DNA from: Flavobacteriales bacterium
GTDB lineage: Bacteria; Bacteroidota; Bacteroidia; UBA10329
Direction: 5' to 3'
Length of the DNA stretch: 64,000 nucleotides
Assembly: GCA_021739695.1 (NCBI GenBank)
Contig: JAIPBM010000005.1
Location: forward strand, 1 to 64,000
The position numbers and the translations under genes were made by a program. Below are positions 1-64,000 of the stretch, one piece after another (within the stretch, counting starts at the first letter, position 1; each line of letters opens with the position of its first letter). The notes beneath the pieces are model-generated. The model saw only the letters and a list, made by a program, of their open reading frames with translations, searched no databases and had not been told where the DNA came from.

Positions 1-13
1 ATAAAAAACGTTT

Positions 14-140
14 GCCAACATCAACTATAAAAATAGGGCGTGAAGTGGTTGCCGCTAGTTCATCATGGTTTGCAGTTTTCGGTTTCGGGCGAAAGGACGA
101 AGGTGTTAAAACCCTATTTTCATAGTTGTAAAACGTTGGC
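14..140. repeat. attC-like long imperfect inverted repeat
   Basis: The ends are GCCAAC (14-19) and GTTGGC (135-140), which are reverse complements. Inside them CAACTATAAAAATAGGG (22-38) pairs with CCCTATTTTCATAGTTG (112-128) with one mismatch in 17. The middle (39-111) is an unpaired-looking block with a small internal stem, TTTCG (76-80) with CGAAA. Total length about 127 bp. The plan (short conserved core ends, long imperfect palindrome, variable centre) is that of an integron attC recombination site, although the ends do not match the RYYYAAC/GTTRRRY core exactly. A small gene begins 59 bp to its right. A dispersed palindromic repeat with no link to recombination is the main alternative. 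Confidence 0.55.
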
Positions 141-198
141 GCTCATTGTGAAAAGACGACACAGAAATAAATCAAGATTCTAAAAATCAAGACGCACA

Positions 199-591
199 AT
201 GTTTACATTAGAACAAATAGAATTGGCTCATAGCAAAGTAAAATCAGGAGCTGAGTTTCCAAAATATATAGAGGAAATTAAAAAAATTGGAGTTGCTGCT
301 TTTGAAACTTGGGTTTTTGATAGCCACACAAATTATTTTGGGTTAAACGACTTTCAAACAAAATCTAAACCCAAATATGATAATCTGACAATCGCTTCAA
401 ATAGCGACAAAGACAAATTCAGCCAGTATTTAAAAATTCACCAAAGAGGAGAAACAGACTATTTTACTTTTTGTAATCATTGTGCCGAAACCGGTATTGA
501 AAAATGGATTGTTGACCTTGATAAAATGACTTGTATCTATTATGACAAGGCTGAAAAAGAAATATTAATTGAAAAAGTTCCTTCTCTATAA
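199..591 (+). CDS. DUF1398 family protein
   Basis: 130-residue soluble protein recognised as DUF1398 (YbcV-like) from the opening MFTLEQIELAHSKVKSG, the VFDSHTNYFG segment (about residues 39-48) and the C-terminal part with KWIVDLDKMTCIYYDK. The biochemical role of the family is not known; members turn up as single small genes in many bacteria. The start follows directly on the attC-like repeat, with no Shine-Dalgarno sequence. By eye the gene is clearly richer in A and T than the genes from 819 onward, and it stands alone with repeats on both sides, which suggests recent gain as a mobile cassette. No signal peptide or membrane segment. Confidence 0.75.
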   Translation: MFTLEQIELAHSKVKSGAEFPKYIEEIKKIGVAAFETWVFDSHTNYFGLNDFQTKSKPKYDNLTIASNSDKDKFSQYLKIHQRGETDYFTFCNHCAETGIEKWIVDLDKMTCIYYDKAEKEILIEKVPSL

Positions 592-818
592 AAGCAAATA
601 GCCGCAAAAGGATAATATCCCAAGCCCCCCGCCCGCCCAAGTCTTCCGAAGGCGCTGCACTGAGCTTGTCGAAGCTGACGATTTGTGCGGAACGAAGTAC
701 GATCATCTTCTTTTATGCAAGCATTTTTGCAGCACCCACCCTCTAGCCCGCTGGCCCGCGTTCAATGTCATTAAGTTAAGCCGTTTGAGAGATTGCTCAA
801 CTTTTAGGTACTGACAAA
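592..818. other. Non-coding stretch with repeat fragments
   Basis: No convincing gene. Positions 636-652 (CCCAAGTCTTCCGAAGG) closely resemble the repeat unit of the tandem array at 26432-26725. Positions 663-676 form a small hairpin, AGCTT-GTCG-AAGCT, within a CTGAGCTTGTCGAAG block of the kind seen in dispersed REP-like elements. The rest has a C-rich run (624-637) and nothing else I can assign. Confidence 0.5.
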
Positions 819-1544
819 TTAAGACCTGTGTTCTTTTCGCAAACCCTCCAAGGTCTTAAGCATCCACAGTTGGTAGCGTTCCATTAATTCCTCGCCATCG
901 GCACCGATCATCGGTTCGCCAAAAGCGATATGGGCCTTCGTGCTCCATCTACTGAAATTGCGGAAGAAATGAGCGCCCATGTTGTCATCGCCTACCCAAG
1001 CCAGTGCCGGATTTTCATAAAAGATGGCCACCGGAATGATGGGAAACCCTTCTTCAGATGCGTTGAAGAACATGCCGGGTTTCAAGGGCAAGAGTCCATT
1101 ACCGTCTCCCGTGGTACCCTCAGGAAAAATGATGACCGATCGACCTTTCCTAATACGTTCTGAAATTTCATTCTTGGTCTTTTGTCGGCTTTCCTTGCTG
1201 CTTCGGTCCACGTAAACGGTATTCACTGCACTGGCACCCCACCCAACTAAAGGCATCTTTTTCACTTCGGCCTTGGCCACAAAAACAGTGATGGCATACT
1301 TGGGGATGAGCCAAATATCGATGTACGATTGATGGTTGCTCATCATCAAACCAACATCAGGTTTGTTTCCATGAAGCACCGTTTTTACACCGAACACACG
1401 AAGCATCGCTACCGACCAGAATCGTTGTGTGCCCAAAGCCCATTGGTGGCCGCCAAAAATGGAACCCACCAAGGCCACAACTGTACACAGCAGCGTAAAC
1501 AAAACGAAAACCAAGGACCGGATTGCAATAAGTATCACCCCCAT
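819..1544 (-). CDS. plsC: 1-acyl-sn-glycerol-3-phosphate acyltransferase
   Basis: 241-residue membrane-associated acyltransferase that adds the second acyl chain to lysophosphatidic acid, giving phosphatidic acid for phospholipid synthesis. The N-terminus (about 5-30) is one or two hydrophobic segments. The catalytic NHX4D motif is N70-H71 to D76 (NHQSYID), the substrate-binding FPEGT motif is at 140-144, and VPVAIFYENP-like strands follow. Length is normal for PlsC. It is transcribed away from the chaperone gene at 1590, with only 45 bp between the start codons. A lysophospholipid or ornithine-lipid acyltransferase of the same family cannot be excluded. Confidence 0.88.
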   Translation of the reverse strand: MGVILIAIRSLVFVLFTLLCTVVALVGSIFGGHQWALGTQRFWSVAMLRVFGVKTVLHGNKPDVGLMMSNHQSYIDIWLIPKYAITVFVAKAEVKKMPLVGWGASAVNTVYVDRSSKESRQKTKNEISERIRKGRSVIIFPEGTTGDGNGLLPLKPGMFFNASEEGFPIIPVAIFYENPALAWVGDDNMGAHFFRNFSRWSTKAHIAFGEPMIGADGEELMERYQLWMLKTLEGLRKEHRS

Positions 1545-1589
1545 GAACAGTTGTTTAATTTCGCTACAAATAACTAAACCCTTTTCGAC

Positions 1590-2126
1590 ATGAAAAACTT
1601 GGCATTGGCAGTGGTTCTGATTCTAGGACTTTTTGGAATATCGGCCAACTTGGAAAACGACACAAAGATCGGTTATGTATACATGGACCTGGTACTTAGC
1701 AAAATGCCCGAAGCAGTGGAGATGAACAAGATCCTTGAAAAATACAGCGCTGAAAAAGCGGCCAAGTTGAGCAAAAGCAGCGCAATTGTAGAAGGCAAGA
1801 TTGAGGAAATGAGCAAAAAAGAGAAGGCCGGAGAATTGACAGAAGCAGGACGCATCATTGCGGAAAACGAGATTGCAAATCTCAAGATGGGTCTTGAAAA
1901 ACAGACCACAATCAACGAACAGGAACTTTACGAAAAGAGAGTCCAACTCTTGACTCCCATTGCCAAAAAATTGGAAGCATCGATGGATAAAGTGGCTGCA
2001 AAATTGGGTTACAAATACGTACTCAATTCATCAGATGGAACTGGGAATTCCATCGTAATTGTAGCACCAGAGGCAGATGACCTTACCCAAGAGGTGATGG
2101 AAGACCTTGAGATCAGATTAGATTGA
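1590..2126 (+). CDS. OmpH/Skp-like periplasmic chaperone
   Basis: 178 residues: a signal peptide (MKNLALAVVLILGLFGISA), then IGYVYMDLVLSKMPE, the usual first beta strand of OmpH/Skp proteins, a long charged helical hairpin (about 50-125, rich in K and E, likely coiled coil) and a C-terminal strand region with YKYVLNSSDG. Skp proteins hold unfolded outer-membrane proteins in the periplasm in a trimeric, tentacle-like cage. Bacteroidota usually carry several copies, often beside bamA; this copy stands next to ribD instead, so its client set may differ. The C-terminus is acidic. Confidence 0.82.
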   Translation: MKNLALAVVLILGLFGISANLENDTKIGYVYMDLVLSKMPEAVEMNKILEKYSAEKAAKLSKSSAIVEGKIEEMSKKEKAGELTEAGRIIAENEIANLKMGLEKQTTINEQELYEKRVQLLTPIAKKLEASMDKVAAKLGYKYVLNSSDGTGNSIVIVAPEADDLTQEVMEDLEIRLD

Positions 2127-2205
2127 TTACTTGAACGGATTGCTTTGCCTAAAAAGGTTTGAAATCAATTGATCTCTGTTCGAACTCTGAACATACATTT
2201 CTCCG

Positions 2206-3246
2206 TTGACCATTGACGAAAAATACATGCTTCGTTGTATTGAACTGGCGCAGTTAGGCGCTGGTTCGGTAGCTCCCAATCCGATGGTTGGCTGCGTCAT
2301 TGTACACAACGGAAGTATCATCGGTGAAGGTTACCACCGCAAAATAGGCGAAGCACATGCCGAAGTAAATGCCATCAATGCTGTGGCTGATGCTTCGCTA
2401 TTACCTCAAGCCACGCTGTATGTGAGTTTGGAGCCATGCGCACATTTTGGAAAAACACCACCTTGCGCCAATCTGATCATAGAGAAAAAGATAAAACGTG
2501 TGGTCATTGCGTGCCTCGATCCATTTGCACAGGTAAATGGCGCGGGCATCAAACGATTGATGGATGCTGGTGTTGATGTTCGACTTGGAGTTTGTGAGCG
2601 AGAAGCCCTCGAATTGAACAGACGCTTCATCACATTTCATCGAAAAAAAAGACCTTACATCATTCTTAAATGGGCAGAAACCTCAAACGGATCTGTAGAT
2701 GATCTGAGAACAGATTCAAGCGAAACTCCGTTGAAGATCACCTGCGAAGCGGCCAACATATTGGTTCACAAATGGCGATCGGAAGAAGCTGCCATCATGG
2801 TTGGAGCAAAAACTATCAAACAAGACAACCCCAGTTTGACCACCCGAAAATATGCAGGTAAGAATCCAATAAGAATCGTTTTAGATTCCAAATTTGGAAT
2901 TCCCGAAAACGCCCAGGTTTTGGATGGCGTGGCGGAAACACTTGTTTTCACAGAAAGCCAAACAGGATTTGAAAGCAACAACCATGAGTTCGTTACAGTA
3001 GCTGACACACGAAATCTGGAATCGGTTTTGACTGAACTTCATAATCGCAACATTCAGTCTGTAATCGTAGAAGGTGGCCCAACCTTGCATCGTTCTTTCT
3101 ACGAAGCTGGTCTTTGGGACGAAATAAGAAGGTTTGTTGCTCCCATTTCAGTTTCTCAAGGAGTAAAAGCACTGCAGGTGAGCGAATTCGCAGAAGAAGA
3201 ATTGGTGGTTGGCGATGACCGACTTTTGATCTACCGAAACCGATGA
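2206..3246 (+). CDS. ribD: Bifunctional riboflavin deaminase/reductase RibD
   Basis: 346-residue enzyme for two consecutive steps of riboflavin synthesis: deamination of the pyrimidine ring of diaminohydroxyphosphoribosylaminopyrimidine, then NADPH reduction of the ribosyl side chain. The zinc deaminase domain (1-145) has HAE at 51-53 and PCAHFGKTPPC at 77-87 with both zinc cysteines. The reductase domain (about 150-346) begins RPYIILKWAETSNG and includes VEGGPTLHRSF. The start is uncertain: TTG at 2206 gives the family-typical residues before DEKYM, while the first ATG is at 2227. The next gene overlaps by 4 bp (ATGA). There is no FMN riboswitch in the 79 bp upstream. Confidence 0.93.
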   Translation: MTIDEKYMLRCIELAQLGAGSVAPNPMVGCVIVHNGSIIGEGYHRKIGEAHAEVNAINAVADASLLPQATLYVSLEPCAHFGKTPPCANLIIEKKIKRVVIACLDPFAQVNGAGIKRLMDAGVDVRLGVCEREALELNRRFITFHRKKRPYIILKWAETSNGSVDDLRTDSSETPLKITCEAANILVHKWRSEEAAIMVGAKTIKQDNPSLTTRKYAGKNPIRIVLDSKFGIPENAQVLDGVAETLVFTESQTGFESNNHEFVTVADTRNLESVLTELHNRNIQSVIVEGGPTLHRSFYEAGLWDEIRRFVAPISVSQGVKALQVSEFAEEELVVGDDRLLIYRNR

Positions 3247-4106
3247 TTCCTTTAGCACTCAGTATTCTTTCCTCTTCGGTATTGTTGGTCATATTCAAGT
3301 ATTTCCAAAAGTTCGGAGTCAACACCTTTCAGGCCATCACGGTCAATTATGTCGTTGCTGCCTCGCTTGGTTATATGATGACACCCGAGCATTTTTCGAT
3401 GGCTGAACTGACGCACAAACCTTGGGCACTTAGCGCTGTACTTATCGGTTCAGTCTTCATAGGCATGTTCTACATCATGGCGCTTTCATCTCAGAAAGTT
3501 GGCATTGCAGTAAGTTCGGTGGCCAATAAGATGTCGTTAGTGATACCAGTAGTTGCTGGTTTCATTCTTTACAACGAAACAATGGGCGCGCTTAAAATTA
3601 CTGGGATCGTGTTGGCAGTGATTGCAGTGGTGATGGTGACCTTTACCAAAACCAAACTGGAAGTTGAATCGAAATACCTCGTTTTACCGTTCATCATATT
3701 TCTTGGTAGCGGCTTTTTGGACACTATTTTCAAATATGTACAAACAACGCAGTTGGCAACTGGGGAAATTGAGATTTTCTCCGCCTCATTGTTTTTGATG
3801 TCGGCCATTGTTGGCAGCAGCATTCTCATCGCAAAGCGAGTATTCAAAGGCTCAGTGCTGGAAACAAAAAGCATTATCGCTGGCTTTGCTTTAGGCGTGC
3901 CTAATTATTTTTCCATTCACTTTCTACTGAACGCGCTCAATCTACCCAACCTCGAAAGCACGGTCGTTTTTCCCATTAACAATACGGGTATTGTACTTCT
4001 CAGTACCTTGCTTGCCATATTGCTTTTCCACGAAAAACTATCAAAACTGAATTGGGCCGGTGTAGCGCTTGCTGTAGCTTCCATTTCGCTAATTGCCATT
4101 GTATGA
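3243..4106 (+). CDS. DMT superfamily (EamA-like) transporter
   Basis: 287-residue integral membrane protein made almost entirely of hydrophobic segments, about ten, in two halves with a short charged link around 138-145 (FTKTKLEVESKY). The repeated-half plan and the conserved end of the second half (INNTGIVLLSTLLAILLFHEKLS) are those of drug/metabolite transporters of the EamA type, which export metabolites or amino acids. The start overlaps the ribD stop (ATGA), and the stop overlaps the start of the next gene, so the three are translationally coupled. Export or uptake of a flavin-related compound is only a guess from position. Confidence 0.8.
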   Translation: MIPLALSILSSSVLLVIFKYFQKFGVNTFQAITVNYVVAASLGYMMTPEHFSMAELTHKPWALSAVLIGSVFIGMFYIMALSSQKVGIAVSSVANKMSLVIPVVAGFILYNETMGALKITGIVLAVIAVVMVTFTKTKLEVESKYLVLPFIIFLGSGFLDTIFKYVQTTQLATGEIEIFSASLFLMSAIVGSSILIAKRVFKGSVLETKSIIAGFALGVPNYFSIHFLLNALNLPNLESTVVFPINNTGIVLLSTLLAILLFHEKLSKLNWAGVALAVASISLIAIV

Positions 4107-5473
4107 GAATTCTACTTGCCTTTTTCTGTTCGGTATTAACCATAACCACATCTGCTCAAAACAGATTGAAACTGGTAATGGACACCAAACCTGTAGGCAG
4201 CGTTATCCGCATTTCCAAGTATTTGGGCGATATGGAAATTCCGCTAGACAGCGTACGCTACCGCGGAGAAGGTGAGATTGATTTCATCTATGACAACCGC
4301 TACTCCGATGGCGTTTACGTGGTGGAGATCAGCAGCCTAGAATCGTTTCAATTTGTATTGGTGGCACACGAGAACATTGTGGCGCACATTTACGAAAGCG
4401 GTTCTGGCATGGCTTTCAAACCTGATGGCTCGAAAGAGAATGATGCATTCAACATCATGATGAATCTATCTGAAGTGTATTCAAAAAGCATGGATACGCT
4501 CTCGATGGCTACCAATTACCTATCCAATTTTGCACCACGACATCAAGCACTCAGCGATTCGTTGAATGATGTGTACCACAGGATTGCGGAAGCCTACAAT
4601 AACTCGCTAGGACTTCTCAGTAATCTGTTTCCCAACAGCTATGCCGCGTCGGTTTTAGCTCCGCTGGATAAGATTCCATTGCGTAGTCAAAAGCGAGAAT
4701 GGGAACAGAAATTCGACAACGATGCTGCCTTCGGTCATGTACATTATTTCAACCACATCGATTTTTCGGATGAGCGCATCATCACCAATCCATTTCTGCC
4801 GAATAAGGTGCTCGATTATCTCTACAATTACACAGAACGTTCTGAAACCGGATTGCAAGCAGCTATTGATAAACTCTTGTCTTTCCCAAACCTGCATCCG
4901 AAGGTTCAGGCTTTTATGATCGATCTTCTTATCGATTTCTTCACCGATAAGGAAGCGCTGGAATATGTCGACTATTTGAACCGAAATTATCTTGGTAGCT
5001 GCGATCTGCCTTTGTCTGCTCAAACGCTTGAGAAAATTGAAAAAGCAGTGAAGTTCAAACCTGGCGATCAATTGCCTGAACTTAAAATGCCTGACCAAAC
5101 AGCTCATTTGGTTCCGCTTAGCGCCATGAACAGCAAACTGAACGTGGTGGTTTTCTGGGCTTCTTGGTGTCCGCATTGCGTGCGAGAAGTTCCCAAACTG
5201 AAAGCACTTTTCGAGCAAATGAAAGGCGAACTAGGAGTTTATTCCATTTCTCTTGACACGAACAAAACCGATTGGATAAATGCTATTGATGCGCTTGGCC
5301 TTGATTGGTACAATGTAAACGACCTAAAGGGATGGGAAAGCGAAAGCCTGCAACAGTTTGGAGTTACCTCCACCCCTTCCCTATTCCTATTGGATGAACG
5401 TTTGCGTTGGATAGGAAGAGCCAGTTCGTTTGATGGACTTTACGAACTGGTCAGAACGCAGCTGGAGGAATAA
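4103..5473 (+). CDS. TlpA-like thioredoxin-fold protein
   Basis: 456 residues from the ATG that overlaps the upstream stop; a longer in-frame start at 4052 would lie inside the transporter gene and precede the signal peptide MRILLAFFCSVLTITTSAQ, so I reject it. After export, an N-terminal beta-rich region (about 20-115, DUF4369-like in look) is followed by a helical middle and a C-terminal thioredoxin domain with the redox motif W-C356-P-H-C359. Such proteins act in the periplasm as disulfide reductases, for example in cytochrome c maturation. A cytochrome c peroxidase gene follows 77 bp downstream, which suits that role, but the true client is unknown. Confidence 0.8.
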   Translation: MRILLAFFCSVLTITTSAQNRLKLVMDTKPVGSVIRISKYLGDMEIPLDSVRYRGEGEIDFIYDNRYSDGVYVVEISSLESFQFVLVAHENIVAHIYESGSGMAFKPDGSKENDAFNIMMNLSEVYSKSMDTLSMATNYLSNFAPRHQALSDSLNDVYHRIAEAYNNSLGLLSNLFPNSYAASVLAPLDKIPLRSQKREWEQKFDNDAAFGHVHYFNHIDFSDERIITNPFLPNKVLDYLYNYTERSETGLQAAIDKLLSFPNLHPKVQAFMIDLLIDFFTDKEALEYVDYLNRNYLGSCDLPLSAQTLEKIEKAVKFKPGDQLPELKMPDQTAHLVPLSAMNSKLNVVVFWASWCPHCVREVPKLKALFEQMKGELGVYSISLDTNKTDWINAIDALGLDWYNVNDLKGWESESLQQFGVTSTPSLFLLDERLRWIGRASSFDGLYELVRTQLEE

Positions 5474-5550
5474 GCACTGATCGACAAACCGTGTTTTCGG
5501 CATTTTTACATTTCGTTACTTTGTCCTCGTTTTGACATTAATCGCATACC

Positions 5551-6909
5551 ATGAGATCAACAGGATTATTTTTCGCCATCATCTGCTTTGTAGGAGTTCT
5601 GAGTGGATGTCAGGAAGAGTCTGTAATTCCTGACGGAAACAACCAACCTGACGCTTTGGACGTGGCGCTTGAAGAAGCCCTCTTGAACGCTTCGAACGGT
5701 GTTGGAAGCAGCTTTTACAAACTACCTAGCACGCTCAGCGATATTCCTCAGGACCCGAAAAATCCATTGACCGCTGCCAAAGTAGAACTAGGAAAACTGC
5801 TGTACCACGAAACTGGAATGGGCGTGCATCCGAAGAAGGAAGAAGGAAGATTTACCTACAGTTGTTCAAGCTGTCATCACGCTGATGGCGGTTTTCAGGC
5901 TTGTTTACCTCAAGGAATTTCTGAAGGTGGAATTGGATTTGGACTACATGGCGAAGGCCGCTATCCAAATTCAAATTACCCGATTGCAGAGTTGGATGTT
6001 CAACCGATCAGAACTCCTTCTGCGTTGAACATAGCCTATCAGACAAATGTGCTTTGGAACGGGCAGTTTGGAGGAACACATCTGAACGAAGGAACAGAGT
6101 CTCAGTGGCACGAGGGCTCGCCAAAGATCTGGAATCATTTAGGCTTTGAAGGGACCGAAACGCAGGCAATTGCCGGCATCAAGGTTCATCGTATGGATAT
6201 GACGCCATCATTGTTCCAAAACTCAAATTACAAGCAACTTTATTACGCGGCTTTTGGTGAAATTGGCGATGACACGCTGATGAGCAATGTTTACACTGGT
6301 TTGGCCATTGCCGCCTATGAGCGAACTCTTTTACCGACCGAAGCTCCGTTTCAAAAGTGGTTGAATGGAAATTCGAATGCCTTGAGTTCGAAGGAAAAAG
6401 AAGGTGCAATCCTGTTTTTCGGCAAAGCAGAATGTGCTTCTTGCCACAATGGCCCAGCTCTTTCGTCCATGGATTTCTATGCTTTAGGAATGGATGACTT
6501 AAATGGTTCAGGCACGTATTTCACCAATTTTGTAGATGAGACCATCAATTTCGGTCGTGGCGGATTTACTGGAAATGCTGCCGATTACTACAAGTTCAAA
6601 GTGCCGCAATTGTACAACCTCGTTCAATCTAAATTCTACGGCCACGGGGCATCATTCCATTCTGTTCAAGAAGTGGTTGCTTACAAGAACAAAGCCGTTC
6701 AAGAAAACCATGAAGTTCCAATGGGACAATTGGCCTCGGAATTTCATCCTCTAAACCTGTCGACCAAGGAGATTGAAGCCATTTCAGCTTTTATCGAATA
6801 TGGTCTGTACGACAGAAATCTGAAGCGCTACCAACCAACCAGCATTCCATCCGGATTTTGTTTCCCGAACAACGATTATCGTTCTGCTCAGGAAATGGGT
6901 TGTCAGTAA
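5551..6909 (+). CDS. Di-haem cytochrome c peroxidase family lipoprotein
   Basis: 452 residues. The lipoprotein signal ends in LSGC (C20). Two haem-binding motifs, CSSCH (105-109) and CASCH (295-299), define the CCP/MauG family, which reduces hydrogen peroxide with electrons from cytochrome c or oxidises protein side chains. A long insert (about 115-215) separates the first haem from the second domain, and the C-terminus runs about 50 residues past the usual end. It is therefore a divergent member, not classical CcpA. Two sequences resembling the -7 promoter box with one mismatch each lie at 5507-5523. It converges with the classical peroxidase at 6938. Confidence 0.82.
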   Translation: MRSTGLFFAIICFVGVLSGCQEESVIPDGNNQPDALDVALEEALLNASNGVGSSFYKLPSTLSDIPQDPKNPLTAAKVELGKLLYHETGMGVHPKKEEGRFTYSCSSCHHADGGFQACLPQGISEGGIGFGLHGEGRYPNSNYPIAELDVQPIRTPSALNIAYQTNVLWNGQFGGTHLNEGTESQWHEGSPKIWNHLGFEGTETQAIAGIKVHRMDMTPSLFQNSNYKQLYYAAFGEIGDDTLMSNVYTGLAIAAYERTLLPTEAPFQKWLNGNSNALSSKEKEGAILFFGKAECASCHNGPALSSMDFYALGMDDLNGSGTYFTNFVDETINFGRGGFTGNAADYYKFKVPQLYNLVQSKFYGHGASFHSVQEVVAYKNKAVQENHEVPMGQLASEFHPLNLSTKEIEAISAFIEYGLYDRNLKRYQPTSIPSGFCFPNNDYRSAQEMGCQ

Positions 6910-6937
6910 ATCGAATCTGAACCTTAGCTTAGTTCAA

Positions 6938-8032
6938 TTAGTTTGCCGCTAACTCTTTCGGTGCATCTGCAACTCCTTCAGGAAGTTCGCCTGAAAGTGC
7001 TTGGAGAAACGTGACAATGCTATTCACTTCCTGATCGGTAAGTTTCTTGTTCAGGTTGATTTCGGCCATAATACTTACAGCTTCCGCAAGGTCTTTTACA
7101 CTTCCATCATGAAAGTAAGGACTCGTTTCGTGTATGTTTCTTAAACTCGGAACCTTGAACATGTACTTGTCCGCTTCATTTTTAGTCAATGAGAACAGAC
7201 CATCATCCACCGACTTACTTCCAGTGTAGGTCCAGTAATCTTTAAACTGACCGAATTTTTGGAATGAATTTCCGCCAACCATTTCACCATTATGGCACGT
7301 GATGCATCCTGCATCTACGAATGCCTTCAATCCTTCTTTCTCCGCAATGGTCAATGCTTTTGATTCACCGTTCAAAAAATGGTCGAATCGAGAAGGTGTG
7401 ACCAATGTGCGTTCAAATGCTCCAATGGCATTTCTCAGATTGGTATAGGTGATCGGTGCAGATTGCCCAGGATAAGCCTCGGCAAATAGACCTTGATAGA
7501 GTTCAATTCCTTTGAGCCGGTCAATTAGAAAAGCTTCGTTCGGAATGGCCATTTCCACAGGATTCAGAATTGGCATGCCTGCTTGTTCTTCCACGTCTTT
7601 GGCACGACCATCCCAGAACTGAGTTGAATGGAAAGCTGCGTTCAGTACTGTTGGCGAATTTCTTCCGCCCAATCCGCCATCATCGCCAGGCGAAAAAGAT
7701 AGATTATCAACTCCACCGGTTTTCAAATTATGGCAAGAGTTGCAGCTTATGTTTCCTTCTTTCGACAAGCGTTTATCGAAATATAAGACCTTGCCCAGCT
7801 TCACCTTTTCCGTGGTAATGGCATTATCAGGATTCTCAGCAACTGCCGCAATCGGCCTGAATATCTTCTTTGCCTTTTCAGCGATCTGCGCGTCCAAACG
7901 CATGTGTTCCGCAAAATCAACAGCGTTATTGTTCTGCGTTTGCGATTCTGCGTGGTCTGTTCCTCCGCAACCAGCAAAAAATAAAGTTGAAGCTAGACCA
8001 GCAATGATGTAATAGGTGGATGTGATTTTCAT
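6938..8032 (-). CDS. Cytochrome c peroxidase (CcpA type)
   Basis: 364-residue periplasmic or outer-membrane lipoprotein (signal ending LFFAGC, C22). Haem motifs CNSCH (97-101) and CITCH (243-247) have classical CcpA spacing. The tryptophan of the electron path (FWDGR, W140) and the methionine ligand region YMFKVPSLRN are present. It reduces hydrogen peroxide to water with electrons from small cytochromes or quinol-linked donors and protects against peroxide during respiration. It is transcribed toward the divergent paralogue, with 28 bp between the stop codons. Two -7-like boxes lie upstream (8052-8059 and 8069-8076). Confidence 0.9.
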   Translation of the reverse strand: MKITSTYYIIAGLASTLFFAGCGGTDHAESQTQNNNAVDFAEHMRLDAQIAEKAKKIFRPIAAVAENPDNAITTEKVKLGKVLYFDKRLSKEGNISCNSCHNLKTGGVDNLSFSPGDDGGLGGRNSPTVLNAAFHSTQFWDGRAKDVEEQAGMPILNPVEMAIPNEAFLIDRLKGIELYQGLFAEAYPGQSAPITYTNLRNAIGAFERTLVTPSRFDHFLNGESKALTIAEKEGLKAFVDAGCITCHNGEMVGGNSFQKFGQFKDYWTYTGSKSVDDGLFSLTKNEADKYMFKVPSLRNIHETSPYFHDGSVKDLAEAVSIMAEINLNKKLTDQEVNSIVTFLQALSGELPEGVADAPKELAAN

Positions 8033-8051
8033 TCAATGATTTTTATCAGTT

Positions 8052-8076
8052 CAAATGTATAGCGCGCTCAAATCTA
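8052..8076 (-). promoter_or_regulatory. Tandem -7 boxes upstream of the CcpA-type gene
   Basis: Two copies of CAAAnnTA, the reverse complement of the Bacteroidota -7 box TAnnTTTG, at 8052-8059 and 8069-8076, 20 and 37 bp upstream of the start codon. No good -33 TTG partner is seen at the usual 19-21 bp spacing, so the call rests on the -7 boxes alone. Confidence 0.4.
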
Positions 8077-8162
8077 ATCGTGTGACAGTTATCACTTGAG
8101 TGCTGCTAATTTGCACAACAATCCAAACCGAGCAATGTTTAGTTTTGGACTAAAGAGTTGAT

Positions 8163-8582
8163 ATGCGCAAGAAAGACAAGAGATTTGACCTGGAAGGTGA
8201 GATCATTACGCTGATTTTTGAAGACAACAAAAACACGGTTCACTTTGATTATCACGTGGACATTGATGATGTGGATTACAGCATTATGCTGGATCTGTAC
8301 ACACGAAATGCACGAAATGGAGCTGTATTTCTTTTGCATCAGACTCGCGGAACAAGTTCTGTTGACGTGCTGAGTAAAATGCTAGAGCATCTAAAGCATC
8401 AAAACCTCTCTGACGAGAAGTATTCGTACACGGTAAAATGGATTGACAGGAACGATTCTACGAAGGAAGAGCACGTTTCCTACTTTTATGAAACAAGCCA
8501 GCGCGATGTGCGGAAGAAGTTTTTCTACAATCGTAGAGAAGAAGATTTCATGATAACGATTGAGAAGAATCCGCTTTCTTGA
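8163..8582 (+). CDS. Hypothetical protein
   Basis: 139 residues, soluble, no signal peptide and no recognised motif. It is strongly charged, with alternating acidic and basic patches. The N-terminal half looks like a beta sheet of five short strands (EIITLIFEDNKNTVHFDYHV; DYSIMLDLYT; GAVFLLHQTRG), the middle is a helix (VDVLSKMLEHLKH), and the end is again strand-like (YSYTVKWIDRND; EEHVSYFYETS; FMITIEKNPLS). A length of about 140 and this strand-helix-strand order would suit a small alpha/beta domain. It is divergent from ccpA and converges with the rhodanese gene 7 bp away. I do not recognise a family. Confidence 0.65.
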   Translation: MRKKDKRFDLEGEIITLIFEDNKNTVHFDYHVDIDDVDYSIMLDLYTRNARNGAVFLLHQTRGTSSVDVLSKMLEHLKHQNLSDEKYSYTVKWIDRNDSTKEEHVSYFYETSQRDVRKKFFYNRREEDFMITIEKNPLS

Positions 8583-8589
8583 TCTGTGA

Positions 8590-9081
8590 TCAGTAAACTT
8601 TTTCCCCGTTCTTCAAAAAACGACTCCAATCCTTATTGTAGGTGTGCACCTTTTCGGTTGTATCGTTTTTGGTATCGAGTACCACGCCATTGTGATTCTT
8701 CCAATTGAAAATGCCGCCATATAAGTTGAAAACGTGGGTGTATCCTGCTTTTTGCAGCTTTTCTCCTATCCGCTCGCTTCGGTAACCAACAGAGCAATAC
8801 ACGATAATGGTATCCTGCTTCGGAATTGATTTTACCGAAGCCAAATCAAAATCGTCATAACCAACCAGTTTCGCCTTCGGCAGATGGCTCACTTCAAACT
8901 CCTTGGGTTCTCGTGTATCCAAAATTTTTGCATTGGCCGATTTTTGAGCGTCTTCCATCGAAATAACTGGAACTGTGCGCTTATACAGCGTTTTCAACTC
9001 TTCATCCAACGAATCGTTTTTTTGACCGCAGGAAGTCAACGGTACCAGCATCAACAAGAAAACAATCCATCTATTCTCCAT
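8590..9081 (-). CDS. Rhodanese-like lipoprotein
   Basis: 163 residues. The lipoprotein signal ends VPLTSC (C18). The rhodanese domain spans about 35-135, with DTREPKEF (55-62) and the active-site loop CSVGYRS beginning at C96; the cysteine is present, so sulfur-transfer or persulfide chemistry is possible. The domain ends with LYGGIFNWKN, typical for single-domain rhodaneses. The protein should sit in the periplasm attached to a membrane. The start overlaps the end of the DUF547 gene by 11 bp, so the two are co-transcribed. Substrate unknown. Confidence 0.87.
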   Translation of the reverse strand: MENRWIVFLLMLVPLTSCGQKNDSLDEELKTLYKRTVPVISMEDAQKSANAKILDTREPKEFEVSHLPKAKLVGYDDFDLASVKSIPKQDTIIVYCSVGYRSERIGEKLQKAGYTHVFNLYGGIFNWKNHNGVVLDTKNDTTEKVHTYNKDWSRFLKNGEKVY

Positions 9082-9802
9082 TCAAATTCCAATCATATGG
9101 TAAGTACTTGACCTTGGCCGAAGAGACAAAATCCTGTTGAGAAAACGGTCTGATGAACTCTTGAACCGTTCCGTTATTGGTAAAATCTCCGCTGAACCAT
9201 TTGAAGATGGAGGAAATTCGAATCTCTTCCATTTCAATTTCATTCTTAGTGCTGTCGTTGATAAAATCAACAGCTTGCGCTTGCAACTGTTGCTCCAGTT
9301 TTTCTGCCGTAAAGGCTTCATTCCTCAATTTAGGACAGGACATTGAAGCGCAGACAATGGAAAAATGGATACGTGGTTCTTCAAATTCCTTTCTGAGAAT
9401 GGAATGCTCAATTTCGTTTAGGCTCATTCTCATTCCGCCAATTTCGAAGAATTTGATGTCCCAAACAGAGTTGACAAATGGAATACCCTTTTTAATGTCT
9501 TTGATACTAGAAACAGGAAAAAGATTGATGATCAGCTTGACGGTAAAAGCATTGTAAGCATTGATCCAAAAGGCGAGTTTATCCGCTCGTGTCCATTCAT
9601 CCGTAGGTGGAGTTGCTGAAAGCACATTCAGGTAATCGTTCAGTTTAAGACTGTCTTCCAAAAAGCCTTTGTAAGAAACAAAGCCTTTAGCATCTACATG
9701 CTTTTGCAATAAATCAGTCCAAGGCTGATGCACAACGCTAAATTGCTGTGCCCAACTTGGTAGCGTTGCGAGAAAGAAAAAAAGTAAACCTAGATGCTTC
9801 AT
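9071..9802 (-). CDS. DUF547 domain secreted protein
   Basis: 243 residues with a signal peptide ending PSWAQ. The DUF547 core is recognised by DKLAFWINAYNAFTVKLI (about 93-110), the segment SVWDIKFFEIGG, and LNEIEHSILRKEFEEPRIHF, followed by a cysteine pair in CASMSCPKLR. DUF547 proteins have an unknown biochemical role; the domain is usual in marine and soil bacteria and resembles transglutaminase-like folds in having a conserved Cys and His. It lies upstream of the rhodanese gene and downstream of yebC on the same strand. A perfect hairpin sits just before the start codon. Confidence 0.8.
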   Translation of the reverse strand: MKHLGLLFFFLATLPSWAQQFSVVHQPWTDLLQKHVDAKGFVSYKGFLEDSLKLNDYLNVLSATPPTDEWTRADKLAFWINAYNAFTVKLIINLFPVSSIKDIKKGIPFVNSVWDIKFFEIGGMRMSLNEIEHSILRKEFEEPRIHFSIVCASMSCPKLRNEAFTAEKLEQQLQAQAVDFINDSTKNEIEMEEIRISSIFKWFSGDFTNNGTVQEFIRPFSQQDFVSSAKVKYLPYDWNLNGE

Positions 9803-9803
9803 A

Positions 9804-9865
9804 CGAAGTTCAACTTCGCAACGAAGCTACTTGTTCAAAATAAGTGCAACGTGACGCTGGTCACG
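9804..9865 (-). other. Two hairpins between yebC and the DUF547 gene
   Basis: CGAAGTT-C-AACTTCG at 9804-9818 ends two bases before the DUF547 start codon. CGTGAC-GCTG-GTCACG at 9850-9865 overlaps the yebC stop codon. Neither is followed by a clear T run on the minus strand, so they are weak candidates for terminators; the first could affect translation of the DUF547 gene. Confidence 0.4.
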
Positions 9866-10571
9866 CAATGTTTGTATACACCGCCTGCACGTCATCGTCA
9901 TCTTCTAGCCTATCAATAAGCTTTTCAATGTCAACCATCTGTTCGTCAGAAAACTCAACTGGCATGGTTGGAAAGCGCTCTAAACTTGCTTTTACCACTT
10001 CAATTCCCAATTGTTCAATGGCAGTTGCCAACTTCCCGAAAGAAGTGAAATCACCATGCAGATATATGGTGTCTCCATCATCAACGACCTCTTCCAATCC
10101 AGCATCAATCAACTCGAGCTCCAATTCCTCAATGTCCATTCCATCGGTCTTGTTGATTTCGAAAACCGCTTTGCGGTTGAACATGAATTCCAACGAACCA
10201 GTTGGAACAAGAGAACAATCGAATTTATTGAAATGCATACGAACATTTGCCACAGAACGAGTCGTGTTGTCTGTGGCACATTCTACAAATATCAACACTC
10301 CAGAAGGACCTTTACCTTCATAATTGATCTCCGTGTAGTCGCTCGCATCCTTTGCTGTTGCACGCTTAATGGCTGCGTCAATGTTGTCCTTAGGCATGTT
10401 CTGACCTTTGGCATTGGCAATGGCTGTACGCAACGAAGCGTTCATCGCGGGATCACCTCCACCTGCTTTGGCCGCCATCGTTATGGCCTTGCCTAACTTT
10501 GGAAATATCCTCGACATCTTGCCCCAACGTTTTTCCTTGGCGGCTTTACGGTATTCAAATGCTCTTCCCAT
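9861..10571 (-). CDS. YebC/PmpR family protein
   Basis: 236 residues beginning [19 protein letters not shown], the family N-terminus, followed by [19 protein letters not shown] and the [21 protein letters not shown] core. YebC proteins are cytosolic; long described as DNA-binding regulators, many are now thought to act on translating ribosomes. The reading frame is open 138 bp further upstream, but a -7 promoter box at 10593-10600 and the family N-terminus fix the start at 10571. The C-terminus is acidic, with a DDDD run in [14 protein letters not shown]. Regulatory targets cannot be seen here. Confidence 0.92.
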
Positions 10572-10592
10572 TTCGGATTTTAGTCTATGCGG

Positions 10593-10600
10593 CAAATGTA
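10593..10600 (-). promoter_or_regulatory. -7 box of the yebC promoter
   Basis: CAAATGTA on the plus strand is TACATTTG on the minus strand, a perfect match to TAnnTTTG, 22 bp upstream of the chosen start. No good -33 element is visible at the usual spacing. It supports the shorter yebC start. Confidence 0.5.
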
Positions 10601-10794
10601 TCGTTGTCAAATTAATTCTCGCATTTCTGACATTCAAAAAATTGCCTTCGATGTGATGTTGAGTTTCAGACGTATGTCGAAAACTTAAACAGTTATTAAC
10701 TTTTGTCATTCACTTATCCATTAAAAACAATTTTCCAAGATTTAAAAATCTAGTTTCGACCTACGTTTTTCACGTACTAATCAAATTACAACCA

Positions 10795-13700
10795 ATGAAA
10801 AATAATCTCCTCTATTCAGCATTGTTTACTTGCCTGTTTGCATTTTCGGCATTTGCAGGCGATGTTAAGATCTTCAGTCATGGACCGGAAGGCAAGAACG
10901 AATTTGTCCAAGCCACTGATCGGATTCTTATTCGATTCAACGAAGGCATTTCGTTTGCAGATAAAGCAAAGATTCTATCTCAAGAAAAAGCTATAAATAC
11001 GCTTTCTAAAGAGGATGTTCTTCCTGCGCCTGATGTGACGATGGCAAACGTTTCCGGTCTTAATTCAGATGAGCTGGAAGCGTTGCTTTCAAGGCTGAAC
11101 AAAAACCCATTGGTTGTATACGCCAATGCGTTTCTTATTTATTCTGACGGAACATATCAAGGAATTCAAGATAGAGTGATCATTCGGCTAAAGAGCGACA
11201 AAGACTTCGTTAAGATGAACAGCTTCGCGAAGGAATTGAACCTGAATATTCTCGAACGGAACGAATTCGACCCGTTGATGTATGTTCTTCAAACCACCAA
11301 GCAATCGAAAGGAAATGCTGTGATGGTGGCCAATCGACTCCACGAAAGCAATGTTTTTGAATACGCTGAACCTGATTTTCTGCTTCTTCTAAAAAGACAT
11401 AATACAAATGATGGATTGCTTGGGTATCAGTGGAGTTTGAACAACACAGGATCTTCAATTCAGTACAATGGAACTCCAGGTGCCGATATGAATGTGTTCG
11501 ATGCGTGGGGAGTAACGCATGGTTCATCTAGCATTAAAGTGGCTATTGTAGACGAAGGAGTTGACCTGAATCATCCTGATCTGCAAGCGAATCTCTTGAG
11601 CGGATATGACGCTACAGGTCAAGGAAGTGGTGGTGGACCATCAGGCGATGATGCTCATGGAACGGCATGCGCTGGTATTGTAGCAGGTGTTGGAAACAAT
11701 AGCATTGGTGTTGCTGGTGTTGCTTATGGTTGCAAGATCATTCCTGTACGAATTGCCTATGGACAAGGAACAAGTTGGGTGACTTCAAACACTTGGATCG
11801 GAAATGCTATCAATTGGGCTTGGCAAACTGGAGGCGCAGATATTCTTAGCAACTCCTGGGGAGGCGGTTCTTCTTCAGCTACTATCAATAATGCGATTAC
11901 AGGTGCTGTGACAAACGGCCGTGGTGGTTTGGGCGCTCCTGTTCTGTTTGCTGCAGGAAACGACAATGGAGCCAACAGCTATCCTGCTACTCAAACCAAC
12001 GTGATTTCGGTGATTGCTATGAGCATGTGCTATGAGCGCAAAAGCCCAACATCATGCGATGGGGAAAATTTCTGGGGTTCTAATTATGGTACTGGCGCGG
12101 ACGTTTGTGCTCCAGGTGTAAAGATCACTACCTGCGATATTTCTGGTTCGGCCGGATATGTAGCAGGAGATTACACAGGAACTTTCAATGGAACCTCGTC
12201 TGCTACTCCAAATACTTCGGGCGTAATGGCGCTGATCCTTTCAGCCAATCCGAATTTGACAGCAACTCAAGCCCGTTATGCGCTTGAAAGCAGCTGCCGT
12301 AAGGTTGGTTCTTACACCTACAATTCAGGTGTTTCCGGTCAACCGAACGGAACTTGGAGCAATGACCTTGGCTACGGATTGGTTGATGCTTACTCAGCTG
12401 TACTCTCAGTTTCTCCACAAGTTTCTGATGATGCTGGAATTTCCAGTATTTCATCTCCTTCTGGAACAATTTGCGCTACTTCTGCAACACCTTCTGTTAC
12501 GTTGAACAACTTCGGTTCTAATACCTTGAACTCGGTAACCATTAGCTATCAGGTTGATGCTGGATCAATTGGAACGTACAACTGGAGCGGCTCGCTATCA
12601 AGTGCTTCTTCCACCACGGTCAACCTGCCTTCGGTTACTTTCTCTGGCGGTTCGCACACCTTCAATGTTTGGACTTCGAACCCGAACGGAAACAGCGACA
12701 ACGGACCATCTAATGACGATGCTTCTTCAAGCTTTTCTTCCGCCTCGAATGGCGTTACACTTTCCATCACCTTCGATAATTATCCAGAAGAAACAAGCTG
12801 GCAGATATTGAGTGGTTCTACAGTTGTTGCGGCTGGTGGCACATATGCAAGCCAAGCTGACGGATCAACTTTAGTGACCAACATCTGTTTACCAGATGGA
12901 TGTTTCGACTTCGTCATCAACGATGCTTACGGAGATGGTATGTGCTGCGCTTATGGCAGCGGTTCTTACACCTTGACAGCTGACGTTGGTGGTGCTGTTC
13001 TTGCTTCAGGAGGAACGTTCACTTCTTCTCAATCAACAAATTTCTGTCTACAGTCCGCCCCATCATTGGCGGCTTTGGTTGCTTCCAGCACGAACGTTTC
13101 GTGTAATGGCGGTAGCGATGGTTCTGCCACCGCAAGTGCGTCTGGCGGTGCAACTCCATACTCCTATTCCTGGAGCAATGGATTCATTGGCTCCACAACT
13201 TCAGGGCTTGCTGCCGGGACTTATATGGTAACGGTAACAGACGGAAATAACGATCAGGCAACAACCACCGTTACCATCTCGGAGCCTGCGGTTTTGACTT
13301 ATTTCTCAGATCAGACCAACGTGACCTGCAACGGTGCCAATAATGGTTCTGCCTACATTCTAGTGAATGGTGGAACTTTTCCATATACATATGACTGGAG
13401 TAACGGAGAGACACAGTTTGCTGCAGCCTTGCTATCCGCAGGAACCACAACAGTAACGGTAACGGACGCCAACGGATGTACAATTGGTAATTCATTCAAC
13501 ATAACAGAACCAGCCTTATTGACTGTATCTACCAGTACATCCAATGCTTCTTGCAACGGTGGTGCTGATGGAAGTGTCGGAGCTTCCGTTTCCGGTGGAA
13601 CATCCCCGTATTCTTATTTATGGAGCAATGGAGCAGCAGATGCTTCCGTTTCTGGATTATCGGCTGGAAATTACAGTGTCACGGTAACCGATGCCAACGG

Positions 13701-15669
13701 ATGCGCAGCATCTGGCTCAGCCTCAGTTGGCCAGCCTTCAGCCATTTCTTTGAGCATATCCAATTTTGATGCAAGTTGTGGTTCTGCAAATGACGGTTCA
13801 GTTGATCTGAGCGTTTCTGGTGGAAATGCACCGTATTCTTATTCTTGGAGCAATGGAGCAACTACTGAAGACCTTGGAACGGTTGCAGCAGGCAATTACA
13901 GTGTTGTTGTAACAGACGCAAGCGGATGTTCGGCCAATGCAAATGCAACGGTTGGAGAAAATTCTACGCTCTCAGCTTCTGCTTCAAGTTCATCTGTAAG
14001 CTGCAATGGTGGTTCGGATGGTTCAGCCACGGTTTCGGCTAACGGTGGAACAGCACCATACTCGTATGCTTGGAGCAATGGAGCTTCTACAAGTTCAGTT
14101 ACCGGATTGGTGGCCGGAACGTACAGTGTGACGGTCACGGACGCAGCCGGATGTACCGCAAATGCGAATGCAACGGTCGGACAACCAACTGCGCTTTCGG
14201 TGAACACATCTTCAACAGACGCTACATGCGAAACAGCAGATGGTTCTGCCACGGCAAGTGTTTCTGGCGGAACGGCTCCGTACTCCTATTCTTGGAGCAA
14301 TGGATCAACGTCAAGTTCAGCATCGGGCCTTGCCGTTGGTTCGTACTCGGTGACGGTAACGGATGCGAATGGCTGTGTATCCAATGCTTCAATTGATGTG
14401 ACCGAAGATTGCAGCGAGTGCATCTACTCTACCATCAACTCAAACACTTTTGAAGGCGGTTTGGGAATTTGGACAGATGGCGGTACAGATTGTGTCCGAA
14501 TTTCAGATGCGAATAATGCCAATAGCGGTTCGTATTCGGTTCGCTTGCGCGACAACACCTCCACTTCGGTCACCAGCACTGGCAACTTAGACCTTTCGGG
14601 ATATGATGAGGTAACAGTCAGTCTATCGTTCATCACCGCTGGTTTAAGCAACGGAGAAGATTTCTGGCTACAACTTTCATCAAACGGAGGTACTACTTAC
14701 ACAACGGTAAAGGCCTGGGTGATGAACACCGATTTCATTAACGGTCAGCGGCAGAATGTCCAAGTTGTGCTCGCTGGGCCATTTGCAACCAACTCCAGAT
14801 TGAGATTCCGAGCCGATGCATCCACTGATGCCGATCTGGTTTACATTGACGATGTTGTGATCTCTGGTTGCAAGCCTCCGTTGAACTGTAGCTATCAGGG
14901 CGTTGACAGTAACGGTTTCGATAGCAGTTTAGGCATTTGGGCAGATGGAGGAACGGATTGTGCCCGTATATCCAACGCAAGTTTTGCGAACAGTGGAACT
15001 TACTCTGTTCGGTTGCGTGACAATACCTCCACATCCTTAATGAGCACCGGCAACCTTGATCTTAGCAATTATTTGGAGCTGACCGTAAGCCTGTCATTCG
15101 TAACTGGCGGCTTCAGCAATGGTGAAGACTTCTGGTTGCAGCTTTCGAACGATGGAGGTGTTACTTACACTACCGTGAAAGCTTGGGTGATGAACACCGA
15201 TTTCACCAATGGTGTTCGAAACAATCCGGTGGTGGTCATTCCAGGCCCGTTCGCTTCCAATTCACGCCTCCGATTCCGTTGCGATGCATCGACCGATGCT
15301 GATGTGGTTTACATTGACGATGTGGTCATAAGCGGATGTCAGGGTGCTTCTGCTCGATTGGCTGATCCAGAAGCAGAGCAAGAGCTGCCGGTATCAAACA
15401 GCGTTTCGGAAAATATTTCGGCCGTTTCCATTTATCCTAATCCTACTAGCGATGAATTGAACGTTCAGTATGAATTGGGTCAAAGTGCTGATATTGAATT
15501 ACGAGTAATGGACATGACGGGCAAGATGGTTCGTCTGATTTCACTTAGCAACTCAGAAGGAATCAATAAGACATTCATCTCCACCTCAGACCTTCCATCT
15601 GGTATTTATTTCATGACGCTTATCGCGAATGAACAGATCGTAACAAAACGATTTGTGGTTCAACGATAA
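10795..15669 (+). CDS. Secreted S8 subtilisin-like protease with SprB repeats and T9SS sorting domain
   Basis: 1624-residue multidomain cell-surface or secreted protease. Signal peptide 1-21. A prodomain-like region (about 35-195) contains a repeated strand pattern. The peptidase S8 domain (about 205-525) has the full catalytic set: D253 (VDEG), H288 (DAHGT), oxyanion N389 (AAGND) and S468 (GTSSATP). Then come a CARDB-like domain (545-655), a cysteine-containing beta domain (660-760), six SprB repeats of about 74 residues (13093-14410), two tandem copies of a module of about 155 residues (14415-14872 and 14884-15340), and a C-terminal type A sorting domain with VSIYPNPTSDELNV. It is exported by the Sec system and then by the type IX system, with the last 80 residues cleaved on anchoring. 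A strong terminator follows. Confidence 0.93.
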   Translation: MKNNLLYSALFTCLFAFSAFAGDVKIFSHGPEGKNEFVQATDRILIRFNEGISFADKAKILSQEKAINTLSKEDVLPAPDVTMANVSGLNSDELEALLSRLNKNPLVVYANAFLIYSDGTYQGIQDRVIIRLKSDKDFVKMNSFAKELNLNILERNEFDPLMYVLQTTKQSKGNAVMVANRLHESNVFEYAEPDFLLLLKRHNTNDGLLGYQWSLNNTGSSIQYNGTPGADMNVFDAWGVTHGSSSIKVAIVDEGVDLNHPDLQANLLSGYDATGQGSGGGPSGDDAHGTACAGIVAGVGNNSIGVAGVAYGCKIIPVRIAYGQGTSWVTSNTWIGNAINWAWQTGGADILSNSWGGGSSSATINNAITGAVTNGRGGLGAPVLFAAGNDNGANSYPATQTNVISVIAMSMCYERKSPTSCDGENFWGSNYGTGADVCAPGVKITTCDISGSAGYVAGDYTGTFNGTSSATPNTSGVMALILSANPNLTATQARYALESSCRKVGSYTYNSGVSGQPNGTWSNDLGYGLVDAYSAVLSVSPQVSDDAGISSISSPSGTICATSATPSVTLNNFGSNTLNSVTISYQVDAGSIGTYNWSGSLSSASSTTVNLPSVTFSGGSHTFNVWTSNPNGNSDNGPSNDDASSSFSSASNGVTLSITFDNYPEETSWQILSGSTVVAAGGTYASQADGSTLVTNICLPDGCFDFVINDAYGDGMCCAYGSGSYTLTADVGGAVLASGGTFTSSQSTNFCLQSAPSLAALVASSTNVSCNGGSDGSATASASGGATPYSYSWSNGFIGSTTSGLAAGTYMVTVTDGNNDQATTTVTISEPAVLTYFSDQTNVTCNGANNGSAYILVNGGTFPYTYDWSNGETQFAAALLSAGTTTVTVTDANGCTIGNSFNITEPALLTVSTSTSNASCNGGADGSVGASVSGGTSPYSYLWSNGAADASVSGLSAGNYSVTVTDANGCAASGSASVGQPSAISLSISNFDASCGSANDGSVDLSVSGGNAPYSYSWSNGATTEDLGTVAAGNYSVVVTDASGCSANANATVGENSTLSASASSSSVSCNGGSDGSATVSANGGTAPYSYAWSNGASTSSVTGLVAGTYSVTVTDAAGCTANANATVGQPTALSVNTSSTDATCETADGSATASVSGGTAPYSYSWSNGSTSSSASGLAVGSYSVTVTDANGCVSNASIDVTEDCSECIYSTINSNTFEGGLGIWTDGGTDCVRISDANNANSGSYSVRLRDNTSTSVTSTGNLDLSGYDEVTVSLSFITAGLSNGEDFWLQLSSNGGTTYTTVKAWVMNTDFINGQRQNVQVVLAGPFATNSRLRFRADASTDADLVYIDDVVISGCKPPLNCSYQGVDSNGFDSSLGIWADGGTDCARISNASFANSGTYSVRLRDNTSTSLMSTGNLDLSNYLELTVSLSFVTGGFSNGEDFWLQLSNDGGVTYTTVKAWVMNTDFTNGVRNNPVVVIPGPFASNSRLRFRCDASTDADVVYIDDVVISGCQGASARLADPEAEQELPVSNSVSENISAVSIYPNPTSDELNVQYELGQSADIELRVMDMTGKMVRLISLSNSEGINKTFISTSDLPSGIYFMTLIANEQIVTKRFVVQR
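13093..14410 (+). repeat. Six tandem SprB repeats within the subtilisin gene
   Basis: Units begin near 13093, 13315, 13539, 13765, 13990 and 14212, a period of 222-225 bp (about 74 residues). Each reads roughly S-x-V-S-C-N-G-G-x-D-G-S, then G-G-T-x-P-Y-S-Y-x-W-S-N-G, then G-x-Y-x-V-T-V-T-D-x-x-G-C. The repeat is named after the Flavobacterium gliding adhesin SprB and forms stalk-like beta modules. Confidence 0.9.
14415..15340 (+). repeat. Tandem duplication of a module of about 155 residues
   Basis: The second half repeats the first with a period of about 465 bp. Shared signposts are GIWxDGGTDC, SVRLRDNTSTS, NGEDFWLQLS, VKAWVMNTDF, SRLRFR-DASTDAD and VYIDDVVISGC. The jelly-roll style of these phrases suggests a beta-sandwich binding module, possibly for carbohydrate, but I recognise no named family. 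Confidence 0.85.
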
Positions 15670-15684
15670 CGACCAATGAACTTA

Positions 15685-15720
15685 AAAAAAGCCTGCCAGA
15701 GCAATCTGGCAGGCTTTTTT
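15685..15720. terminator. Bidirectional intrinsic terminator after the subtilisin gene
   Basis: Perfect 11-bp stem AGCCTGCCAGA (15690-15700) and TCTGGCAGGCT (15705-15715) with a GCAA tetraloop, A run on the left and T run on the right. It begins 16 bp after the stop codon of the subtilisin gene. Confidence 0.92.
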
Positions 15721-15765
15721 GTTCTTTAGCGTTCCATAAATTAGCAGCACCTAATAATTGAACCA

Positions 15766-16017
15766 ATGAGCGAATTACAAGAAGCTGCCGAGCGCCTTAA
15801 AACTCTTACAACCCGACCTTCAAACGATGAACTTCTGAACCTGTATGGTCTTTACAAACAAGCAACCGAAGGCGACAACAAAACCTCAAAGCCCGGCATG
15901 TTCGATATGAAAGGCCAGTTTAAATGGAAAGCTTGGACCGACAAAAGCGGTATGAGCCAAGAAGTTGCAGCGGACGAATATGTAACGTTGGTCAATCGAT
16001 TGCTAGAATCGAACTAG
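15766..16017 (+). CDS. Acyl-CoA-binding protein
   Basis: 83-residue cytosolic four-helix protein of the ACBP family. It begins with a helix containing AAERLKTLTTRPSNDELLNLY, then YGLYKQATEGD, KPGMFDMKGQFKWKAW and a final helix ending YVTLVNRLLE; the tyrosine and lysine residues that bind acyl-CoA are in place. It holds long-chain acyl-CoA and delivers it to lipid enzymes. Next door, on the opposite strand, is alkB, and a beta-oxidation run starts 3.6 kb on, so it probably buffers acyl-CoA made from alkanes or fatty acids. Its stop is only 2 bp from the alkB stop. Confidence 0.92.
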   Translation: MSELQEAAERLKTLTTRPSNDELLNLYGLYKQATEGDNKTSKPGMFDMKGQFKWKAWTDKSGMSQEVAADEYVTLVNRLLESN

Positions 16018-16019
16018 TC

Positions 16020-17105
16020 TTAAGCCGCTTGCGCAGCAGGAATCCTCAGGTCGTCTGGGTATTTTTCCTGTAATGCTTCAACACGAGGGTTCATAACTGC
16101 AAACCACAGCGGTGGAATAAGCGCCAACACGATCATGCCTGGGTAACCCGTTGGCATTTGTGGGGCATCATCAAAATGACGCAGAATCTGATACTTTCTG
16201 CTCGCTTTGTAGTGGTGGTCGCTATGGCGAGTCAACTCAAACAAAAGCAATCTTCCCATTGGGTGATTGCTATTCCAGCTATGTATTGGAAGCACTTTCT
16301 TAAAGCCTTTATCCGATTTATGGCGTGCTAATCCGTAATGCTCTACGTAGTTTACTACTTCCAGTAAAGAGAAGCCGATAACAGATGCAATGAATGATAG
16401 AACCATTGTTTGAATGCCGAAAACCGCTGCTACAGCTACAAGCAGTCCGATCTGGCAGAACGCAAAGAATATCATCTCATTACTCCAATGATACCAAGGA
16501 AGACCTTTGGATTTCAATCGTTCCAATTCGAGTTTCCAAGCGGAGGCATAACCAAGAAAAACCGATCGGAACCAAAAGGTGTAGAAAACCTCTCCATAAC
16601 GCGAAGTTGCCGGATCTTCTTCGGTACTTACGTTCTTGTGATGTCCTCTGTTGTGCTCAATAAAAAAGTGCATGTACTGAGCTGTAAGAAGTAAGGCTTT
16701 TGCCATCCATTGTTCTGATTTCTTTTTTCGGTGTCCGAGTTCATGCGCCACATTAATTCCGAAAGCGGCACAACCAATTCCCATCGTAAACGTGAGTCCT
16801 GCAATTTCGTACAACTCCAAACCAGGCTGACTGACGGAGTACATGAAAAAAGCGAACAATCCCCATTGCGCTGGAACGATCGCATAAACAAGATAATCAT
16901 ATACACGGTCATTCTTTTCTACTTCCTCTTCAGCTTCAGAAAGATTCACCGTGGAACCTTTGCTCAACAGTTCAATCACCGGAATCATCACGTAGACAAA
17001 AACGGGCAGAAACCATGACCACAGCCCTTTTTCATGCAGTGCATAAAATCCAACGATCGGAATAAGAAAAATGAACAAATACTTGAGTGCTCTGAATTTT
17101 TTCAT
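16020..17105 (-). CDS. alkB: Alkane 1-monooxygenase (AlkB-like)
   Basis: 361-residue integral membrane non-haem di-iron enzyme. The histidine boxes are HELGHRK (121-127), EHNRGHH (150-156) and LTRHSDHH (291-298), and the AlkB signature NYVEHYGL is at 252-259. Six hydrophobic segments are visible. It adds one oxygen atom of O2 to the terminal methyl of an n-alkane, using electrons from rubredoxin and rubredoxin reductase, neither of which is in the window. Xylene-type and fatty-acid hydroxylases share the first three boxes, but NYxEHYG is the AlkB mark. It is divergent from a TetR gene, with a palindrome between them. Confidence 0.9.
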   Translation of the reverse strand: MKKFRALKYLFIFLIPIVGFYALHEKGLWSWFLPVFVYVMIPVIELLSKGSTVNLSEAEEEVEKNDRVYDYLVYAIVPAQWGLFAFFMYSVSQPGLELYEIAGLTFTMGIGCAAFGINVAHELGHRKKKSEQWMAKALLLTAQYMHFFIEHNRGHHKNVSTEEDPATSRYGEVFYTFWFRSVFLGYASAWKLELERLKSKGLPWYHWSNEMIFFAFCQIGLLVAVAAVFGIQTMVLSFIASVIGFSLLEVVNYVEHYGLARHKSDKGFKKVLPIHSWNSNHPMGRLLLFELTRHSDHHYKASRKYQILRHFDDAPQMPTGYPGMIVLALIPPLWFAVMNPRVEALQEKYPDDLRIPAAQAA

Positions 17106-17155
17106 GGCAGAATGGTTTTTTGAACAGTACTAAAGTAATGACTTTTTTGAACGAT

Positions 17156-17182
17156 GTAAACTATTATATCATTTTAGTTTAC
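17156..17182. promoter_or_regulatory. Likely TetR operator between alkB and its regulator
   Basis: A perfect inverted repeat, GTAAACTA (17156-17163) and TAGTTTAC (17175-17182), with an 11-bp AT-rich spacer. It lies 51 bp upstream of the alkB start and 11 bp upstream of the TetR start, placed to control both genes at once. The binding protein is inferred from position. Confidence 0.65.
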
Positions 17183-17192
17183 TTTTGAATGA

Positions 17193-17795
17193 ATGGGAAG
17201 ACAATCTGTAGATAAAGAACGTGTAAAAGACCCCAAGAAAAGGGACCTTTGGATCAATGAACTTCTCCCCCACTTTATTCAGCGCGGAATAAAAGAGGTT
17301 CCGATCGATGAAGTTGTTTCCATTCTCGGAAAATCGAAAGCCACGATCTATAAGCACTTCGAATCGCACCACGAAATCGTCTCGCTGGTCATTCAACGGA
17401 AACTTCAGCAACTGCAGCATTTTCAGCCCATGCTTGAAGATGAAAAACGATCATATCAAGAACGTTATGTGTTGGCCGTAGGGTATGTTTCTAAACATCT
17501 CGGAGATGTGAGCAACCTCTTTCTTTCCGATCTGAAAGAAGTTTATCCAGACCTGTGGGAGCTGATCAATGGATTCAAACAAATGGCACTTTCCATTCTC
17601 AAGAATTTCTATCAGGATGGAATCGCGGATGGAAAATTCCAAGACATCAATCCAGATCTGATGGTTCTGAGTGATGAACTTTTCTTCGATGCCTTGACAA
17701 ATCCTGAATATCTTACTTCTAAAGGATTGAACCTACAAGCTGCGTTTGAGGGTTACTTCAAGATGCGGTTTTATGGCATCTTGACGCAAGCTTGA
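17193..17795 (+). CDS. TetR family regulator, probably of alkB
   Basis: 200 residues. The N-terminal helix-turn-helix (about 25-60) contains GIKEVPIDEVVSILGKS and KATIYKHFESHHEIV, the TetR pattern. The rest is all-helical, as expected for ligand binding and dimer formation. The ligand could be a fatty acid, acyl-CoA or alkane-derived molecule, given the divergent alkB. It is followed by yhiN-like and trmL genes with small gaps (19 bp and 1 bp), so the three may share a transcript. The start codon is 11 bp after the palindrome, so the gene is probably autoregulated. Confidence 0.85.
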   Translation: MGRQSVDKERVKDPKKRDLWINELLPHFIQRGIKEVPIDEVVSILGKSKATIYKHFESHHEIVSLVIQRKLQQLQHFQPMLEDEKRSYQERYVLAVGYVSKHLGDVSNLFLSDLKEVYPDLWELINGFKQMALSILKNFYQDGIADGKFQDINPDLMVLSDELFFDALTNPEYLTSKGLNLQAAFEGYFKMRFYGILTQA

Positions 17796-17814
17796 AGCGC
17801 TACCTTCGTACCAC

Positions 17815-19026
17815 ATGAGAATCGCAGTAATTGGTGGTGGCGCAGCAGGTTTTTTCTCGGCTATATCAGCTAAGGAAAATCATCCCAATTCACACATCAC
17901 CATTTTTGAGAAATCTCAGAAAGTGCTTTCAAAAGTGAAAGTTTCTGGCGGTGGAAGATGCAACGTTACCAACGGAACCACTTCGATATCCGAATTAGCA
18001 AAAGGCTATCCGCGAGGCGAAAAGCAGCTCAAAAAAGCATTCTCCGTATTCAATACAAGTCATACTCGGGAATGGTTCGAATCTCGTGGAGTGGAACTCT
18101 ACACGCAGGACGACAATCGTGTTTTTCCGAAATCGAATGATTCGCAAACCATAATCGATTGCCTTTTCCGCGAAACAAAACGACTTGGGATTGATGTGCA
18201 AATTGGAATTGGAATCAGCTCAATAGAATCCGTTGGTGATCAACTCGAACTGAAATTTCAAGGAGAGACGATGTCTAGAACCTTCGATAAAATAATTGTG
18301 GCAACAGGCGGTTCTCCAAACAGAAAAGGCTTCGAATGGCTGGAACAACTTGGACACAAAATTGAAGAACCCGTTCCTTCGCTCTTCACTTTCAACATGC
18401 CTTCGGAAAGCATCAAGGAATTGATGGGCGTTGTGGCCGAAAATGCCACGGTCGGGATTCAGGGAACGAAACTCAAATCGCAAGGACCATTGCTGATAAC
18501 GCATTGGGGAATGAGCGGTCCGGCCATTCTGAAACTATCAGCTTTCGGTGCTCGGATACTGAGCGAAATGAACTACGATTTCAACATCCAAGTGAATTGG
18601 GCTGGAGAAGTGAACAACGAAGCTGTGATGGCTCAACTGGAAGAAATCGTTGACACAAACCCGAACAAACTGATGCAAAACGTCAAACCTTTCGGACTAC
18701 CCGAACGATTGTGGTTGTTTCTGCTCGAAAGAAGTGATTTGCCTCCAACCAAAAAATGGAGTGAATTGGGTAAAAAAGGCATGAACAAATTGGTGAACAC
18801 CATAACAAACGATGAATATAAGGTCAGCGGAAAAACCACATTCAAGGAGGAATTCGTGACCTGTGGTGGAATCAGCCTCGAAAGCGTGAATTTCAACACA
18901 ATGGAAAGCCGAGTTTGCAAGAACCTCTACTTTGCTGGAGAAATACTGGACGTTGACGGCATTACTGGCGGATACAACTTCCAAGCAGCTTGGACGACAG
19001 GTTTCATTGCTGGAAAATTGAAATGA
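17815..19026 (+). CDS. FAD-dependent oxidoreductase, HI0933/YhiN family
   Basis: 403 residues. An N-terminal Rossmann fold binds FAD (IGGGAAGFFSAI, 6-17), followed by EKSQKVLSKVKVSGGGRCNVTN, the hallmark of the HI0933/YhiN family, and a C-terminal CGGISLESVNFNTM segment with GEILDVDGITGGYNFQAAW closing the FAD site. The physiological substrate is not established for the family, which is sometimes annotated as aminoacetone oxidase. It sits between the TetR gene and trmL with almost no spacing. Full length. Confidence 0.88.
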   Translation: MRIAVIGGGAAGFFSAISAKENHPNSHITIFEKSQKVLSKVKVSGGGRCNVTNGTTSISELAKGYPRGEKQLKKAFSVFNTSHTREWFESRGVELYTQDDNRVFPKSNDSQTIIDCLFRETKRLGIDVQIGIGISSIESVGDQLELKFQGETMSRTFDKIIVATGGSPNRKGFEWLEQLGHKIEEPVPSLFTFNMPSESIKELMGVVAENATVGIQGTKLKSQGPLLITHWGMSGPAILKLSAFGARILSEMNYDFNIQVNWAGEVNNEAVMAQLEEIVDTNPNKLMQNVKPFGLPERLWLFLLERSDLPPTKKWSELGKKGMNKLVNTITNDEYKVSGKTTFKEEFVTCGGISLESVNFNTMESRVCKNLYFAGEILDVDGITGGYNFQAAWTTGFIAGKLK

Positions 19027-19027
19027 C

Positions 19028-19486
19028 ATGGGATTGAACATCGTTCTGATAGAACCTGAGATTCCGAACAACACGGGAAATATTGGCCGACTGAGTTTGG
19101 CCTCGGGTTCCACGCTTCATCTCGTCAAACCATTCGGTTTTGAGTTGTCGGATTCGCGTGTAAAACGTGCCGGATTGGATTATTGGCAGCACGTTGATCT
19201 GAAGATCTACGAAAACGTTGAAGAGTTCTTCTCCATCCATTCGGACAAGAAAATGGCGTTCTTCTCTAGTCATGGAACGAAGTCCGTTTGGGATATTGAT
19301 TTTGAAGATGCGATGTTTTTGATCTTCGGAAAGGAATCGGTTGGATTATCTGAAGAAATCACGATTGCTCATTCTGATAAGCTTTACAAGATTCCTATTC
19401 ATAGCAACCACATTCGCAGTCTGAATTTGGCCAATGCCGTAGCAATTGCCGTCTACGAGGGTTTGCGCCAATTGGGCACCAGATAG
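19028..19486 (+). CDS. trmL: tRNA (cytidine/uridine-34 2'-O)-methyltransferase TrmL
   Basis: 152-residue SPOUT-fold enzyme that methylates the ribose of the wobble base of certain leucine tRNAs with SAM. Family marks: NIVLIEPEIPNNTGNIGR at the N-terminus, RAGLDYWQHVDL in the middle, and the knot motifs FGKESVGLS and IPIHSNHIRSLNLANAVAIA near the end. The length is right for TrmL. It starts one base after the yhiN-like gene stop. Confidence 0.92.
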   Translation: MGLNIVLIEPEIPNNTGNIGRLSLASGSTLHLVKPFGFELSDSRVKRAGLDYWQHVDLKIYENVEEFFSIHSDKKMAFFSSHGTKSVWDIDFEDAMFLIFGKESVGLSEEITIAHSDKLYKIPIHSNHIRSLNLANAVAIAVYEGLRQLGTR

Positions 19487-19558
19487 AACAACCGTTCTGT
19501 CTGATTGACAATCACATTTATTACTGAATCAGGACGCGAAACTGTCCTCCAGAAAACG

Positions 19559-19600
19559 TATGCATGCATAATAGTTTTCAACATTTGGTATGCATGCATA
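19559..19600. promoter_or_regulatory. Twin 12-bp palindromes upstream of the MarR gene
   Basis: TATGCATGCATA occurs twice, at 19559-19570 and 19589-19600, each a perfect palindrome, with centres 30 bp apart (close to three helical turns), within a wider direct repeat that continues into similar T-rich flanks. They lie 23-64 bp before the chosen MarR start. They are likely operator sites for the MarR protein controlling itself and the fad genes. Confidence 0.65.
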
Positions 19601-19622
19601 CTATTTTATACATTCGCTGCTC

Positions 19623-20111
19623 ATGGCTCAAAAACGACATCTGCGTCCTGAAGAAAGCGTGTGTTTCACTACAAAAACCACGTGGCATGCCATTTCCCGA
19701 CTTTACAATACAACCGGTGCGCAGCACGATGTAAGCGCTGCTTCTGGCTTCGTTCTTCTGAACATTGACGCGGAAAAAGGAACTCCAGCAACTAAGATCG
19801 CACCTGCCTTGGGCATGGAACCTCGCAGCCTGACGCGCATGCTGAAAACCATGGAAGACAAAGGTTATCTATATCGTCAGTCCGATAGTTCGGATGGAAG
19901 GGTGATGCGGATTTTCCTGACGGAAGAGGGCAAGAAAAAACGTGAATTGGCGAAAATCGGTGTGGTTGCTTTCAACAAAGCCGTAAGAGAACTTGTTCCA
20001 GAGGAGAAGTTGAACATCTACTTTGAAGTGGCCAACACGATCAACGAGATCATCGACAAGAAATCGATCTACGATAAGGTAAACGTGAATCAATTAAAAA
20101 TTGAGAATTAA
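19623..20111 (+). CDS. MarR family regulator, likely of beta-oxidation
   Basis: 162 residues from the ATG at 19623 (MAQKRHLRPEESV). An in-frame ATG at 19590 lies inside the second palindrome, so it is an unlikely start. Winged helix: TPATKIAPALGMEPRSLTRM, then MEDKGYLYRQSDSSDGR as the wing, and TEEGKKKR. MarR proteins bind DNA as dimers and respond to small molecules or acyl-CoA. The fad genes follow 73 bp later on the same strand. The C-terminal codons run into an AT-rich direct repeat (20092-20116). Confidence 0.82.
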   Translation: MAQKRHLRPEESVCFTTKTTWHAISRLYNTTGAQHDVSAASGFVLLNIDAEKGTPATKIAPALGMEPRSLTRMLKTMEDKGYLYRQSDSSDGRVMRIFLTEEGKKKRELAKIGVVAFNKAVRELVPEEKLNIYFEVANTINEIIDKKSIYDKVNVNQLKIEN

Positions 20112-20116
20112 AAATT
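20092..20116. repeat. AT-rich direct repeat at the end of the MarR gene
   Basis: AATTAAAAATT at 20092-20102 is repeated at 20106-20116 with GAG between. The first copy encodes the last residues of the MarR protein and the second contains its stop codon. It looks like a short simple-sequence expansion. Confidence 0.5.
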
Positions 20117-20184
20117 AATAATGGGACGGCAAGCTCATGTCAAGTACTGGTCGCTTGTCGCTTTTCACTAATCACTATAAACAA

Positions 20185-22581
20185 ATGAAGAGAAGTATTA
20201 AAAAGGTAGCAGTGCTTGGATCTGGCGTAATGGGCTCGCGCATTGCGTGTCATTTTGCGAATGTCGGTGTGGAAGTGCTTTTGCTGGACATTGTACCAAG
20301 AGAGCCAAATGCTGCTGAAGCGGCTAAAGGGTTGACCACTGATCATCCTGCAGTGAGAAACAGAATTGTGAACGAAGCCTTGGCTTTCGCCATCAAATCG
20401 AACCCGAATCCGCTTTACAAGAAGTCGTATGCGAACCGCATCAAGACTGGAAACTTTACCGATGACATGGCGAAAATTGCTGATTGCGATTGGACCATTG
20501 AAGTAGTTATCGAGCGTTTGGATATCAAAAAGCAAGTGTTTGAGAATGTGGAGAAATACCGCAAGCCTGGAACATTGATCACTTCTAATACATCTGGTAT
20601 TCCAATTCATCAGATGTTGGAAGGTAGAAGCGAAGATTTCCAGAAGCATTTCTGCGGAACGCACTTCTTCAACCCACCACGTTACCTGAAATTGTTGGAG
20701 ATCATTCCAACGGCAAAAACGGATCAAGCAGTCGTTGATTTCTTGATGGATTACGGTGACCGTTTCCTTGGAAAAACAATGGTACTTTGTAAGGATACGC
20801 CAGCGTTTATCGCCAACCGTGTTGGAGTTGCTAGCATCCAAGCATTGTTCCACTTGGTGGAAGAAATGGATCTTACAGTAACTGAAGTTGATAAGATGAC
20901 AGGACCAATTTTAGGTCGCGCCAAGTCTGCCACATTCAGAACCTGTGATGTGGTTGGATTGGATACGCTTGTTCTTGTTGCTGGTGGTTTAAAAGCCAAT
21001 TGCCCAGACGATGAAGCAAGAGCCACTTTCGACATGCCATCGTACATCTCTAAAATGACAGAGAATGGTTGGTTAGGTTCTAAATCAGGACAAGGTTTCT
21101 TCAAGAAAGTTGGAAGAGATATTCTTGAGTTGAACTTGAAAACAATGGAATATCAGCCAGCTGGAAAAGTTGACTTCCCAACGTTGAAAGCTGCGAAAGC
21201 AGAAGACAACTTGAAAGCTAGAATGAAAATTCTTGCTGGCGGAACCGACAAAGCAGGTGAATTCTACAGAAAAGCCTTCTACGGATTGTTCCAATATGTA
21301 TCGAACAGAATTCCTGAGATCACCGAAGACCTTTACAAGATCGATGATGCTTTGGGTGCTGGTTTCGGCTGGCAGTTAGGACCATTCGCAACTTGGGACG
21401 CGCTGGGTGTTGCAGAAACTGCAAAACTTATGGAAGCAGCTGGAAAGAAACCTGCTCAGTGGGTTTACGACATGCTTGCTGCCGGTTGCAGCACCTTCTA
21501 TTCTGTTAAGGATGGAAAGAAAATGTACTACGATATTCCATCCAAGTCATACAAAGTTGTTCCTGGAACGGAGGACCTGATCATATTGGATAACCTGCGC
21601 GAAACAAACGTTGTTTGGAGTAACAGCGGAGCTACCATCTTCGATATTGGTGATGGTGTTCTGAACTTGGAATTCCACACGAAGATGAACACCATCGGAA
21701 GTGAAATTCTTCAAGGAATAAACAAAGCCATTGACCTTGCCGAAGGCGATGCGAAATGGAAAGGAGTTGTGATTGCCAACAATGGCGAGAACTTCTCGGC
21801 AGGTGCCAACTTGGGAATGATCTTCATGCTTGCTGCTCAGCAGGAAGTAGAAGAATTGGATATGGCGGTGAAAGCCTTCCAAGATACGGTAATGAGAATC
21901 CGTTATTCTTCTATTCCAGTCGTTTCTGCTCCTCACGCCATGGCCTTGGGTGGTGGTTGCGAGATCTGTCTGCATTCAGATAAAGTGATTGCGGCAGCAG
22001 AAACCTACATCGGTCTGGTTGAATTCGGTGCAGGCGTTATTCCTGCCGGAGCTGGTTCTAAAGAAATGGCTTTGAGAGCTTCTGACGATTTCCAGAAAGA
22101 CAACTTGGAGCTTCCAGCCTTGAGAGAGCGTTTCCTTACCGTTGGAATGGCAAAAGTGGCCACTTCAGCTGAGGAAGCTTTCGAATTGGGCATCTTCCGT
22201 AAAGGAATTGATGAAGTGTGCATTAATTCTGAAAGAAGAATTGCCCGAGCAAAACGTGCAGTGATTGAATTGCATGAGCAAGGTTATTCTCAGCCAGTGG
22301 AAAGAACAGACATCAAGGTACTGGGTCAGAAAGGCCTAGGGATTTTCTACGCAGGTGCAAGAAGCATGGAAAGCGCCAAGTACATTTCTGAACACGACAG
22401 AATAATTTCTGAAGAATTCGGTTATGTGTTGGCAGGAGGCGACCTTTCTGCAGCAACGGAAGTATCTGAACGATACCTACTTGGTTTGGAAAGAAAGGCG
22501 TTCCTCAAACTTGCCATGACCCAAAAGTCGATGGAAAGGATGCAGAGCCTGGTAACCACTGGAAGACCACTTAGAAACTGA
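20185..22581 (+). CDS. Bifunctional 3-hydroxyacyl-CoA dehydrogenase/enoyl-CoA hydratase (FadN type)
   Basis: 798 residues from the ATG before KRSIKKVAVLGSGVMGS; the frame is open upstream to 20137 but that adds unlike residues. The NAD-binding dehydrogenase domain comes first (GSGVMG at about 10-15; HFFNPPRYLKLLEI with the catalytic His), then a second dehydrogenase helical region, and the enoyl-CoA hydratase/crotonase domain at the C-terminus (SAGANLGMIF; GGGCEICLHSD; GLVEFGAGVIPAGAG). This order is that of Bacillus FadN, the reverse of E. coli FadB. It hydrates enoyl-CoA and oxidises the hydroxyacyl-CoA in fatty acid degradation. A thiolase and an acyl-CoA dehydrogenase follow. Confidence 0.92.
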   Translation: MKRSIKKVAVLGSGVMGSRIACHFANVGVEVLLLDIVPREPNAAEAAKGLTTDHPAVRNRIVNEALAFAIKSNPNPLYKKSYANRIKTGNFTDDMAKIADCDWTIEVVIERLDIKKQVFENVEKYRKPGTLITSNTSGIPIHQMLEGRSEDFQKHFCGTHFFNPPRYLKLLEIIPTAKTDQAVVDFLMDYGDRFLGKTMVLCKDTPAFIANRVGVASIQALFHLVEEMDLTVTEVDKMTGPILGRAKSATFRTCDVVGLDTLVLVAGGLKANCPDDEARATFDMPSYISKMTENGWLGSKSGQGFFKKVGRDILELNLKTMEYQPAGKVDFPTLKAAKAEDNLKARMKILAGGTDKAGEFYRKAFYGLFQYVSNRIPEITEDLYKIDDALGAGFGWQLGPFATWDALGVAETAKLMEAAGKKPAQWVYDMLAAGCSTFYSVKDGKKMYYDIPSKSYKVVPGTEDLIILDNLRETNVVWSNSGATIFDIGDGVLNLEFHTKMNTIGSEILQGINKAIDLAEGDAKWKGVVIANNGENFSAGANLGMIFMLAAQQEVEELDMAVKAFQDTVMRIRYSSIPVVSAPHAMALGGGCEICLHSDKVIAAAETYIGLVEFGAGVIPAGAGSKEMALRASDDFQKDNLELPALRERFLTVGMAKVATSAEEAFELGIFRKGIDEVCINSERRIARAKRAVIELHEQGYSQPVERTDIKVLGQKGLGIFYAGARSMESAKYISEHDRIISEEFGYVLAGGDLSAATEVSERYLLGLERKAFLKLAMTQKSMERMQSLVTTGRPLRN

Positions 22582-22612
22582 TCCTTTCCTTTGTACATAA
22601 CAAGGGAAACCA

Positions 22613-23200
22613 ATGCATAAGCTACGTGTCAACTTCATCCTCATATTCCTGCTCTTCTTTGGGCACTCTTTGGTCCTCGCACAAGATGGCGACCGACCTA
22701 AGTTTTCTCCGCGCAAGGACAAACACAGGAACGTTAGGGATGAATTTGACAGGAAGCAAGGTCTTTGGAAACTCTATTCAGCCTCTCGCCTACTCATTGC
22801 CGAGATCAATTACCAGAATGACAAGAAACACGGCATGTCTACCCGTTATTACCCACACAGTGGGGAACTTATGGAAGAAGCCGAATATTTTGATGGTAAG
22901 AAGCACGGAGTATATAAGAAGTACTACTACACAGGTGCTGCAAAAACAGAGGGCGAATACGACCTCAATAAGCGCACAGGTTACTGGGTGGATTATTACC
23001 TCAACACAGGTGAGATCCGATCAGAAGGTTCGTATGAGCGAGGCAAAAAGCATGGCGATTGGAAGTTTTACGATTCGCAAGGCGACCTCAAATACACCTA
23101 TACTTATGTGAAAGGTGTGCTAAAGGCCATGAATGGAGTTCCGATAGAGGAATTGAAAAAACAAGAGAAAGAAAAGAATCAAACGATAAATATTAAGTAA
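22613..23200 (+). CDS. Secreted MORN-repeat (YwqK-like) protein
   Basis: 195 residues with a signal peptide (hydrophobic 8-23, ending VLAQ). Five or so MORN-type repeats follow: G-x-x-x-x-Y-x-x-x-G-x-x-x-x-E-x-x-Y-x-x-G-K-x-x-G, seen as YFDGKKHGVYKKYYYTG, YDLNKRTGYWVDYYLNTG and YERGKKHGDWKFYDSQG. MORN repeats form a beta sheet that may bind lipid or protein. YwqK homologues are often labelled antitoxin, which nothing here supports. The C-terminus is a lysine-rich tail. It lies between the fadN-type gene and fadA with gaps of 31 bp and 1 bp, so it is part of the fad operon. Confidence 0.82.
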   Translation: MHKLRVNFILIFLLFFGHSLVLAQDGDRPKFSPRKDKHRNVRDEFDRKQGLWKLYSASRLLIAEINYQNDKKHGMSTRYYPHSGELMEEAEYFDGKKHGVYKKYYYTGAAKTEGEYDLNKRTGYWVDYYLNTGEIRSEGSYERGKKHGDWKFYDSQGDLKYTYTYVKGVLKAMNGVPIEELKKQEKEKNQTINIK

Positions 23201-23201
23201 A

Positions 23202-24377
23202 ATGGATGCATACATAGTAGCAGGATTCAGGTCGGCCATAGGAAAGGCACCAAGGGGAGTTTTCAGATTCACCCGTCCTGACGATATTGCCGCAGACGTT
23301 ATCAAGCATTTGGTAGCCTCTGTCCCAAGTTTGGATAAAGACACAATTGACGATGTAATGGCCGGTTGTGCCACGCCAGAAGCTGAACTTGGTCTGAACA
23401 TCGGTAGAATGATCTCTTTGATGGGATTGGATACCGTGAAGGTTCCAGGAGTTACCGTGAACAGATACTGTTCATCAGGTTTGGAAACCATTGCCATGGC
23501 AGCAGCAAAGATCAATGCCGGAATGGCCGATTGCATTATTGCAGGCGGTGTGGAAAGCATGAGCCCAATGCCGTTTGGTGGTTGGACCGTTACTCCAAAC
23601 TACAAAGTGGCCAAGTACCATTCAGACTGGTATTGGGGAATGGGATTGACTGCCGAAGAGGTTGCTGAGAAATACAACATCAGCCGCGAGGATCAGGATA
23701 TTTTCTCTGTCCGTTCGCACGATAGAGCGTTGGCAGCTATTGCCAGCGGAAGATTCAAAGATGACATCGTTCCGATCACTGTGAACGAAGTTTATTTGGA
23801 TGCCAGCGAAAAGCGTGCAGAGCGTTCGTATGTGGTTGATACAGATGAAGGCCCACGTAAAGGAACTTCGCTTCAGGCGTTGGCTGGTCTTCGCCCTGTG
23901 TTTAAAACAGGCGGATCTGTAACTGCTGGAAACTCTTCTCAAACTTCGGATGGTGCTGCCTTTGTAATGGTGGTTTCTGAGAAGAAATTGAAAGAGCTAG
24001 GTGTTCAGCCTATCGCTAGAGTTGTTTCTTATGCGGTGACTGGCTTGGAGCCACGCGAAATGGGTGCTGGTCCTATCACAGCCATTCCGGCCGCATTGAA
24101 ACAAGCTGGATTGAAGCAAGATCAATTGGATATCATCGAGCTGAACGAAGCCTTCGCTTCTCAATCTCTTGCCGTGGTTCGCACGCTTGGGTTGGACGAT
24201 ACGAAAGTGAACGTGAACGGTGGTGCCATCGCTCTTGGCCATCCACTTGGTTGCACTGGCGGAAAACTTACTGTTCAGGTAATGAACGAATTGAAGAAAA
24301 CAGGCGGTAAATACGGAATGGTGACCATGTGTGTGGGAACAGGCCAAGGCGCTGCTGGTATCTTCGAAATGATGTAA
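23202..24377 (+). CDS. fadA: Acetyl-CoA acyltransferase (thiolase) FadA
   Basis: 391-residue cytosolic thiolase that cleaves 3-ketoacyl-CoA with CoA to acetyl-CoA and a shortened acyl-CoA, the last beta-oxidation step. Catalytic residues: C90 ([10 protein letters not shown]), H347 ([11 protein letters not shown]) and C377 (MCVGTGQG); ELNEAFASQ is also present. It starts one base after the MORN gene stop. A biosynthetic thiolase of the same fold is possible, but the neighbours make degradation more likely. Confidence 0.93.
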
Positions 24378-24486
24378 GACCTCCCCAACCCCTCCAAAGG
24401 AGGGGCTAATCCAATGAAGAGAAGTAACAGATAACGTTTAATCAAGGCACCAAAAGCCTCCCCTTCGGGGAGGTTGGAGGGGTCAC
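24378..24486. repeat. G/C-rich double-hairpin intergenic element, copy 1
   Basis: First hairpin CCCCTCC-AAA-GGAGGGG (24389-24405), second CCTCCCC-TTC-GGGGAGG (24457-24473). The ends, GACCTCCCCAACC (24379) and GGTTGGAGGGGTC (24472-24484), are related as partial inverted repeats. The element begins right after the fadA stop. A related element follows ychF (37449-37540). It may act as a terminator or processing site, or be a miniature mobile repeat. Confidence 0.75.
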
Positions 24487-24499
24487 TTATAATTTGAAA

Positions 24500-26290
24500 A
24501 TGGAAACAGTAGACAAAAAGGCGCTCCAAGGTGGCGAGTGGCTGGTTAGAGAAACAGGATTTCAAGATGTTTTCACTCCAGAAGAGTGGACAGAAGAGCA
24601 ATTGATGATTGCGCAGACCTGCAAAGATTTCATCGCGCAGGAAGTAGCTCCGAACTTAGATCGAATTGATTCGATGGAAGACGGACTGATGGAAGGTCTT
24701 ATGGACAAAGCAGGTGAGCTTGGTCTGTTGGCCATCACCGTTCCAGAAGAATTCGGTGGTATGGGAGCTAGCTTTAACACCAGCTGTCTTGTTGCTGAAG
24801 CAACTGGTTCTGGTCATTCATTCTCGGTAGCTATTTCGGCTCACACCGGAATCGGAACATTGCCAATTCAGTATTACGGAAATGCCGATCAGCATGCCCG
24901 TTACCTGCCAGGTTTGGCCAGTGGCGAGTTGAAAGCTTCGTATGCATTGACCGAGCCTAGTGCTGGATCGGATGCCAACTCAGGAAAAACCAAAGCGGTG
25001 CTTTCTGAAGATGGAAAACACTACATCCTTAACGGACAGAAAATGTGGATCACCAATGCAGGTTTTGCAGATGTGTTCACCGTATTCGCCAAGATCGATG
25101 ACGACAAGAATCTTTCGGCATTCATCGTAGATGGAGATTCGGAAGGTCTGACCCTGAACGCAGAGGAGAAAAAACTCGGCATCAAAGGTTCTTCTACCCG
25201 TCAGGTGTTCTTCAATAATGTGAAAGTTCCTGTAGAGAACCTGCTTTCTGATAGAGGAAACGGATTCAAGATCGCGGTGAACATCCTCAACATCGGTCGT
25301 ATCAAGTTGGGTGCTGCTGCCATCGGTGGTGGAAAGCAAAGCATCACCCAATCTGTAAACTACGCCAACGAGCGCGAGCAATTCGGACGTCCTATTTCTA
25401 AATATGGCGCCATTCAGCACAAATTGGCGCAACAGGCCATTCTTGCATGGGTAAACGAATCTGCTACTTACCGTGCCGGACAGGACATCGAAAACTGCAT
25501 CAACGATTTTATCGCTGGCGGAATGGCTCCTGAGAAAGCAAAACTCAAAGGTGTGGAGTCTTACGCTGTGGAGTGCGCCATTCTGAAAGTATTCGGTTCA
25601 GAAATGATCGATTACGTGGTGGATGAAGCGGTTCAGATCTACGGTGGAATGGGCTTCAGTGCCGAAGCACCTGTAGAGCGTGCTTACCGCGATGCCCGTA
25701 TCAACCGCATCTTCGAAGGCACCAACGAGATAAACCGTATGCTTACCGTGAACATGATGCTGCAAAAAGCCATGAAAGGCGAAATGGACCTGATGGGACC
25801 AGCGCAGAAAGTGGCCGGTGAGTTGATGAGCATTCCACAGTTGGGCGATGCCGATGATTCGCTATTCGGAAAAGAAAAAGGCTATTTGAAGAACTTCAAG
25901 AAAGCAGCTTTGATGGTTGCAGGATCGGCAGTTCAGAAATTGGCCATGACCTTGGCCAAAGAGCAGGAAGTGTTGATGAACATTGCCGATATGCTTATTG
26001 CCATCTACACGGCCGAGTCTGCCCTACTTCGTGCCGAGAAAATGGTGAGTGTAAAAGGCGAAGCCGCTTGTTCTGCTCAGGTAGATATGGTAAAAGTTTA
26101 CTTCAATGATGTTGCCGACAACATGGCAAAATGGGGTAAAGAAGCCATCAGTTCCTTTGCCGAAGGCGATGAGTTGAAAATGATGGTACTTGGATTGAAG
26201 CGATTCACCAAAACCGACATCTACAACACCAAAGATGCCCGCAGAAGAATTGCCAAAGTCATCATAGACGAGAACAAGTATCCTTTCTAA
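24500..26290 (+). CDS. Acyl-CoA dehydrogenase
   Basis: 596-residue FAD flavoenzyme that introduces the alpha-beta double bond into acyl-CoA, first step of beta-oxidation. Family marks: ALTEPSAGSDANS and MWITNAGFADVFTVFAK in the middle domain, and IYGGMGFSAEAPVERAYRDAR and IFEGTNEINR near 400-415, the latter with the catalytic glutamate. An extra helical region of about 170 residues after this gives the length of the VLCAD/ACAD9 type. A TTG six bases upstream could also start translation. It lies 122 bp beyond fadA, separated by the hairpin element. Electrons presumably go to an ETF encoded elsewhere. Confidence 0.93.
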   Translation: METVDKKALQGGEWLVRETGFQDVFTPEEWTEEQLMIAQTCKDFIAQEVAPNLDRIDSMEDGLMEGLMDKAGELGLLAITVPEEFGGMGASFNTSCLVAEATGSGHSFSVAISAHTGIGTLPIQYYGNADQHARYLPGLASGELKASYALTEPSAGSDANSGKTKAVLSEDGKHYILNGQKMWITNAGFADVFTVFAKIDDDKNLSAFIVDGDSEGLTLNAEEKKLGIKGSSTRQVFFNNVKVPVENLLSDRGNGFKIAVNILNIGRIKLGAAAIGGGKQSITQSVNYANEREQFGRPISKYGAIQHKLAQQAILAWVNESATYRAGQDIENCINDFIAGGMAPEKAKLKGVESYAVECAILKVFGSEMIDYVVDEAVQIYGGMGFSAEAPVERAYRDARINRIFEGTNEINRMLTVNMMLQKAMKGEMDLMGPAQKVAGELMSIPQLGDADDSLFGKEKGYLKNFKKAALMVAGSAVQKLAMTLAKEQEVLMNIADMLIAIYTAESALLRAEKMVSVKGEAACSAQVDMVKVYFNDVADNMAKWGKEAISSFAEGDELKMMVLGLKRFTKTDIYNTKDARRRIAKVIIDENKYPF

Positions 26291-26311
26291 GGATCAGCAT
26301 TCAGAAAGATC

Positions 26312-26350
26312 AAGCCCCGAGCAGCGAAAGCAGCTCGGGGCTTTGTTTTT
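26312..26350 (+). terminator. Intrinsic terminator after the acyl-CoA dehydrogenase gene
   Basis: Stem AAGCCCCGAGC (26312-26322) and GCTCGGGGCTT (26333-26343), with an inner GC-GAAA-GC tetraloop, followed by TTTGTTTTT. It ends the fad transcript. Confidence 0.92.
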
Positions 26351-26389
26351 CCCTTCATCATACGCCCACCAACCAAGGTTTTGCAAGCT

Positions 26390-26725
26390 CCCATCACATT
26401 AGGAGAGGCATATGCTGCTGTTTTACCACCTCCCAAGGTCTTCGGAAGGGCTTATGCTACGGTTTTGCACCCTCCCAAGGTCTTCGGGAGGGCTTATTCT
26501 ATGGTTTTGCACCCTCCCAAGGTCTTCGGAAGGGCTTATGCTACAGTTTTACTCCTTCCCAAGGTCTTCGGAAGGGCTTATTCTATGGTTTTGCACCCTC
26601 CCAAGGTCTTCGGAAGGGCTTATGCTACAGTTTTACTCCTTCCCAAGGTCTTCGGAAGGGCTTATGCTACAGTTTTACTCCTTCCCAAGGTCTTCGGAAG
26701 GGCTTATTCTATGGTTTTACTCCCT
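26390..26725. repeat. 42-bp tandem repeat array with internal hairpins
   Basis: The phrase CCCAAGGTCTTCGG recurs at 26432, 26474, 26516, 26558, 26600, 26642 and 26684, exactly every 42 bp, preceded by one decayed unit from about 26390. Two variants alternate irregularly: one has GGGCTTATGCTACAG then ACTCCTT, the other GGGCTTATTCTATGG then CACCCT. In each unit C-C-C/T-T-C-C pairs with G-G-A/G-A-G-G around a 10-base loop; in the second copy both arms change together (CCCTCC with GGGAGG), while two copies keep one mismatch. The period is a multiple of three, which keeps two frames open by chance. Confidence 0.85.
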
Positions 26726-26902
26726 CCAGACAGATCAGGAACCATCAAAACCCTTGTTCTGAAGGTAAAACGCCCAGCGACAATCTCGTTTGGGCTGGAT
26801 TGTGCGGGGTCTGATACATCTTTTATGCGAGTGTATCCTTCCAAACAATTATCCACAACGCTCGGCATATATTTACGTTCTGTAATCATCCTAATCCAAC
26901 TG
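26726..26902. other. Leader region of the second subtilisin gene
   Basis: No gene is supported here. The frame stays open from the repeat array into the subtilisin gene, but a clean signal peptide begins at 26903. A weak -7-like box, TATATTTA, lies at about 26868-26875. Confidence 0.4.
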
Positions 26903-29590
26903 ATGAAAAACGTCTTCGCATTCCTTTTTGTCCTGCTTACCGTAACTGGCGCCATTGCGCAAGAAAAACCACAGGTGGTTCCCGGCAACATCATCGTTCA
27001 GGTTCCATCTGCGCGCATAGCCGATGTGATCCAATCAAATCAGTACTTCAATGGGCAAGCCACCCACTTGAAATTGAATCGATTGCTATCGGCACCAATG
27101 GCGGCCTATCTCTTAGAATTTGACCCAAGCATTCATCACCGACAGTTCCTACAGCAGCTTTGGAATCATCCATCGGTTACGCTCATTCAGCTGAACCATT
27201 ACATCCAAGACCGCGCAATTACACCCAACGACCCACAGCTAAACCAGCAATGGTGGCACGTAAACAATGGTGGCGCTGGCGGCACGGCTGATGCGGACAT
27301 CGATTCGGACGAGGCATGGGAAATAACCACAGGTGGCCTAACCGCCACGGGAGATACCATTGTGGTGTGTGTGGTAGATGATGGAGGCGACCTCAACCAT
27401 CCCGACCTGATGGCCAACAATTGGGTCAATTACCACGAGATCCCGAACAACAACATAGATGATGATGGCAACGGATACATTGACGATTACCTAGGCTGGA
27501 ATCCGGTGGATGATGACGATAACGTGGACAATGGAAGCCATGGTGTGAATGTGGCCGGAATGATAGGGGCCGTGGGCAATAACAGCACGGGTGTGGTCGG
27601 GGTGAATTGGAACGTGAAGATCATGAACACCACCTACGGCAACATTGGTGGTGTCAATAATCCGAACGAGGCCAATGTGATAGAGGCCTACTCCTACCCG
27701 CTTGCCATGCGCAGACTTTATGAGCAGACAAATGGTGCCAAAGGTGCCTTTGTGGTGGCCACCAATTCTTCTTGGGGAATAGACAATGCCGACCCCTTGG
27801 ATGCACCCATCTGGTGTGCCTTTTACGACACACTTGGTGTTGCAGGAATTCTAAGTGCAGGCGCCACGGCCAACAATAATGTGAACATTGATAACGTGGG
27901 CGATCTTCCTTCGGCATGCTCTAGCGAATACATGATCTCGGTAACGGCAACCAACAACAATGATGTACGGACCTTTTCGGGCTACGGACAGACCACCGTT
28001 GACCTTGGCGCACCGGGAGAAGATGTGCGCACCACGGCTGCTGGCGGTGGCTACAGCACTACGAGCGGAACTTCCTTTGCCACACCGGCCACTGCGGGCG
28101 CCATTGCTTTGGTCTATTCTGCGCCTTGCGCTTCGTTGGCAGTCATCGCCCATTCCGATCCTGCCTTGGCTGCTCAAATGGTTCGCGATGCGATATTCAA
28201 TGGCATTGACCCTATTCCGAACCTCACAACCGAATGCGTGACCGGGGGCCGATTGAACGTAAAAGGAGCCTTAGACCAGATACTCAATAACTGTTCGAGC
28301 GGAGGATGCATTCCTCCCTTTAGCATCACGGCTTCAGGCATTACGGATGTAGTAGCCACTATGGCGTGGAACAGTTTATCCGAAATCGACACCTTCAACA
28401 TTAGCTACGGCATGGATGGCGGTGCTGCTTTTGCCGTTCCAAACCTAACGGCACATTCCTATGGCTTGAGCGGATTGACAGCATGTACTGATTATTGGTT
28501 CATTGCCCAATCGGTTTGCGATGGCGTTGGTAGCGATTGGTCTGACACGCTCTTCTTCCGAACCGATGGCTGCTGCGAAGCGCCATCTACCATTTCATAC
28601 GGGAATCTCAGTGACATTTCGGTGGGTATTTCATGGCCGCCTGTGTTGGCAGCCGACAGTTATGTGCTGCGCTGGCGCGAAGTTGGCGTCCCAACTTGGA
28701 ATGAGATTACTGGCATCACAACACTGATCTATTGGCTCACGGAGCTGGAAGCCTGCACCGAATACGAAATTCAAGTGGCAACCGTTTGCGATGGTACTGT
28801 CACCGAGTTTGGGCCATTGCTGACTATTAAGAGCACTGGTTGTGGCGCATGCACCGATCAAACATTCTGCGCTTCATCTGGCAATAACGAATTTGAATTC
28901 ATTTCCAACGTAACGGTGGATGTGTTGAACAACAGTTCTGTTGGCGATGCCAGTGGATATGCTGACTTTACAGGAATGTCTGTCGACCTAAGAAGAAATG
29001 GAACCTACGATGTGTCTTTCTCACCAGGCTTCGCCAACCAATCGTATACAGAGCATTTCCGTGTTTGGATTGATCTGAATCAGAATGGTATCTTTTCCAA
29101 CGCAGAATTGCTGTTCGATGATGTTCAGGGAAGCCAGAGCACCGTAACGGGAACGATCACCATTCCAATGAATGCTGACTTGGGTTCTGCCCGTATGCGC
29201 GTTTCCATGGCCTATGGCACTCAATTTTCTGGAGCATATCCGCAAACTTCCTGCGATGAAGGACAGGATGGCGAAGTGGAAGATTACTGCGTGAATATTC
29301 TGGAAGAAGACACCACTGGAATCGGAATTCAAGAAGCGAGCATATTTACCAATATGGATGTTTATCCTGTTCCGGCCACAGACATACTGAACGTTGAACT
29401 GAGAATTCCATTTTCAGGAATCATCACCTTTCAGATAATGGATGCTGCCGGAAGATCGGTGGAAAACATTAGTACCGCTTCAGAACGTACCACGCTCGAC
29501 ATTCATTCGTTGGCAAAAGGTGTTTACGTCCTTCGAGCAATGACCTCAACAAATGAGCTTGTGGGAATTGCCCGCATTGTGAAGGAATAG
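26903..29590 (+). CDS. Secreted S8 subtilisin-like protease with FN3, GEVED and T9SS sorting domains
   Basis: 895 residues from the ATG that opens a signal peptide (MKNVFAFLFVLLTVTGAIAQ); an upstream start at 26381 would read through the tandem repeat. The S8 domain (about 115-460) has D159 (VVDDGGDLNHPD), H213 (GSHGVN) and S391 (GTSFATP). The oxyanion-asparagine position, in SAGATANNN (319-327), appears to hold alanine. Two fibronectin type III domains (about 475-650) follow, then a GEVED domain ending in CDEGQDGEVEDYCV (about 660-810) and a type A C-terminal sorting domain with VYPVPATDILNVEL. It is probably secreted by the type IX system to degrade external protein. A bidirectional terminator separates it from the topoisomerase genes. 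Confidence 0.9.
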   Translation: MKNVFAFLFVLLTVTGAIAQEKPQVVPGNIIVQVPSARIADVIQSNQYFNGQATHLKLNRLLSAPMAAYLLEFDPSIHHRQFLQQLWNHPSVTLIQLNHYIQDRAITPNDPQLNQQWWHVNNGGAGGTADADIDSDEAWEITTGGLTATGDTIVVCVVDDGGDLNHPDLMANNWVNYHEIPNNNIDDDGNGYIDDYLGWNPVDDDDNVDNGSHGVNVAGMIGAVGNNSTGVVGVNWNVKIMNTTYGNIGGVNNPNEANVIEAYSYPLAMRRLYEQTNGAKGAFVVATNSSWGIDNADPLDAPIWCAFYDTLGVAGILSAGATANNNVNIDNVGDLPSACSSEYMISVTATNNNDVRTFSGYGQTTVDLGAPGEDVRTTAAGGGYSTTSGTSFATPATAGAIALVYSAPCASLAVIAHSDPALAAQMVRDAIFNGIDPIPNLTTECVTGGRLNVKGALDQILNNCSSGGCIPPFSITASGITDVVATMAWNSLSEIDTFNISYGMDGGAAFAVPNLTAHSYGLSGLTACTDYWFIAQSVCDGVGSDWSDTLFFRTDGCCEAPSTISYGNLSDISVGISWPPVLAADSYVLRWREVGVPTWNEITGITTLIYWLTELEACTEYEIQVATVCDGTVTEFGPLLTIKSTGCGACTDQTFCASSGNNEFEFISNVTVDVLNNSSVGDASGYADFTGMSVDLRRNGTYDVSFSPGFANQSYTEHFRVWIDLNQNGIFSNAELLFDDVQGSQSTVTGTITIPMNADLGSARMRVSMAYGTQFSGAYPQTSCDEGQDGEVEDYCVNILEEDTTGIGIQEASIFTNMDVYPVPATDILNVELRIPFSGIITFQIMDAAGRSVENISTASERTTLDIHSLAKGVYVLRAMTSTNELVGIARIVKE

Positions 29591-29614
29591 AACCTTACAG
29601 CATGCATCAAATAA

Positions 29615-29650
29615 GAAGGGCGATATCATCAGATATCGCCCTTTTCTTTT
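29615..29650. terminator. Bidirectional terminator between the convergent subtilisin and parC genes
   Basis: Stem GAAGGGCGATATC (29615-29627) and GATATCGCCCTTTTC (29632-29646) around an ATCA loop, with T-rich sequence on the right. It ends 22 bp before the parC stop codon. Confidence 0.9.
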
Positions 29651-29668
29651 ACCATTTTTCACTGTTGC

Positions 29669-32461
29669 CTAAAACAGGCCTAACTGCCCATCCGTCCAAC
29701 CTGCTGAAGGTCCCTTAGGTTTTCCTTTAGGCGGTTCGGGCTCATCATCATCTTGATCGTCTTCATCTTCCTGATCATCATCTTCATCCTCCTCGTCCGA
29801 TTCGTCTTGCTCATCTTCCTCGCCATCATCATCATCCGAATTTCCATCAACGTCCCACTCAACCGTTGTTGCTTCTTCGGAGTCAGCGGCCTCCTCATCT
29901 TCCTTTTCGTCATCGCCATCATCCGCTGTCGGTTCTTTCTCAGAAACGGGCGGTTCGTAGGGAATCGGATCCAATAGGTCGATGGTATTCACCGTTTCCT
30001 TGGTGAGCTGATTTCCTTTGGCCTTCAAGCCTTTGACGGCAATGAATTCCTCCACGTTGATCTCTTCAACCGTAGCTTCTTCCTCGCCCGGTTTCTTGCG
30101 GAAATTGATGCGGATCATCGGTTTCCAATCGGAAGTAACCAGTTCCAATTGATTCTCTTCTCCTTCAGGCAGCATGCTCACTCCTTTAGCTGATTTCTCA
30201 ACCAAGAAACGTTTGATCATATATACCTTCTTAGCCGTATCGAGATAAACCACCGAAAGCGGTTTTTCAGGATTCCACTTTTCAATCAGGATCATGTCAT
30301 CGTCAAACTGCGTGCTGATATCAAAGCCTAAAAGCTTGTAATCGCCACTTTGCATGATGGTCAGGATCTTGTCCTCTGGTGCAAACTCGCCCAGAAGTTC
30401 TCCTCTTCCATCTGCGTTCAATCGCTGAACAGTATCATCGAACCATATCTTTCTGGCACCAAGTGTAGAAAGTCCTTTTTCTTTGAATTCAATCCTGCGC
30501 AGTGGGTTTTTAGAGAAGGTATTTCCCTTTGCTGCGCGACCTTTTATGGCCAATTCAGCAAAATCGAAATCAAACTTCAGTTTCTTCAATTTCGGCTTCG
30601 GACGAACATGGACCATCACAACTTCAGCCTCGCCATTCGGGTTGGCAGTGAACCACTCCACTGTACTTCCCGGTGTTCCGCTCGTTAGGTCATAATCCTT
30701 GTCGCGCGTAACGGCCGTTACCGGAAAACGCTTCGAGAAATAATTCCCTCGCGGACCATCACGATAGACCATATTGTAGATGGTGCGCTTGTCGTTCTTA
30801 CGGAAAACGGCCGCATGGATGATGTCTTTACCAACAAAAACCTTGGTATCCACCTTCACCACTTTCATATTACCGTTAGCGGTAAACACGATGATATCGT
30901 CAATGTCTGAACAGTCGGACACGAACTCATCTTTCTTCAATCCTGTTCCGATAAAACCTTCCTCGCGGTTGATGTAGAGCTTCTCGTTGGCAACCGCAAC
31001 ACGTGCTGCATTGATGTTCTCAAAATGGCGGATCTCCGTTTTACGTTCGCGGCCTTTGCCGTACTTGTCTTTTAGGTTCTTGTAATACCCTATAGCAAAA
31101 TCGACCAAGTGTTCAAGGTCGTGCTTTACGTCTGCGATCTTGCCTTCCAAAGCCGCAATTTGATCATTGGCCTTGTCGCTATCAAACTTGGAAATACGCT
31201 TGATCCGAATCTCGGTCAATCGGACGATATCTTCCTCGGTTACTTCACGGATCAAGTGCTTGGTATGCGGTTTCAGCCCTTTATCAATGGCACTGATCAC
31301 ACCTTCCCACGTTTCTTCTTCTTCAATATCGCGGTAAATACGATTCTCGATGAAGATCTTTTCCAACGAAGCAAAATGCCATTGCTCGTTCAGTTCGTTT
31401 AGCTTGATCTCCAGCTCCCTTCGTAGCAGATCGAGCGTCTGTTGCGTGCATATCTGTAGAATCTCTGAAACCGACATGAACATCGGTTTCTCATTCACGA
31501 TCACGCAAGCATTCGGAGAAATACTTGATTCACAATCTGTAAAACTGTAAAGCGCATCGATGGTCTTATCTGGCGAAATCCCAGCTGCTAGGTGGATAAG
31601 GATTTCCACGTCCTGAGCCGTGTTGTCCTCCACCTTTTTGATCTTGATCTTACCTTTTTCGTTCGCCTTTAGAATGCTATCGATAAGGTTGGAAGTGTTG
31701 GTTCCAAAAGGAATCTCGGTTATCACCAATGTCTTGGTGTCAATCTTCCCGATCTTGGCCCGAACACGCACTTTTCCGCCACGCTGACCATCGTTGTAAT
31801 TGCTTACATCGATCATTCCGCCCGTCAGGAAATCTGGCAAAACTGTCGCTTTCTTTCCTTTCAGTATCTGAATAGAAGCATCTATCAGTTCGTTGAAATT
31901 GTGCGGGAGGATTTTGGTCGAAAGTCCAACCGCAATACCCTCTACACCTTGAGTAAGCAACAACGGAAACTTGACCGGAAGCGTGACCGGCTCCTTGTTC
32001 CTTCCATCATAACTGGTTTTCCAGTTGGTGGTTTTCGGATTGAAAACAACTTCCAATGCAAACTTAGAAAGGCGCGCTTCAATGTATCGACCTGCTGCAG
32101 CGCGGTCGCCAGTGAGCGTATTTCCCCAGTTTCCCTGTGTGTCTATCAGCAATTCTTTCTGCCCAAGACCAACAATGGCATCACCAATGGCCATGTCGCC
32201 ATGCGGGTGATACTTCATGCAGTGCCCGATGATGTTCGCCACCTTATTATAACGACCATCCTCCAACTCAAACATGGAGTGCATGATACGCGTCTGAACG
32301 GGCTTCAGACCATCTTCTATATTTGGAACAGCACGTTCGAGAATAACGTAGCTGGCATAGTCCAAGAACCAATCTTGGTACATACCACTAACGGCAATGG
32401 CATTCTCTACTTCGCCTGTTCCGTCTTCTTGCTTCTCTTCGTTTTCGTTTTCTTCAGACAT
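29669..32461 (-). CDS. parC: DNA topoisomerase IV subunit A
   Basis: 930-residue DNA-cleaving subunit of a type IIA topoisomerase that separates linked daughter chromosomes. Winged-helix breakage domain near 35-170 with the active tyrosine Y126 (AAAGRYIEARLS). The quinolone-contact segment is KYHPHGDMAIGDA (83-95): methionine 90 stands where gyrase has the drug-binding serine. A beta-pinwheel C-terminal region follows, and the last 95 residues are a highly acidic tail rich in D and E, ending GKPKGPSAGWTDGQLGLF. Length exceeds most ParC by this tail. It lies 22 bp downstream of parE, which identifies it as topo IV rather than gyrase. Confidence 0.92.
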   Translation of the reverse strand: MSEENENEEKQEDGTGEVENAIAVSGMYQDWFLDYASYVILERAVPNIEDGLKPVQTRIMHSMFELEDGRYNKVANIIGHCMKYHPHGDMAIGDAIVGLGQKELLIDTQGNWGNTLTGDRAAAGRYIEARLSKFALEVVFNPKTTNWKTSYDGRNKEPVTLPVKFPLLLTQGVEGIAVGLSTKILPHNFNELIDASIQILKGKKATVLPDFLTGGMIDVSNYNDGQRGGKVRVRAKIGKIDTKTLVITEIPFGTNTSNLIDSILKANEKGKIKIKKVEDNTAQDVEILIHLAAGISPDKTIDALYSFTDCESSISPNACVIVNEKPMFMSVSEILQICTQQTLDLLRRELEIKLNELNEQWHFASLEKIFIENRIYRDIEEEETWEGVISAIDKGLKPHTKHLIREVTEEDIVRLTEIRIKRISKFDSDKANDQIAALEGKIADVKHDLEHLVDFAIGYYKNLKDKYGKGRERKTEIRHFENINAARVAVANEKLYINREEGFIGTGLKKDEFVSDCSDIDDIIVFTANGNMKVVKVDTKVFVGKDIIHAAVFRKNDKRTIYNMVYRDGPRGNYFSKRFPVTAVTRDKDYDLTSGTPGSTVEWFTANPNGEAEVVMVHVRPKPKLKKLKFDFDFAELAIKGRAAKGNTFSKNPLRRIEFKEKGLSTLGARKIWFDDTVQRLNADGRGELLGEFAPEDKILTIMQSGDYKLLGFDISTQFDDDMILIEKWNPEKPLSVVYLDTAKKVYMIKRFLVEKSAKGVSMLPEGEENQLELVTSDWKPMIRINFRKKPGEEEATVEEINVEEFIAVKGLKAKGNQLTKETVNTIDLLDPIPYEPPVSEKEPTADDGDDEKEDEEAADSEEATTVEWDVDGNSDDDDGEEDEQDESDEEDEDDDQEDEDDQDDDEPEPPKGKPKGPSAGWTDGQLGLF

Positions 32462-32483
32462 TTTTCAACTCGTCTCCAACCTT

Positions 32484-34340
32484 TTACCCTTCAATCTCTT
32501 CTTCTACCAGATCCTTTTCAATGCGTAGCCTATCAATGATGAAATCCTGTCGGTCTGGTGTGTTCTTGCCCATGTAGAATTCCAACATCTGGCTCAAATG
32601 ATCTTCCTTTCTGATCTCCACAGGATCCAATCGCATGTCTGCTCCAATGAAGTTCTTGAACTCATCTGGCGAAATCTCTCCCAATCCTTTGAATCGGGTT
32701 ATTTCTGGATTGCGCCCCAAATTGGCGATGGCATCTCTACGCTCATCTTCGCTATAGCAATAGCGCGTTTCTTTCTTGTTCCGCACGCGGAAAAGTGGTG
32801 TTTGCAGAATATAAACGTGGCCGTTTTTGATCAGATCGGGAAAGAACTGAAGTAGGAAAGTCAACAACAACAATCGGATGTGCATTCCATCCACATCGGC
32901 ATCGGTAGCGATCACGATGCGATTGTAGCGCAAACCTTCCAAACCGTCTTCAATATTCAACGCGGCCTGTAAGAGATTGAACTCTTCATTCTCGTAAACC
33001 ACTTTCCTCGTCAGTCCGTAGCTGTTAAGCGGTTTTCCACGCAAACTGAATACGGCCTGTGTGTTCGGGTCACGGCTTTTGGTGATGGAACCTGATGCAG
33101 AATCTCCCTCGGTGATGAAGATCGTTGTCTCATCAGCGCGTTCCTTATGGTCATCAAAATGCACGCGACAATCGCGCAGTTTCTTGTTATGGAGACTCGC
33201 TTTCTTGGCTCTATCCCGTGCCAATTTCTTAATGCCCGAAAGCTCTTTCCTCTCCCGCTCTGCCTGTTGAATTCGTCTCAACAGCAGATCAGCCACATCC
33301 GAATTCTTATGAAGGAAATTGTCGAGTTCGGTCTTGAGGAAATCACCCACAAATGCTTTCATTGATGGGCCATCTTCAGCTACGTTCTGAGACCCAAGCT
33401 TGGTCTTGGTCTGACTTTCAAAGACAGGCTCCATCACTTTGACCGAAATGGCCGAAATGATTCCACTTCTCACATCGCTCGCGTCAAACTCCTTTTTGAA
33501 GTGATTTCGGATAGTGGTCACGACCGCCTCACGGAATGCACCCTGATGCGTTCCGCCCATTGTCGTATGCTGTCCGTTTACGAACGAATAATATTCCTCA
33601 CGAGAAGAATTTCCGTGCGTTATGGCAACTTCAATATCATCCCCTTTCAGGTGAATGATCGGGTAGCGGATATCATCATCGATCTTTGCCTCCAGCAAAT
33701 CCCTCAGACCATTTTCTGAGATCATTTTCTCCCCGTTGTAGAGAATTGTCAACCCCGGATTGAGGTAACAATAGTTCCACAACATCTTCTTCACATGCTC
33801 ATCTCGGAATTTATATCCCTTGAAAAGCGTTTCGTCTGGTTCGAAATAAGTGAGCGTTCCCTTACGCTGCGTGCTTGGTTCAATCGGAGCATCGTTGGTG
33901 ATGATTCCCTTTTGGAATTCTGCCAACTTGGTCTGTTCATCGCGATAACATTGGATGGTGAAAACGGAAGACATGGCATTCACCGCCTTGGTACCAACTC
34001 CGTTCAGACCAACAGATTTCTTGAACGCCACAGAATCGTACTTCGCTCCTGTGTTGATCTTGCTCACACAATCCACCACTTTGGTCAATGGAATTCCCCT
34101 ACCGTAATCACGAACACGCACCGAACGTTCCTTCACCGTCACTTCAATGGTGCGGCCATTTCCCATCACAAACTCATCGATGGAGTTATCAATCACCTCC
34201 TTTATCAGGATGTAAACTCCGTCATCATACTGCGTACCATCACCCAATTTTCCAATGTACATACCCGGCCTAAGCCGAATGTGTTCATGCCATTCGAGCG
34301 ATCGTATCTGTTCTGCGTTATACTGGGTTTCCTGTGCCAT
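32484..34340 (-). CDS. parE: DNA topoisomerase IV subunit B
   Basis: 618-residue ATPase subunit. The GHKL ATPase domain has [17 protein letters not shown] and [12 protein letters not shown]; the transducer domain follows, and the Toprim domain carries EGDSASGS and DADVDGMHI for Mg2+-dependent DNA cleavage. Residues start at [11 protein letters not shown]; an in-frame ATG at 34385 is rejected because a -7-like promoter box (TATATTTA, minus strand, 34374-34381) lies between. It forms a heterotetramer with the product of the next gene. Confidence 0.93.
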
Positions 34341-34373
34341 TTCCTTCAGCCGTCCGTCCGTTCTTGAGGTCAC

Positions 34374-34381
34374 TAAATATA
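34374..34381 (-). promoter_or_regulatory. -7-like box upstream of parE
   Basis: TATATTTA on the minus strand matches TAnnTTTG in seven of eight positions, 34 bp before the parE start. It supports the shorter start codon. Confidence 0.4.
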
Positions 34382-34527
34382 ACATTAGCCTGAAGCGAAG
34401 CTGAACTTAAATCACTTCGGTTTTCAACAGGGATTTGAACAGATTGAACACAACCTAAATGGCGATGATCATTTCCAAAAAACAAGCGTTTTTTTTCGAC
34501 CTTAAGCAACAACTACAACGTTGACGT

Positions 34528-36258
34528 TTAAAGCCCAGTAGGCGCAGATTTCCTTTCTAAAAGGTAGAGGTTCGCGAAGTTCGGGTCATTCAACCGTTTT
34601 AAATCATACCGGTCTTTAAAGAACATCTCGATTGCTTTTTCTGCCTTATTCGGAAAACCAGTGAACAGATAGATGTTTTTGCCTGGCTCAATCTGCTCCA
34701 CAATATTCACCAACAGCAAGTAATTGTTGTACGCCTTATTGTTCTCGCCAAGATTGGCAGGAATCTGTTGGAACAAAACTTTTTCGCCCTTTCCATTCGA
34801 ACGTTGATACATGCCAAGGTGCGAAAACGTTCGGCCTTGCATTTCCACTTTCTGCTGTCTTATCTTGATCATCGCGTAGCTGTTGATGTCGTTTTTCTCT
34901 AAGTAATAGAGATAGCTCACACGATCCAATTCATCCACCAGAATGACTGCCGCGTTGGTGTCTTGCAGCGCCAAAAACTCGTTCACGGAATTGTTAGGCT
35001 GAAAATTATCAGCCAAGAAAAACGCGTGATACATATTCTGCTCACGTTTATTCCGTTCAAGATTCTTGTCGAGATGATCGTTTATCTCCAAATTCTGCCA
35101 CACAGAATTTCCAAGACAGAACATGGCCAACACGGCCACAACGGTTCGTTTAACCGTTTCATTGAATTTCAATCCATCAATAAATAATGCGGTGATGGCA
35201 GCCAATAAAATCGCGAAAACGGGTGCGAGATGAACAAATGTCCGTTCAAACGGAACTTTATTGTGCATCAAGAGGAACACGAACGGAAGCACAAAAATCA
35301 CCAGAAGGTAAACCAGATGCTTTCGATTGAAATCGAGCTCTTTTTTGGTTAGCCAGAAAAACAATCCGCCCAAAACAGGAAGCATCAGCAACCATCGAAA
35401 GCTGAAAAATGCCTTCATCACCGAAGGGAAAACGGTGGTTAATACAAACGCTCTATCCTGTGGAGTTACAGACACAAAACGATTGTCGAGCAATTGCTCC
35501 ATAACTGGTTGATACGCCACAAAAGTTATTCCTGCGCCAACTCCTACAGCGCCCAAAATCCACAGATGAGGAAAGCTGAAAAACGAAACACCGTTTCCCT
35601 TTTTCTTCTTCCCTTTTTTATCTTCAACTGGTTTGTTCTGAGCACGAAATTGAACCAGCCAATCTATCCCAATTACTGCGCACAAACCGAACAGAAAATA
35701 GACGTTACTCGGAATGGTGTACAAGAGGAAAAATGAGGTCAATCCGATTATGACCAAATGCGGCCACTTGCGACTGTCCAAGTAGCTCCAACCGTGATAA
35801 AGGATCATGCTCACGAAAAGCATGCTCATGTTGTAGCCACGCAATTGCAGCGAGAAATTCAAGAATGGAATGGAACTCGCAAGAAAAATGACCGCTAGAC
35901 TTGCGTATCGCTCACTGAAAAATCGTTTTACAGTAAGAAACGCGTAGATGCAGGTTCCAATCGCCAACAGCCCTTGCGCCAAGCGCAACTTCCAAAGGTT
36001 GTCGAGCATCTCGTAAAAATCCCGAACACCGATCAGCCTACTCACTACATTATCAAACAGGTTGAAGAAGATGTGATTGCCTGGTTCTGGATAGGAAGTT
36101 CGCGTGGTTTCGAAACTGACCAACGCGTAATCTTTCAGCGAAATAAGTTCATCCCACCACGCATCTTGATGCACGTGATGCCACATCCAAAGCAAGAGCG
36201 GAGTGATGCCTACAAAGAAAAAAACGTAGTTGAATGTGTCGGATTTCTTGCTTTCCAT
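34528..36258 (-). CDS. Polytopic membrane protein, GT-C glycosyltransferase-like
   Basis: 576 residues with about ten transmembrane segments in the first 370, then a soluble C-terminal domain (about 375-576). An acidic pair D36-E37 (QDAWWDEL) in the first external loop and the later FSLQLRGYNMSMLFVSM segment resemble the catalytic loop and following helix of GT-C enzymes of the GT39/PMT kind, which move a sugar from a lipid carrier to a target in the periplasm. A basic patch, KGKKKKGN, lies in a central cytosolic loop. There is no close operon partner. Similarity is at motif level only. Confidence 0.65.
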   Translation of the reverse strand: MESKKSDTFNYVFFFVGITPLLLWMWHHVHQDAWWDELISLKDYALVSFETTRTSYPEPGNHIFFNLFDNVVSRLIGVRDFYEMLDNLWKLRLAQGLLAIGTCIYAFLTVKRFFSERYASLAVIFLASSIPFLNFSLQLRGYNMSMLFVSMILYHGWSYLDSRKWPHLVIIGLTSFFLLYTIPSNVYFLFGLCAVIGIDWLVQFRAQNKPVEDKKGKKKKGNGVSFFSFPHLWILGAVGVGAGITFVAYQPVMEQLLDNRFVSVTPQDRAFVLTTVFPSVMKAFFSFRWLLMLPVLGGLFFWLTKKELDFNRKHLVYLLVIFVLPFVFLLMHNKVPFERTFVHLAPVFAILLAAITALFIDGLKFNETVKRTVVAVLAMFCLGNSVWQNLEINDHLDKNLERNKREQNMYHAFFLADNFQPNNSVNEFLALQDTNAAVILVDELDRVSYLYYLEKNDINSYAMIKIRQQKVEMQGRTFSHLGMYQRSNGKGEKVLFQQIPANLGENNKAYNNYLLLVNIVEQIEPGKNIYLFTGFPNKAEKAIEMFFKDRYDLKRLNDPNFANLYLLERKSAPTGL

Positions 36259-36321
36259 GAGTTCGATGAGGCGCTAAATTAATGAAGCCGAATTAGCTCT
36301 GAAATGAAATAAGCATTCCAT

Positions 36322-36329
36322 TACCTTTG
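36322..36329 (+). promoter_or_regulatory. -7 box of the ychF promoter
   Basis: TACCTTTG is a perfect match to TAnnTTTG, 22 bp before the ychF ATG. The -33 region has no clear TTG. The box also overlaps a potential TTG start at 36327, which makes that start unlikely. Confidence 0.55.
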
Positions 36330-36350
36330 CCGCCTCAAAAAAATCGAGCT

Positions 36351-37448
36351 ATGGCTTTACAATGTGGTATTGTTGGACTTCCGAATGTGGGCAAGTCAAC
36401 GTTATTCAACTGTCTTTCTAACGCAAAGGCGCAAGCAGCAAACTTTCCGTTCTGTACTATCGAACCGAATATTGGCGTGATCACAGTTCCTGATGAGCGC
36501 TTGGAGAAACTGGAAGCGTTGGTAAAACCAGAACGTGTACAACCAACCACCATCGAGATAGTCGACATTGCTGGTCTTGTAAAAGGCGCTAGCAAAGGCG
36601 AAGGCTTGGGAAATCAGTTCCTTGGAAACATCCGTGAAACGGATGCCATCATTCACGTTTTGCGTTGTTTTAAGGACGATAACGTGGTTCATGTTGATGG
36701 TTCTGTCAATCCTATCCGCGATAAGGAAGTGATTGACATGGAACTTCAGTTCAAAGATCTGGAGACGGTTGACAAGCGTATTGTAAAAGTGAAAAAGGGA
36801 GCCGAGACGGGACAGAAAGAGGCGAAAGCGGAATACGAAGTATTAACCCTTCTGAAATCGACATTGGAGCAAGGCAAATCTGCCCGTGCTGCCGACTTGA
36901 ATGAAAATCAAATTGAAATTGCCGAAGCGTTTCAACTTTTGACCTTGAAACCAGTGCTTTACGTCTGCAATGTGGATGAAGCGTCTGTTATTACAGGAAA
37001 CGATTTCACGAAGCAAGTGCAAGAAGCAGTTAAGGATGAAAATGCAGAAGTCATTCTGATTTCTGCTGCTGCCGAAGCTGATATTGCTGGTTTAGACACC
37101 TACGAAGAGCGTAAAGAATTCCTGCAGGATATGGGATTGGATGAAGCTGGCGTGAACAAACTAATCCGCTCCGCCTACAAATTGCTGAAACTTCAAACGT
37201 ATTTTACTGCTGGAGTAAAAGAAGTTCGCGCGTGGACCATTCACAAGGGAATGACCGCTCCGCAAGCTGCAGGTGTTATTCACTCTGATTTTGAGAAGGG
37301 ATTCATTCGTGCCGAAACCATTGCCTACAACGATTTTGTAACACTTGGCTCTGAAGCAGCTGTGAAAGAAGCTGGCAAAATGAAAGTGGAAGGAAAAGAA
37401 TACGTGGTGAATGACGGAGACGTGATGCACTTCCGTTTTAACGTATAG
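36351..37448 (+). CDS. ychF: Ribosome-binding ATPase YchF
   Basis: 365 residues, starting MALQCGIVGLPNVGKS with the P-loop at 8-15. Obg-family P-loop protein that hydrolyses ATP rather than GTP and binds ribosomes; linked to stress and redox response. Other marks are DIAGLVKGASKGEGLGNQFL (switch II region), the coiled coil at about 130-170, NVDEASV in place of NKxD, and a TGS-like C-terminal domain containing VRAWTIHKGMTAPQAAGVIH. The length matches the family. The double-hairpin repeat follows the stop directly. Confidence 0.95.
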   Translation: MALQCGIVGLPNVGKSTLFNCLSNAKAQAANFPFCTIEPNIGVITVPDERLEKLEALVKPERVQPTTIEIVDIAGLVKGASKGEGLGNQFLGNIRETDAIIHVLRCFKDDNVVHVDGSVNPIRDKEVIDMELQFKDLETVDKRIVKVKKGAETGQKEAKAEYEVLTLLKSTLEQGKSARAADLNENQIEIAEAFQLLTLKPVLYVCNVDEASVITGNDFTKQVQEAVKDENAEVILISAAAEADIAGLDTYEERKEFLQDMGLDEAGVNKLIRSAYKLLKLQTYFTAGVKEVRAWTIHKGMTAPQAAGVIHSDFEKGFIRAETIAYNDFVTLGSEAAVKEAGKMKVEGKEYVVNDGDVMHFRFNV

Positions 37449-37540
37449 ACCCCTCCTAGCCTCCCCAAAGGGGAGGAACGCGAGCTATCTTGAAGCGTAG
37501 ATTTTTCCCCTTTGGGGAGATGCCGTAGGCAGAGGGGCTT
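37449..37540. repeat. G/C-rich double-hairpin intergenic element, copy 2
   Basis: Hairpins CCTCCCC-AAA-GGGGAGG (37460-37476) and TCCCC-TTT-GGGGA (37506-37518), framed by CCCCTC (37450-37455) and GAGGGG (37532-37537). The design is the same as the element after fadA, and like it the element lies directly at a stop codon, here between the converging ychF and SDR genes, where it could terminate both. Confidence 0.75.
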
Positions 37541-38446
37541 CTATTTCCGAAACACTTCGTTCAAGTAATCGTGGTCGACCTTGCCATTGGCATCCGCTTT
37601 GGCGTAGCGTTCCGTTAAGCGTTTCCTCACGGCTTCCTTATTCTTTTCTCCTAAACGGAAGAGACGCAACAACACACTCGGAAGAAATCCTTTCATGAAG
37701 AACATGAACTTCGCATCAGCTGGAAGAACGATGTGAAATCGCTTTTTGCCGACTTTCTTAAGCACGTATTTCGCAACACGTTCAGGCGTTAGATCTGATG
37801 TGGCAAAGATCATCTTCGACATCTCAATTTCATCCTTATTGCCGCGGGCGTGCTGCATCACACTGGTCTTGAAAAAAGTGGGCATCACGCACGAAACTTG
37901 AATTCCGTGATGATTGAGTTCTGCATCCATTGTTTCGGATAATGCCCGAACACCAGCCTTGCTCACATTGTAAGCAGCCATTCTCGGAAGGCTCGTAAAA
38001 GCAGCCGCACTTGCAATATTGATGATGGCGCCACTTTTCTGCTTTTTGAACTGAGGGATGAAAAGTGCATTTCCGTAGATAACGCCATGCAGGTTAATGC
38101 TCAGCAGCCAATCCCAATTGTCTAATCCGTATTCTTCCACGTATCCACCATCGCCCACACCTGCATTATTGACGAGCAGGTCAATTCCGCCCACATCCGA
38201 AAGGAACATTTCGACCACTTGCTTGTAGGCGTCTTTATCCGACACATCCAAACCGTAGGTAAACGTTTTTGCGCCAAGCTGCGCGATGTGATCGCTTTGC
38301 TTTTTGAGGGAAATGGCGTTGATGTCGCTCATTCCAATGACCCAGCCATCAGCGGCCAATTCTTTGCAAAGTGCGAGACCAAGGCCAGAAGCAGCACCAG
38401 TTATGAACGCACGCTTTTGTGGAAATCGTTGTGAGAGTTGCAGCAT
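37541..38446 (-). CDS. Short-chain dehydrogenase/reductase
   Basis: 301 residues. Rossmann nucleotide-binding motif TGAASGLG (16-23), NNAGVGDGG, and the catalytic Ser followed by YNVSK (S-x-Y-x-K; NIASAAAFTSLPRMAAYNVSK region). A C-terminal extension of about 60 residues, positively charged and with an FMKGFLPSVLLRLF stretch, may touch the membrane. SDRs of this type reduce or oxidise varied alcohols and ketones; substrate not identifiable. Stands alone between ychF and DUF2177. Confidence 0.87.
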   Translation of the reverse strand: MLQLSQRFPQKRAFITGAASGLGLALCKELAADGWVIGMSDINAISLKKQSDHIAQLGAKTFTYGLDVSDKDAYKQVVEMFLSDVGGIDLLVNNAGVGDGGYVEEYGLDNWDWLLSINLHGVIYGNALFIPQFKKQKSGAIINIASAAAFTSLPRMAAYNVSKAGVRALSETMDAELNHHGIQVSCVMPTFFKTSVMQHARGNKDEIEMSKMIFATSDLTPERVAKYVLKKVGKKRFHIVLPADAKFMFFMKGFLPSVLLRLFRLGEKNKEAVRKRLTERYAKADANGKVDHDYLNEVFRK

Positions 38447-38490
38447 TTGGGCAACAAGATAGTTGCCACAAACGAGAAGTTAAAGCAATT

Positions 38491-38889
38491 TCAATGAATC
38501 CAACGGGTGATGTAAAAACCAGCTGTGCTAACGCTTCCTGTAAGTACCGCGCCCCAAGTCATATCCACCAATGCCACTTTAAGCGGAAAACCTTTCAAAG
38601 TTGCCAAATTGGTCAGGTCGTAGGTAGCGTAACAGAAGAATCCGAACAGTGCGCCATAGAAGATCGCGTGCTTAACAGAATCATTTTCAACTGCTGGAAG
38701 AATGGAGAAAATGAAAATTCCAGCGATGTAGAGCAGATAGAAAATGAGCGCTGCTGCCCAATTCACATCTTCCTTTAGAAGGCTTCCGAGTTCGGCCCAG
38801 TAGAATTTTTTGGCCACAAACCCTATCCAAGTAATGTCAATGGCAAAGAAAACGAGGGTGGTGAGAAAATAGCTGAGCAGTAGTTTCAT
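38491..38889 (-). CDS. DUF2177 family membrane protein
   Basis: 132 residues from MKLLLSYFLTTL; a longer frame begins at 38961 but the added residues are not family-like. Four transmembrane segments. Family marks are the opening FFAIDITWIGFVAKKFY and AIFYGALFGFFCYATYDLTNLATLKGFPL, with D-T-x-x-G and Y-D-L-T-N in place. The role of DUF2177 is unknown. Nearest neighbour is an SDR gene on the same strand 44 bp downstream, so they may be co-transcribed. Confidence 0.83.
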   Translation of the reverse strand: MKLLLSYFLTTLVFFAIDITWIGFVAKKFYWAELGSLLKEDVNWAAALIFYLLYIAGIFIFSILPAVENDSVKHAIFYGALFGFFCYATYDLTNLATLKGFPLKVALVDMTWGAVLTGSVSTAGFYITRWIH

Positions 38890-39086
38890 CTGAATTTGGT
38901 TTGCCATGTAACACAAAAACAGCAAGAGTGTTTTGAGCTGATCAGGATTGTTTTCAAACAATTACCTGGATTTGAATTCAGCATATAGCTCGCGGATTCT
39001 CTGATCTGAAATTAGGTTCGTGAAAAACGAGGATAAGAACCAATGTTTAAAGAAGAAAAACGTCCTAACACTCCTTCAAATCATCC

Positions 39087-39094
39087 TATATTTG
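39087..39094 (+). promoter_or_regulatory. -7 box upstream of the PTPS gene
   Basis: TATATTTG, a perfect TAnnTTTG, 22 bp before the ATG at 39116. It makes the longer frame start at 39020 unlikely. No clear -33 element. Confidence 0.55.
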
Positions 39095-39115
39095 CGCTCC
39101 GTTTTTGAGGGCAGA

Positions 39116-39529
39116 ATGATCTACATAACACGAAGAGAGCGATTCAACGCAGCGCACAAACTTTACAACGAGCATTGGAGCGTAGAAAAGAATGACGAAG
39201 TTTTTGGAAAGTGCGCAAATGCCAATTGGCATGGACACAACTTTGACCTCATTGTAACGGTTAAAGGTGAAGTACATCCAGACACTGGATTTGTGATGAA
39301 CCTTAAAGATCTGAGCCGTATCATCAAAGATGAAGTGATTGAAAAGGTCGATCACAAGAACCTAAACTTAGATGTCGATTTCATGAAGGGAAAATTCCCA
39401 TCAACTGAAATCCTCGCCATGGAGTTTTGGAACATTTTAGCTCCTTTGATCAAGGAAGAAGGTGCAATCCTGCATTACATCAAACTGATTGAAACGGAGA
39501 ACAATTACGTAGAATACTACGGAGATTGA
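39116..39529 (+). CDS. 6-pyruvoyltetrahydropterin synthase/QueD family protein
   Basis: 137-residue zinc enzyme. Zinc ligands H14 (FNAAH), H39 and H41 (WHGHN), catalytic C33 (GKCANANWHGHN), and the C-terminal glutamate region LIETENNYVEYYG. The family makes pyruvoyltetrahydropterin or, as QueD, carboxytetrahydropterin for queuosine from dihydroneopterin triphosphate. The GKC(x)NxxGHGH-like form is closer to the PTPS type; no other pterin or queuosine gene is in the window to decide. Followed by fabD 14 bp later. Confidence 0.88.
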   Translation: MIYITRRERFNAAHKLYNEHWSVEKNDEVFGKCANANWHGHNFDLIVTVKGEVHPDTGFVMNLKDLSRIIKDEVIEKVDHKNLNLDVDFMKGKFPSTEILAMEFWNILAPLIKEEGAILHYIKLIETENNYVEYYGD

Positions 39530-39543
39530 ATTCATAACATTAC

Positions 39544-40419
39544 ATGAAAGCATACGTTTTTCCGGGCCAAGGCTCGCAGTTTCCTGGCATGGGCAAGGAA
39601 CTTTATGAAAGTTCTGCCGAAGCCAAATCCTACTTCGACAAAGCGGACAAGATTCTCGGTTTCAGCATCACCGAAATCATGTTCAATGGCGTTGAAGAAG
39701 ACCTGAAGCAGACTAGCGTAACGCAGCCTGCCATTTTCCTTCATTCGGTGATCCGTGCTTTGACCTTACCCGATTTCCAACCAGACATGGTAGCTGGTCA
39801 TTCGCTAGGCGAATTTTCGGCATTGGTGGCCAATAAAGCTTTGACGTTTGAGGACGGTTTGAAACTGGTTTCAAAACGGGCTCAAGCAATGCAAAAGGCC
39901 TGCGAAGAAAATCCTTCAACGATGGCTGCTATTTTAGGAATGGAAGATGAAAAAGTAGCTTCCATTTGTGCATCCATCAGCGAAATTGTTGTTCCAGCCA
40001 ATTACAATTGCCCTGGTCAGATCGTTATTTCTGGCACAAACAAAGGTGTAGACCTCGCTTGCGAAAAACTTACCGAAGCAGGTGCGCTTAGAGCCATTAA
40101 ATTGAATGTAGGCGGAGCATTTCACAGTCCATTAATGGAACCCGCAAAGCTGGAATTGGAGGAAGCAATTCGAAATACCTTGGTCAGCAAACCAATTTGC
40201 CCCATCTACCAAAACGTGACGGCTCAAGTGGTTTCCAATCCGGATATCATCAAATCGAATCTGATCTCGCAACTCACAGCACCTGTAAAATGGACTCAGA
40301 CCATCAATCAAATGCTGCGCGATGGTGCCACTTCGTTTACAGAAATCGGTCCTGGACGAGTGCTTTCTGGATTGATCAAAAAAGTGAATCGTCAGATTCC
40401 AACATCCTCAGAAGGATAA
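39544..40419 (+). CDS. fabD: Malonyl-CoA:acyl carrier protein transacylase FabD
   Basis: 291 residues. Opening FPGQGSQFPGMG, nucleophile elbow GHSLGE with S87, and catalytic His in GGAFHSPLMEP. It loads malonate onto acyl carrier protein for fatty acid synthesis. Normal length. Directly after the PTPS gene and before a lipoprotein gene, away from the other fab genes. Confidence 0.95.
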   Translation: MKAYVFPGQGSQFPGMGKELYESSAEAKSYFDKADKILGFSITEIMFNGVEEDLKQTSVTQPAIFLHSVIRALTLPDFQPDMVAGHSLGEFSALVANKALTFEDGLKLVSKRAQAMQKACEENPSTMAAILGMEDEKVASICASISEIVVPANYNCPGQIVISGTNKGVDLACEKLTEAGALRAIKLNVGGAFHSPLMEPAKLELEEAIRNTLVSKPICPIYQNVTAQVVSNPDIIKSNLISQLTAPVKWTQTINQMLRDGATSFTEIGPGRVLSGLIKKVNRQIPTSSEG

Positions 40420-40450
40420 ATAGGTAATTTCAAGCTTCAAATTTTAGAAA

Positions 40451-41770
40451 ATGACGGCCAAACGAATTCTATTCATCACACTTGTAGCTGTAGGTTTACT
40501 GATCACACAAACGGGTTGCGAAGACGACAGACCGCCAAAAGTGGATGGCGTTGAGGAAGTTACTTCCCCAAGCCAATTGGCCGAATGGATGGAGCAACTT
40601 AAAGCCATTCTAAGAGCAACAAATACCACTGGCGCAGAAGCGTCAAGAATTCTGGCTTACGCCAGTATTGCTTATTACGAAGGCTATGCGCTAAGTGCGG
40701 ACGACATGAAATCATTGGTTGGTCAGCTGGACGGATTGGACGAATTGCCATCGCCAAGCCCAGATCTGAATTACAATTACGGAGTTATCGCGGAATCTGC
40801 AATGAATACGGTGCTGCTACACATGTTTGCTGATGCACCACAGAATATCAAACTCGTCATTTCTTCAACCTATGGTTCACACGAGCGCGATTATGCTGCC
40901 ATTGGGGTAAGTGACCCGGTCATTGATCGATCACGAGCACTTGGTGCCTTGATGGGTGGTTCAATAAACACCTGGAGCGATTCTGATGGTTATTCCGATG
41001 TTGTCAACTGTACTGTTTCCGTACCAACTGGCAGCGGAAATTGGCAACCAACCCCAAGCAGTTTCAGCAACCCAGAATTGCCTTGTTGGGGAAATTTGCG
41101 TGCCTTTACATTCAACCCAGATGAATTGATAACGCTTTGCCATCCTGGATTGCCAATTGCAGTTTCTAATGATGGTGTTTATGCCGTTGACCTTGAAGAA
41201 GTAGTTCAACTCAATGAAAATCTGAATCAAGAACAGCAAGACATCGCCTTGTTTTGGAGTGATGGTCCTGGAACCTACACCGTACCTGGTCACTACGTTT
41301 CTATTCTTGGCGAATTGATCAGACAGAATCTTCTGAATGGAAAAGAAACGGTTACGGCTTTTGCACATTTGAGCATCGCCATGGCCGATACGTATATCTC
41401 TACCTATAAATTGAAATACACCTATTTCCGACCTCGTCCGTTAACTGTTGTTCAGGAAACATCAGATGCCAATTGGGAATCATTTGTTCTCAACCCTGCC
41501 ACTCCTGAATATCCTTCTCTTAGATCGACCATGGCGTACGCAGCAACGCAAGTGTTCATCAATCGCTATGGCGACATTGAGTTTACTGATGACACACACA
41601 GTATCCTGAATCTTAACGAACGTATGTATTCTTCTTTTACAGCGATGGGAGAAGAAGCCGTTTACAGCCGACTGTACGCAGGTACGAACCTGAGAACAAC
41701 ACTTGACAATTCAGAATATCACGGAAGATGCATTGCCCAACGGGCAAACGAATTGTTCTTCAATCAATGA
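40451..41770 (+). CDS. Vanadium-haloperoxidase-like (PAP2 superfamily) lipoprotein lacking active-site histidines
   Basis: 439 residues. Lipoprotein signal ending TQTGC (C23). All-helical protein aligned by KLKYTYFRPRP (K320 to R327-P328), PEYPSLRST (353-360) and SRLYAGTNLR (406-415), which match the three vanadate/phosphate-binding motifs KX6RP, PSGH and SRX5H. The two histidines needed for catalysis are replaced: PSGH reads PSLR (R358) and the SRX5H His is N413. K, R and the second-motif Ser remain. The family normally oxidises halides with peroxide or hydrolyses phosphates; this copy may only bind an anion. It converges with the sugar operon, overlapping its last gene by 7 bp. Confidence 0.82.
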   Translation: MTAKRILFITLVAVGLLITQTGCEDDRPPKVDGVEEVTSPSQLAEWMEQLKAILRATNTTGAEASRILAYASIAYYEGYALSADDMKSLVGQLDGLDELPSPSPDLNYNYGVIAESAMNTVLLHMFADAPQNIKLVISSTYGSHERDYAAIGVSDPVIDRSRALGALMGGSINTWSDSDGYSDVVNCTVSVPTGSGNWQPTPSSFSNPELPCWGNLRAFTFNPDELITLCHPGLPIAVSNDGVYAVDLEEVVQLNENLNQEQQDIALFWSDGPGTYTVPGHYVSILGELIRQNLLNGKETVTAFAHLSIAMADTYISTYKLKYTYFRPRPLTVVQETSDANWESFVLNPATPEYPSLRSTMAYAATQVFINRYGDIEFTDDTHSILNLNERMYSSFTAMGEEAVYSRLYAGTNLRTTLDNSEYHGRCIAQRANELFFNQ

Positions 41771-42765
41771 GCCTTGGCTCCGTAGTGTTCCGAGAACCAT
41801 TTTAAGGTTACCTCCAATCCATCTTTGATGCTGAACTGAGGGTTGTATCCTAGGTACGCTTTTGCCTTAGAAATATCTGCAAGCGAATCTTGCACATCTC
41901 CTTTCCTTGGGTCACGATAGGTCGGATTCACTTCAGAACCCAGAAGTTCTTTCAGGTTAAAAAATAGTTGGTTGATGGTAGTACGTTCACCAAAGGCAAT
42001 GTTGTAAACTTGACCTGTGGCTCCGGAAACCTGCGAGAACATAGAACGAATGTTGGCCTGCACGGCATTCTCAACAAAGGTGAAATCGCGGGATTGTTCG
42101 CCATCACCATTTACGAATGGAGATACTCCTTTTAGAAGCGCATCCATGAACAATGGAATCACTGCAGCATACGGTCCATCCGGTTTTTGATTTGGCCCAA
42201 AGATGTTGAAGTATCGCAAACCGACCACTTCTATTCCGTAGTTCAGCGCGTACACTCCAGCATAAACTTCATTCACAAACTTAGAAGCTGCATAAGGAGA
42301 AAGCGGATCACCAATGTGTTCTTCCACTTTTGGCAATTTCAAACTATCGCCATATACAGATGACGAACTGGCATACACGAACCTCTTGACCTTAGCGTCT
42401 TTTGCTGCGGTAAGCATATTCAGAAAACCTGTAACGTTGGCTGCGTTGGTCAATAATGGTGTTTCAAGCGACCTTGGGACAGAACCTAACGCGGCTTGAT
42501 GGGTGATGTAATCCACGCCTTCACAGGCTTTTCTACATGTTTCCGAATCGGTAATATCTCCGTTTATAAACTCAAAATTCGGTTCATTCAAAAACGGTTG
42601 AATGTTTTCCAATTTTCCTTCAGAAAGGTTGTCCAGTACCCGCACCTGACCAGCACCATATTTCATCAGATATGTGACAATATTGGAGCCGATAAAACCA
42701 GCACCACCAGTTATCAGAAATGTTGAACTCCCGATATCATTGGTGTGAAATGGCTTAGAATACAT
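41764..42765 (-). CDS. UDP-hexose C4-epimerase, WbpP/TviC type
   Basis: 333 residues from the ATG that overlaps the rfbB stop (TAATG). Extended SDR with TGGAGFIGSNIV at the N-terminus, active-site YAASK and RYFNIFGPNQ. It epimerises UDP-GlcNAc/UDP-GalNAc or the matching uronates. The longer frame start at 42852 lies inside rfbB and is rejected. Last gene of the nine-gene operon. The plain galE paralogue is two genes upstream, so this one probably handles the N-acetylated or uronate substrates. Confidence 0.88.
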   Translation of the reverse strand: MYSKPFHTNDIGSSTFLITGGAGFIGSNIVTYLMKYGAGQVRVLDNLSEGKLENIQPFLNEPNFEFINGDITDSETCRKACEGVDYITHQAALGSVPRSLETPLLTNAANVTGFLNMLTAAKDAKVKRFVYASSSSVYGDSLKLPKVEEHIGDPLSPYAASKFVNEVYAGVYALNYGIEVVGLRYFNIFGPNQKPDGPYAAVIPLFMDALLKGVSPFVNGDGEQSRDFTFVENAVQANIRSMFSQVSGATGQVYNIAFGERTTINQLFFNLKELLGSEVNPTYRDPRKGDVQDSLADISKAKAYLGYNPQFSIKDGLEVTLKWFSEHYGAKAH

Positions 42766-43817
42766 TATCGCTCTTGGTATTGTTGCTTGAAATAATTCTG
42801 GTATGCGCCTGATGTGACTCGGTTCAACCATTCGGAGTTGGCCAAATACCAATCTACCGTTTTTGGCAACCCTTCTTCAAAGGTAAGACTTGGTTCCCAA
42901 CCAAGCTCAGTTTTGAGTTTGGTTGAATCAATAGCATAACGAAGATCATGGCCAGCACGGTCTTTTACAAACGTGATGAGTTTCTCTGAAGTTCCGGCCT
43001 CTCTTCCCAACTTCTCATCCATGATCTTGCATAGCAAACGAATAAGATCGATGTTTGTCCATTCGTTGTTTCCGCCAATGTTGTAGGTTTCTCCCAATCC
43101 GCCTTTGTGGAAAACCACATCGATGGCAGAAGCATGATCCTCAACGAACAGCCAATCGCGAACGTTCTCACCTTTACCGTAAACTGGAATTTCTTCGTTG
43201 TTCTGAATTCGGTGAATGGCAAGCGGAATCAATTTCTCAGGGAAGTGATTCGGCCCATAATTGTTGGAACAATTGGAAATGACAACAGGCAATCCGTAGG
43301 TATGAAAATACGCGCGGACCAAATGATCTGAACTTGCTTTTGAAGCAGAATAAGGACTTCGCGGGTCATAAGCAGTATTCTCGTAAAAGAAACCTTCTTC
43401 GCCAAGCGACCCATAGACCTCATCGGTAGAAACGTGATAGAAACGCTTTCCTTCCCAATTGCCATCCCAACTTTTTCGGGCTGCATTAAGAAGGTTTACT
43501 GTTCCAATAATATTCGTTTTTACAAATGCCATTGGGCCAGAAATTGAACGGTCAACGTGAGATTCTGCCGCCAAATGAATCACGCCATCTGGCTGATACT
43601 TGGCAAAAACAGCATCCATCTGAGCTTCATCCGTGATATCTGCATGCTCGAACACGTAATTTTCCGCGTTCTCGACATCTTTCAGATTCTCAAGATTTCC
43701 AGCATAGGTCAATGCATCCAGATTCACAATTCTGTAATTCGGATAATTCCTCACAAATCTTCTGACGACATGGGAACCGATAAATCCAGCTCCTCCGGTA
43801 ATGATAATTGCTTTCAT
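42765..43817 (-). CDS. rfbB: dTDP-glucose 4,6-dehydratase
   Basis: 350 residues, extended SDR. TGGAGFIGSHVV near the start, then VIHLAAESHVDRSI, YHVSTDEVYGSLG and active-site YSASKASSDHLV, followed by SNCSNNYGPNHFPEKLIPL, all characteristic of RmlB. It makes dTDP-4-keto-6-deoxyglucose, the parent of rhamnose and many deoxysugars. No rmlA, C or D is in the window, so either those are elsewhere or the 4-keto sugar goes another way. It overlaps galE by 4 bp. Confidence 0.94.
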   Translation of the reverse strand: MKAIIITGGAGFIGSHVVRRFVRNYPNYRIVNLDALTYAGNLENLKDVENAENYVFEHADITDEAQMDAVFAKYQPDGVIHLAAESHVDRSISGPMAFVKTNIIGTVNLLNAARKSWDGNWEGKRFYHVSTDEVYGSLGEEGFFYENTAYDPRSPYSASKASSDHLVRAYFHTYGLPVVISNCSNNYGPNHFPEKLIPLAIHRIQNNEEIPVYGKGENVRDWLFVEDHASAIDVVFHKGGLGETYNIGGNNEWTNIDLIRLLCKIMDEKLGREAGTSEKLITFVKDRAGHDLRYAIDSTKLKTELGWEPSLTFEEGLPKTVDWYLANSEWLNRVTSGAYQNYFKQQYQER

Positions 43818-44836
43818 GCGTTTCGTTTTCTATAGTTCTGCTCCCAATTCCATGAAGAGCGCAGGGCTTCTTCTAGACCAAGTTCGGCTTTCCAATTCAA
43901 TTGCTCGTTGGCTTTTGTGGTATCTGCGAAAACGGCAGTGATATCTCCGCCTCTGCGAGGACCAACTTTGTAATTGACCGAAACACCGGTCGCTGCCTCA
44001 AAGGTTTTGATCACATCCAGAACGCTGCTTCCTTTTCCTGTTCCGATGTTGAACACTTCGTAGGCTGAATCCATTTCGCCAGCCTCAATTCGCTTCACGG
44101 CCTGAACATGCGCCTTAGCCAAGTCAACCACGTGAATATAATCTCTGATGCAGGTACCATCTTCCGTTGGATAATCATCCCCAAAAACGGTAAGAAATTC
44201 TCTAATACCAGCGGCAGTTTGCGTTACGTACGGAACCAAGTTATTTGGAATTCCGACAGGCAATTCACCAATTCTAGCTGATGAATGTGCTCCAATTGGA
44301 TTGAAATATCTCAATGATATGCTTTTGAAGCCCTCCACTTTGGTCACATCTCGAATGACATCCTCGGCCATACTTTTTGTATTGCCGTAAGGCGATTCGG
44401 CTTCTTTCCGAGGCGTTTCTTCAGTTACAGGACAAACATCCGGTTGGCCATAAACTGTGCAGCTTGAAGAAAATACCAGATTCTTGATCTGATGTTTCTT
44501 CATCTCTGCCATGACATTGATCAAGCTGTAGAGATTATTCCGATAGTAGAGGAGCGGATTTTGAACCGATTCTCCGACCGCCTTTTTCGCAGCAAAATGA
44601 ATTACTGACTCGGCACGACTTCCGAGTTTTTGAAAAATATCGGCTGTGGCTTTTTCATCAGCCAAATCCACTTGGTGAAATTCTGGGCGTTTGCCAGCAA
44701 TTTCTTCAATCGCATCAAGCACGGTTATGTGCGAATTAGAAAGGTCATCAAGAATAGCTACATCGAAGCCATTTTGAAGAAGTTCAACAACTGTGTGTGA
44801 ACCGATATATCCTGTTCCGCCTGTTACTACAACCAT
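43814..44836 (-). CDS. galE: UDP-glucose 4-epimerase
   Basis: 340 residues, extended SDR. TGGTGYIGSHTVVEL, HFAAKKAVGES, SSSCTVYG, YGNTK and SLRYFNPIGAH are GalE hallmarks. It interconverts UDP-glucose and UDP-galactose. It starts directly after the stop of the dehydrogenase gene and overlaps the next gene. Within this operon it most likely supplies UDP-galactose for polysaccharide. Confidence 0.93.
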   Translation of the reverse strand: MVVVTGGTGYIGSHTVVELLQNGFDVAILDDLSNSHITVLDAIEEIAGKRPEFHQVDLADEKATADIFQKLGSRAESVIHFAAKKAVGESVQNPLLYYRNNLYSLINVMAEMKKHQIKNLVFSSSCTVYGQPDVCPVTEETPRKEAESPYGNTKSMAEDVIRDVTKVEGFKSISLRYFNPIGAHSSARIGELPVGIPNNLVPYVTQTAAGIREFLTVFGDDYPTEDGTCIRDYIHVVDLAKAHVQAVKRIEAGEMDSAYEVFNIGTGKGSSVLDVIKTFEAATGVSVNYKVGPRRGGDITAVFADTTKANEQLNWKAELGLEEALRSSWNWEQNYRKRNA

Positions 44837-46135
44837 TTATAGACTCCAGTATTCGAGATTATTGATCTTGCCCTTGTAAACGCCTTTCACATCCACCACA
44901 ATTCCGTTGTTGGACGAAAGTGCTTCGAAATAGCTTTCATCTTTATCAAGGTATTGACGATGATTAACAGCTACAACAACCGCATCGTAGTTGTTTCCAA
45001 CTTTGGTAGCCAACTCAAAGCCATATTCATGTTTCAATTCTTTGGATGATGCGTGCGGATCGATAACGTCAATCCGAACACCAAATGATTCCAGCTCTTT
45101 GATCACATCAACCACCTTAGAGTTTCTAATGTCTGAGACGTTCTCTTTGAACGTTGCTCCCATGATGAGCACCTTGGCTTTGCTGATGTCCTTTCCGTTG
45201 GCGATGATCTTCTTCACGGTTTCGCGAGCTATGTAAGCGCCAACTTCATCGTTAATGGATCTTCCTGACGTAATCACTTTTGAATGATATCCGAGTTCGC
45301 GCGCCTTGTAAGTAAGGTAGTACGGATCAACTCCGATACAATGTCCACCAACCAAACCAGGGAAGAACTTGAGGAAATTCCACTTGGTTCCAGCAGCTTC
45401 CAACACATCAAATGTGTTGATTCCAACGCGGTTGAATATCATGGAAAGCTCATTCATCAACGCAATATTTACGTCTCGCTGAGTATTCTCAATGATTTTG
45501 GCAGCCTCCGCAACTTTAATAGAAGGAGCGCGGTGCACGCCAGCATCCACAACAAGTTCGTAGGTTTTTGCCACTACGTCCAACGATTCTTCATCGCAAC
45601 CAGAAACCACTTTGATGATCTTGGAAAGTGTGTGTTCCTTATCGCCTGGATTGATTCGCTCTGGTGAGTAACCAACTTTAAAATCTTTGTTGAAGGTAAG
45701 GCCTGACATTTCCTCCAATACGGGAATGCAATCTTCCTCCGTACAACCTGGGTAAACGGTTGATTCGAAAACCACGTAATCGCCATCAGACAATACACTT
45801 CCAACAGTTTTGGATGCTCCTAAAACAGGACGTAAATCCGGAAGATTGTGCTCATCGATAGGTGTTGGAACGGCCACAATGTAAAACTGAACGTCCTTCA
45901 GGTCTTCCACATTTGCTGTGAAAAGAATATCGCAGCCATCAAAATCTGAAGCTTCCAACTCTTCACTCGGGTCGATGTTCTTCTTCATCAATTCTACCCT
46001 TTCGGCATTGATGTCGAATCCTACAACTTTGATCTTTCTGGCAAATTCCAATGCGATTGGAAGTCCAACGTAGCCAAGGCCAATAACCGCCAATTTGGCT
46101 TCCTTATCGACAAGTTTCTCGTAGATGTTTTTCAT
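44837..46135 (-). CDS. Nucleotide-sugar C6 dehydrogenase, TviB/WbpO type
   Basis: 432 residues. NAD fold with IGLGYVGLPIALEF, VAVPTPIDEHN, active cysteine in GGHCIGVDPYYL, and a C-terminal UDP-binding domain. The sequence type is that of TviB and WbpO, which oxidise UDP-GlcNAc or UDP-GalNAc to the uronic acid, and is distinct from the Ugd gene further upstream. Beside the WbpB-, WbpD- and WbpE-like genes it probably makes UDP-GlcNAcA for the diacetamido-uronate route; with the TviC-like epimerase it could also give UDP-GalNAcA. Confidence 0.9.
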   Translation of the reverse strand: MKNIYEKLVDKEAKLAVIGLGYVGLPIALEFARKIKVVGFDINAERVELMKKNIDPSEELEASDFDGCDILFTANVEDLKDVQFYIVAVPTPIDEHNLPDLRPVLGASKTVGSVLSDGDYVVFESTVYPGCTEEDCIPVLEEMSGLTFNKDFKVGYSPERINPGDKEHTLSKIIKVVSGCDEESLDVVAKTYELVVDAGVHRAPSIKVAEAAKIIENTQRDVNIALMNELSMIFNRVGINTFDVLEAAGTKWNFLKFFPGLVGGHCIGVDPYYLTYKARELGYHSKVITSGRSINDEVGAYIARETVKKIIANGKDISKAKVLIMGATFKENVSDIRNSKVVDVIKELESFGVRIDVIDPHASSKELKHEYGFELATKVGNNYDAVVVAVNHRQYLDKDESYFEALSSNNGIVVDVKGVYKGKINNLEYWSL

Positions 46136-46136
46136 G

Positions 46137-47168
46137 TCAGTTTTTCAAAAATTTCGGGTCTCGTAAACTGTAGATCCGCTCAATAATTTCAACCACCTTC
46201 ATTCCTTCCATGGCGTTGGTGGCTATCGTTTTTCTTCCTTTCAGCGTATCGATCACATTTTCAATAACGAAGTGATGATTTGCCGCTGATCCTTTATACG
46301 CTCCATAGTCGTTAGCAGGTCCTGCCTCTTCCAACTGTGGCATTTCATAGCCTTCAATATTGCAGTGCTCTACCTGATTCATGTATTGTCCTCCGATCTT
46401 CACACTTCCCTTTTCTCCAACTACAGTTAGACTGCTTTCCATATTCGAATTCCAAACGGAAGTAGAATAATTGAGACTTCCCATTCCTCCATCGGCCAGT
46501 TTGAAGTGAACCATACCCGAGTCTTCGAAATCGGTCAACTCAGCATGATTGAAATCGCGGAAATCAGCTTTAATATCCTTGATATCGCCAAATAACCAAT
46601 AAAGAATATCCACAAAATGAGAGAACTGCGTGAACAGTGTTCCGCCATCCAATTGCTGATCGCCTTTCCAATTTCCAGGCTTATAATAGCGCTCATCTCG
46701 ATTCCAAAAGCAATTGACCTGTACCATGTAAATGTCACCCATCAACTTCCGTTCGATCACATCCTTGATCCAGACAGAAGGTGGAGAATATCGATTCTGC
46801 ATCACGCAGAATACTTGTTTGGATGCGTTCAAAGCCGAATGGATCACTTTTTCGCAATCTGCGTTGGTCAATGCCATCGGTTTTTCGCACAGGACATGTG
46901 TTCCAGCATGCAATCCTGAAAGACTATTTTGAGCATGCAGGCCATTTGGCGTGCAGACGCAAAGCACATCTGGCTTGAGCGCCAGCATTTCATTCAGATC
47001 ATTGAAAAATGGAACATCGTAGGCTTCTATTCCAAGTTCGGACCGTGGCTTAATATCGCAAAGTCCGATCAATTCAGCTTCCTCATTGCGCACCACCATT
47101 TCCGCATGGCGTTTTCCAATGTGGCCGCAACCAACTACAGCAAACGTTATTTTCTTCGAATCCTTCAA
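46137..47168 (-). CDS. Gfo/Idh/MocA oxidoreductase, WbpB/WlbA-like
   Basis: 343 residues. N-terminal NAD domain (VGCGHIGKRHAEMV) with CEKPMALT, and a C-terminal domain of the Gfo/Idh/MocA family carrying GGTLFTQFSHFVDILYWLFGD. WlbA/WbpB oxidises C3 of UDP-GlcNAcA to a keto group. Position between an acetyltransferase and a TviB-type dehydrogenase, with a DegT aminotransferase in the same operon, makes this assignment much more likely than a generic sugar dehydrogenase. Confidence 0.85.
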   Translation of the reverse strand: MKDSKKITFAVVGCGHIGKRHAEMVVRNEEAELIGLCDIKPRSELGIEAYDVPFFNDLNEMLALKPDVLCVCTPNGLHAQNSLSGLHAGTHVLCEKPMALTNADCEKVIHSALNASKQVFCVMQNRYSPPSVWIKDVIERKLMGDIYMVQVNCFWNRDERYYKPGNWKGDQQLDGGTLFTQFSHFVDILYWLFGDIKDIKADFRDFNHAELTDFEDSGMVHFKLADGGMGSLNYSTSVWNSNMESSLTVVGEKGSVKIGGQYMNQVEHCNIEGYEMPQLEEAGPANDYGAYKGSAANHHFVIENVIDTLKGRKTIATNAMEGMKVVEIIERIYSLRDPKFLKN

Positions 47169-47737
47169 CCGACCTTAGTTACTGAACCTTCGTTCAATTG
47201 ATATTTTTCTCCCGATTCTGGGCAAACAGCAAAACCTTCTTTATCGAACTCCAAACGATGACCGAATTCGCTCATCCAGCCAATGTGGCGGGCGGGATTT
47301 CCGACAAGAAGCGCGTAGGAAGGAACATCTTTAGTTACCACAGAACCTGCACCAATAAATGCAAAAGTGCCAATGTTGTGACCACAAACAATGGTTGCGT
47401 TGGCTCCAATTGTCGCGCCTTTGCCTACCAGTGTTTTTTCGTATTGACCACGCCTATTTACTGCGCTCCTCGGATTAGTGACGTTGGTAAAAACCATTGA
47501 CGGACCTAGGAACACATCATCTTCGCAGGTAACGCCTGTGTAGATGGAAACGTTGTTCTGAACCTTCACATTATTCCCAAGTTTAACTCCGGGCGAGATG
47601 ACCACGTTCTGACCTAGATTACAGTTTTCTCCAAGTTCAGAATGACTCATCACATGAGAAAAGTGCCAGATTTTGGTTCCGTCACCAATAATGCAGTCGT
47701 TATCAATAACTGCTGTCTCATGCGCAAAATATCCCAT
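47165..47737 (-). CDS. Left-handed beta-helix acetyltransferase, WbpD/WlbB-like
   Basis: 190 residues of hexapeptide repeats ([LIV]-G-x-x-x-x), running from GDGTKIWHFSHV to a closing GNPARHIGWM. Acetyltransferase of the WlbB/WbpD kind, which N-acetylates the 3-amino group of UDP-GlcNAc3NA. The asparagine-rich segment FTNVTNPRSAVNRR is characteristic of this subfamily. It overlaps its neighbours by 4 bp and 1 bp. Confidence 0.9.
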   Translation of the reverse strand: MGYFAHETAVIDNDCIIGDGTKIWHFSHVMSHSELGENCNLGQNVVISPGVKLGNNVKVQNNVSIYTGVTCEDDVFLGPSMVFTNVTNPRSAVNRRGQYEKTLVGKGATIGANATIVCGHNIGTFAFIGAGSVVTKDVPSYALLVGNPARHIGWMSEFGHRLEFDKEGFAVCPESGEKYQLNEGSVTKVG

Positions 47738-48723
47738 TACTTGCGGATGTAACCCTCGAACGTATTGTGCTCTTTTTTATAGAGTTCATCATCTGGAAGA
47801 CTTTTGAAATAATCGTAAGTTATTTTCAAGCCTTCGGCACGATTCACTTTAGGTTCCCAATTCAAAATTGAACGTGCTTTATCAATATTAGGCTGACGTT
47901 GCATTGGGTCGTCTACTGGTAGTGGTTTATAGATCACCTTCTGATCAGTTCCTGTCAATTTAATGATCTCTTCAGCAAATTGAGAAATAGTGATCTCATC
48001 GGGATTTCCAATGTTCACAGGCTCCGCATAATCTGAAAGAAGCAATCGATAGATGCCTTCAACAAGATCATCAACGTAACAGAAACTTCTTGTTTGACTT
48101 CCGTCTCCGAATACGGTGAGGTCTTCACCTCTCAATGCCTGACCGATGAAGGCTGGAAGCACACGACCATCGTTCAGTCGCATACGGGGCCCGTAAGTAT
48201 TGAAAATACGCACAATGCGCGTTTCTACTCCGTGATACCGATGATATGCCATGGTAATGGCCTCTTGAAAACGTTTTGCTTCATCGTACACTCCGCGTGG
48301 ACCGATCGGATTCACATTTCCCCAATATTCTTCTGTTTGAGGGTGAACTGTTGGATCACCATAAACCTCGGAGGTAGATGCAATCAGCATTCGCGCGCCT
48401 TTGGCTTTCGCAAGGCCTAAACAATTATGCGTTCCTAGCGAACCCACTTTTAGGGTTTGAATAGGAATCTTCAGGTAATCGATGGGACTTGCAGGCGATG
48501 CAAAATGCATGATGTAATCCAATTCGCCAGGAATGTGGATGTATGTGCTTACATCATGATGATAGAATTCGAACTCCTTGAGTTTGAACAGATGCTCAAT
48601 GTTCTTGAGATTACCAGTAATCAGGTTGTCCATAGCAATAACATGGCAACCTTCTTTCAGGAATCTATCGCAAAGATGCGAGCCTAGAAATCCAGCTGCA
48701 CCAGTTATCAATACTCGCTTCAT
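47737..48723 (-). CDS. UDP-glucuronate decarboxylase (UDP-xylose synthase)
   Basis: 328 residues, extended [43 protein letters not shown] (Y-x-x-x-K) and [19 protein letters not shown], all UXS marks. It turns UDP-glucuronate into UDP-xylose, using the product of the Ugd gene just upstream. It overlaps that gene by 4 bp, an unusually direct statement of pathway order. Confidence 0.93.
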
Positions 48724-50039
48724 CCGTTTGGAATTATGGTCTTTCGACCAATACTGTTATAATAGAATCCGAGTTCTTTCATTTGCGGAAGGTCGTACAG
48801 GTTTCTGCCATCAAAAATGACCTTCTCATTCAATTTATCTGCGACCACGTCAAAATCTGGCGAACGGAAAACGGACCATTCCGTAGCGATGATGAGAGCA
48901 TCGGCTTTGTCTAGCGCTGCATATTGGTCATCAGCAAATGAAATCTTATTGCCCAATCGTTCTTTGACGTTTTCCATTGCTTCTGGATCGTAGGCGGTAA
49001 TTGTTGCACCTGCTTCCAAAAGTTTGTCAATTACATACAACGCAGGTGCTTCACGGATATCATCCGTATCTGGTTTGAAGGCCAATCCCCACATGGCGAA
49101 GTGCTTTCCTTTTAGATCACCTCCAAAGAAATCCTTGATCTTAGGTACGATAACCGTTTTCTGTTCTTCGTTTACACGCATTACAGATGTCAACAGAGCA
49201 AAATCATAGTTCACTTCAGAAGCTGATCTTGCCAATGCTTGCACATCTTTAGGGAAGCAGCTTCCTCCGTACCCGATTCCAGGGAAAAGGAATCGTTTTC
49301 CGATTCGAGTATCTGTTCCAATACCGATTCTCACCTTATCAACATCAGCATCCAATAATTCGCAAAGGTTTGCCACTTCGTTCATGAAAGTGATCTTGGT
49401 AGCCAAAAATGCATTTGCTGCATATTTCGTTAGCTCAGCAGATTTCTCATCCATAAAGATGATCGGATTTCCTTGGCGAACGTACGGCTTGTAAAGTTCC
49501 TCCATGATCTTCTGAGCACGGTCTGAAGAAGTTCCGACAACAACTCTGTCAGGCTTCAAGAAATCATCAACCGCAAAACCTTCTCGCAAAAATTCAGGAT
49601 TGGAAACCACGTCAAATTCAACTGTAGCGTGCTTAGCAACGGCAGCGGTTACTTTATCCGCTGTTCCAACTGGCACAGTGCTTTTATCTACCAGTACTTT
49701 GTAGTTTTTCATGATCTTGCCAAGATTGTCGGCAACACCTAAGACGTACGAAAGGTCGGCCGACCCATCTTCTCCTGGAGGTGTAGGTAAGGCCAAGAAT
49801 ACAATCTGAGCAGGCCCTACAGCTTCCCCAAGATCAGTTGTAAATCTTAGGCGACCTTGTTTGATATTTCTTTCAAAAAGAACATCCAAATGAGGCTCAT
49901 AGATCGGCACTTCACCGTTTCTCATTTTGTTCACTTTCTTTTCATCGATATCAACGCAGATAACGTGATTTCCGGTTTCAGCAAGACACGTTCCTGTTAC
50001 AAGGCCAACATATCCTGTTCCTACAACTGCAATGTTCAT
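48720..50039 (-). CDS. ugd: UDP-glucose 6-dehydrogenase
   Basis: 439 residues. [17 protein letters not shown] at the N-terminus, [16 protein letters not shown], and the catalytic cysteine in [14 protein letters not shown]. Oxidises UDP-glucose to UDP-glucuronate using two NAD+. Distinct in sequence from the TviB-type enzyme of the same operon. Overlaps both neighbours by 4 bp. Confidence 0.95.
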
Positions 50040-51169
50040 TTATTTCTATTTACGAATTCAAGTACTTTTTCAATGATGTGAATCTGTTGTTCTCTCTCCA
50101 TCTCCGTATGTATCGGAAGCGAAAGAACTCCATCGCACAACTGTTCTGTCACTGTAAAACTGCGGTCTGAATCGCTTGCGGCAAATGCCTTCTGCTTGTG
50201 CAATGGAATTGGGTAATAAATCATGGAAGGAATGTCATTTTCTTGGAGAAATTCCTTCATGGCATTTCGATCAATACCCGTTAAAACAATGGTGTATTGA
50301 TGAAAAACATGTTGCGAACGCACATGGCGAACAGGCGTTTTGATGTGTTCCGAATTAGCGAAAGCCACATCATAAGCATCAGCCACAGCAGTTCTTCTTT
50401 TTATAAAATCATCAAGTTGACGCAACTTTATTCTAAGGATTGCTGCTTGAATGGCGTCCAATCTTGAGTTCACCCCAACCACATCATGTACATACAAACG
50501 ACTTTGTCCGTGCGAAGCGATCATATTGGCTTTGGCCGCCAGATCATCATCGTTGGTGCAAATGGCACCTCCGTCACCGTAACATCCCAAGTTTTTGGAT
50601 GGAAAGAACGATGTACAACCAAATGTTCCTATCGTTCCAGATTTGGCTACACGTCCATCAGAAAAATGATAATCAGAACCAATTGCCTGTGCATTATCCT
50701 CAATAACATGGATTCCATGTGCATTGGCAAGTTTCATCAAGCCTTCCATATCAGCACATTGGCCATACAGATGAACAGGAACGATTGCTTTTGTATTCGG
50801 ACCGATTGCAGCTTCCACTTGATCAAGGTCTAATGTGAATGTATCTGCATCCACATCAACCATCACGGGCGTTAGACCTAATAATGCAATGACTTCTGCC
50901 GTGGCTACATAAGTGAACGTTGGAACGATCACTTCATCGCCCGGTTTCAGATCGAGGGCCATCATGGCTATTTGCAATGCATCCGTTCCGTTAGCGCACG
51001 GAATTACGTGCTTCACACCCAGATATGCAGCTAATTCGTTCTTAAAACCATCCACTTCGGGACCACCAATGAATCTGGTGCTTGCCATCACGTTCAGCAC
51101 TGCTTGGTCAATTTCGGTCTTCAAACGCTCATATTGCGTTTGTAGGTCAACCATTGCTATCTGTTTCAA
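50036..51169 (-). CDS. DegT/DnrJ/EryC1/StrS aminotransferase, WbpE/WlbC-like
   Basis: 377-residue PLP enzyme. Schiff-base lysine K192 (SFFPSKNLGCYGDGGA), EDNAQAIGS and HLYGQCADM are family marks. It aminates a keto sugar nucleotide using glutamate. In this operon the expected substrate is 3-keto-UDP-GlcNAcA made by the WbpB-like enzyme, giving the 3-amino sugar; a 4-keto substrate from rfbB is an alternative. First gene of the nine-gene operon; a -7 box lies 38 bp upstream. Confidence 0.9.
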   Translation of the reverse strand: MKQIAMVDLQTQYERLKTEIDQAVLNVMASTRFIGGPEVDGFKNELAAYLGVKHVIPCANGTDALQIAMMALDLKPGDEVIVPTFTYVATAEVIALLGLTPVMVDVDADTFTLDLDQVEAAIGPNTKAIVPVHLYGQCADMEGLMKLANAHGIHVIEDNAQAIGSDYHFSDGRVAKSGTIGTFGCTSFFPSKNLGCYGDGGAICTNDDDLAAKANMIASHGQSRLYVHDVVGVNSRLDAIQAAILRIKLRQLDDFIKRRTAVADAYDVAFANSEHIKTPVRHVRSQHVFHQYTIVLTGIDRNAMKEFLQENDIPSMIYYPIPLHKQKAFAASDSDRSFTVTEQLCDGVLSLPIHTEMEREQQIHIIEKVLEFVNRNK

Positions 51170-51206
51170 TGTGGCTGTTTTGATGGCACTTCTTTTTTAG
51201 AGGCGG

Positions 51207-51214
51207 CAAATATA
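51207..51214 (-). promoter_or_regulatory. -7 box of the nucleotide-sugar operon
   Basis: CAAATATA on the plus strand is TATATTTG on the minus strand, a perfect TAnnTTTG, 38 bp before the aminotransferase start. No good -33 TTG at standard spacing. It lies in the only real gap (110 bp) between the sugar operon and the glycosyltransferases, so it probably drives all nine genes. Confidence 0.55.
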
Positions 51215-51279
51215 GTTATTTACGTGCCTGAATTGGGACTTGGAACCGCTTTCTGAACACAGCCAAAGCGTGTATTGAG

Positions 51280-52434
51280 TTAAGACTTGGCCATCGCGAG
51301 TTCTTCAATCTCTTTTGCAAAGTAATCCCACTGAAAACGTTTTTTTTCTTCAATGATATTGTGGCAAAATTCCGCTGAACGGTCTTCAGAGAAAAATTCA
51401 TCAAGCGCCTGGGCAACTGAATGAACGTTCACTTCAGTCACGTAACCAACCTTCCCATTTGGAACCATTTCTGGAAGACCTCCAACGTTGGTCACCAACA
51501 TTGGAACTTCAAAATGATAAGCTATTTGTGTTACTCCACTTTGCGTTGCACTTAAGTATGGCTGTGCTACTATATCTGCTGCACAGAAATAATACTTCAC
51601 CTTATACTTATCTACAAAACCAGCATTTACTATGACGTTATTCGTCAGTTTATACTTGTCTATTAGACGCGTGTAAATGGCTCGGTCTTCATAAAATTCG
51701 CCAGCAATCACCAACTTGACGTTGGTCCTGTCTTTCATCTTTGATACCGCCTTTAAAAGCAGATTCAGTCCCTTGTACTTGCGGATAATGCCAAAAAAGA
51801 GAATGACACGCGCATTTTCTGGAATGCTGAGGTGTTTTCGGGCAATTGATTTCCCTACAGGTTCGCCAAAATGGTCGTAAACTGGATGGTAAAGCAACTT
51901 TCGAGGTTTGACAGCATCAAACTGCTTTAACTCTTCAATGACACTCGAAGACATGGCAACAAACGAATCGCAGTGACGCAAAAAATAGTGCGTCAAACGT
52001 TCATCTCCAATTCTATGTTCGTGTGGAATTACATTATCGAGGATTGCAAGTACAGGAATATTCAATCTCTGTTTCAGCCATTTACAAATAGTGCCAAGCG
52101 CTGGCGCCATGAAAGGCAACCAATATCGAACCACCACAAAATCTGGCTGTAGCTTGGCAATTTGCTGTGCAGTGCTCCACCAACTATACGGATTAATGGA
52201 ACTTACTGTGGATCGAATTGCAACTCCCGCTGGTCCTTTCCTATCCGATGCTTCTGTTTGTGTTGTTCCTGGAAAGAGAAAATCTGGGTATTGGAGATAG
52301 AACGAGAAAATGGTGTTCTCAATTCCTTGTTTCGTGAATTCCTCGGACAACGATTCGTTGAGCTGAGCTATACCACCACGCAATGGAAATGCAGGTCCAA
52401 TAATGACACATTTTCGGGTTGCGCCCAATTTCAA
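51280..52434 (-). CDS. Glycosyltransferase, GT4/GT1 type
   Basis: 384-residue GT-B fold enzyme. Opening GPAFPLRGGIAQLNESL fits the glycine-rich acceptor loop; the C-terminal half has VILFFGIIRKYKGLNLLLKA and AQPYLSATQSGVTQIAYHFEVPML with the donor-binding glutamate region replaced by an S/T-rich form of EX7E. Transfers a nucleotide-sugar residue to a growing lipid-linked oligosaccharide. Overlaps the GT2 gene by 4 bp. Confidence 0.85.
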   Translation of the reverse strand: MKLGATRKCVIIGPAFPLRGGIAQLNESLSEEFTKQGIENTIFSFYLQYPDFLFPGTTQTEASDRKGPAGVAIRSTVSSINPYSWWSTAQQIAKLQPDFVVVRYWLPFMAPALGTICKWLKQRLNIPVLAILDNVIPHEHRIGDERLTHYFLRHCDSFVAMSSSVIEELKQFDAVKPRKLLYHPVYDHFGEPVGKSIARKHLSIPENARVILFFGIIRKYKGLNLLLKAVSKMKDRTNVKLVIAGEFYEDRAIYTRLIDKYKLTNNVIVNAGFVDKYKVKYYFCAADIVAQPYLSATQSGVTQIAYHFEVPMLVTNVGGLPEMVPNGKVGYVTEVNVHSVAQALDEFFSEDRSAEFCHNIIEEKKRFQWDYFAKEIEELAMAKS

Positions 52435-53381
52435 TCGATTGTTTCGGAAATATGATAATTGTTGCGATCGTGGGATGACCGAGAGATCATTTCTGCCAAG
52501 AAGCCAGCAGTGAACAATTGTGTGCCGATGATCATGGCCAAAATGGCCAAATAGAACAATGGCTGATCGGTTACTTCTCTGACCTTGGACTGATTGGCAA
52601 TGGCAATCACTTTTTCCAAAATCAGCCAGGTACTCACAGCTCCACCAAGAATAAACACAAACGTTCCGAAAACACCGAAAAAATGCATTGGCCGTGTACC
52701 GAATCGGCTCATGAATGTGATGACCAAAAGATCCAATGGACCATTGATAAATCGCTCGAGACCAAACTTGGTAACTCCGAATTTCCGTTCCTGATGCTGA
52801 ACGACCTTCTCCCCTATCTTATCAAATCCGGCCCATTTGGCAATTACCGGAATGTAACGATGCATTTCGCCATAGACCTCCACGCTTTTAACCACGTCTT
52901 GTCGATAGGCCTTTAAGCCACAATTGAAATCATGAAGCATTATACCAGACATTCTCCGTGCTGCCCAATTGTACAGTTTGGTTGGAATTGTCTTTGTAAG
53001 CGGATCAAAACGCTTCTTTTTCCAACCTGAAACAAGATCGAAACCATCTTCGGTTATCATTCTAACCAGTTCAGGAATTTCCTCAGGGCTGTCCTGCAGA
53101 TCGGCATCCATGGTAATGACGATATCGCCATTCGCAGCATCAAAACCTCGGTTCAAGCCAGCGGACTTACCATAGTTTCTACGAAACCGAAGTGCACGAA
53201 TCTGCGGATATTTCTTTTTAAGATCAAGAATCACCTTCCAAGATCCATCCGTACTTCCATCATCGACATAAACAACTTCATAATCAAAGCTGTTCTTTTT
53301 CATCACCTCGTCTATCCAACGGGTAAGTTCGGGCAACGATTCATGCTCGTTGTAAAGCGGGATGACAATGGAAATGAGCAC
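52431..53381 (-). CDS. Glycosyltransferase family 2, membrane-anchored
   Basis: 316 residues. GT-A domain: VIPLYNEHESLPEL, VDDGSTDGSW, MDADLQDSPEEIPEL (metal-binding DAD) and a QRRFGxSK-like stretch (QERKFGVTKFG). Two transmembrane segments at the C-terminus (about 230-260 and 272-300) give the DPM1/ArnC/GtrB plan, in which a sugar is passed to undecaprenyl phosphate at the inner membrane. It lies between the GT4 gene and the DUF4199 gene on one transcript. Confidence 0.9.
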   Translation of the reverse strand: MLISIVIPLYNEHESLPELTRWIDEVMKKNSFDYEVVYVDDGSTDGSWKVILDLKKKYPQIRALRFRRNYGKSAGLNRGFDAANGDIVITMDADLQDSPEEIPELVRMITEDGFDLVSGWKKKRFDPLTKTIPTKLYNWAARRMSGIMLHDFNCGLKAYRQDVVKSVEVYGEMHRYIPVIAKWAGFDKIGEKVVQHQERKFGVTKFGLERFINGPLDLLVITFMSRFGTRPMHFFGVFGTFVFILGGAVSTWLILEKVIAIANQSKVREVTDQPLFYLAILAMIIGTQLFTAGFLAEMISRSSHDRNNYHISETID

Positions 53382-53385
53382 TCTT

Positions 53386-53889
53386 CTACTTAAAATTAGA
53401 TTCGAACGATGTGTCTTCTTTCTTCAAAACAGCACTTGCGATAAGAGAGACGATAAAACCTTCGAGTCCAGTACCAAGAAACGCGAAGAATGCCATCAGA
53501 CCTGGCTTGAATATCTTTCCGTACATCTCCATAACCGTCTCAATCTGGCTATCGTCAATCTGTGACTCATAAAGTTGATCTTCAATTTTCAGCAATAATC
53601 TTGAAATCTGATCTGGATCTATGAAACTGAGCTGAACAAACGTGTAGAACGCCACTATGACTGCCCCGAACAGCGAAATCCAAGCGCCTGTACCGAGCCC
53701 TTCGCCAAAACTGAGAAAACCGCCATTCATTTCTTTCACCTTGAATATTGCCAATGCCAGTACTCCGATAATGATCAGGTGAGAAACACTCGTCAGACCT
53801 GATTCACCTTTACCAAACAGATAAAGAATGATTGAGAATACGACTAACGAGAGTCCAAGGATGGCGCCCCAATTCATATAATGCTTCAT
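53386..53889 (-). CDS. DUF4199 membrane protein
   Basis: 167 residues, four transmembrane segments, with the family signature GFLSFGEGLGTGAWISLFGAV after the second. DUF4199 is largely a Bacteroidota family of unknown function, often next to a GT2 gene, as here (4 bp gap). It probably works with the dolichol-type glycosyltransferase in the membrane. A -7 promoter box is 31 bp upstream. Confidence 0.85.
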   Translation of the reverse strand: MKHYMNWGAILGLSLVVFSIILYLFGKGESGLTSVSHLIIIGVLALAIFKVKEMNGGFLSFGEGLGTGAWISLFGAVIVAFYTFVQLSFIDPDQISRLLLKIEDQLYESQIDDSQIETVMEMYGKIFKPGLMAFFAFLGTGLEGFIVSLIASAVLKKEDTSFESNFK

Positions 53890-53919
53890 TGCTTGACGAT
53901 TTCAGATGTCCGATTGTGG

Positions 53920-53927
53920 CAAATATA
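53920..53927 (-). promoter_or_regulatory. -7 box of the DUF4199-GT2-GT4 transcript
   Basis: CAAATATA (TATATTTG on the minus strand), identical to the box before the sugar operon, 31 bp before the DUF4199 start. No -33 partner found. Confidence 0.5.
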
Positions 53928-53985
53928 ATGGAATGGATGCTGTTGCATGTCCAGATCAACAATTGTTGGCAGGTGTATTTTAAGG

Positions 53986-54015
53986 TTGCCACAGAAAATA
54001 ACGTTTCTACCTTTG
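53986..54015 (+). promoter_or_regulatory. Promoter of the SRP RNA gene
   Basis: -33 TTG at 53986-53988, then 19 bp, then TACCTTTG at 54008-54015, a perfect Bacteroidota -7 box. Transcription would begin about five bases later at the first G of the RNA stem. Confidence 0.8.
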
Positions 54016-54019
54016 CGCT

Positions 54020-54118
54020 GGGGTAAGTCCTGTGCGACCAGCTCCTACTGAATCCCCCAGGGCAGGAATGTAGCAAGGGTAGGTAGTTGTAGCGGTGCGA
54101 CATAGATCGCTTACCCCT
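54020..54118 (+). ncRNA. ffs: Signal recognition particle RNA (small bacterial type)
   Basis: About 99-nt hairpin RNA. Closing stem GGGGTAAG (54020-54027) with CTTACCCC (54110-54117), then a T run (54118-54123) that ends transcription. The apical domain that binds Ffh carries CCCCCAGGGCAGGAATGTAGCAAGGG (described here by its key parts CCAGG, GGAA and AGCA, 54054-54080), the conserved SRP domain IV pattern. It works with Ffh to bring membrane-protein ribosomes to FtsY. The ends are set by the stem and promoter and may be off by a few bases. Confidence 0.9.
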
Positions 54119-54213
54119 TTTTTGTGCCTTTTAGTTTCGTGAAGCTTTAGACTGAACACGAAACTGACAATTCAAGAATTTTAAAACGTGTTCATTTCTT
54201 TTCGGGCCTTGGC

Positions 54214-54244
54214 TTGTCTTCCCCGTGCTTGCTGACCAACTTTG
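54214..54244 (+). promoter_or_regulatory. Probable promoter of the transaldolase gene
   Basis: TTG at 54214-54216, 20 bp, then CAACTTTG (54237-54244), which matches TAnnTTTG in seven of eight positions. It lies 18-48 bp before the ATG at 54262 and makes the open frame upstream of that ATG non-coding. Confidence 0.5.
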
Positions 54245-54261
54245 CAGCAAACCTTTATATC

Positions 54262-54915
54262 ATGAAATTCTTTATCGACACCGCAAACCTCGACCAAATT
54301 AAAGAAGCACAGGACCTTGGCGTTCTTGATGGCGTAACCACCAATCCATCTTTGATGGCCAAGGAAGGAATTCATGGTGAGGAGCGCGTAAGACAACATT
54401 ACATCGATATCTGCAATATTGTGGATGGAGATGTAAGCGCTGAAGTAATTGCGACAGACTTTGCAGGTATGATAAAAGAGGGCGAGGCATTGGCAAAACT
54501 ACATCCACAGATTGTGGTAAAAGTGCCGATGATCAAAGACGGAATCAAAGCCATTAAATATTTCAGCGACAAAGGAATTCGCACCAACTGCACATTGGTT
54601 TTCAGTGCCGGACAAGCATTGCTTGCTGCCAAAGCAGGTGCCACGTATGTTTCACCATTTCTTGGACGATTGGATGACAACAGCCAAGACGGAATGGAAC
54701 TTATTGAGCAGATCAGGTTGATCTATGACAACTACATGTTCGATACGCAGATTCTTGCTGCTAGCATCCGACACACAATGCATATTGTAAAGTGTGCCGA
54801 AGCTGGATCAGATGTGGCAACTTGCCCATTGAGCGCCATCTTGGGTCTTCTCAATCATCCACTTACTGATATTGGTCTTGCCAAATTCTTGGCCGATTTT
54901 GCAGCAAACAAGTAA
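54262..54915 (+). CDS. Transaldolase/fructose-6-phosphate aldolase family
   Basis: 217 residues beginning [16 protein letters not shown], with [11 protein letters not shown], the Schiff-base lysine K87 (VVKVPM) and [12 protein letters not shown]. Length and sequence are those of the short TalC/Fsa class, which works as a decameric barrel moving dihydroxyacetone units in the pentose phosphate pathway or cleaving fructose 6-phosphate. Glutamine versus tyrosine at one site separates the two activities; I cannot settle that by eye. Followed 2 bp later by the Sua5/YciO gene. Confidence 0.92.
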
Positions 54916-54917
54916 TC

Positions 54918-55538
54918 ATGTTACTCCGCATTTATCCTGAAAATCCGAATCCAAAAGCCATTCGCGAAGTGGTGGATTGTCTTCGTCAGGGCGGAGTGAT
55001 CATTTACCCGACCGATACGGTTTATGGAATAGGTTGCGACATAAACAACCGGAAAGCAGTTGAGCGAATCTGCCAGATCAGGAACATAAAGCCAGATAAA
55101 GCGCAGTTTTCCTTTATCTGTTCAGACCTAAGTCACATTACAGATTTCTGTTCGCAGATCGACAATTCGACCTTCAAGCTCATGAAGCATTTGCTTCCAG
55201 GGCCGTATACTTTCATTCTCAATGCCACCAATAAGGTTCCTAAACTGTTTCAGAGCAAGAAGCGAACGGTTGGAATACGTATTCCCGACAACAGCATTCC
55301 GTTGGCCATTGTGGCCGAATTGGGAAATCCGATCATGACCGCCTCCGTTCACGATGAAAATGACCTCGTGGAATACATTACAGATCCATCATTGATCTAT
55401 GAGAAGTATGCCGATCTGGTGGATATTGTGATTGATGGCGGCTATGGAGGATTTCAAGGTTCTACCGTTTTGAATTGTGCTGATGGCGAAGTGGAAGTGA
55501 TTCGCGAAGGCAAAGGCCCGGTCGATGACCTGATGTAG
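54918..55538 (+). CDS. Sua5/YciO/YrdC family protein
   Basis: 206 residues. YrdC-like fold with YPTDTVYGIGCD and RNIKPDKAQFSFIC (a KxR-type ATP/threonine pocket), LLPGPYTFIL and VGIRIPD, near the family length of YciO. The YrdC/Sua5 branch makes threonylcarbamoyl-AMP for the t6A modification of tRNA; the YciO branch has weaker activity. The start is two bases after the transaldolase stop. Confidence 0.88.
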   Translation: MLLRIYPENPNPKAIREVVDCLRQGGVIIYPTDTVYGIGCDINNRKAVERICQIRNIKPDKAQFSFICSDLSHITDFCSQIDNSTFKLMKHLLPGPYTFILNATNKVPKLFQSKKRTVGIRIPDNSIPLAIVAELGNPIMTASVHDENDLVEYITDPSLIYEKYADLVDIVIDGGYGGFQGSTVLNCADGEVEVIREGKGPVDDLM

Positions 55539-55643
55539 GTCGTTCACCGATTCATCCGCAGCTTTTCTTCGTTCATGCTATTGGTTCTGTTTCCAGTCTA
55601 AAAACTGTATCTTAAACAGTCCATTGCAAGTACAATTATTATA

Positions 55644-57035
55644 ATGATCAAGCTCATGCTTCGGATTTCAGTCATCATCTATTTCGTCACTTTTTGGACT
55701 ACCACAGCGGTAGCTCAAGAAATGATGTTTGATGATCTGCATCCGACCGATGGCGCGATTTTCATCAAGTCAGTTAATGGCGTTGATGTTCCTGTTGACA
55801 TTGATGGAAGCCCAATTCAAGCACATCCGGTTTTCAGGATGACAGCTGAGCAACGTTCAGGTAATACCTGGGCAAAAACAGTAAAACGAATGGAAGGTAC
55901 CGACAACGGGCGGGCGTCAGATTTTGGCCCAACGTTTAACCTTACTTATGTGGATATTGTAAAAAGTACAGGATTCGGATTTGATGACCCTGTACTCGGT
56001 GCGCAACGCAGAGCTGCTTTGGAAACCGCCTTTGCCTATTATTCAGCTGTCATTGAAGATTTTGGAGAAGTTGATATGGAGATCAGAGAATCATTCTCCG
56101 GAAATCCTAATTCTAATCCTTTTGCATTCTCCGCATCCTATTATTTTGGCTCCAAAGGATTCAATTCACCGTTCACCAAATCGCATATCGTTACTGGTTC
56201 CGATCCGTATGATGCATATCCTGACGCATACCTGCAATTCAATTTTCATCCGAATTTCGATTACAATTATGATGCAGACTCGGAACCTGGAAGCCAGCAA
56301 TTTGATTTCCACACCATTGTGATCCATGAAATTCTACATGTTTTAGGTTTTACGAGCTATTCCACGGCTTCGGGAGAATCTGCTGCATCGCCATTGGTTT
56401 ACACCTCATTCGATGAATTCTTGAACGATTACAATAAAGATGCGCTGTTTCAGAAAACAGGTTCAGGATCGAGCACGGATGTGTCTATTCCTGAAGGTGG
56501 CACACTAACGAACAATCAGGTTTGGTTTGAGCTGGACCCAGGACAATTTGCTCCTGTTTTTGCGCCAAGTCCATTCAATCCTTCCAGTCTAGATCACTTT
56601 GACAATGGACGTTCTGAAACTGGTGGTTACGTCATGCATCCATCGCTATCGAAAGGTGTAAGTTTCAAATTGCTGCACGAGCATGAAGTTCGTGTGATGG
56701 AAAAACTCGGATACTCGGTTAATTACAGTATTGCAACTGCCATTGAAGAAGGATTTTCTGATGGAGCGCCTGTTCGTATAACATCGGGCCTCTACCCTAA
56801 TCCTGCATATGCTTCTGATCCTGTGAAGATTGACATTGGCGACATCTCGACCAACGAGATTCTGGTTATCGTGTATGATATGCTCGGTAAACAGTCTTAT
56901 TCCAAAGTAATACTGAACGCTGGCTCCGGACCAATCACTGCCATCGACCCATATCAGAATCTAGCTCCGGGAATGTATATCGTTATTGGCTCTACCAAAG
57001 ATGAGCTCTTCAATGAGAAACTGGTGATCAGGTAA
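55644..57035 (+). CDS. Secreted zinc metalloprotease with T9SS sorting domain
   Basis: 463 residues. Signal peptide 1-25 (ending AVAQ). Zinc-binding HEILHVLGF (228-236) gives HExxHxxGF; the expected third His ten residues after the first is serine (S238), so the third metal ligand lies elsewhere, perhaps in the DHFDNG segment (about 320). A methionine in VMHPSLSKG may form the Met-turn. A type A sorting domain with LYPNPA follows (about 385-463). Exported by Sec and the type IX system. It stands alone, 105 bp after the Sua5/YciO gene. Confidence 0.82.
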   Translation: MIKLMLRISVIIYFVTFWTTTAVAQEMMFDDLHPTDGAIFIKSVNGVDVPVDIDGSPIQAHPVFRMTAEQRSGNTWAKTVKRMEGTDNGRASDFGPTFNLTYVDIVKSTGFGFDDPVLGAQRRAALETAFAYYSAVIEDFGEVDMEIRESFSGNPNSNPFAFSASYYFGSKGFNSPFTKSHIVTGSDPYDAYPDAYLQFNFHPNFDYNYDADSEPGSQQFDFHTIVIHEILHVLGFTSYSTASGESAASPLVYTSFDEFLNDYNKDALFQKTGSGSSTDVSIPEGGTLTNNQVWFELDPGQFAPVFAPSPFNPSSLDHFDNGRSETGGYVMHPSLSKGVSFKLLHEHEVRVMEKLGYSVNYSIATAIEEGFSDGAPVRITSGLYPNPAYASDPVKIDIGDISTNEILVIVYDMLGKQSYSKVILNAGSGPITAIDPYQNLAPGMYIVIGSTKDELFNEKLVIR

Positions 57036-57058
57036 TTTTCTACGTCTGCAAGGGAGAA

Positions 57059-58603
57059 TCAATACATCCGTCTTCGGAAGCTGTATTTCCCAAATACCAG
57101 ATGAAAAACGGCCCCAAAGGTGGAAATGATGTCTCTGGCCAAAACTGCGTTCTCTGTCAAAAAATCAGCCGCATGATCTCCAGCACTTCCATGCAAAAAG
57201 GTGCCTAAAATAGCCGACTGTTCAGGAGAATATCCTTGCGCCAACAATCCGAGGATCATACCAGTTAGCACATCGCCACTACCTGCAGTAGCCATTCCAG
57301 GATTGCCCGTAGAGTTGAAAAACACTTCGCCTGCAGGTGTAGTAATACAGGTATAAGCGCCTTTCAGTACCACGGTTACGCTATACTTCTTAGAGAAATC
57401 GATCTGTAATTGCATACGCTCTTCAAACGAAGACCACTTTCCAACCAATCGCTCAAATTCTTTAGGATGTGGCGTCAGTATGGTTCCTTTTGGAAGGAAC
57501 GAGTACCACGTTTTGTTCTCTGCCAAGATATTGAGCCCGTCCGCATCAACCACCAAATGAGCCGATGCGTCCTGAATCAGGCGCTTTAGCACATTGGCCG
57601 TGTCTTTCTCCGTTCCGATTCCCGGCCCGATTCCGATGGCATTAAAGCCATTCAGCTTAGGTAGATCGATGAGAAAATCTGCATTCGAATCTACCGAACA
57701 CATGACCTCTGCAACTGCTGTTTGCATGATGTCGAGTCCGCAGGCCGGAACGTGGGCCGTAACCAATCCAGCACCGCTTTTCAAACATGCCAAAGCAGCT
57801 AACTCTGCTGCTCCCATTTTTCCTTTGGAGCCGGCCAAGAGCAAGGCGTGCCCATAATTTCCTTTGTGCGAAAACTTCGGACGTTTCTTGACGAATTGAT
57901 TCACGTACGCCAGATCTACGTACTGATACGGACTTTCAACCTTCATGGCATCAGCCATCAAGCCTATATCTGCAGTAAACAGCTCGCCAACGTAATTGCC
58001 AGTAAGTGGATTGAGAAAACTCATTTTCGGACAATGAAACGTAACTGTCCAATCGGCTTGAACCACGTTTTCCATCGCATTGCCCGTATTATCTTCTGCA
58101 AACAGCCCGCTTGGAATATCTACACTGAGAACAAATTTGGCCCGCGCATTTAAATGATGTACCGCATCTGCCAATAGACCATCCAATGGTCGCGAAAGCC
58201 CCGTTCCCATGATGGCATCTACAACCACTGTGTTCTCCTGAATTTCAGGAAAATCCTCTATATCCCGAACGTGAATAACCTCCTCCACGTCACCTTCTTC
58301 CTTCAGCCAATAGAGGTTCTGTGAGAAATTCGGGCTACCATGTTCTGTGTATTCCAACACAACCACTTTTACACGCGACCGCGAATTTTTGGCTTCCAAT
58401 CGGGCCATTGCCAAACCATCGCCACCATTATTACCCTTGCCGCAAACAAATAGAATGTGGTCTTCATCTGACGCATCAGTCATAGGCATGTATTCGAGGC
58501 AGGCCTTAGCTGCTCGCTCCATTAGATCGATCGCATCAATCGGTTCGTTCTCAATGGTGAATTTATCGAGCGCGCGAATCTGCTTTGCCGTTAGAATTTT
58601 CAT
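57059..58603 (-). CDS. nnrD: Bifunctional NAD(P)H-hydrate epimerase and ADP-dependent dehydratase
   Basis: 514 residues. N-terminal epimerase (NnrE/YjeF_N, about 1-215) with VCGKGNNGGDGLAMARL and the C-terminal dehydratase (NnrD, about 230-500) with GPGIGTEKDT, TPHPKEFERL and NPGMATAGSGDVLTGMILG. Together they repair damaged NADH and NADPH hydrates. Fusion of both is standard. The N-terminus overlaps coaE by 4 bp. Confidence 0.95.
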   Translation of the reverse strand: MKILTAKQIRALDKFTIENEPIDAIDLMERAAKACLEYMPMTDASDEDHILFVCGKGNNGGDGLAMARLEAKNSRSRVKVVVLEYTEHGSPNFSQNLYWLKEEGDVEEVIHVRDIEDFPEIQENTVVVDAIMGTGLSRPLDGLLADAVHHLNARAKFVLSVDIPSGLFAEDNTGNAMENVVQADWTVTFHCPKMSFLNPLTGNYVGELFTADIGLMADAMKVESPYQYVDLAYVNQFVKKRPKFSHKGNYGHALLLAGSKGKMGAAELAALACLKSGAGLVTAHVPACGLDIMQTAVAEVMCSVDSNADFLIDLPKLNGFNAIGIGPGIGTEKDTANVLKRLIQDASAHLVVDADGLNILAENKTWYSFLPKGTILTPHPKEFERLVGKWSSFEERMQLQIDFSKKYSVTVVLKGAYTCITTPAGEVFFNSTGNPGMATAGSGDVLTGMILGLLAQGYSPEQSAILGTFLHGSAGDHAADFLTENAVLARDIISTFGAVFHLVFGKYSFRRRMY

Positions 58604-59184
58604 TTGCTGCTAAACTTCTGATGAAGGGATAAAACTTGAGGAATCATCAAATGCACTCCATCATTGTTGATGATATGATCGGCCAACTTCACTTTTCGTT
58701 CCTGTGTCCACTGATTGTTCATGCGTTTCATAACGTCTTCCTTGGTTGAGCCATCTCTTTTCATGACACGTTCAATTCGTAGGTCTTCTGGCGCAATCAC
58801 TAAAACGGTGATATCCACATCTTGGTAAGCTCCACTTTCGAAAAGTATGGCCGCTTCTTTAAGCACGTATGCCGCGCTTTGATGTTCTTCCAACCATTCT
58901 TCAAAATCGAGGGCAACGGCTGGATGTACCAAGCCATTGAGAATGGATAGTTTCTCTTTGGAATTGAAAACCTGCTGCGCCAAGTATGTCCGATTAAGCA
59001 TTCCATTGCTGTAAGCTGCCGCACCAAACGATTGCAGTATCTTGTTCTTCAACGACTCATTATAGGTCATCAGTTCCTTTGCCCGCGAATCGGCATAATA
59101 AACAGGAACGCCCAACTCCTGAAAGATCTTGCAGGCCGTGGTCTTCCCGCTTCCTATTCCTCCTGTTATCCCTACGATCCTCAT
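58600..59184 (-). CDS. coaE: Dephospho-CoA kinase
   Basis: 194-residue kinase for the last step of coenzyme A synthesis. P-loop GITGGIGSGKTTACK (5-19), YYADSRAKEL, and a helical lid region with VMKRDGSTKEDVMKRM. Overlaps nnrD and the YbbR gene by 4 bp each. Confidence 0.95.
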   Translation of the reverse strand: MRIVGITGGIGSGKTTACKIFQELGVPVYYADSRAKELMTYNESLKNKILQSFGAAAYSNGMLNRTYLAQQVFNSKEKLSILNGLVHPAVALDFEEWLEEHQSAAYVLKEAAILFESGAYQDVDITVLVIAPEDLRIERVMKRDGSTKEDVMKRMNNQWTQERKVKLADHIINNDGVHLMIPQVLSLHQKFSSK

Positions 59185-60173
59185 TCTTGAACAATAAATT
59201 CCACCTGCGCTGGAGTTACGCGTACCTGCTTCACAAATTCTGGATAGCGGTCGATGTTCACCACCAGTTGGCTCAAATTCCTAACCTCATCATCCAATAT
59301 GACCGATGCTTGAAACAGCGCTGGAAAAACGCTATCGTAATCAGACAGCGGAACAAGGTATTTGATGTCAACTTCGTTCGGAAACACTTTCACCGAACTT
59401 GGATCATCGGCATTTATTGTCAACGGAATGGTAACCGTGCCCTCGGTAAATTCTACCACATTCAGTTCCACGCGAGTACTCGTCCTGTCCATGTGTAAGT
59501 ACGGCATGTCTTGAAATCCAATCAGCTGAACATCGGCCGTGACACTTTCATTCAAGCCGATCCAGCTTTGTGCTTGCGTTCGAACGAACGATATTGTGTC
59601 GATGGCATCTTTTGGTCCAATAAGAAGGATTGAGTCTGGAACGAGAACAGGGTGGGTGGTCATGCCGAACTGTTTGGAGAAGGAAATCTCGGCATTGAGC
59701 CTTATCGGAACCAGTTTGAGGTATTTTGGTTTCACCTTAATGAAAATCGTATCGGGCGATATTCCGAGAATCTCCATCTGCTGCCCTTTCATGCCCGCCA
59801 TGCTTTCATTCTTCATATCGGTAAGCACGTAATGCCATTCTTCGCCATCTCTTTTCAAACTCGGAAGATTGGATGGATCGATACTTATTGGAATGGCCAC
59901 TTGTTGCACATTGAACAAATGCCAGAGCAGATCGAACCCGAAACCGCGCACTTCGGCAGTGGCATGTGAGACAGGTTCGTTTACCACGATCAGGTCCTCA
60001 GGAAGATCATTGTAAACAATAGGCAGCTCAATCTCATCCACATATTCCCTTGAAAGAGAGGTGAGTAGCCAGAAAAGTCCGGATAACAGCAAACAGGCCA
60101 CAAAGGCCACCGAACGTCTATTGAGACGTGGTTCTATGAATTGAATGAATTTGGCCGCGATGGAATTGGACAT
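59181..60173 (-). CDS. YbbR-like domain membrane protein
   Basis: 330 residues with an N-terminal transmembrane helix (SVAFVACLLLSGLFWLLTSLS, described as residues 22-42) and an extracytoplasmic region of three YbbR-type beta repeats (SREYVDEIELPIVYNDLPEDLIV; VKPKYLKLVPIRLNAEIS; VPLTINADDPSSVKVFPNEVDIKYL). YbbR/CdaR proteins regulate diadenylate cyclase in Gram-positives; in Bacteroidota the partner is unclear. It lies between yajC (20 bp) and coaE. Confidence 0.87.
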   Translation of the reverse strand: MSNSIAAKFIQFIEPRLNRRSVAFVACLLLSGLFWLLTSLSREYVDEIELPIVYNDLPEDLIVVNEPVSHATAEVRGFGFDLLWHLFNVQQVAIPISIDPSNLPSLKRDGEEWHYVLTDMKNESMAGMKGQQMEILGISPDTIFIKVKPKYLKLVPIRLNAEISFSKQFGMTTHPVLVPDSILLIGPKDAIDTISFVRTQAQSWIGLNESVTADVQLIGFQDMPYLHMDRTSTRVELNVVEFTEGTVTIPLTINADDPSSVKVFPNEVDIKYLVPLSDYDSVFPALFQASVILDDEVRNLSQLVVNIDRYPEFVKQVRVTPAQVEFIVQE

Positions 60174-60193
60174 GCGGCCAAATTAGAAAAAGA

Positions 60194-60487
60194 TCAATTG
60201 TTCTGTTGAAGACCTACCGAGTTGTCTTTAGAAACGGCTGTTTTCTCAATTTTCAACTTGATTCCTTCGCCAACTTCAATGAGAAGCGTGGTTTCTTTCA
60301 CTTCAGCGATCTTGCCATGAATTCCACCGATCGTCACGATCTTATCTCCTTTCTTAAGCTCTGCACGGAAGTTCTTCTCTTCCTTGGCCTTTTTCATTTG
60401 CGGACGGATCATGAACAGGTAAAACACCACGAACATAAGTCCGAACATGAGGATGGTTGAGCCACCCTCGCCTAGTAATTCTTGCAT
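60194..60487 (-). CDS. yajC: Preprotein translocase subunit YajC
   Basis: 97 residues: one N-terminal transmembrane helix ([17 protein letters not shown]), then [31 protein letters not shown], the YajC signature, and a small beta domain. Part of the SecDF-YajC complex that helps protein export. It lies 10 bp after the DUF1573 gene. Confidence 0.95.
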
Positions 60488-60497
60488 TTGCTTCTTT

Positions 60498-60974
60498 TTA
60501 TTCTGCCACAGGAACTTCTACCATTCCATTGATGGCTAGAACCTTTGTGTTTGGGATTGTATTGGCAACAATCGTTACCTTTTTGTTTTGCTGACCTGAT
60601 TTACCATCGCTGTTGAAAACCACATCTATAACACCTTCAGCTCCTGGAGCGATTGGCGCATCTGGATATGACGGAATGGTGCAACCACAGCTTCCATTGG
60701 CAGAAGTGATGATAAGGTCGCCTTTTCCTGTGTTTTTGAACTTGAAAGAATAGGCCACTTTTTCTCCTTGAACAATTTTTCCAAAATCGTGCACTTCCTT
60801 CTCGAATGTGAAAACCGGTGCCTGTGACGGATCTACCGTAACGTCTCCTTCTTCGGCAGTTGCAGGGTTGTTCACCACTTCGGTGTCCAAGCTTCCTTCT
60901 TCAGCTGTTTTTGCTTTGTCTCCGCAAGCATAAAGAGCTGTTACCAATGCGAATACGAATGCTACTTTTTTCAT
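60498..60974 (-). CDS. DUF1573 lipoprotein
   Basis: 158 residues from the ATG opening the lipoprotein signal [17 protein letters not shown] (C17); the frame is open to 61019 but a promoter box covers that part. The domain (about 55-158) is a single beta sandwich with [19 protein letters not shown] and [17 protein letters not shown], the DUF1573 mark, similar to HYDIN/ASH-like domains. Function unknown; very common in Bacteroidota and usually in this place beside yajC. Confidence 0.9.
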
Positions 60975-61016
60975 TTTAGTATGATGTTTTATATAAGGTT
61001 TTCTTGAATGGGCAGG

Positions 61017-61024
61017 CAAATTTA
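61017..61024 (-). promoter_or_regulatory. -7 box upstream of the DUF1573 gene
   Basis: CAAATTTA on the plus strand (TAAATTTG on the minus), a perfect TAnnTTTG, 43 bp before the DUF1573 start. The nearest CAA that could be the -33 element gives a 23-bp spacer, a little long. Confidence 0.45.
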
Positions 61025-61039
61025 ATCATCCACAGAACA

Positions 61040-61987
61040 CTATCCACCAATAAGTCCTTTTCCGATCTTCTTGATCTTTCCGTTGTCCTTCAGGTCGGTC
61101 AGAATCTTATCCAGAATACCATTGATGAACACATGGCTCTTAGGTGTGCTGTATTCTTTGGCTATCTCCAAATACTCGTTCATGGTAACCTTTGTAGGTA
61201 CAGAACTGATATTGAGAAACTCGCTTACGGCCATTTTCATCAGTAGAATATCGGTTGATGCAATTCGGTCAAGATCCCAATTCACCAACTTCTCTTCCAC
61301 CATATTCTGGTACTCATTGCTGTGTGTGGCGGTTTTTCTGAAAAGGTCGATGGCGAATTTTCTGTCTTCCTCCTCATCCTTATAGATGGAAGGCAACACA
61401 CCGCCAAAGTCAACATCCTTTTTAAAATCGGACAGTGTGCGAAGCACCATATCGCTCACCTGTTCAAAATCGTTCATCCACAGAATGCTCTTATCTTCAA
61501 AAAGGGATAGAAGGTGCTCATTCGGCAATAGGAAATCTTCGTAAAGCTTGTAGACCAACCTGCGTTGTTCCTTGTAGGTCGGCTCATCACCATTCATGAA
61601 TGCCTGATATTCTTCCGATTCTTTGAAAGCGGTGAATATTCTTCGGATGAGCTCAATTTGATCGCCCCAATAGATCTTGCGGGCAGAAATGTTCTTTTGT
61701 AGCTGCGGATTGTTCTCTAGCTGAACCAGCACACGGTTTTCAACGAAACGAAGATTCGGATTGAGGTCGCTTTCGGTAGGCATCCGCTTGGTTTTGCCCT
61801 CTTCTATCTGCCTTTCGGCAAATGAATGTACCTCTACCAGCAACGAAAGCTGATAAACATACAGGTCGTAAATGCGCAGCAGGCTCTGATTGAGCAATTT
61901 CTCGCCCACGGCCAACTCAGCATCCGAACCCTGAAAGGCAAACAATGCCTGCATTACTTTTACCCTTAAATGCCTTCTGCTCAACAT
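61040..61987 (-). CDS. nusB: Transcription antitermination factor NusB (long form)
   Basis: 315 residues, about twice the usual NusB. It starts MLSRRHLRVKVMQALFAF, the classical NusB opening, and has the C-terminal NusB core with EYLEIAKEYSTPKSHVFINGILDKI. The extra middle helical region (about 40-190) is usual for Bacteroidota. NusB with NusE binds boxA in rRNA transcripts and prevents early termination. It heads the block leading to nnrD. A possible -7 box (62092-62099, minus) is weakly supported. Confidence 0.9.
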   Translation of the reverse strand: MLSRRHLRVKVMQALFAFQGSDAELAVGEKLLNQSLLRIYDLYVYQLSLLVEVHSFAERQIEEGKTKRMPTESDLNPNLRFVENRVLVQLENNPQLQKNISARKIYWGDQIELIRRIFTAFKESEEYQAFMNGDEPTYKEQRRLVYKLYEDFLLPNEHLLSLFEDKSILWMNDFEQVSDMVLRTLSDFKKDVDFGGVLPSIYKDEEEDRKFAIDLFRKTATHSNEYQNMVEEKLVNWDLDRIASTDILLMKMAVSEFLNISSVPTKVTMNEYLEIAKEYSTPKSHVFINGILDKILTDLKDNGKIKKIGKGLIGG

Positions 61988-62081
61988 AACCCAAAGAACC
62001 TTTTATCCAACCTCCTGTTATCCTTCCATTACCGCTTTGTCAAAACATTGAAGTTCGAACATTGAAGCGGTCAAACATTCC

Positions 62082-62089
62082 TAACTTTG
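62082..62089 (+). promoter_or_regulatory. -7 box of the ABC transporter promoter
   Basis: TAACTTTG, a perfect TAnnTTTG, 54 bp before the start codon. The nearest TTG (62062-62064) gives a 17-bp spacer, shorter than the usual 19-21 bp. Confidence 0.5.
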
Positions 62090-62143
62090 GGCAAAAGTAT
62101 GTTTATTTTTCACAATCTTTTCGGGGGATTTCGGAGCTGAGGA

Positions 62144-63943
62144 ATGCGGTCGCTTGCACATTTGAATAAGTATTTCTGGCGCTACAAAACGCGGTTCTTC
62201 CTCGGGATGATCTTCGTTACCATCAGCAACGTCTATGCGGTCGTTCCTCCCAAGGTTGTGCGCATCACGTTTGATCTTCTACAGGAGATGAGCCTTATTG
62301 CCCCGCAGTTCAAGGGCTCGCCTTTTTCCAGTATTGCCGGAGAATCATTCATCGGTATCTGGTTCTTTTTTGGTGCTGTTATCGTGATCACTGCCATCCT
62401 GAAAGGGATTTTCATGTTTCTGATGCGGCAGACCATCGTGATCATGAGCCGCCTGATAGAGTACGATCTGAAAAACGAGATCTACAACCACTACCAGCAG
62501 CTTTCGCTCTCGTTCTTTAAACGCAACAATACGGGCGATCTGATGGCCCGCATTACCGAAGATGTAAGTCAGGTGCGTATGTATCTGGGGCCTGCGGTGC
62601 TTTATGCCGTCAACCTTATCGTCTTGTTTGCGCTGGTCATTTATAATATGATAAAGGTGAGCCCAACGCTTACTGCCTATGTGCTTATTCCGCTGCCTAT
62701 TCTTTCGTTCACCATTTACCATGTGAGCCGAATGATCAACATCCGTAGCGTGAAAGTGCAAAAGCAGCTGAGTGCCATGAGCACATTTGTGCAGGAAGGT
62801 TTTTCGGGAATCCGTGTATTGAAGGCCTATGCCAAAGAAGAGCAATGGGCGCAGACATTCGATGCCGAAACAGAGAAATACAAAGACACATCGCTAGAAC
62901 TGGTGCGCATCAATGCCCTGTTCTTTCCAACCATGCTTATCCTTATCGGACTAAGCACCATTCTAACGGTTTATGTGGGTGGAAAACAGGCAATGGCCGG
63001 AGACATCACCACAGGGAACATTGCCGAATTCATCATTTACATCAACATGCTGACTTGGCCCGTGGCCGCCATTGGCTGGATAACGAGCATTGTTCAGCGC
63101 GCTGCTGCTTCGCAAATGCGTATCAACGAATTTCTGAATACCGATCCAAAGATCACCAGCAAACTCGACACTCCTTCTGTCATTAACGGCAACATCACCT
63201 TCGACCATGTCAGATTCATTTATCCCGATAGCGGTACGCTAGCCTTGGATGATGTGAGTTTTGAAGTGAAACAGGGAGAAAGCCTTGCCATTTTGGGAAG
63301 GACCGGCAGCGGAAAATCTACCATCGCATCGCTTATTGCCCGAACCTACGACACCACAGAAGGTCAGGTATTGATGGATGGAAGACCCATCAACGAACTC
63401 AACCTTTCGTCTGTTCGTTCTAGCATCGGGTATGTTCCTCAAGATGTATTCCTGTTTTCGGATTCCATTGCCAACAACATTGCTTTTGGGGTAGATCTGG
63501 ATGAACTAGGCATAGAATCCGTGCATCGCGCAGCAACACAATCAGACATTTACAGCAACATCATCGAATTTCCGCAGGGCTTCGATACACGTGTTGGCGA
63601 ACGGGGTATCACCCTTTCGGGCGGGCAGAAACAGCGCATTTCCATTGCGCGCGCCATCATCCGCGATCCGCAGATCCTCATTTTTGACGATTGCCTTTCT
63701 GCCGTTGATACCGAAACCGAAGAGAAGATACTCTCGCACCTCAAAGACCTGATGCAAGGCAAAACCACGGTCATCGTCAGCCATCGCGTTTCGTCTGTAA
63801 AACATGCCGATCAGATCATTGTACTCGATAAGGGAAAGATCATCGAACGTGGCAGCCACCAACAGTTGCTACAAAAGCAAGGAGCTTATTTCTCGCTGTA
63901 TCAAAAACAGCTGCTAGAAGACGATCAACGGAAGTCCGCTTAA
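62144..63943 (+). CDS. ABC transporter, fused permease/ATPase (MsbA-like)
   Basis: 599 residues. Six transmembrane helices (about 18-310) of the ABC type I exporter fold, then the ATPase: Walker A GRTGSGKS, Q-loop YVPQDVFLFSD, signature LSGGQKQRISIARA, Walker B ILIFDDCLSAVD and H-loop VIVSHR. Length fits half-transporters that work as homodimers, such as MsbA flipping lipid A core, or drug exporters. No gene nearby fixes the substrate. Confidence 0.92.
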   Translation: MRSLAHLNKYFWRYKTRFFLGMIFVTISNVYAVVPPKVVRITFDLLQEMSLIAPQFKGSPFSSIAGESFIGIWFFFGAVIVITAILKGIFMFLMRQTIVIMSRLIEYDLKNEIYNHYQQLSLSFFKRNNTGDLMARITEDVSQVRMYLGPAVLYAVNLIVLFALVIYNMIKVSPTLTAYVLIPLPILSFTIYHVSRMINIRSVKVQKQLSAMSTFVQEGFSGIRVLKAYAKEEQWAQTFDAETEKYKDTSLELVRINALFFPTMLILIGLSTILTVYVGGKQAMAGDITTGNIAEFIIYINMLTWPVAAIGWITSIVQRAAASQMRINEFLNTDPKITSKLDTPSVINGNITFDHVRFIYPDSGTLALDDVSFEVKQGESLAILGRTGSGKSTIASLIARTYDTTEGQVLMDGRPINELNLSSVRSSIGYVPQDVFLFSDSIANNIAFGVDLDELGIESVHRAATQSDIYSNIIEFPQGFDTRVGERGITLSGGQKQRISIARAIIRDPQILIFDDCLSAVDTETEEKILSHLKDLMQGKTTVIVSHRVSSVKHADQIIVLDKGKIIERGSHQQLLQKQGAYFSLYQKQLLEDDQRKSA

Positions 63944-63984
63944 TTTATCGACCAACGGGCTATTTTAATCGACAGAAACATTTA

Positions 63985-63992
63985 TATATTTG
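63985..63992 (+). promoter_or_regulatory. -7 box near the right edge
   Basis: TATATTTG, a perfect TAnnTTTG, in the 57 bp after the ABC transporter gene. It probably belongs to a gene just beyond the window. Confidence 0.4.
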
Positions 63993-64000
63993 ATCTGATC

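Follow-up and report, generated by a model that had tools for sequence, protein, structure and literature searches.

The palindrome at the start of the window, the 64,000-nt stretch of Flavobacteriales DNA analysed here, is very probably an attC-like recombination site of a chromosomal gene-cassette platform, in which circular cassettes would be inserted at an attI-like site by a 426-aa tyrosine recombinase. As judged from sequence, this platform appears to be integron-like and widespread in Bacteroidia, and to be served by a recombinase other than the integron integrase IntI.

The first-pass annotation had described a 127-bp palindrome with outer cores, 17-bp arms with one mismatch and a long spacer, and this anatomy was confirmed. 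The outer cores GCCAAC (14-19) and GTTGGC (135-140) enclose a left stem arm, CAACTATAAAAATAGGG (22-38, + strand; conserved in A1), and a right stem arm, CCCTATTTTCATAGTTG (112-128, +), which are complementary at 16 of 17 positions and are separated by a variable terminal loop region of about 73 nt (39-111, +). Covariance model R1 placed the attC-like site at 16-138 (+), 123 nt from CAAC to GTTG (134.4 bits, E=3.7e-32), with an R'-like box, CGTTG, at 134-138 (+). The crossover probably falls inside this GTTG, since the attI and attC junctions of a cassette on contig C16, described below, diverge directly upstream of it. Positions 1-19 (+) would be the 3' end of the preceding cassette; they include an R''-like box, GTTTGCCAAC at 10-19, whose reverse complement, GTTGGCAAAC, is found on contig C28 as the right end of the preceding element. 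The bases to the left of CAAC vary, and their mate is that right end of the previous element, not the right end of the same site; the 6-bp match between GCCAAC and GTTGGC within the window element is partly coincidence.

The element is not a product of chance, because a 160-bp query taken from it returned 33 BLAST matches in the same genome (G000; 4.24 Mb in 53 contigs), and a covariance model trained on 17 copies found 49 elements (E up to 0.2) in the array regions scanned. Elements cluster on contigs C16, C23, C33, C42, C43, C9, C17 and C28, with a few lone copies on C3, C4 and C32, and they are present in 8 of the 9 genomes from the genus, counting this one. The expectation that further copies would be found, each beside a different single gene, held for most of the copies in arrays. 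No Rfam family scored above threshold for the attC-like sites.

The flank to the right of each element proved to be the reverse complement of the flank to the left of the next. Among adjacent pairs, 22 of 33 match at 7/8 positions, compared with 3.6% of non-adjacent pairs, and at the non-matching position A usually stands opposite G. The mean match was 6.1/8 for adjacent flanks and 3.5/8 for the two flanks of the same element, and the observed adjacent mean was reached in 0 of 20,000 permutations. Simple repeats would pair with themselves; these elements pair with their neighbours instead, which argues for cassette logic, and the complementarity reads as the signature of circular cassettes whose two ends form one hairpin. 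Mostly one co-oriented gene lies between neighbouring elements. Of 31 cassettes, 30 have their longest ORF directed towards the element, its ATG often lying 12-14 nt past the site. Orientation, flank complementarity and the number of elements all support the integron-like array proposed at first pass.

The cargo genes are predicted to encode, among others, an exonuclease-BRCT protein, an HNH endonuclease, a NIF phosphatase and a C5 cytosine methylase that is accompanied by a second gene. The methylase is found in a two-gene cassette (L040 on C9, 1070-2808) together with a 250-aa protein that matches no Pfam family; the two may form a restriction-modification pair. A separate observation concerns a common sequence, TCCTAAGCTTGCACTCGTATTAG..., at the ends of C22 (70750-70929) and C42 (25160-25409) and at the start of C34 (1-150). 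At two attC-like sites it replaces the left end, at the same position in each, and the contigs stop inside it; possibly it is an insertion sequence targeting such sites.

Within the window, the gene that follows the element encodes a 130-aa DUF1398 protein (199-591, +; PF07166, E=3.1e-39), which would be cassette cargo. As noted at first pass, its composition differs from its surroundings (30.5% GC, against 45.0% for the window), and its distribution is patchy, with DUF1398 in 31 of 395 genomes of the class. The element had been assigned to this gene, an assignment that had to be reversed: the element closes the preceding cassette, and the DUF1398 cassette has none of its own. The window starts at a contig edge, and its first 139 bp are identical to the last 139 bp of C28, which holds the preceding cassette and its element, so the array does extend to the left as had been predicted. 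The DUF1398 cassette (136-618, +) starts with GTTG directly followed by GCGCTCATTGTG and has no 3' attC-like site; a search downstream of DUF1398 for a mate of GTTGGCGCTC found none, and the covariance model found no further element in the rest of the window. A genome of another family (G193) carries a 90% identical DUF1398 gene with the 5' leader kept, and its copy runs on past the match, which reaches window position 618, into a second gene, whereas the window diverges there. Because of this divergence and the missing downstream element, the window most likely carries an array's final cassette in truncated form. Beyond the array end lies an ORF of 241 aa in the ORF list (819-1544, -), which we take, from its sequence by eye, to be acyltransferase-like. 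Near the DUF1398 gene of G193, its nearest relative, neither a mate nor a site was found, and the idea that DUF1398 is a recognisable cassette gene in other genomes was rejected, the copies there not lying in such cassettes. A second DUF1398 gene of the same genome as the window, 52% identical, lies outside the fetched arrays (L074 on C44, 5875-6261).

The recombinase gene encodes 426 aa and lies on contig C45 (18894-20171). C45 ends 138 bp past its stop codon, and the DNA after the stop is the start of a cassette. Read in reverse complement, the end of C16, which terminates in the crossover CAAC, overlaps the final 139 bp of C45; the same end of C16 overlaps the start of C9, where an attC-like site precedes that cassette start. 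One cassette start of 139 bp thus follows attI on C45 and an attC-like site on C9, with divergence at GTTG, these contig joins resting on 139-bp overlaps in a fragmented assembly. On C33, a 3' remnant of the recombinase gene ends in the same 24 bp as on C45 and is followed by a different cassette. This 24-mer, TATCCCCTAGTTG, occurs only at these two places in the genome with up to 3 mismatches allowed. Since the ends of the gene on C45 and C33 share it, the attI-like site overlaps the recombinase stop codon (CCCCTAG/TTG), and different cassettes follow attI beside the recombinase gene on the two contigs, as in integrons. Other recombinase-related features were seen in the same genome. An ORF of 516 aa resembling a large serine recombinase lies on the other strand about 2.6 kb before the tyrosine recombinase (L065 on C45, 4734-6284); and a second attC-like family, GCTAACACGGGTTTGGC...GCCAAGCCGCAAAACGTTA, lies behind a truncated recombinase relative (L066 on C19, 300-2700; L067 on C38, 7280-7850), with a 206-aa fragment on C38. 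This genome may carry two related platforms, one of them decayed.

The 426-aa protein has the Arg-Lys-His-Arg-His-Tyr residues of a tyrosine recombinase (R257, K282, H346, R349, H372 and Y381), which are invariant in 17 homologues. A search for an IntI-like or another recombinase had been proposed at first pass; a tyrosine recombinase does lie directly at a cassette start, on C45, but it lacks the IntI-specific domain (I2, patch III), with 28 residues there compared with 71 in IntI4 (2A3V), and so is not IntI-like in the defining sense. Most full-length relatives share an added N-terminal domain with a WS...KxW motif, to which Pfam offered sub-threshold DUF5710 matches only. Given the missing IntI-specific domain and the added N-terminal domain that Pfam does not recognise, the protein is not an IntI. 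It scores below every curated cut-off, and the predicted structure of a relative (pTM 0.53) matches XerA and IntI4 about equally. In a quick tree, the deep supports of which are modest, the family falls outside IntI, with IntI and Xer apart from it and short recombinases from alphaproteobacteria and clostridia placed beside or inside it.

A classical integron, with attC sites and an IntI that annotation missed, would produce the same array anatomy. Within its genome, the 426-aa protein does match the IntI family TIGR02249 best, and other classes of the phylum do have true IntIs (84 of 297 genomes of the phylum have a protein over the cut-off). The match reaches only 209 bits against a cut-off of 265, however, and no protein of this genome exceeds that cut-off; among about 74 genomes of the class listed, one (G074) does. 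De novo searches in other genera found 69 attC-like elements in 381 kb of loci of the recombinase family, against 1 in the 437 kb taken from loci of other recombinases. The sites differ as well: the classical R' consensus is GTTRRRY, whereas the R' box here is GTTRNNN, position 5 being T in 27 and C in 6 of the 69 sites, in agreement with the first-pass remark that the core differs from classical attC. Together with the shortened IntI region described above, these differences make a classical integron improbable.

The recombinase family extends well beyond this genome. Homologues were found in 38 of 39 relatives, many of those matches being Xer proteins, and by score (best E about 1e-101 or lower) 62 of the 119 genomes sampled from the class have a family member, at least 3 of these being short open frames that lack the N-terminal domain. 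Among the holders with a name are Seonamhaeicola, Winogradskyella, Rufibacter, Aquiflexum, Flavobacterium and Algoriphagus, and these names point to Bacteroidia as the class. In a first-cassette test, a GTT[AG] start was sought after the recombinase stop codon with a reverse-complement mate within 4 kb. An earlier, stricter version gave mates at 6 of 23 loci (0.08 expected), the lower yield being due to the short loci used; the repeat with an HMM-defined family gave 22 of 40 (0.47 expected), and replication at new loci 4 of 9 (0.01 expected). Possible readings of the 18 family loci without a mate are old arrays, divergent arrays or no array. Mates were also found at 4 of 57 other recombinases, namely three truncated or fragmentary family members (L093, L188 and L121) and one true IntI (L233). 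At that IntI locus (G079:C1), the cassette-like mate pair follows in the same direction, which suggests that the co-directional layout occurs there too. Chains of successive cassettes reached 9 in G036, 7 in L124 and L148, and 6 in L138, and chains of 6-9 cassettes include one in the isolate Seonamhaeicola aphaedonensis. Contig ends lie within 1 kb of the recombinase downstream at 19 of 46 loci and upstream at 4, an excess expected at variable arrays.

It is slightly less probable still than a classical integron that the cassettes owe their mobility to the chromosomal XerCD or to a phage integrase, with the 426-aa recombinase as a bystander. The genome does encode several tyrosine recombinases, and Xer is used by some mobile elements (PMC7790495), but arrays begin at the 3' end of this particular recombinase on two contigs and in many genera, and the Xer-like controls yielded zero mates in the first-cassette test.

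The stems of the sites are asymmetric between strands. Read on the top strand, the mismatches were almost all A.C, with 106 cases of A (left) opposite C (right) and 1 of C opposite A in 60 sites from other genera. An A.C mismatch on the top strand is a G.T wobble on the bottom strand, which therefore pairs better, and the bottom-strand arms were the more stable in 54 of 60 sites elsewhere and in 32 of 33 in this genome. The bottom strand is probably the one that forms the recombined hairpin, which would parallel the bottom-strand preference of classical attC sites (PMC2727003). Folding the element as single-stranded DNA had been suggested at first pass; individual elements folded better than shuffled sequences, though only moderately so (z -0.8 to -5.2). 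Terminators and MITEs can take the form of 120-nt hairpins between co-oriented genes, and a few copies do stand alone, but that these palindromes are dispersed repeats (REP, MITE) or terminators lying between genes by chance is very improbable, as complementarity joins the flanks of consecutive copies and not both ends of one, attI junctions exist on C45 and C33, and selection for an RNA hairpin on the top strand would predict the opposite bias, so that the mismatches disfavour the RNA-sense strand.

Under the cassette-platform reading, each cassette would consist of variable ends, one ORF and an attC-like site. Its two ends are complementary, GTTRnnnn... and ...nnnnYAAC, so that the full hairpin would form only in the circle. 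The 426-aa recombinase would join folded attC-like sites to each other and to the attI-like site at its own stop codon; circular single-gene cassettes, excised elsewhere by the same enzyme, would be inserted there, downstream of the recombinase gene and in its direction, and expression would presumably come from upstream of attI. The sequences themselves show the arrays, the complementary ends, the orientation of the genes, one attI with two different cassettes, the link to this recombinase family across the class and the strand-asymmetric stems; the recombinase as catalyst of excision and insertion, the circular intermediate and recombination of a single strand are all putative. The IntI-specific domain has been tied to single-strand attC recombination, which integron integrases gained by acquiring I2 (PMC7790495); as the recombinase here lacks that domain, the step could differ. 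We propose tentatively, holding it slightly less probable than its negation, that Bacteroidia have a system of their own, in which an Xer-like lineage without I2 recombines bottom-strand hairpins recognised by the N-terminal WS..KxWYxP domain, and which would be an independent route to single-strand cassette recombination. Published work regards integrons as very rare in Bacteroidetes, where In0 elements only and then one complete integron, in Salinibacter, have been recorded (IntegronFinder 2.0, PMC9024848). No such system was found reported in open-licence full text in PubMed Central, preprints lying outside that search. If functional, it would be a large gene-capture system overlooked in a major phylum, and what a recombinase needs in order to act on a folded single strand would become directly testable.

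Among known systems, XerA and XerC-D (NF040815, TIGR02224/5; PDB 5HXY, 4A8E) share the catalytic fold and give the best sequence and structure matches, but the recombinase here has an extra N-terminal domain and is tied to cassette arrays, not to dif. The arrays on C16, C23 and C43, which have no recombinase on the same fetched stretch, resemble CALINs (attC clusters lacking integrases), although the sites here depart from GTTRRRY and the genome does contain a recombinase of this family. The closest likeness is to a chromosomal integron such as the Vibrio cholerae superintegron, with tandem, co-oriented, single-gene cassettes each with an attC-type site, a GTT core, complementary and cassette-specific outer boxes (R'' and R'), attI beside the recombinase, two spaced core pairs separated by an unpaired spacer, a loop that is long and variable, and a strand-asymmetric stem. 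Sites here are mostly about 60 or 123-127 nt long, compared with 57-142 nt for classical integron attC (PMC2727003). Unlike in a chromosomal integron, the attI-like site in this genome lies downstream of and co-directional with the recombinase, over its stop codon; the complementarity of the GTTRNNN box reaches about 10 nt; where classical sites have extrahelical bases, conserved A.C mismatches are found, which are G.T when read on the bottom strand; and the recombinase lacks the IntI-specific domain but has an added N-terminal one that Pfam does not match. The system thus appears to work like an integron without being an IntI integron.
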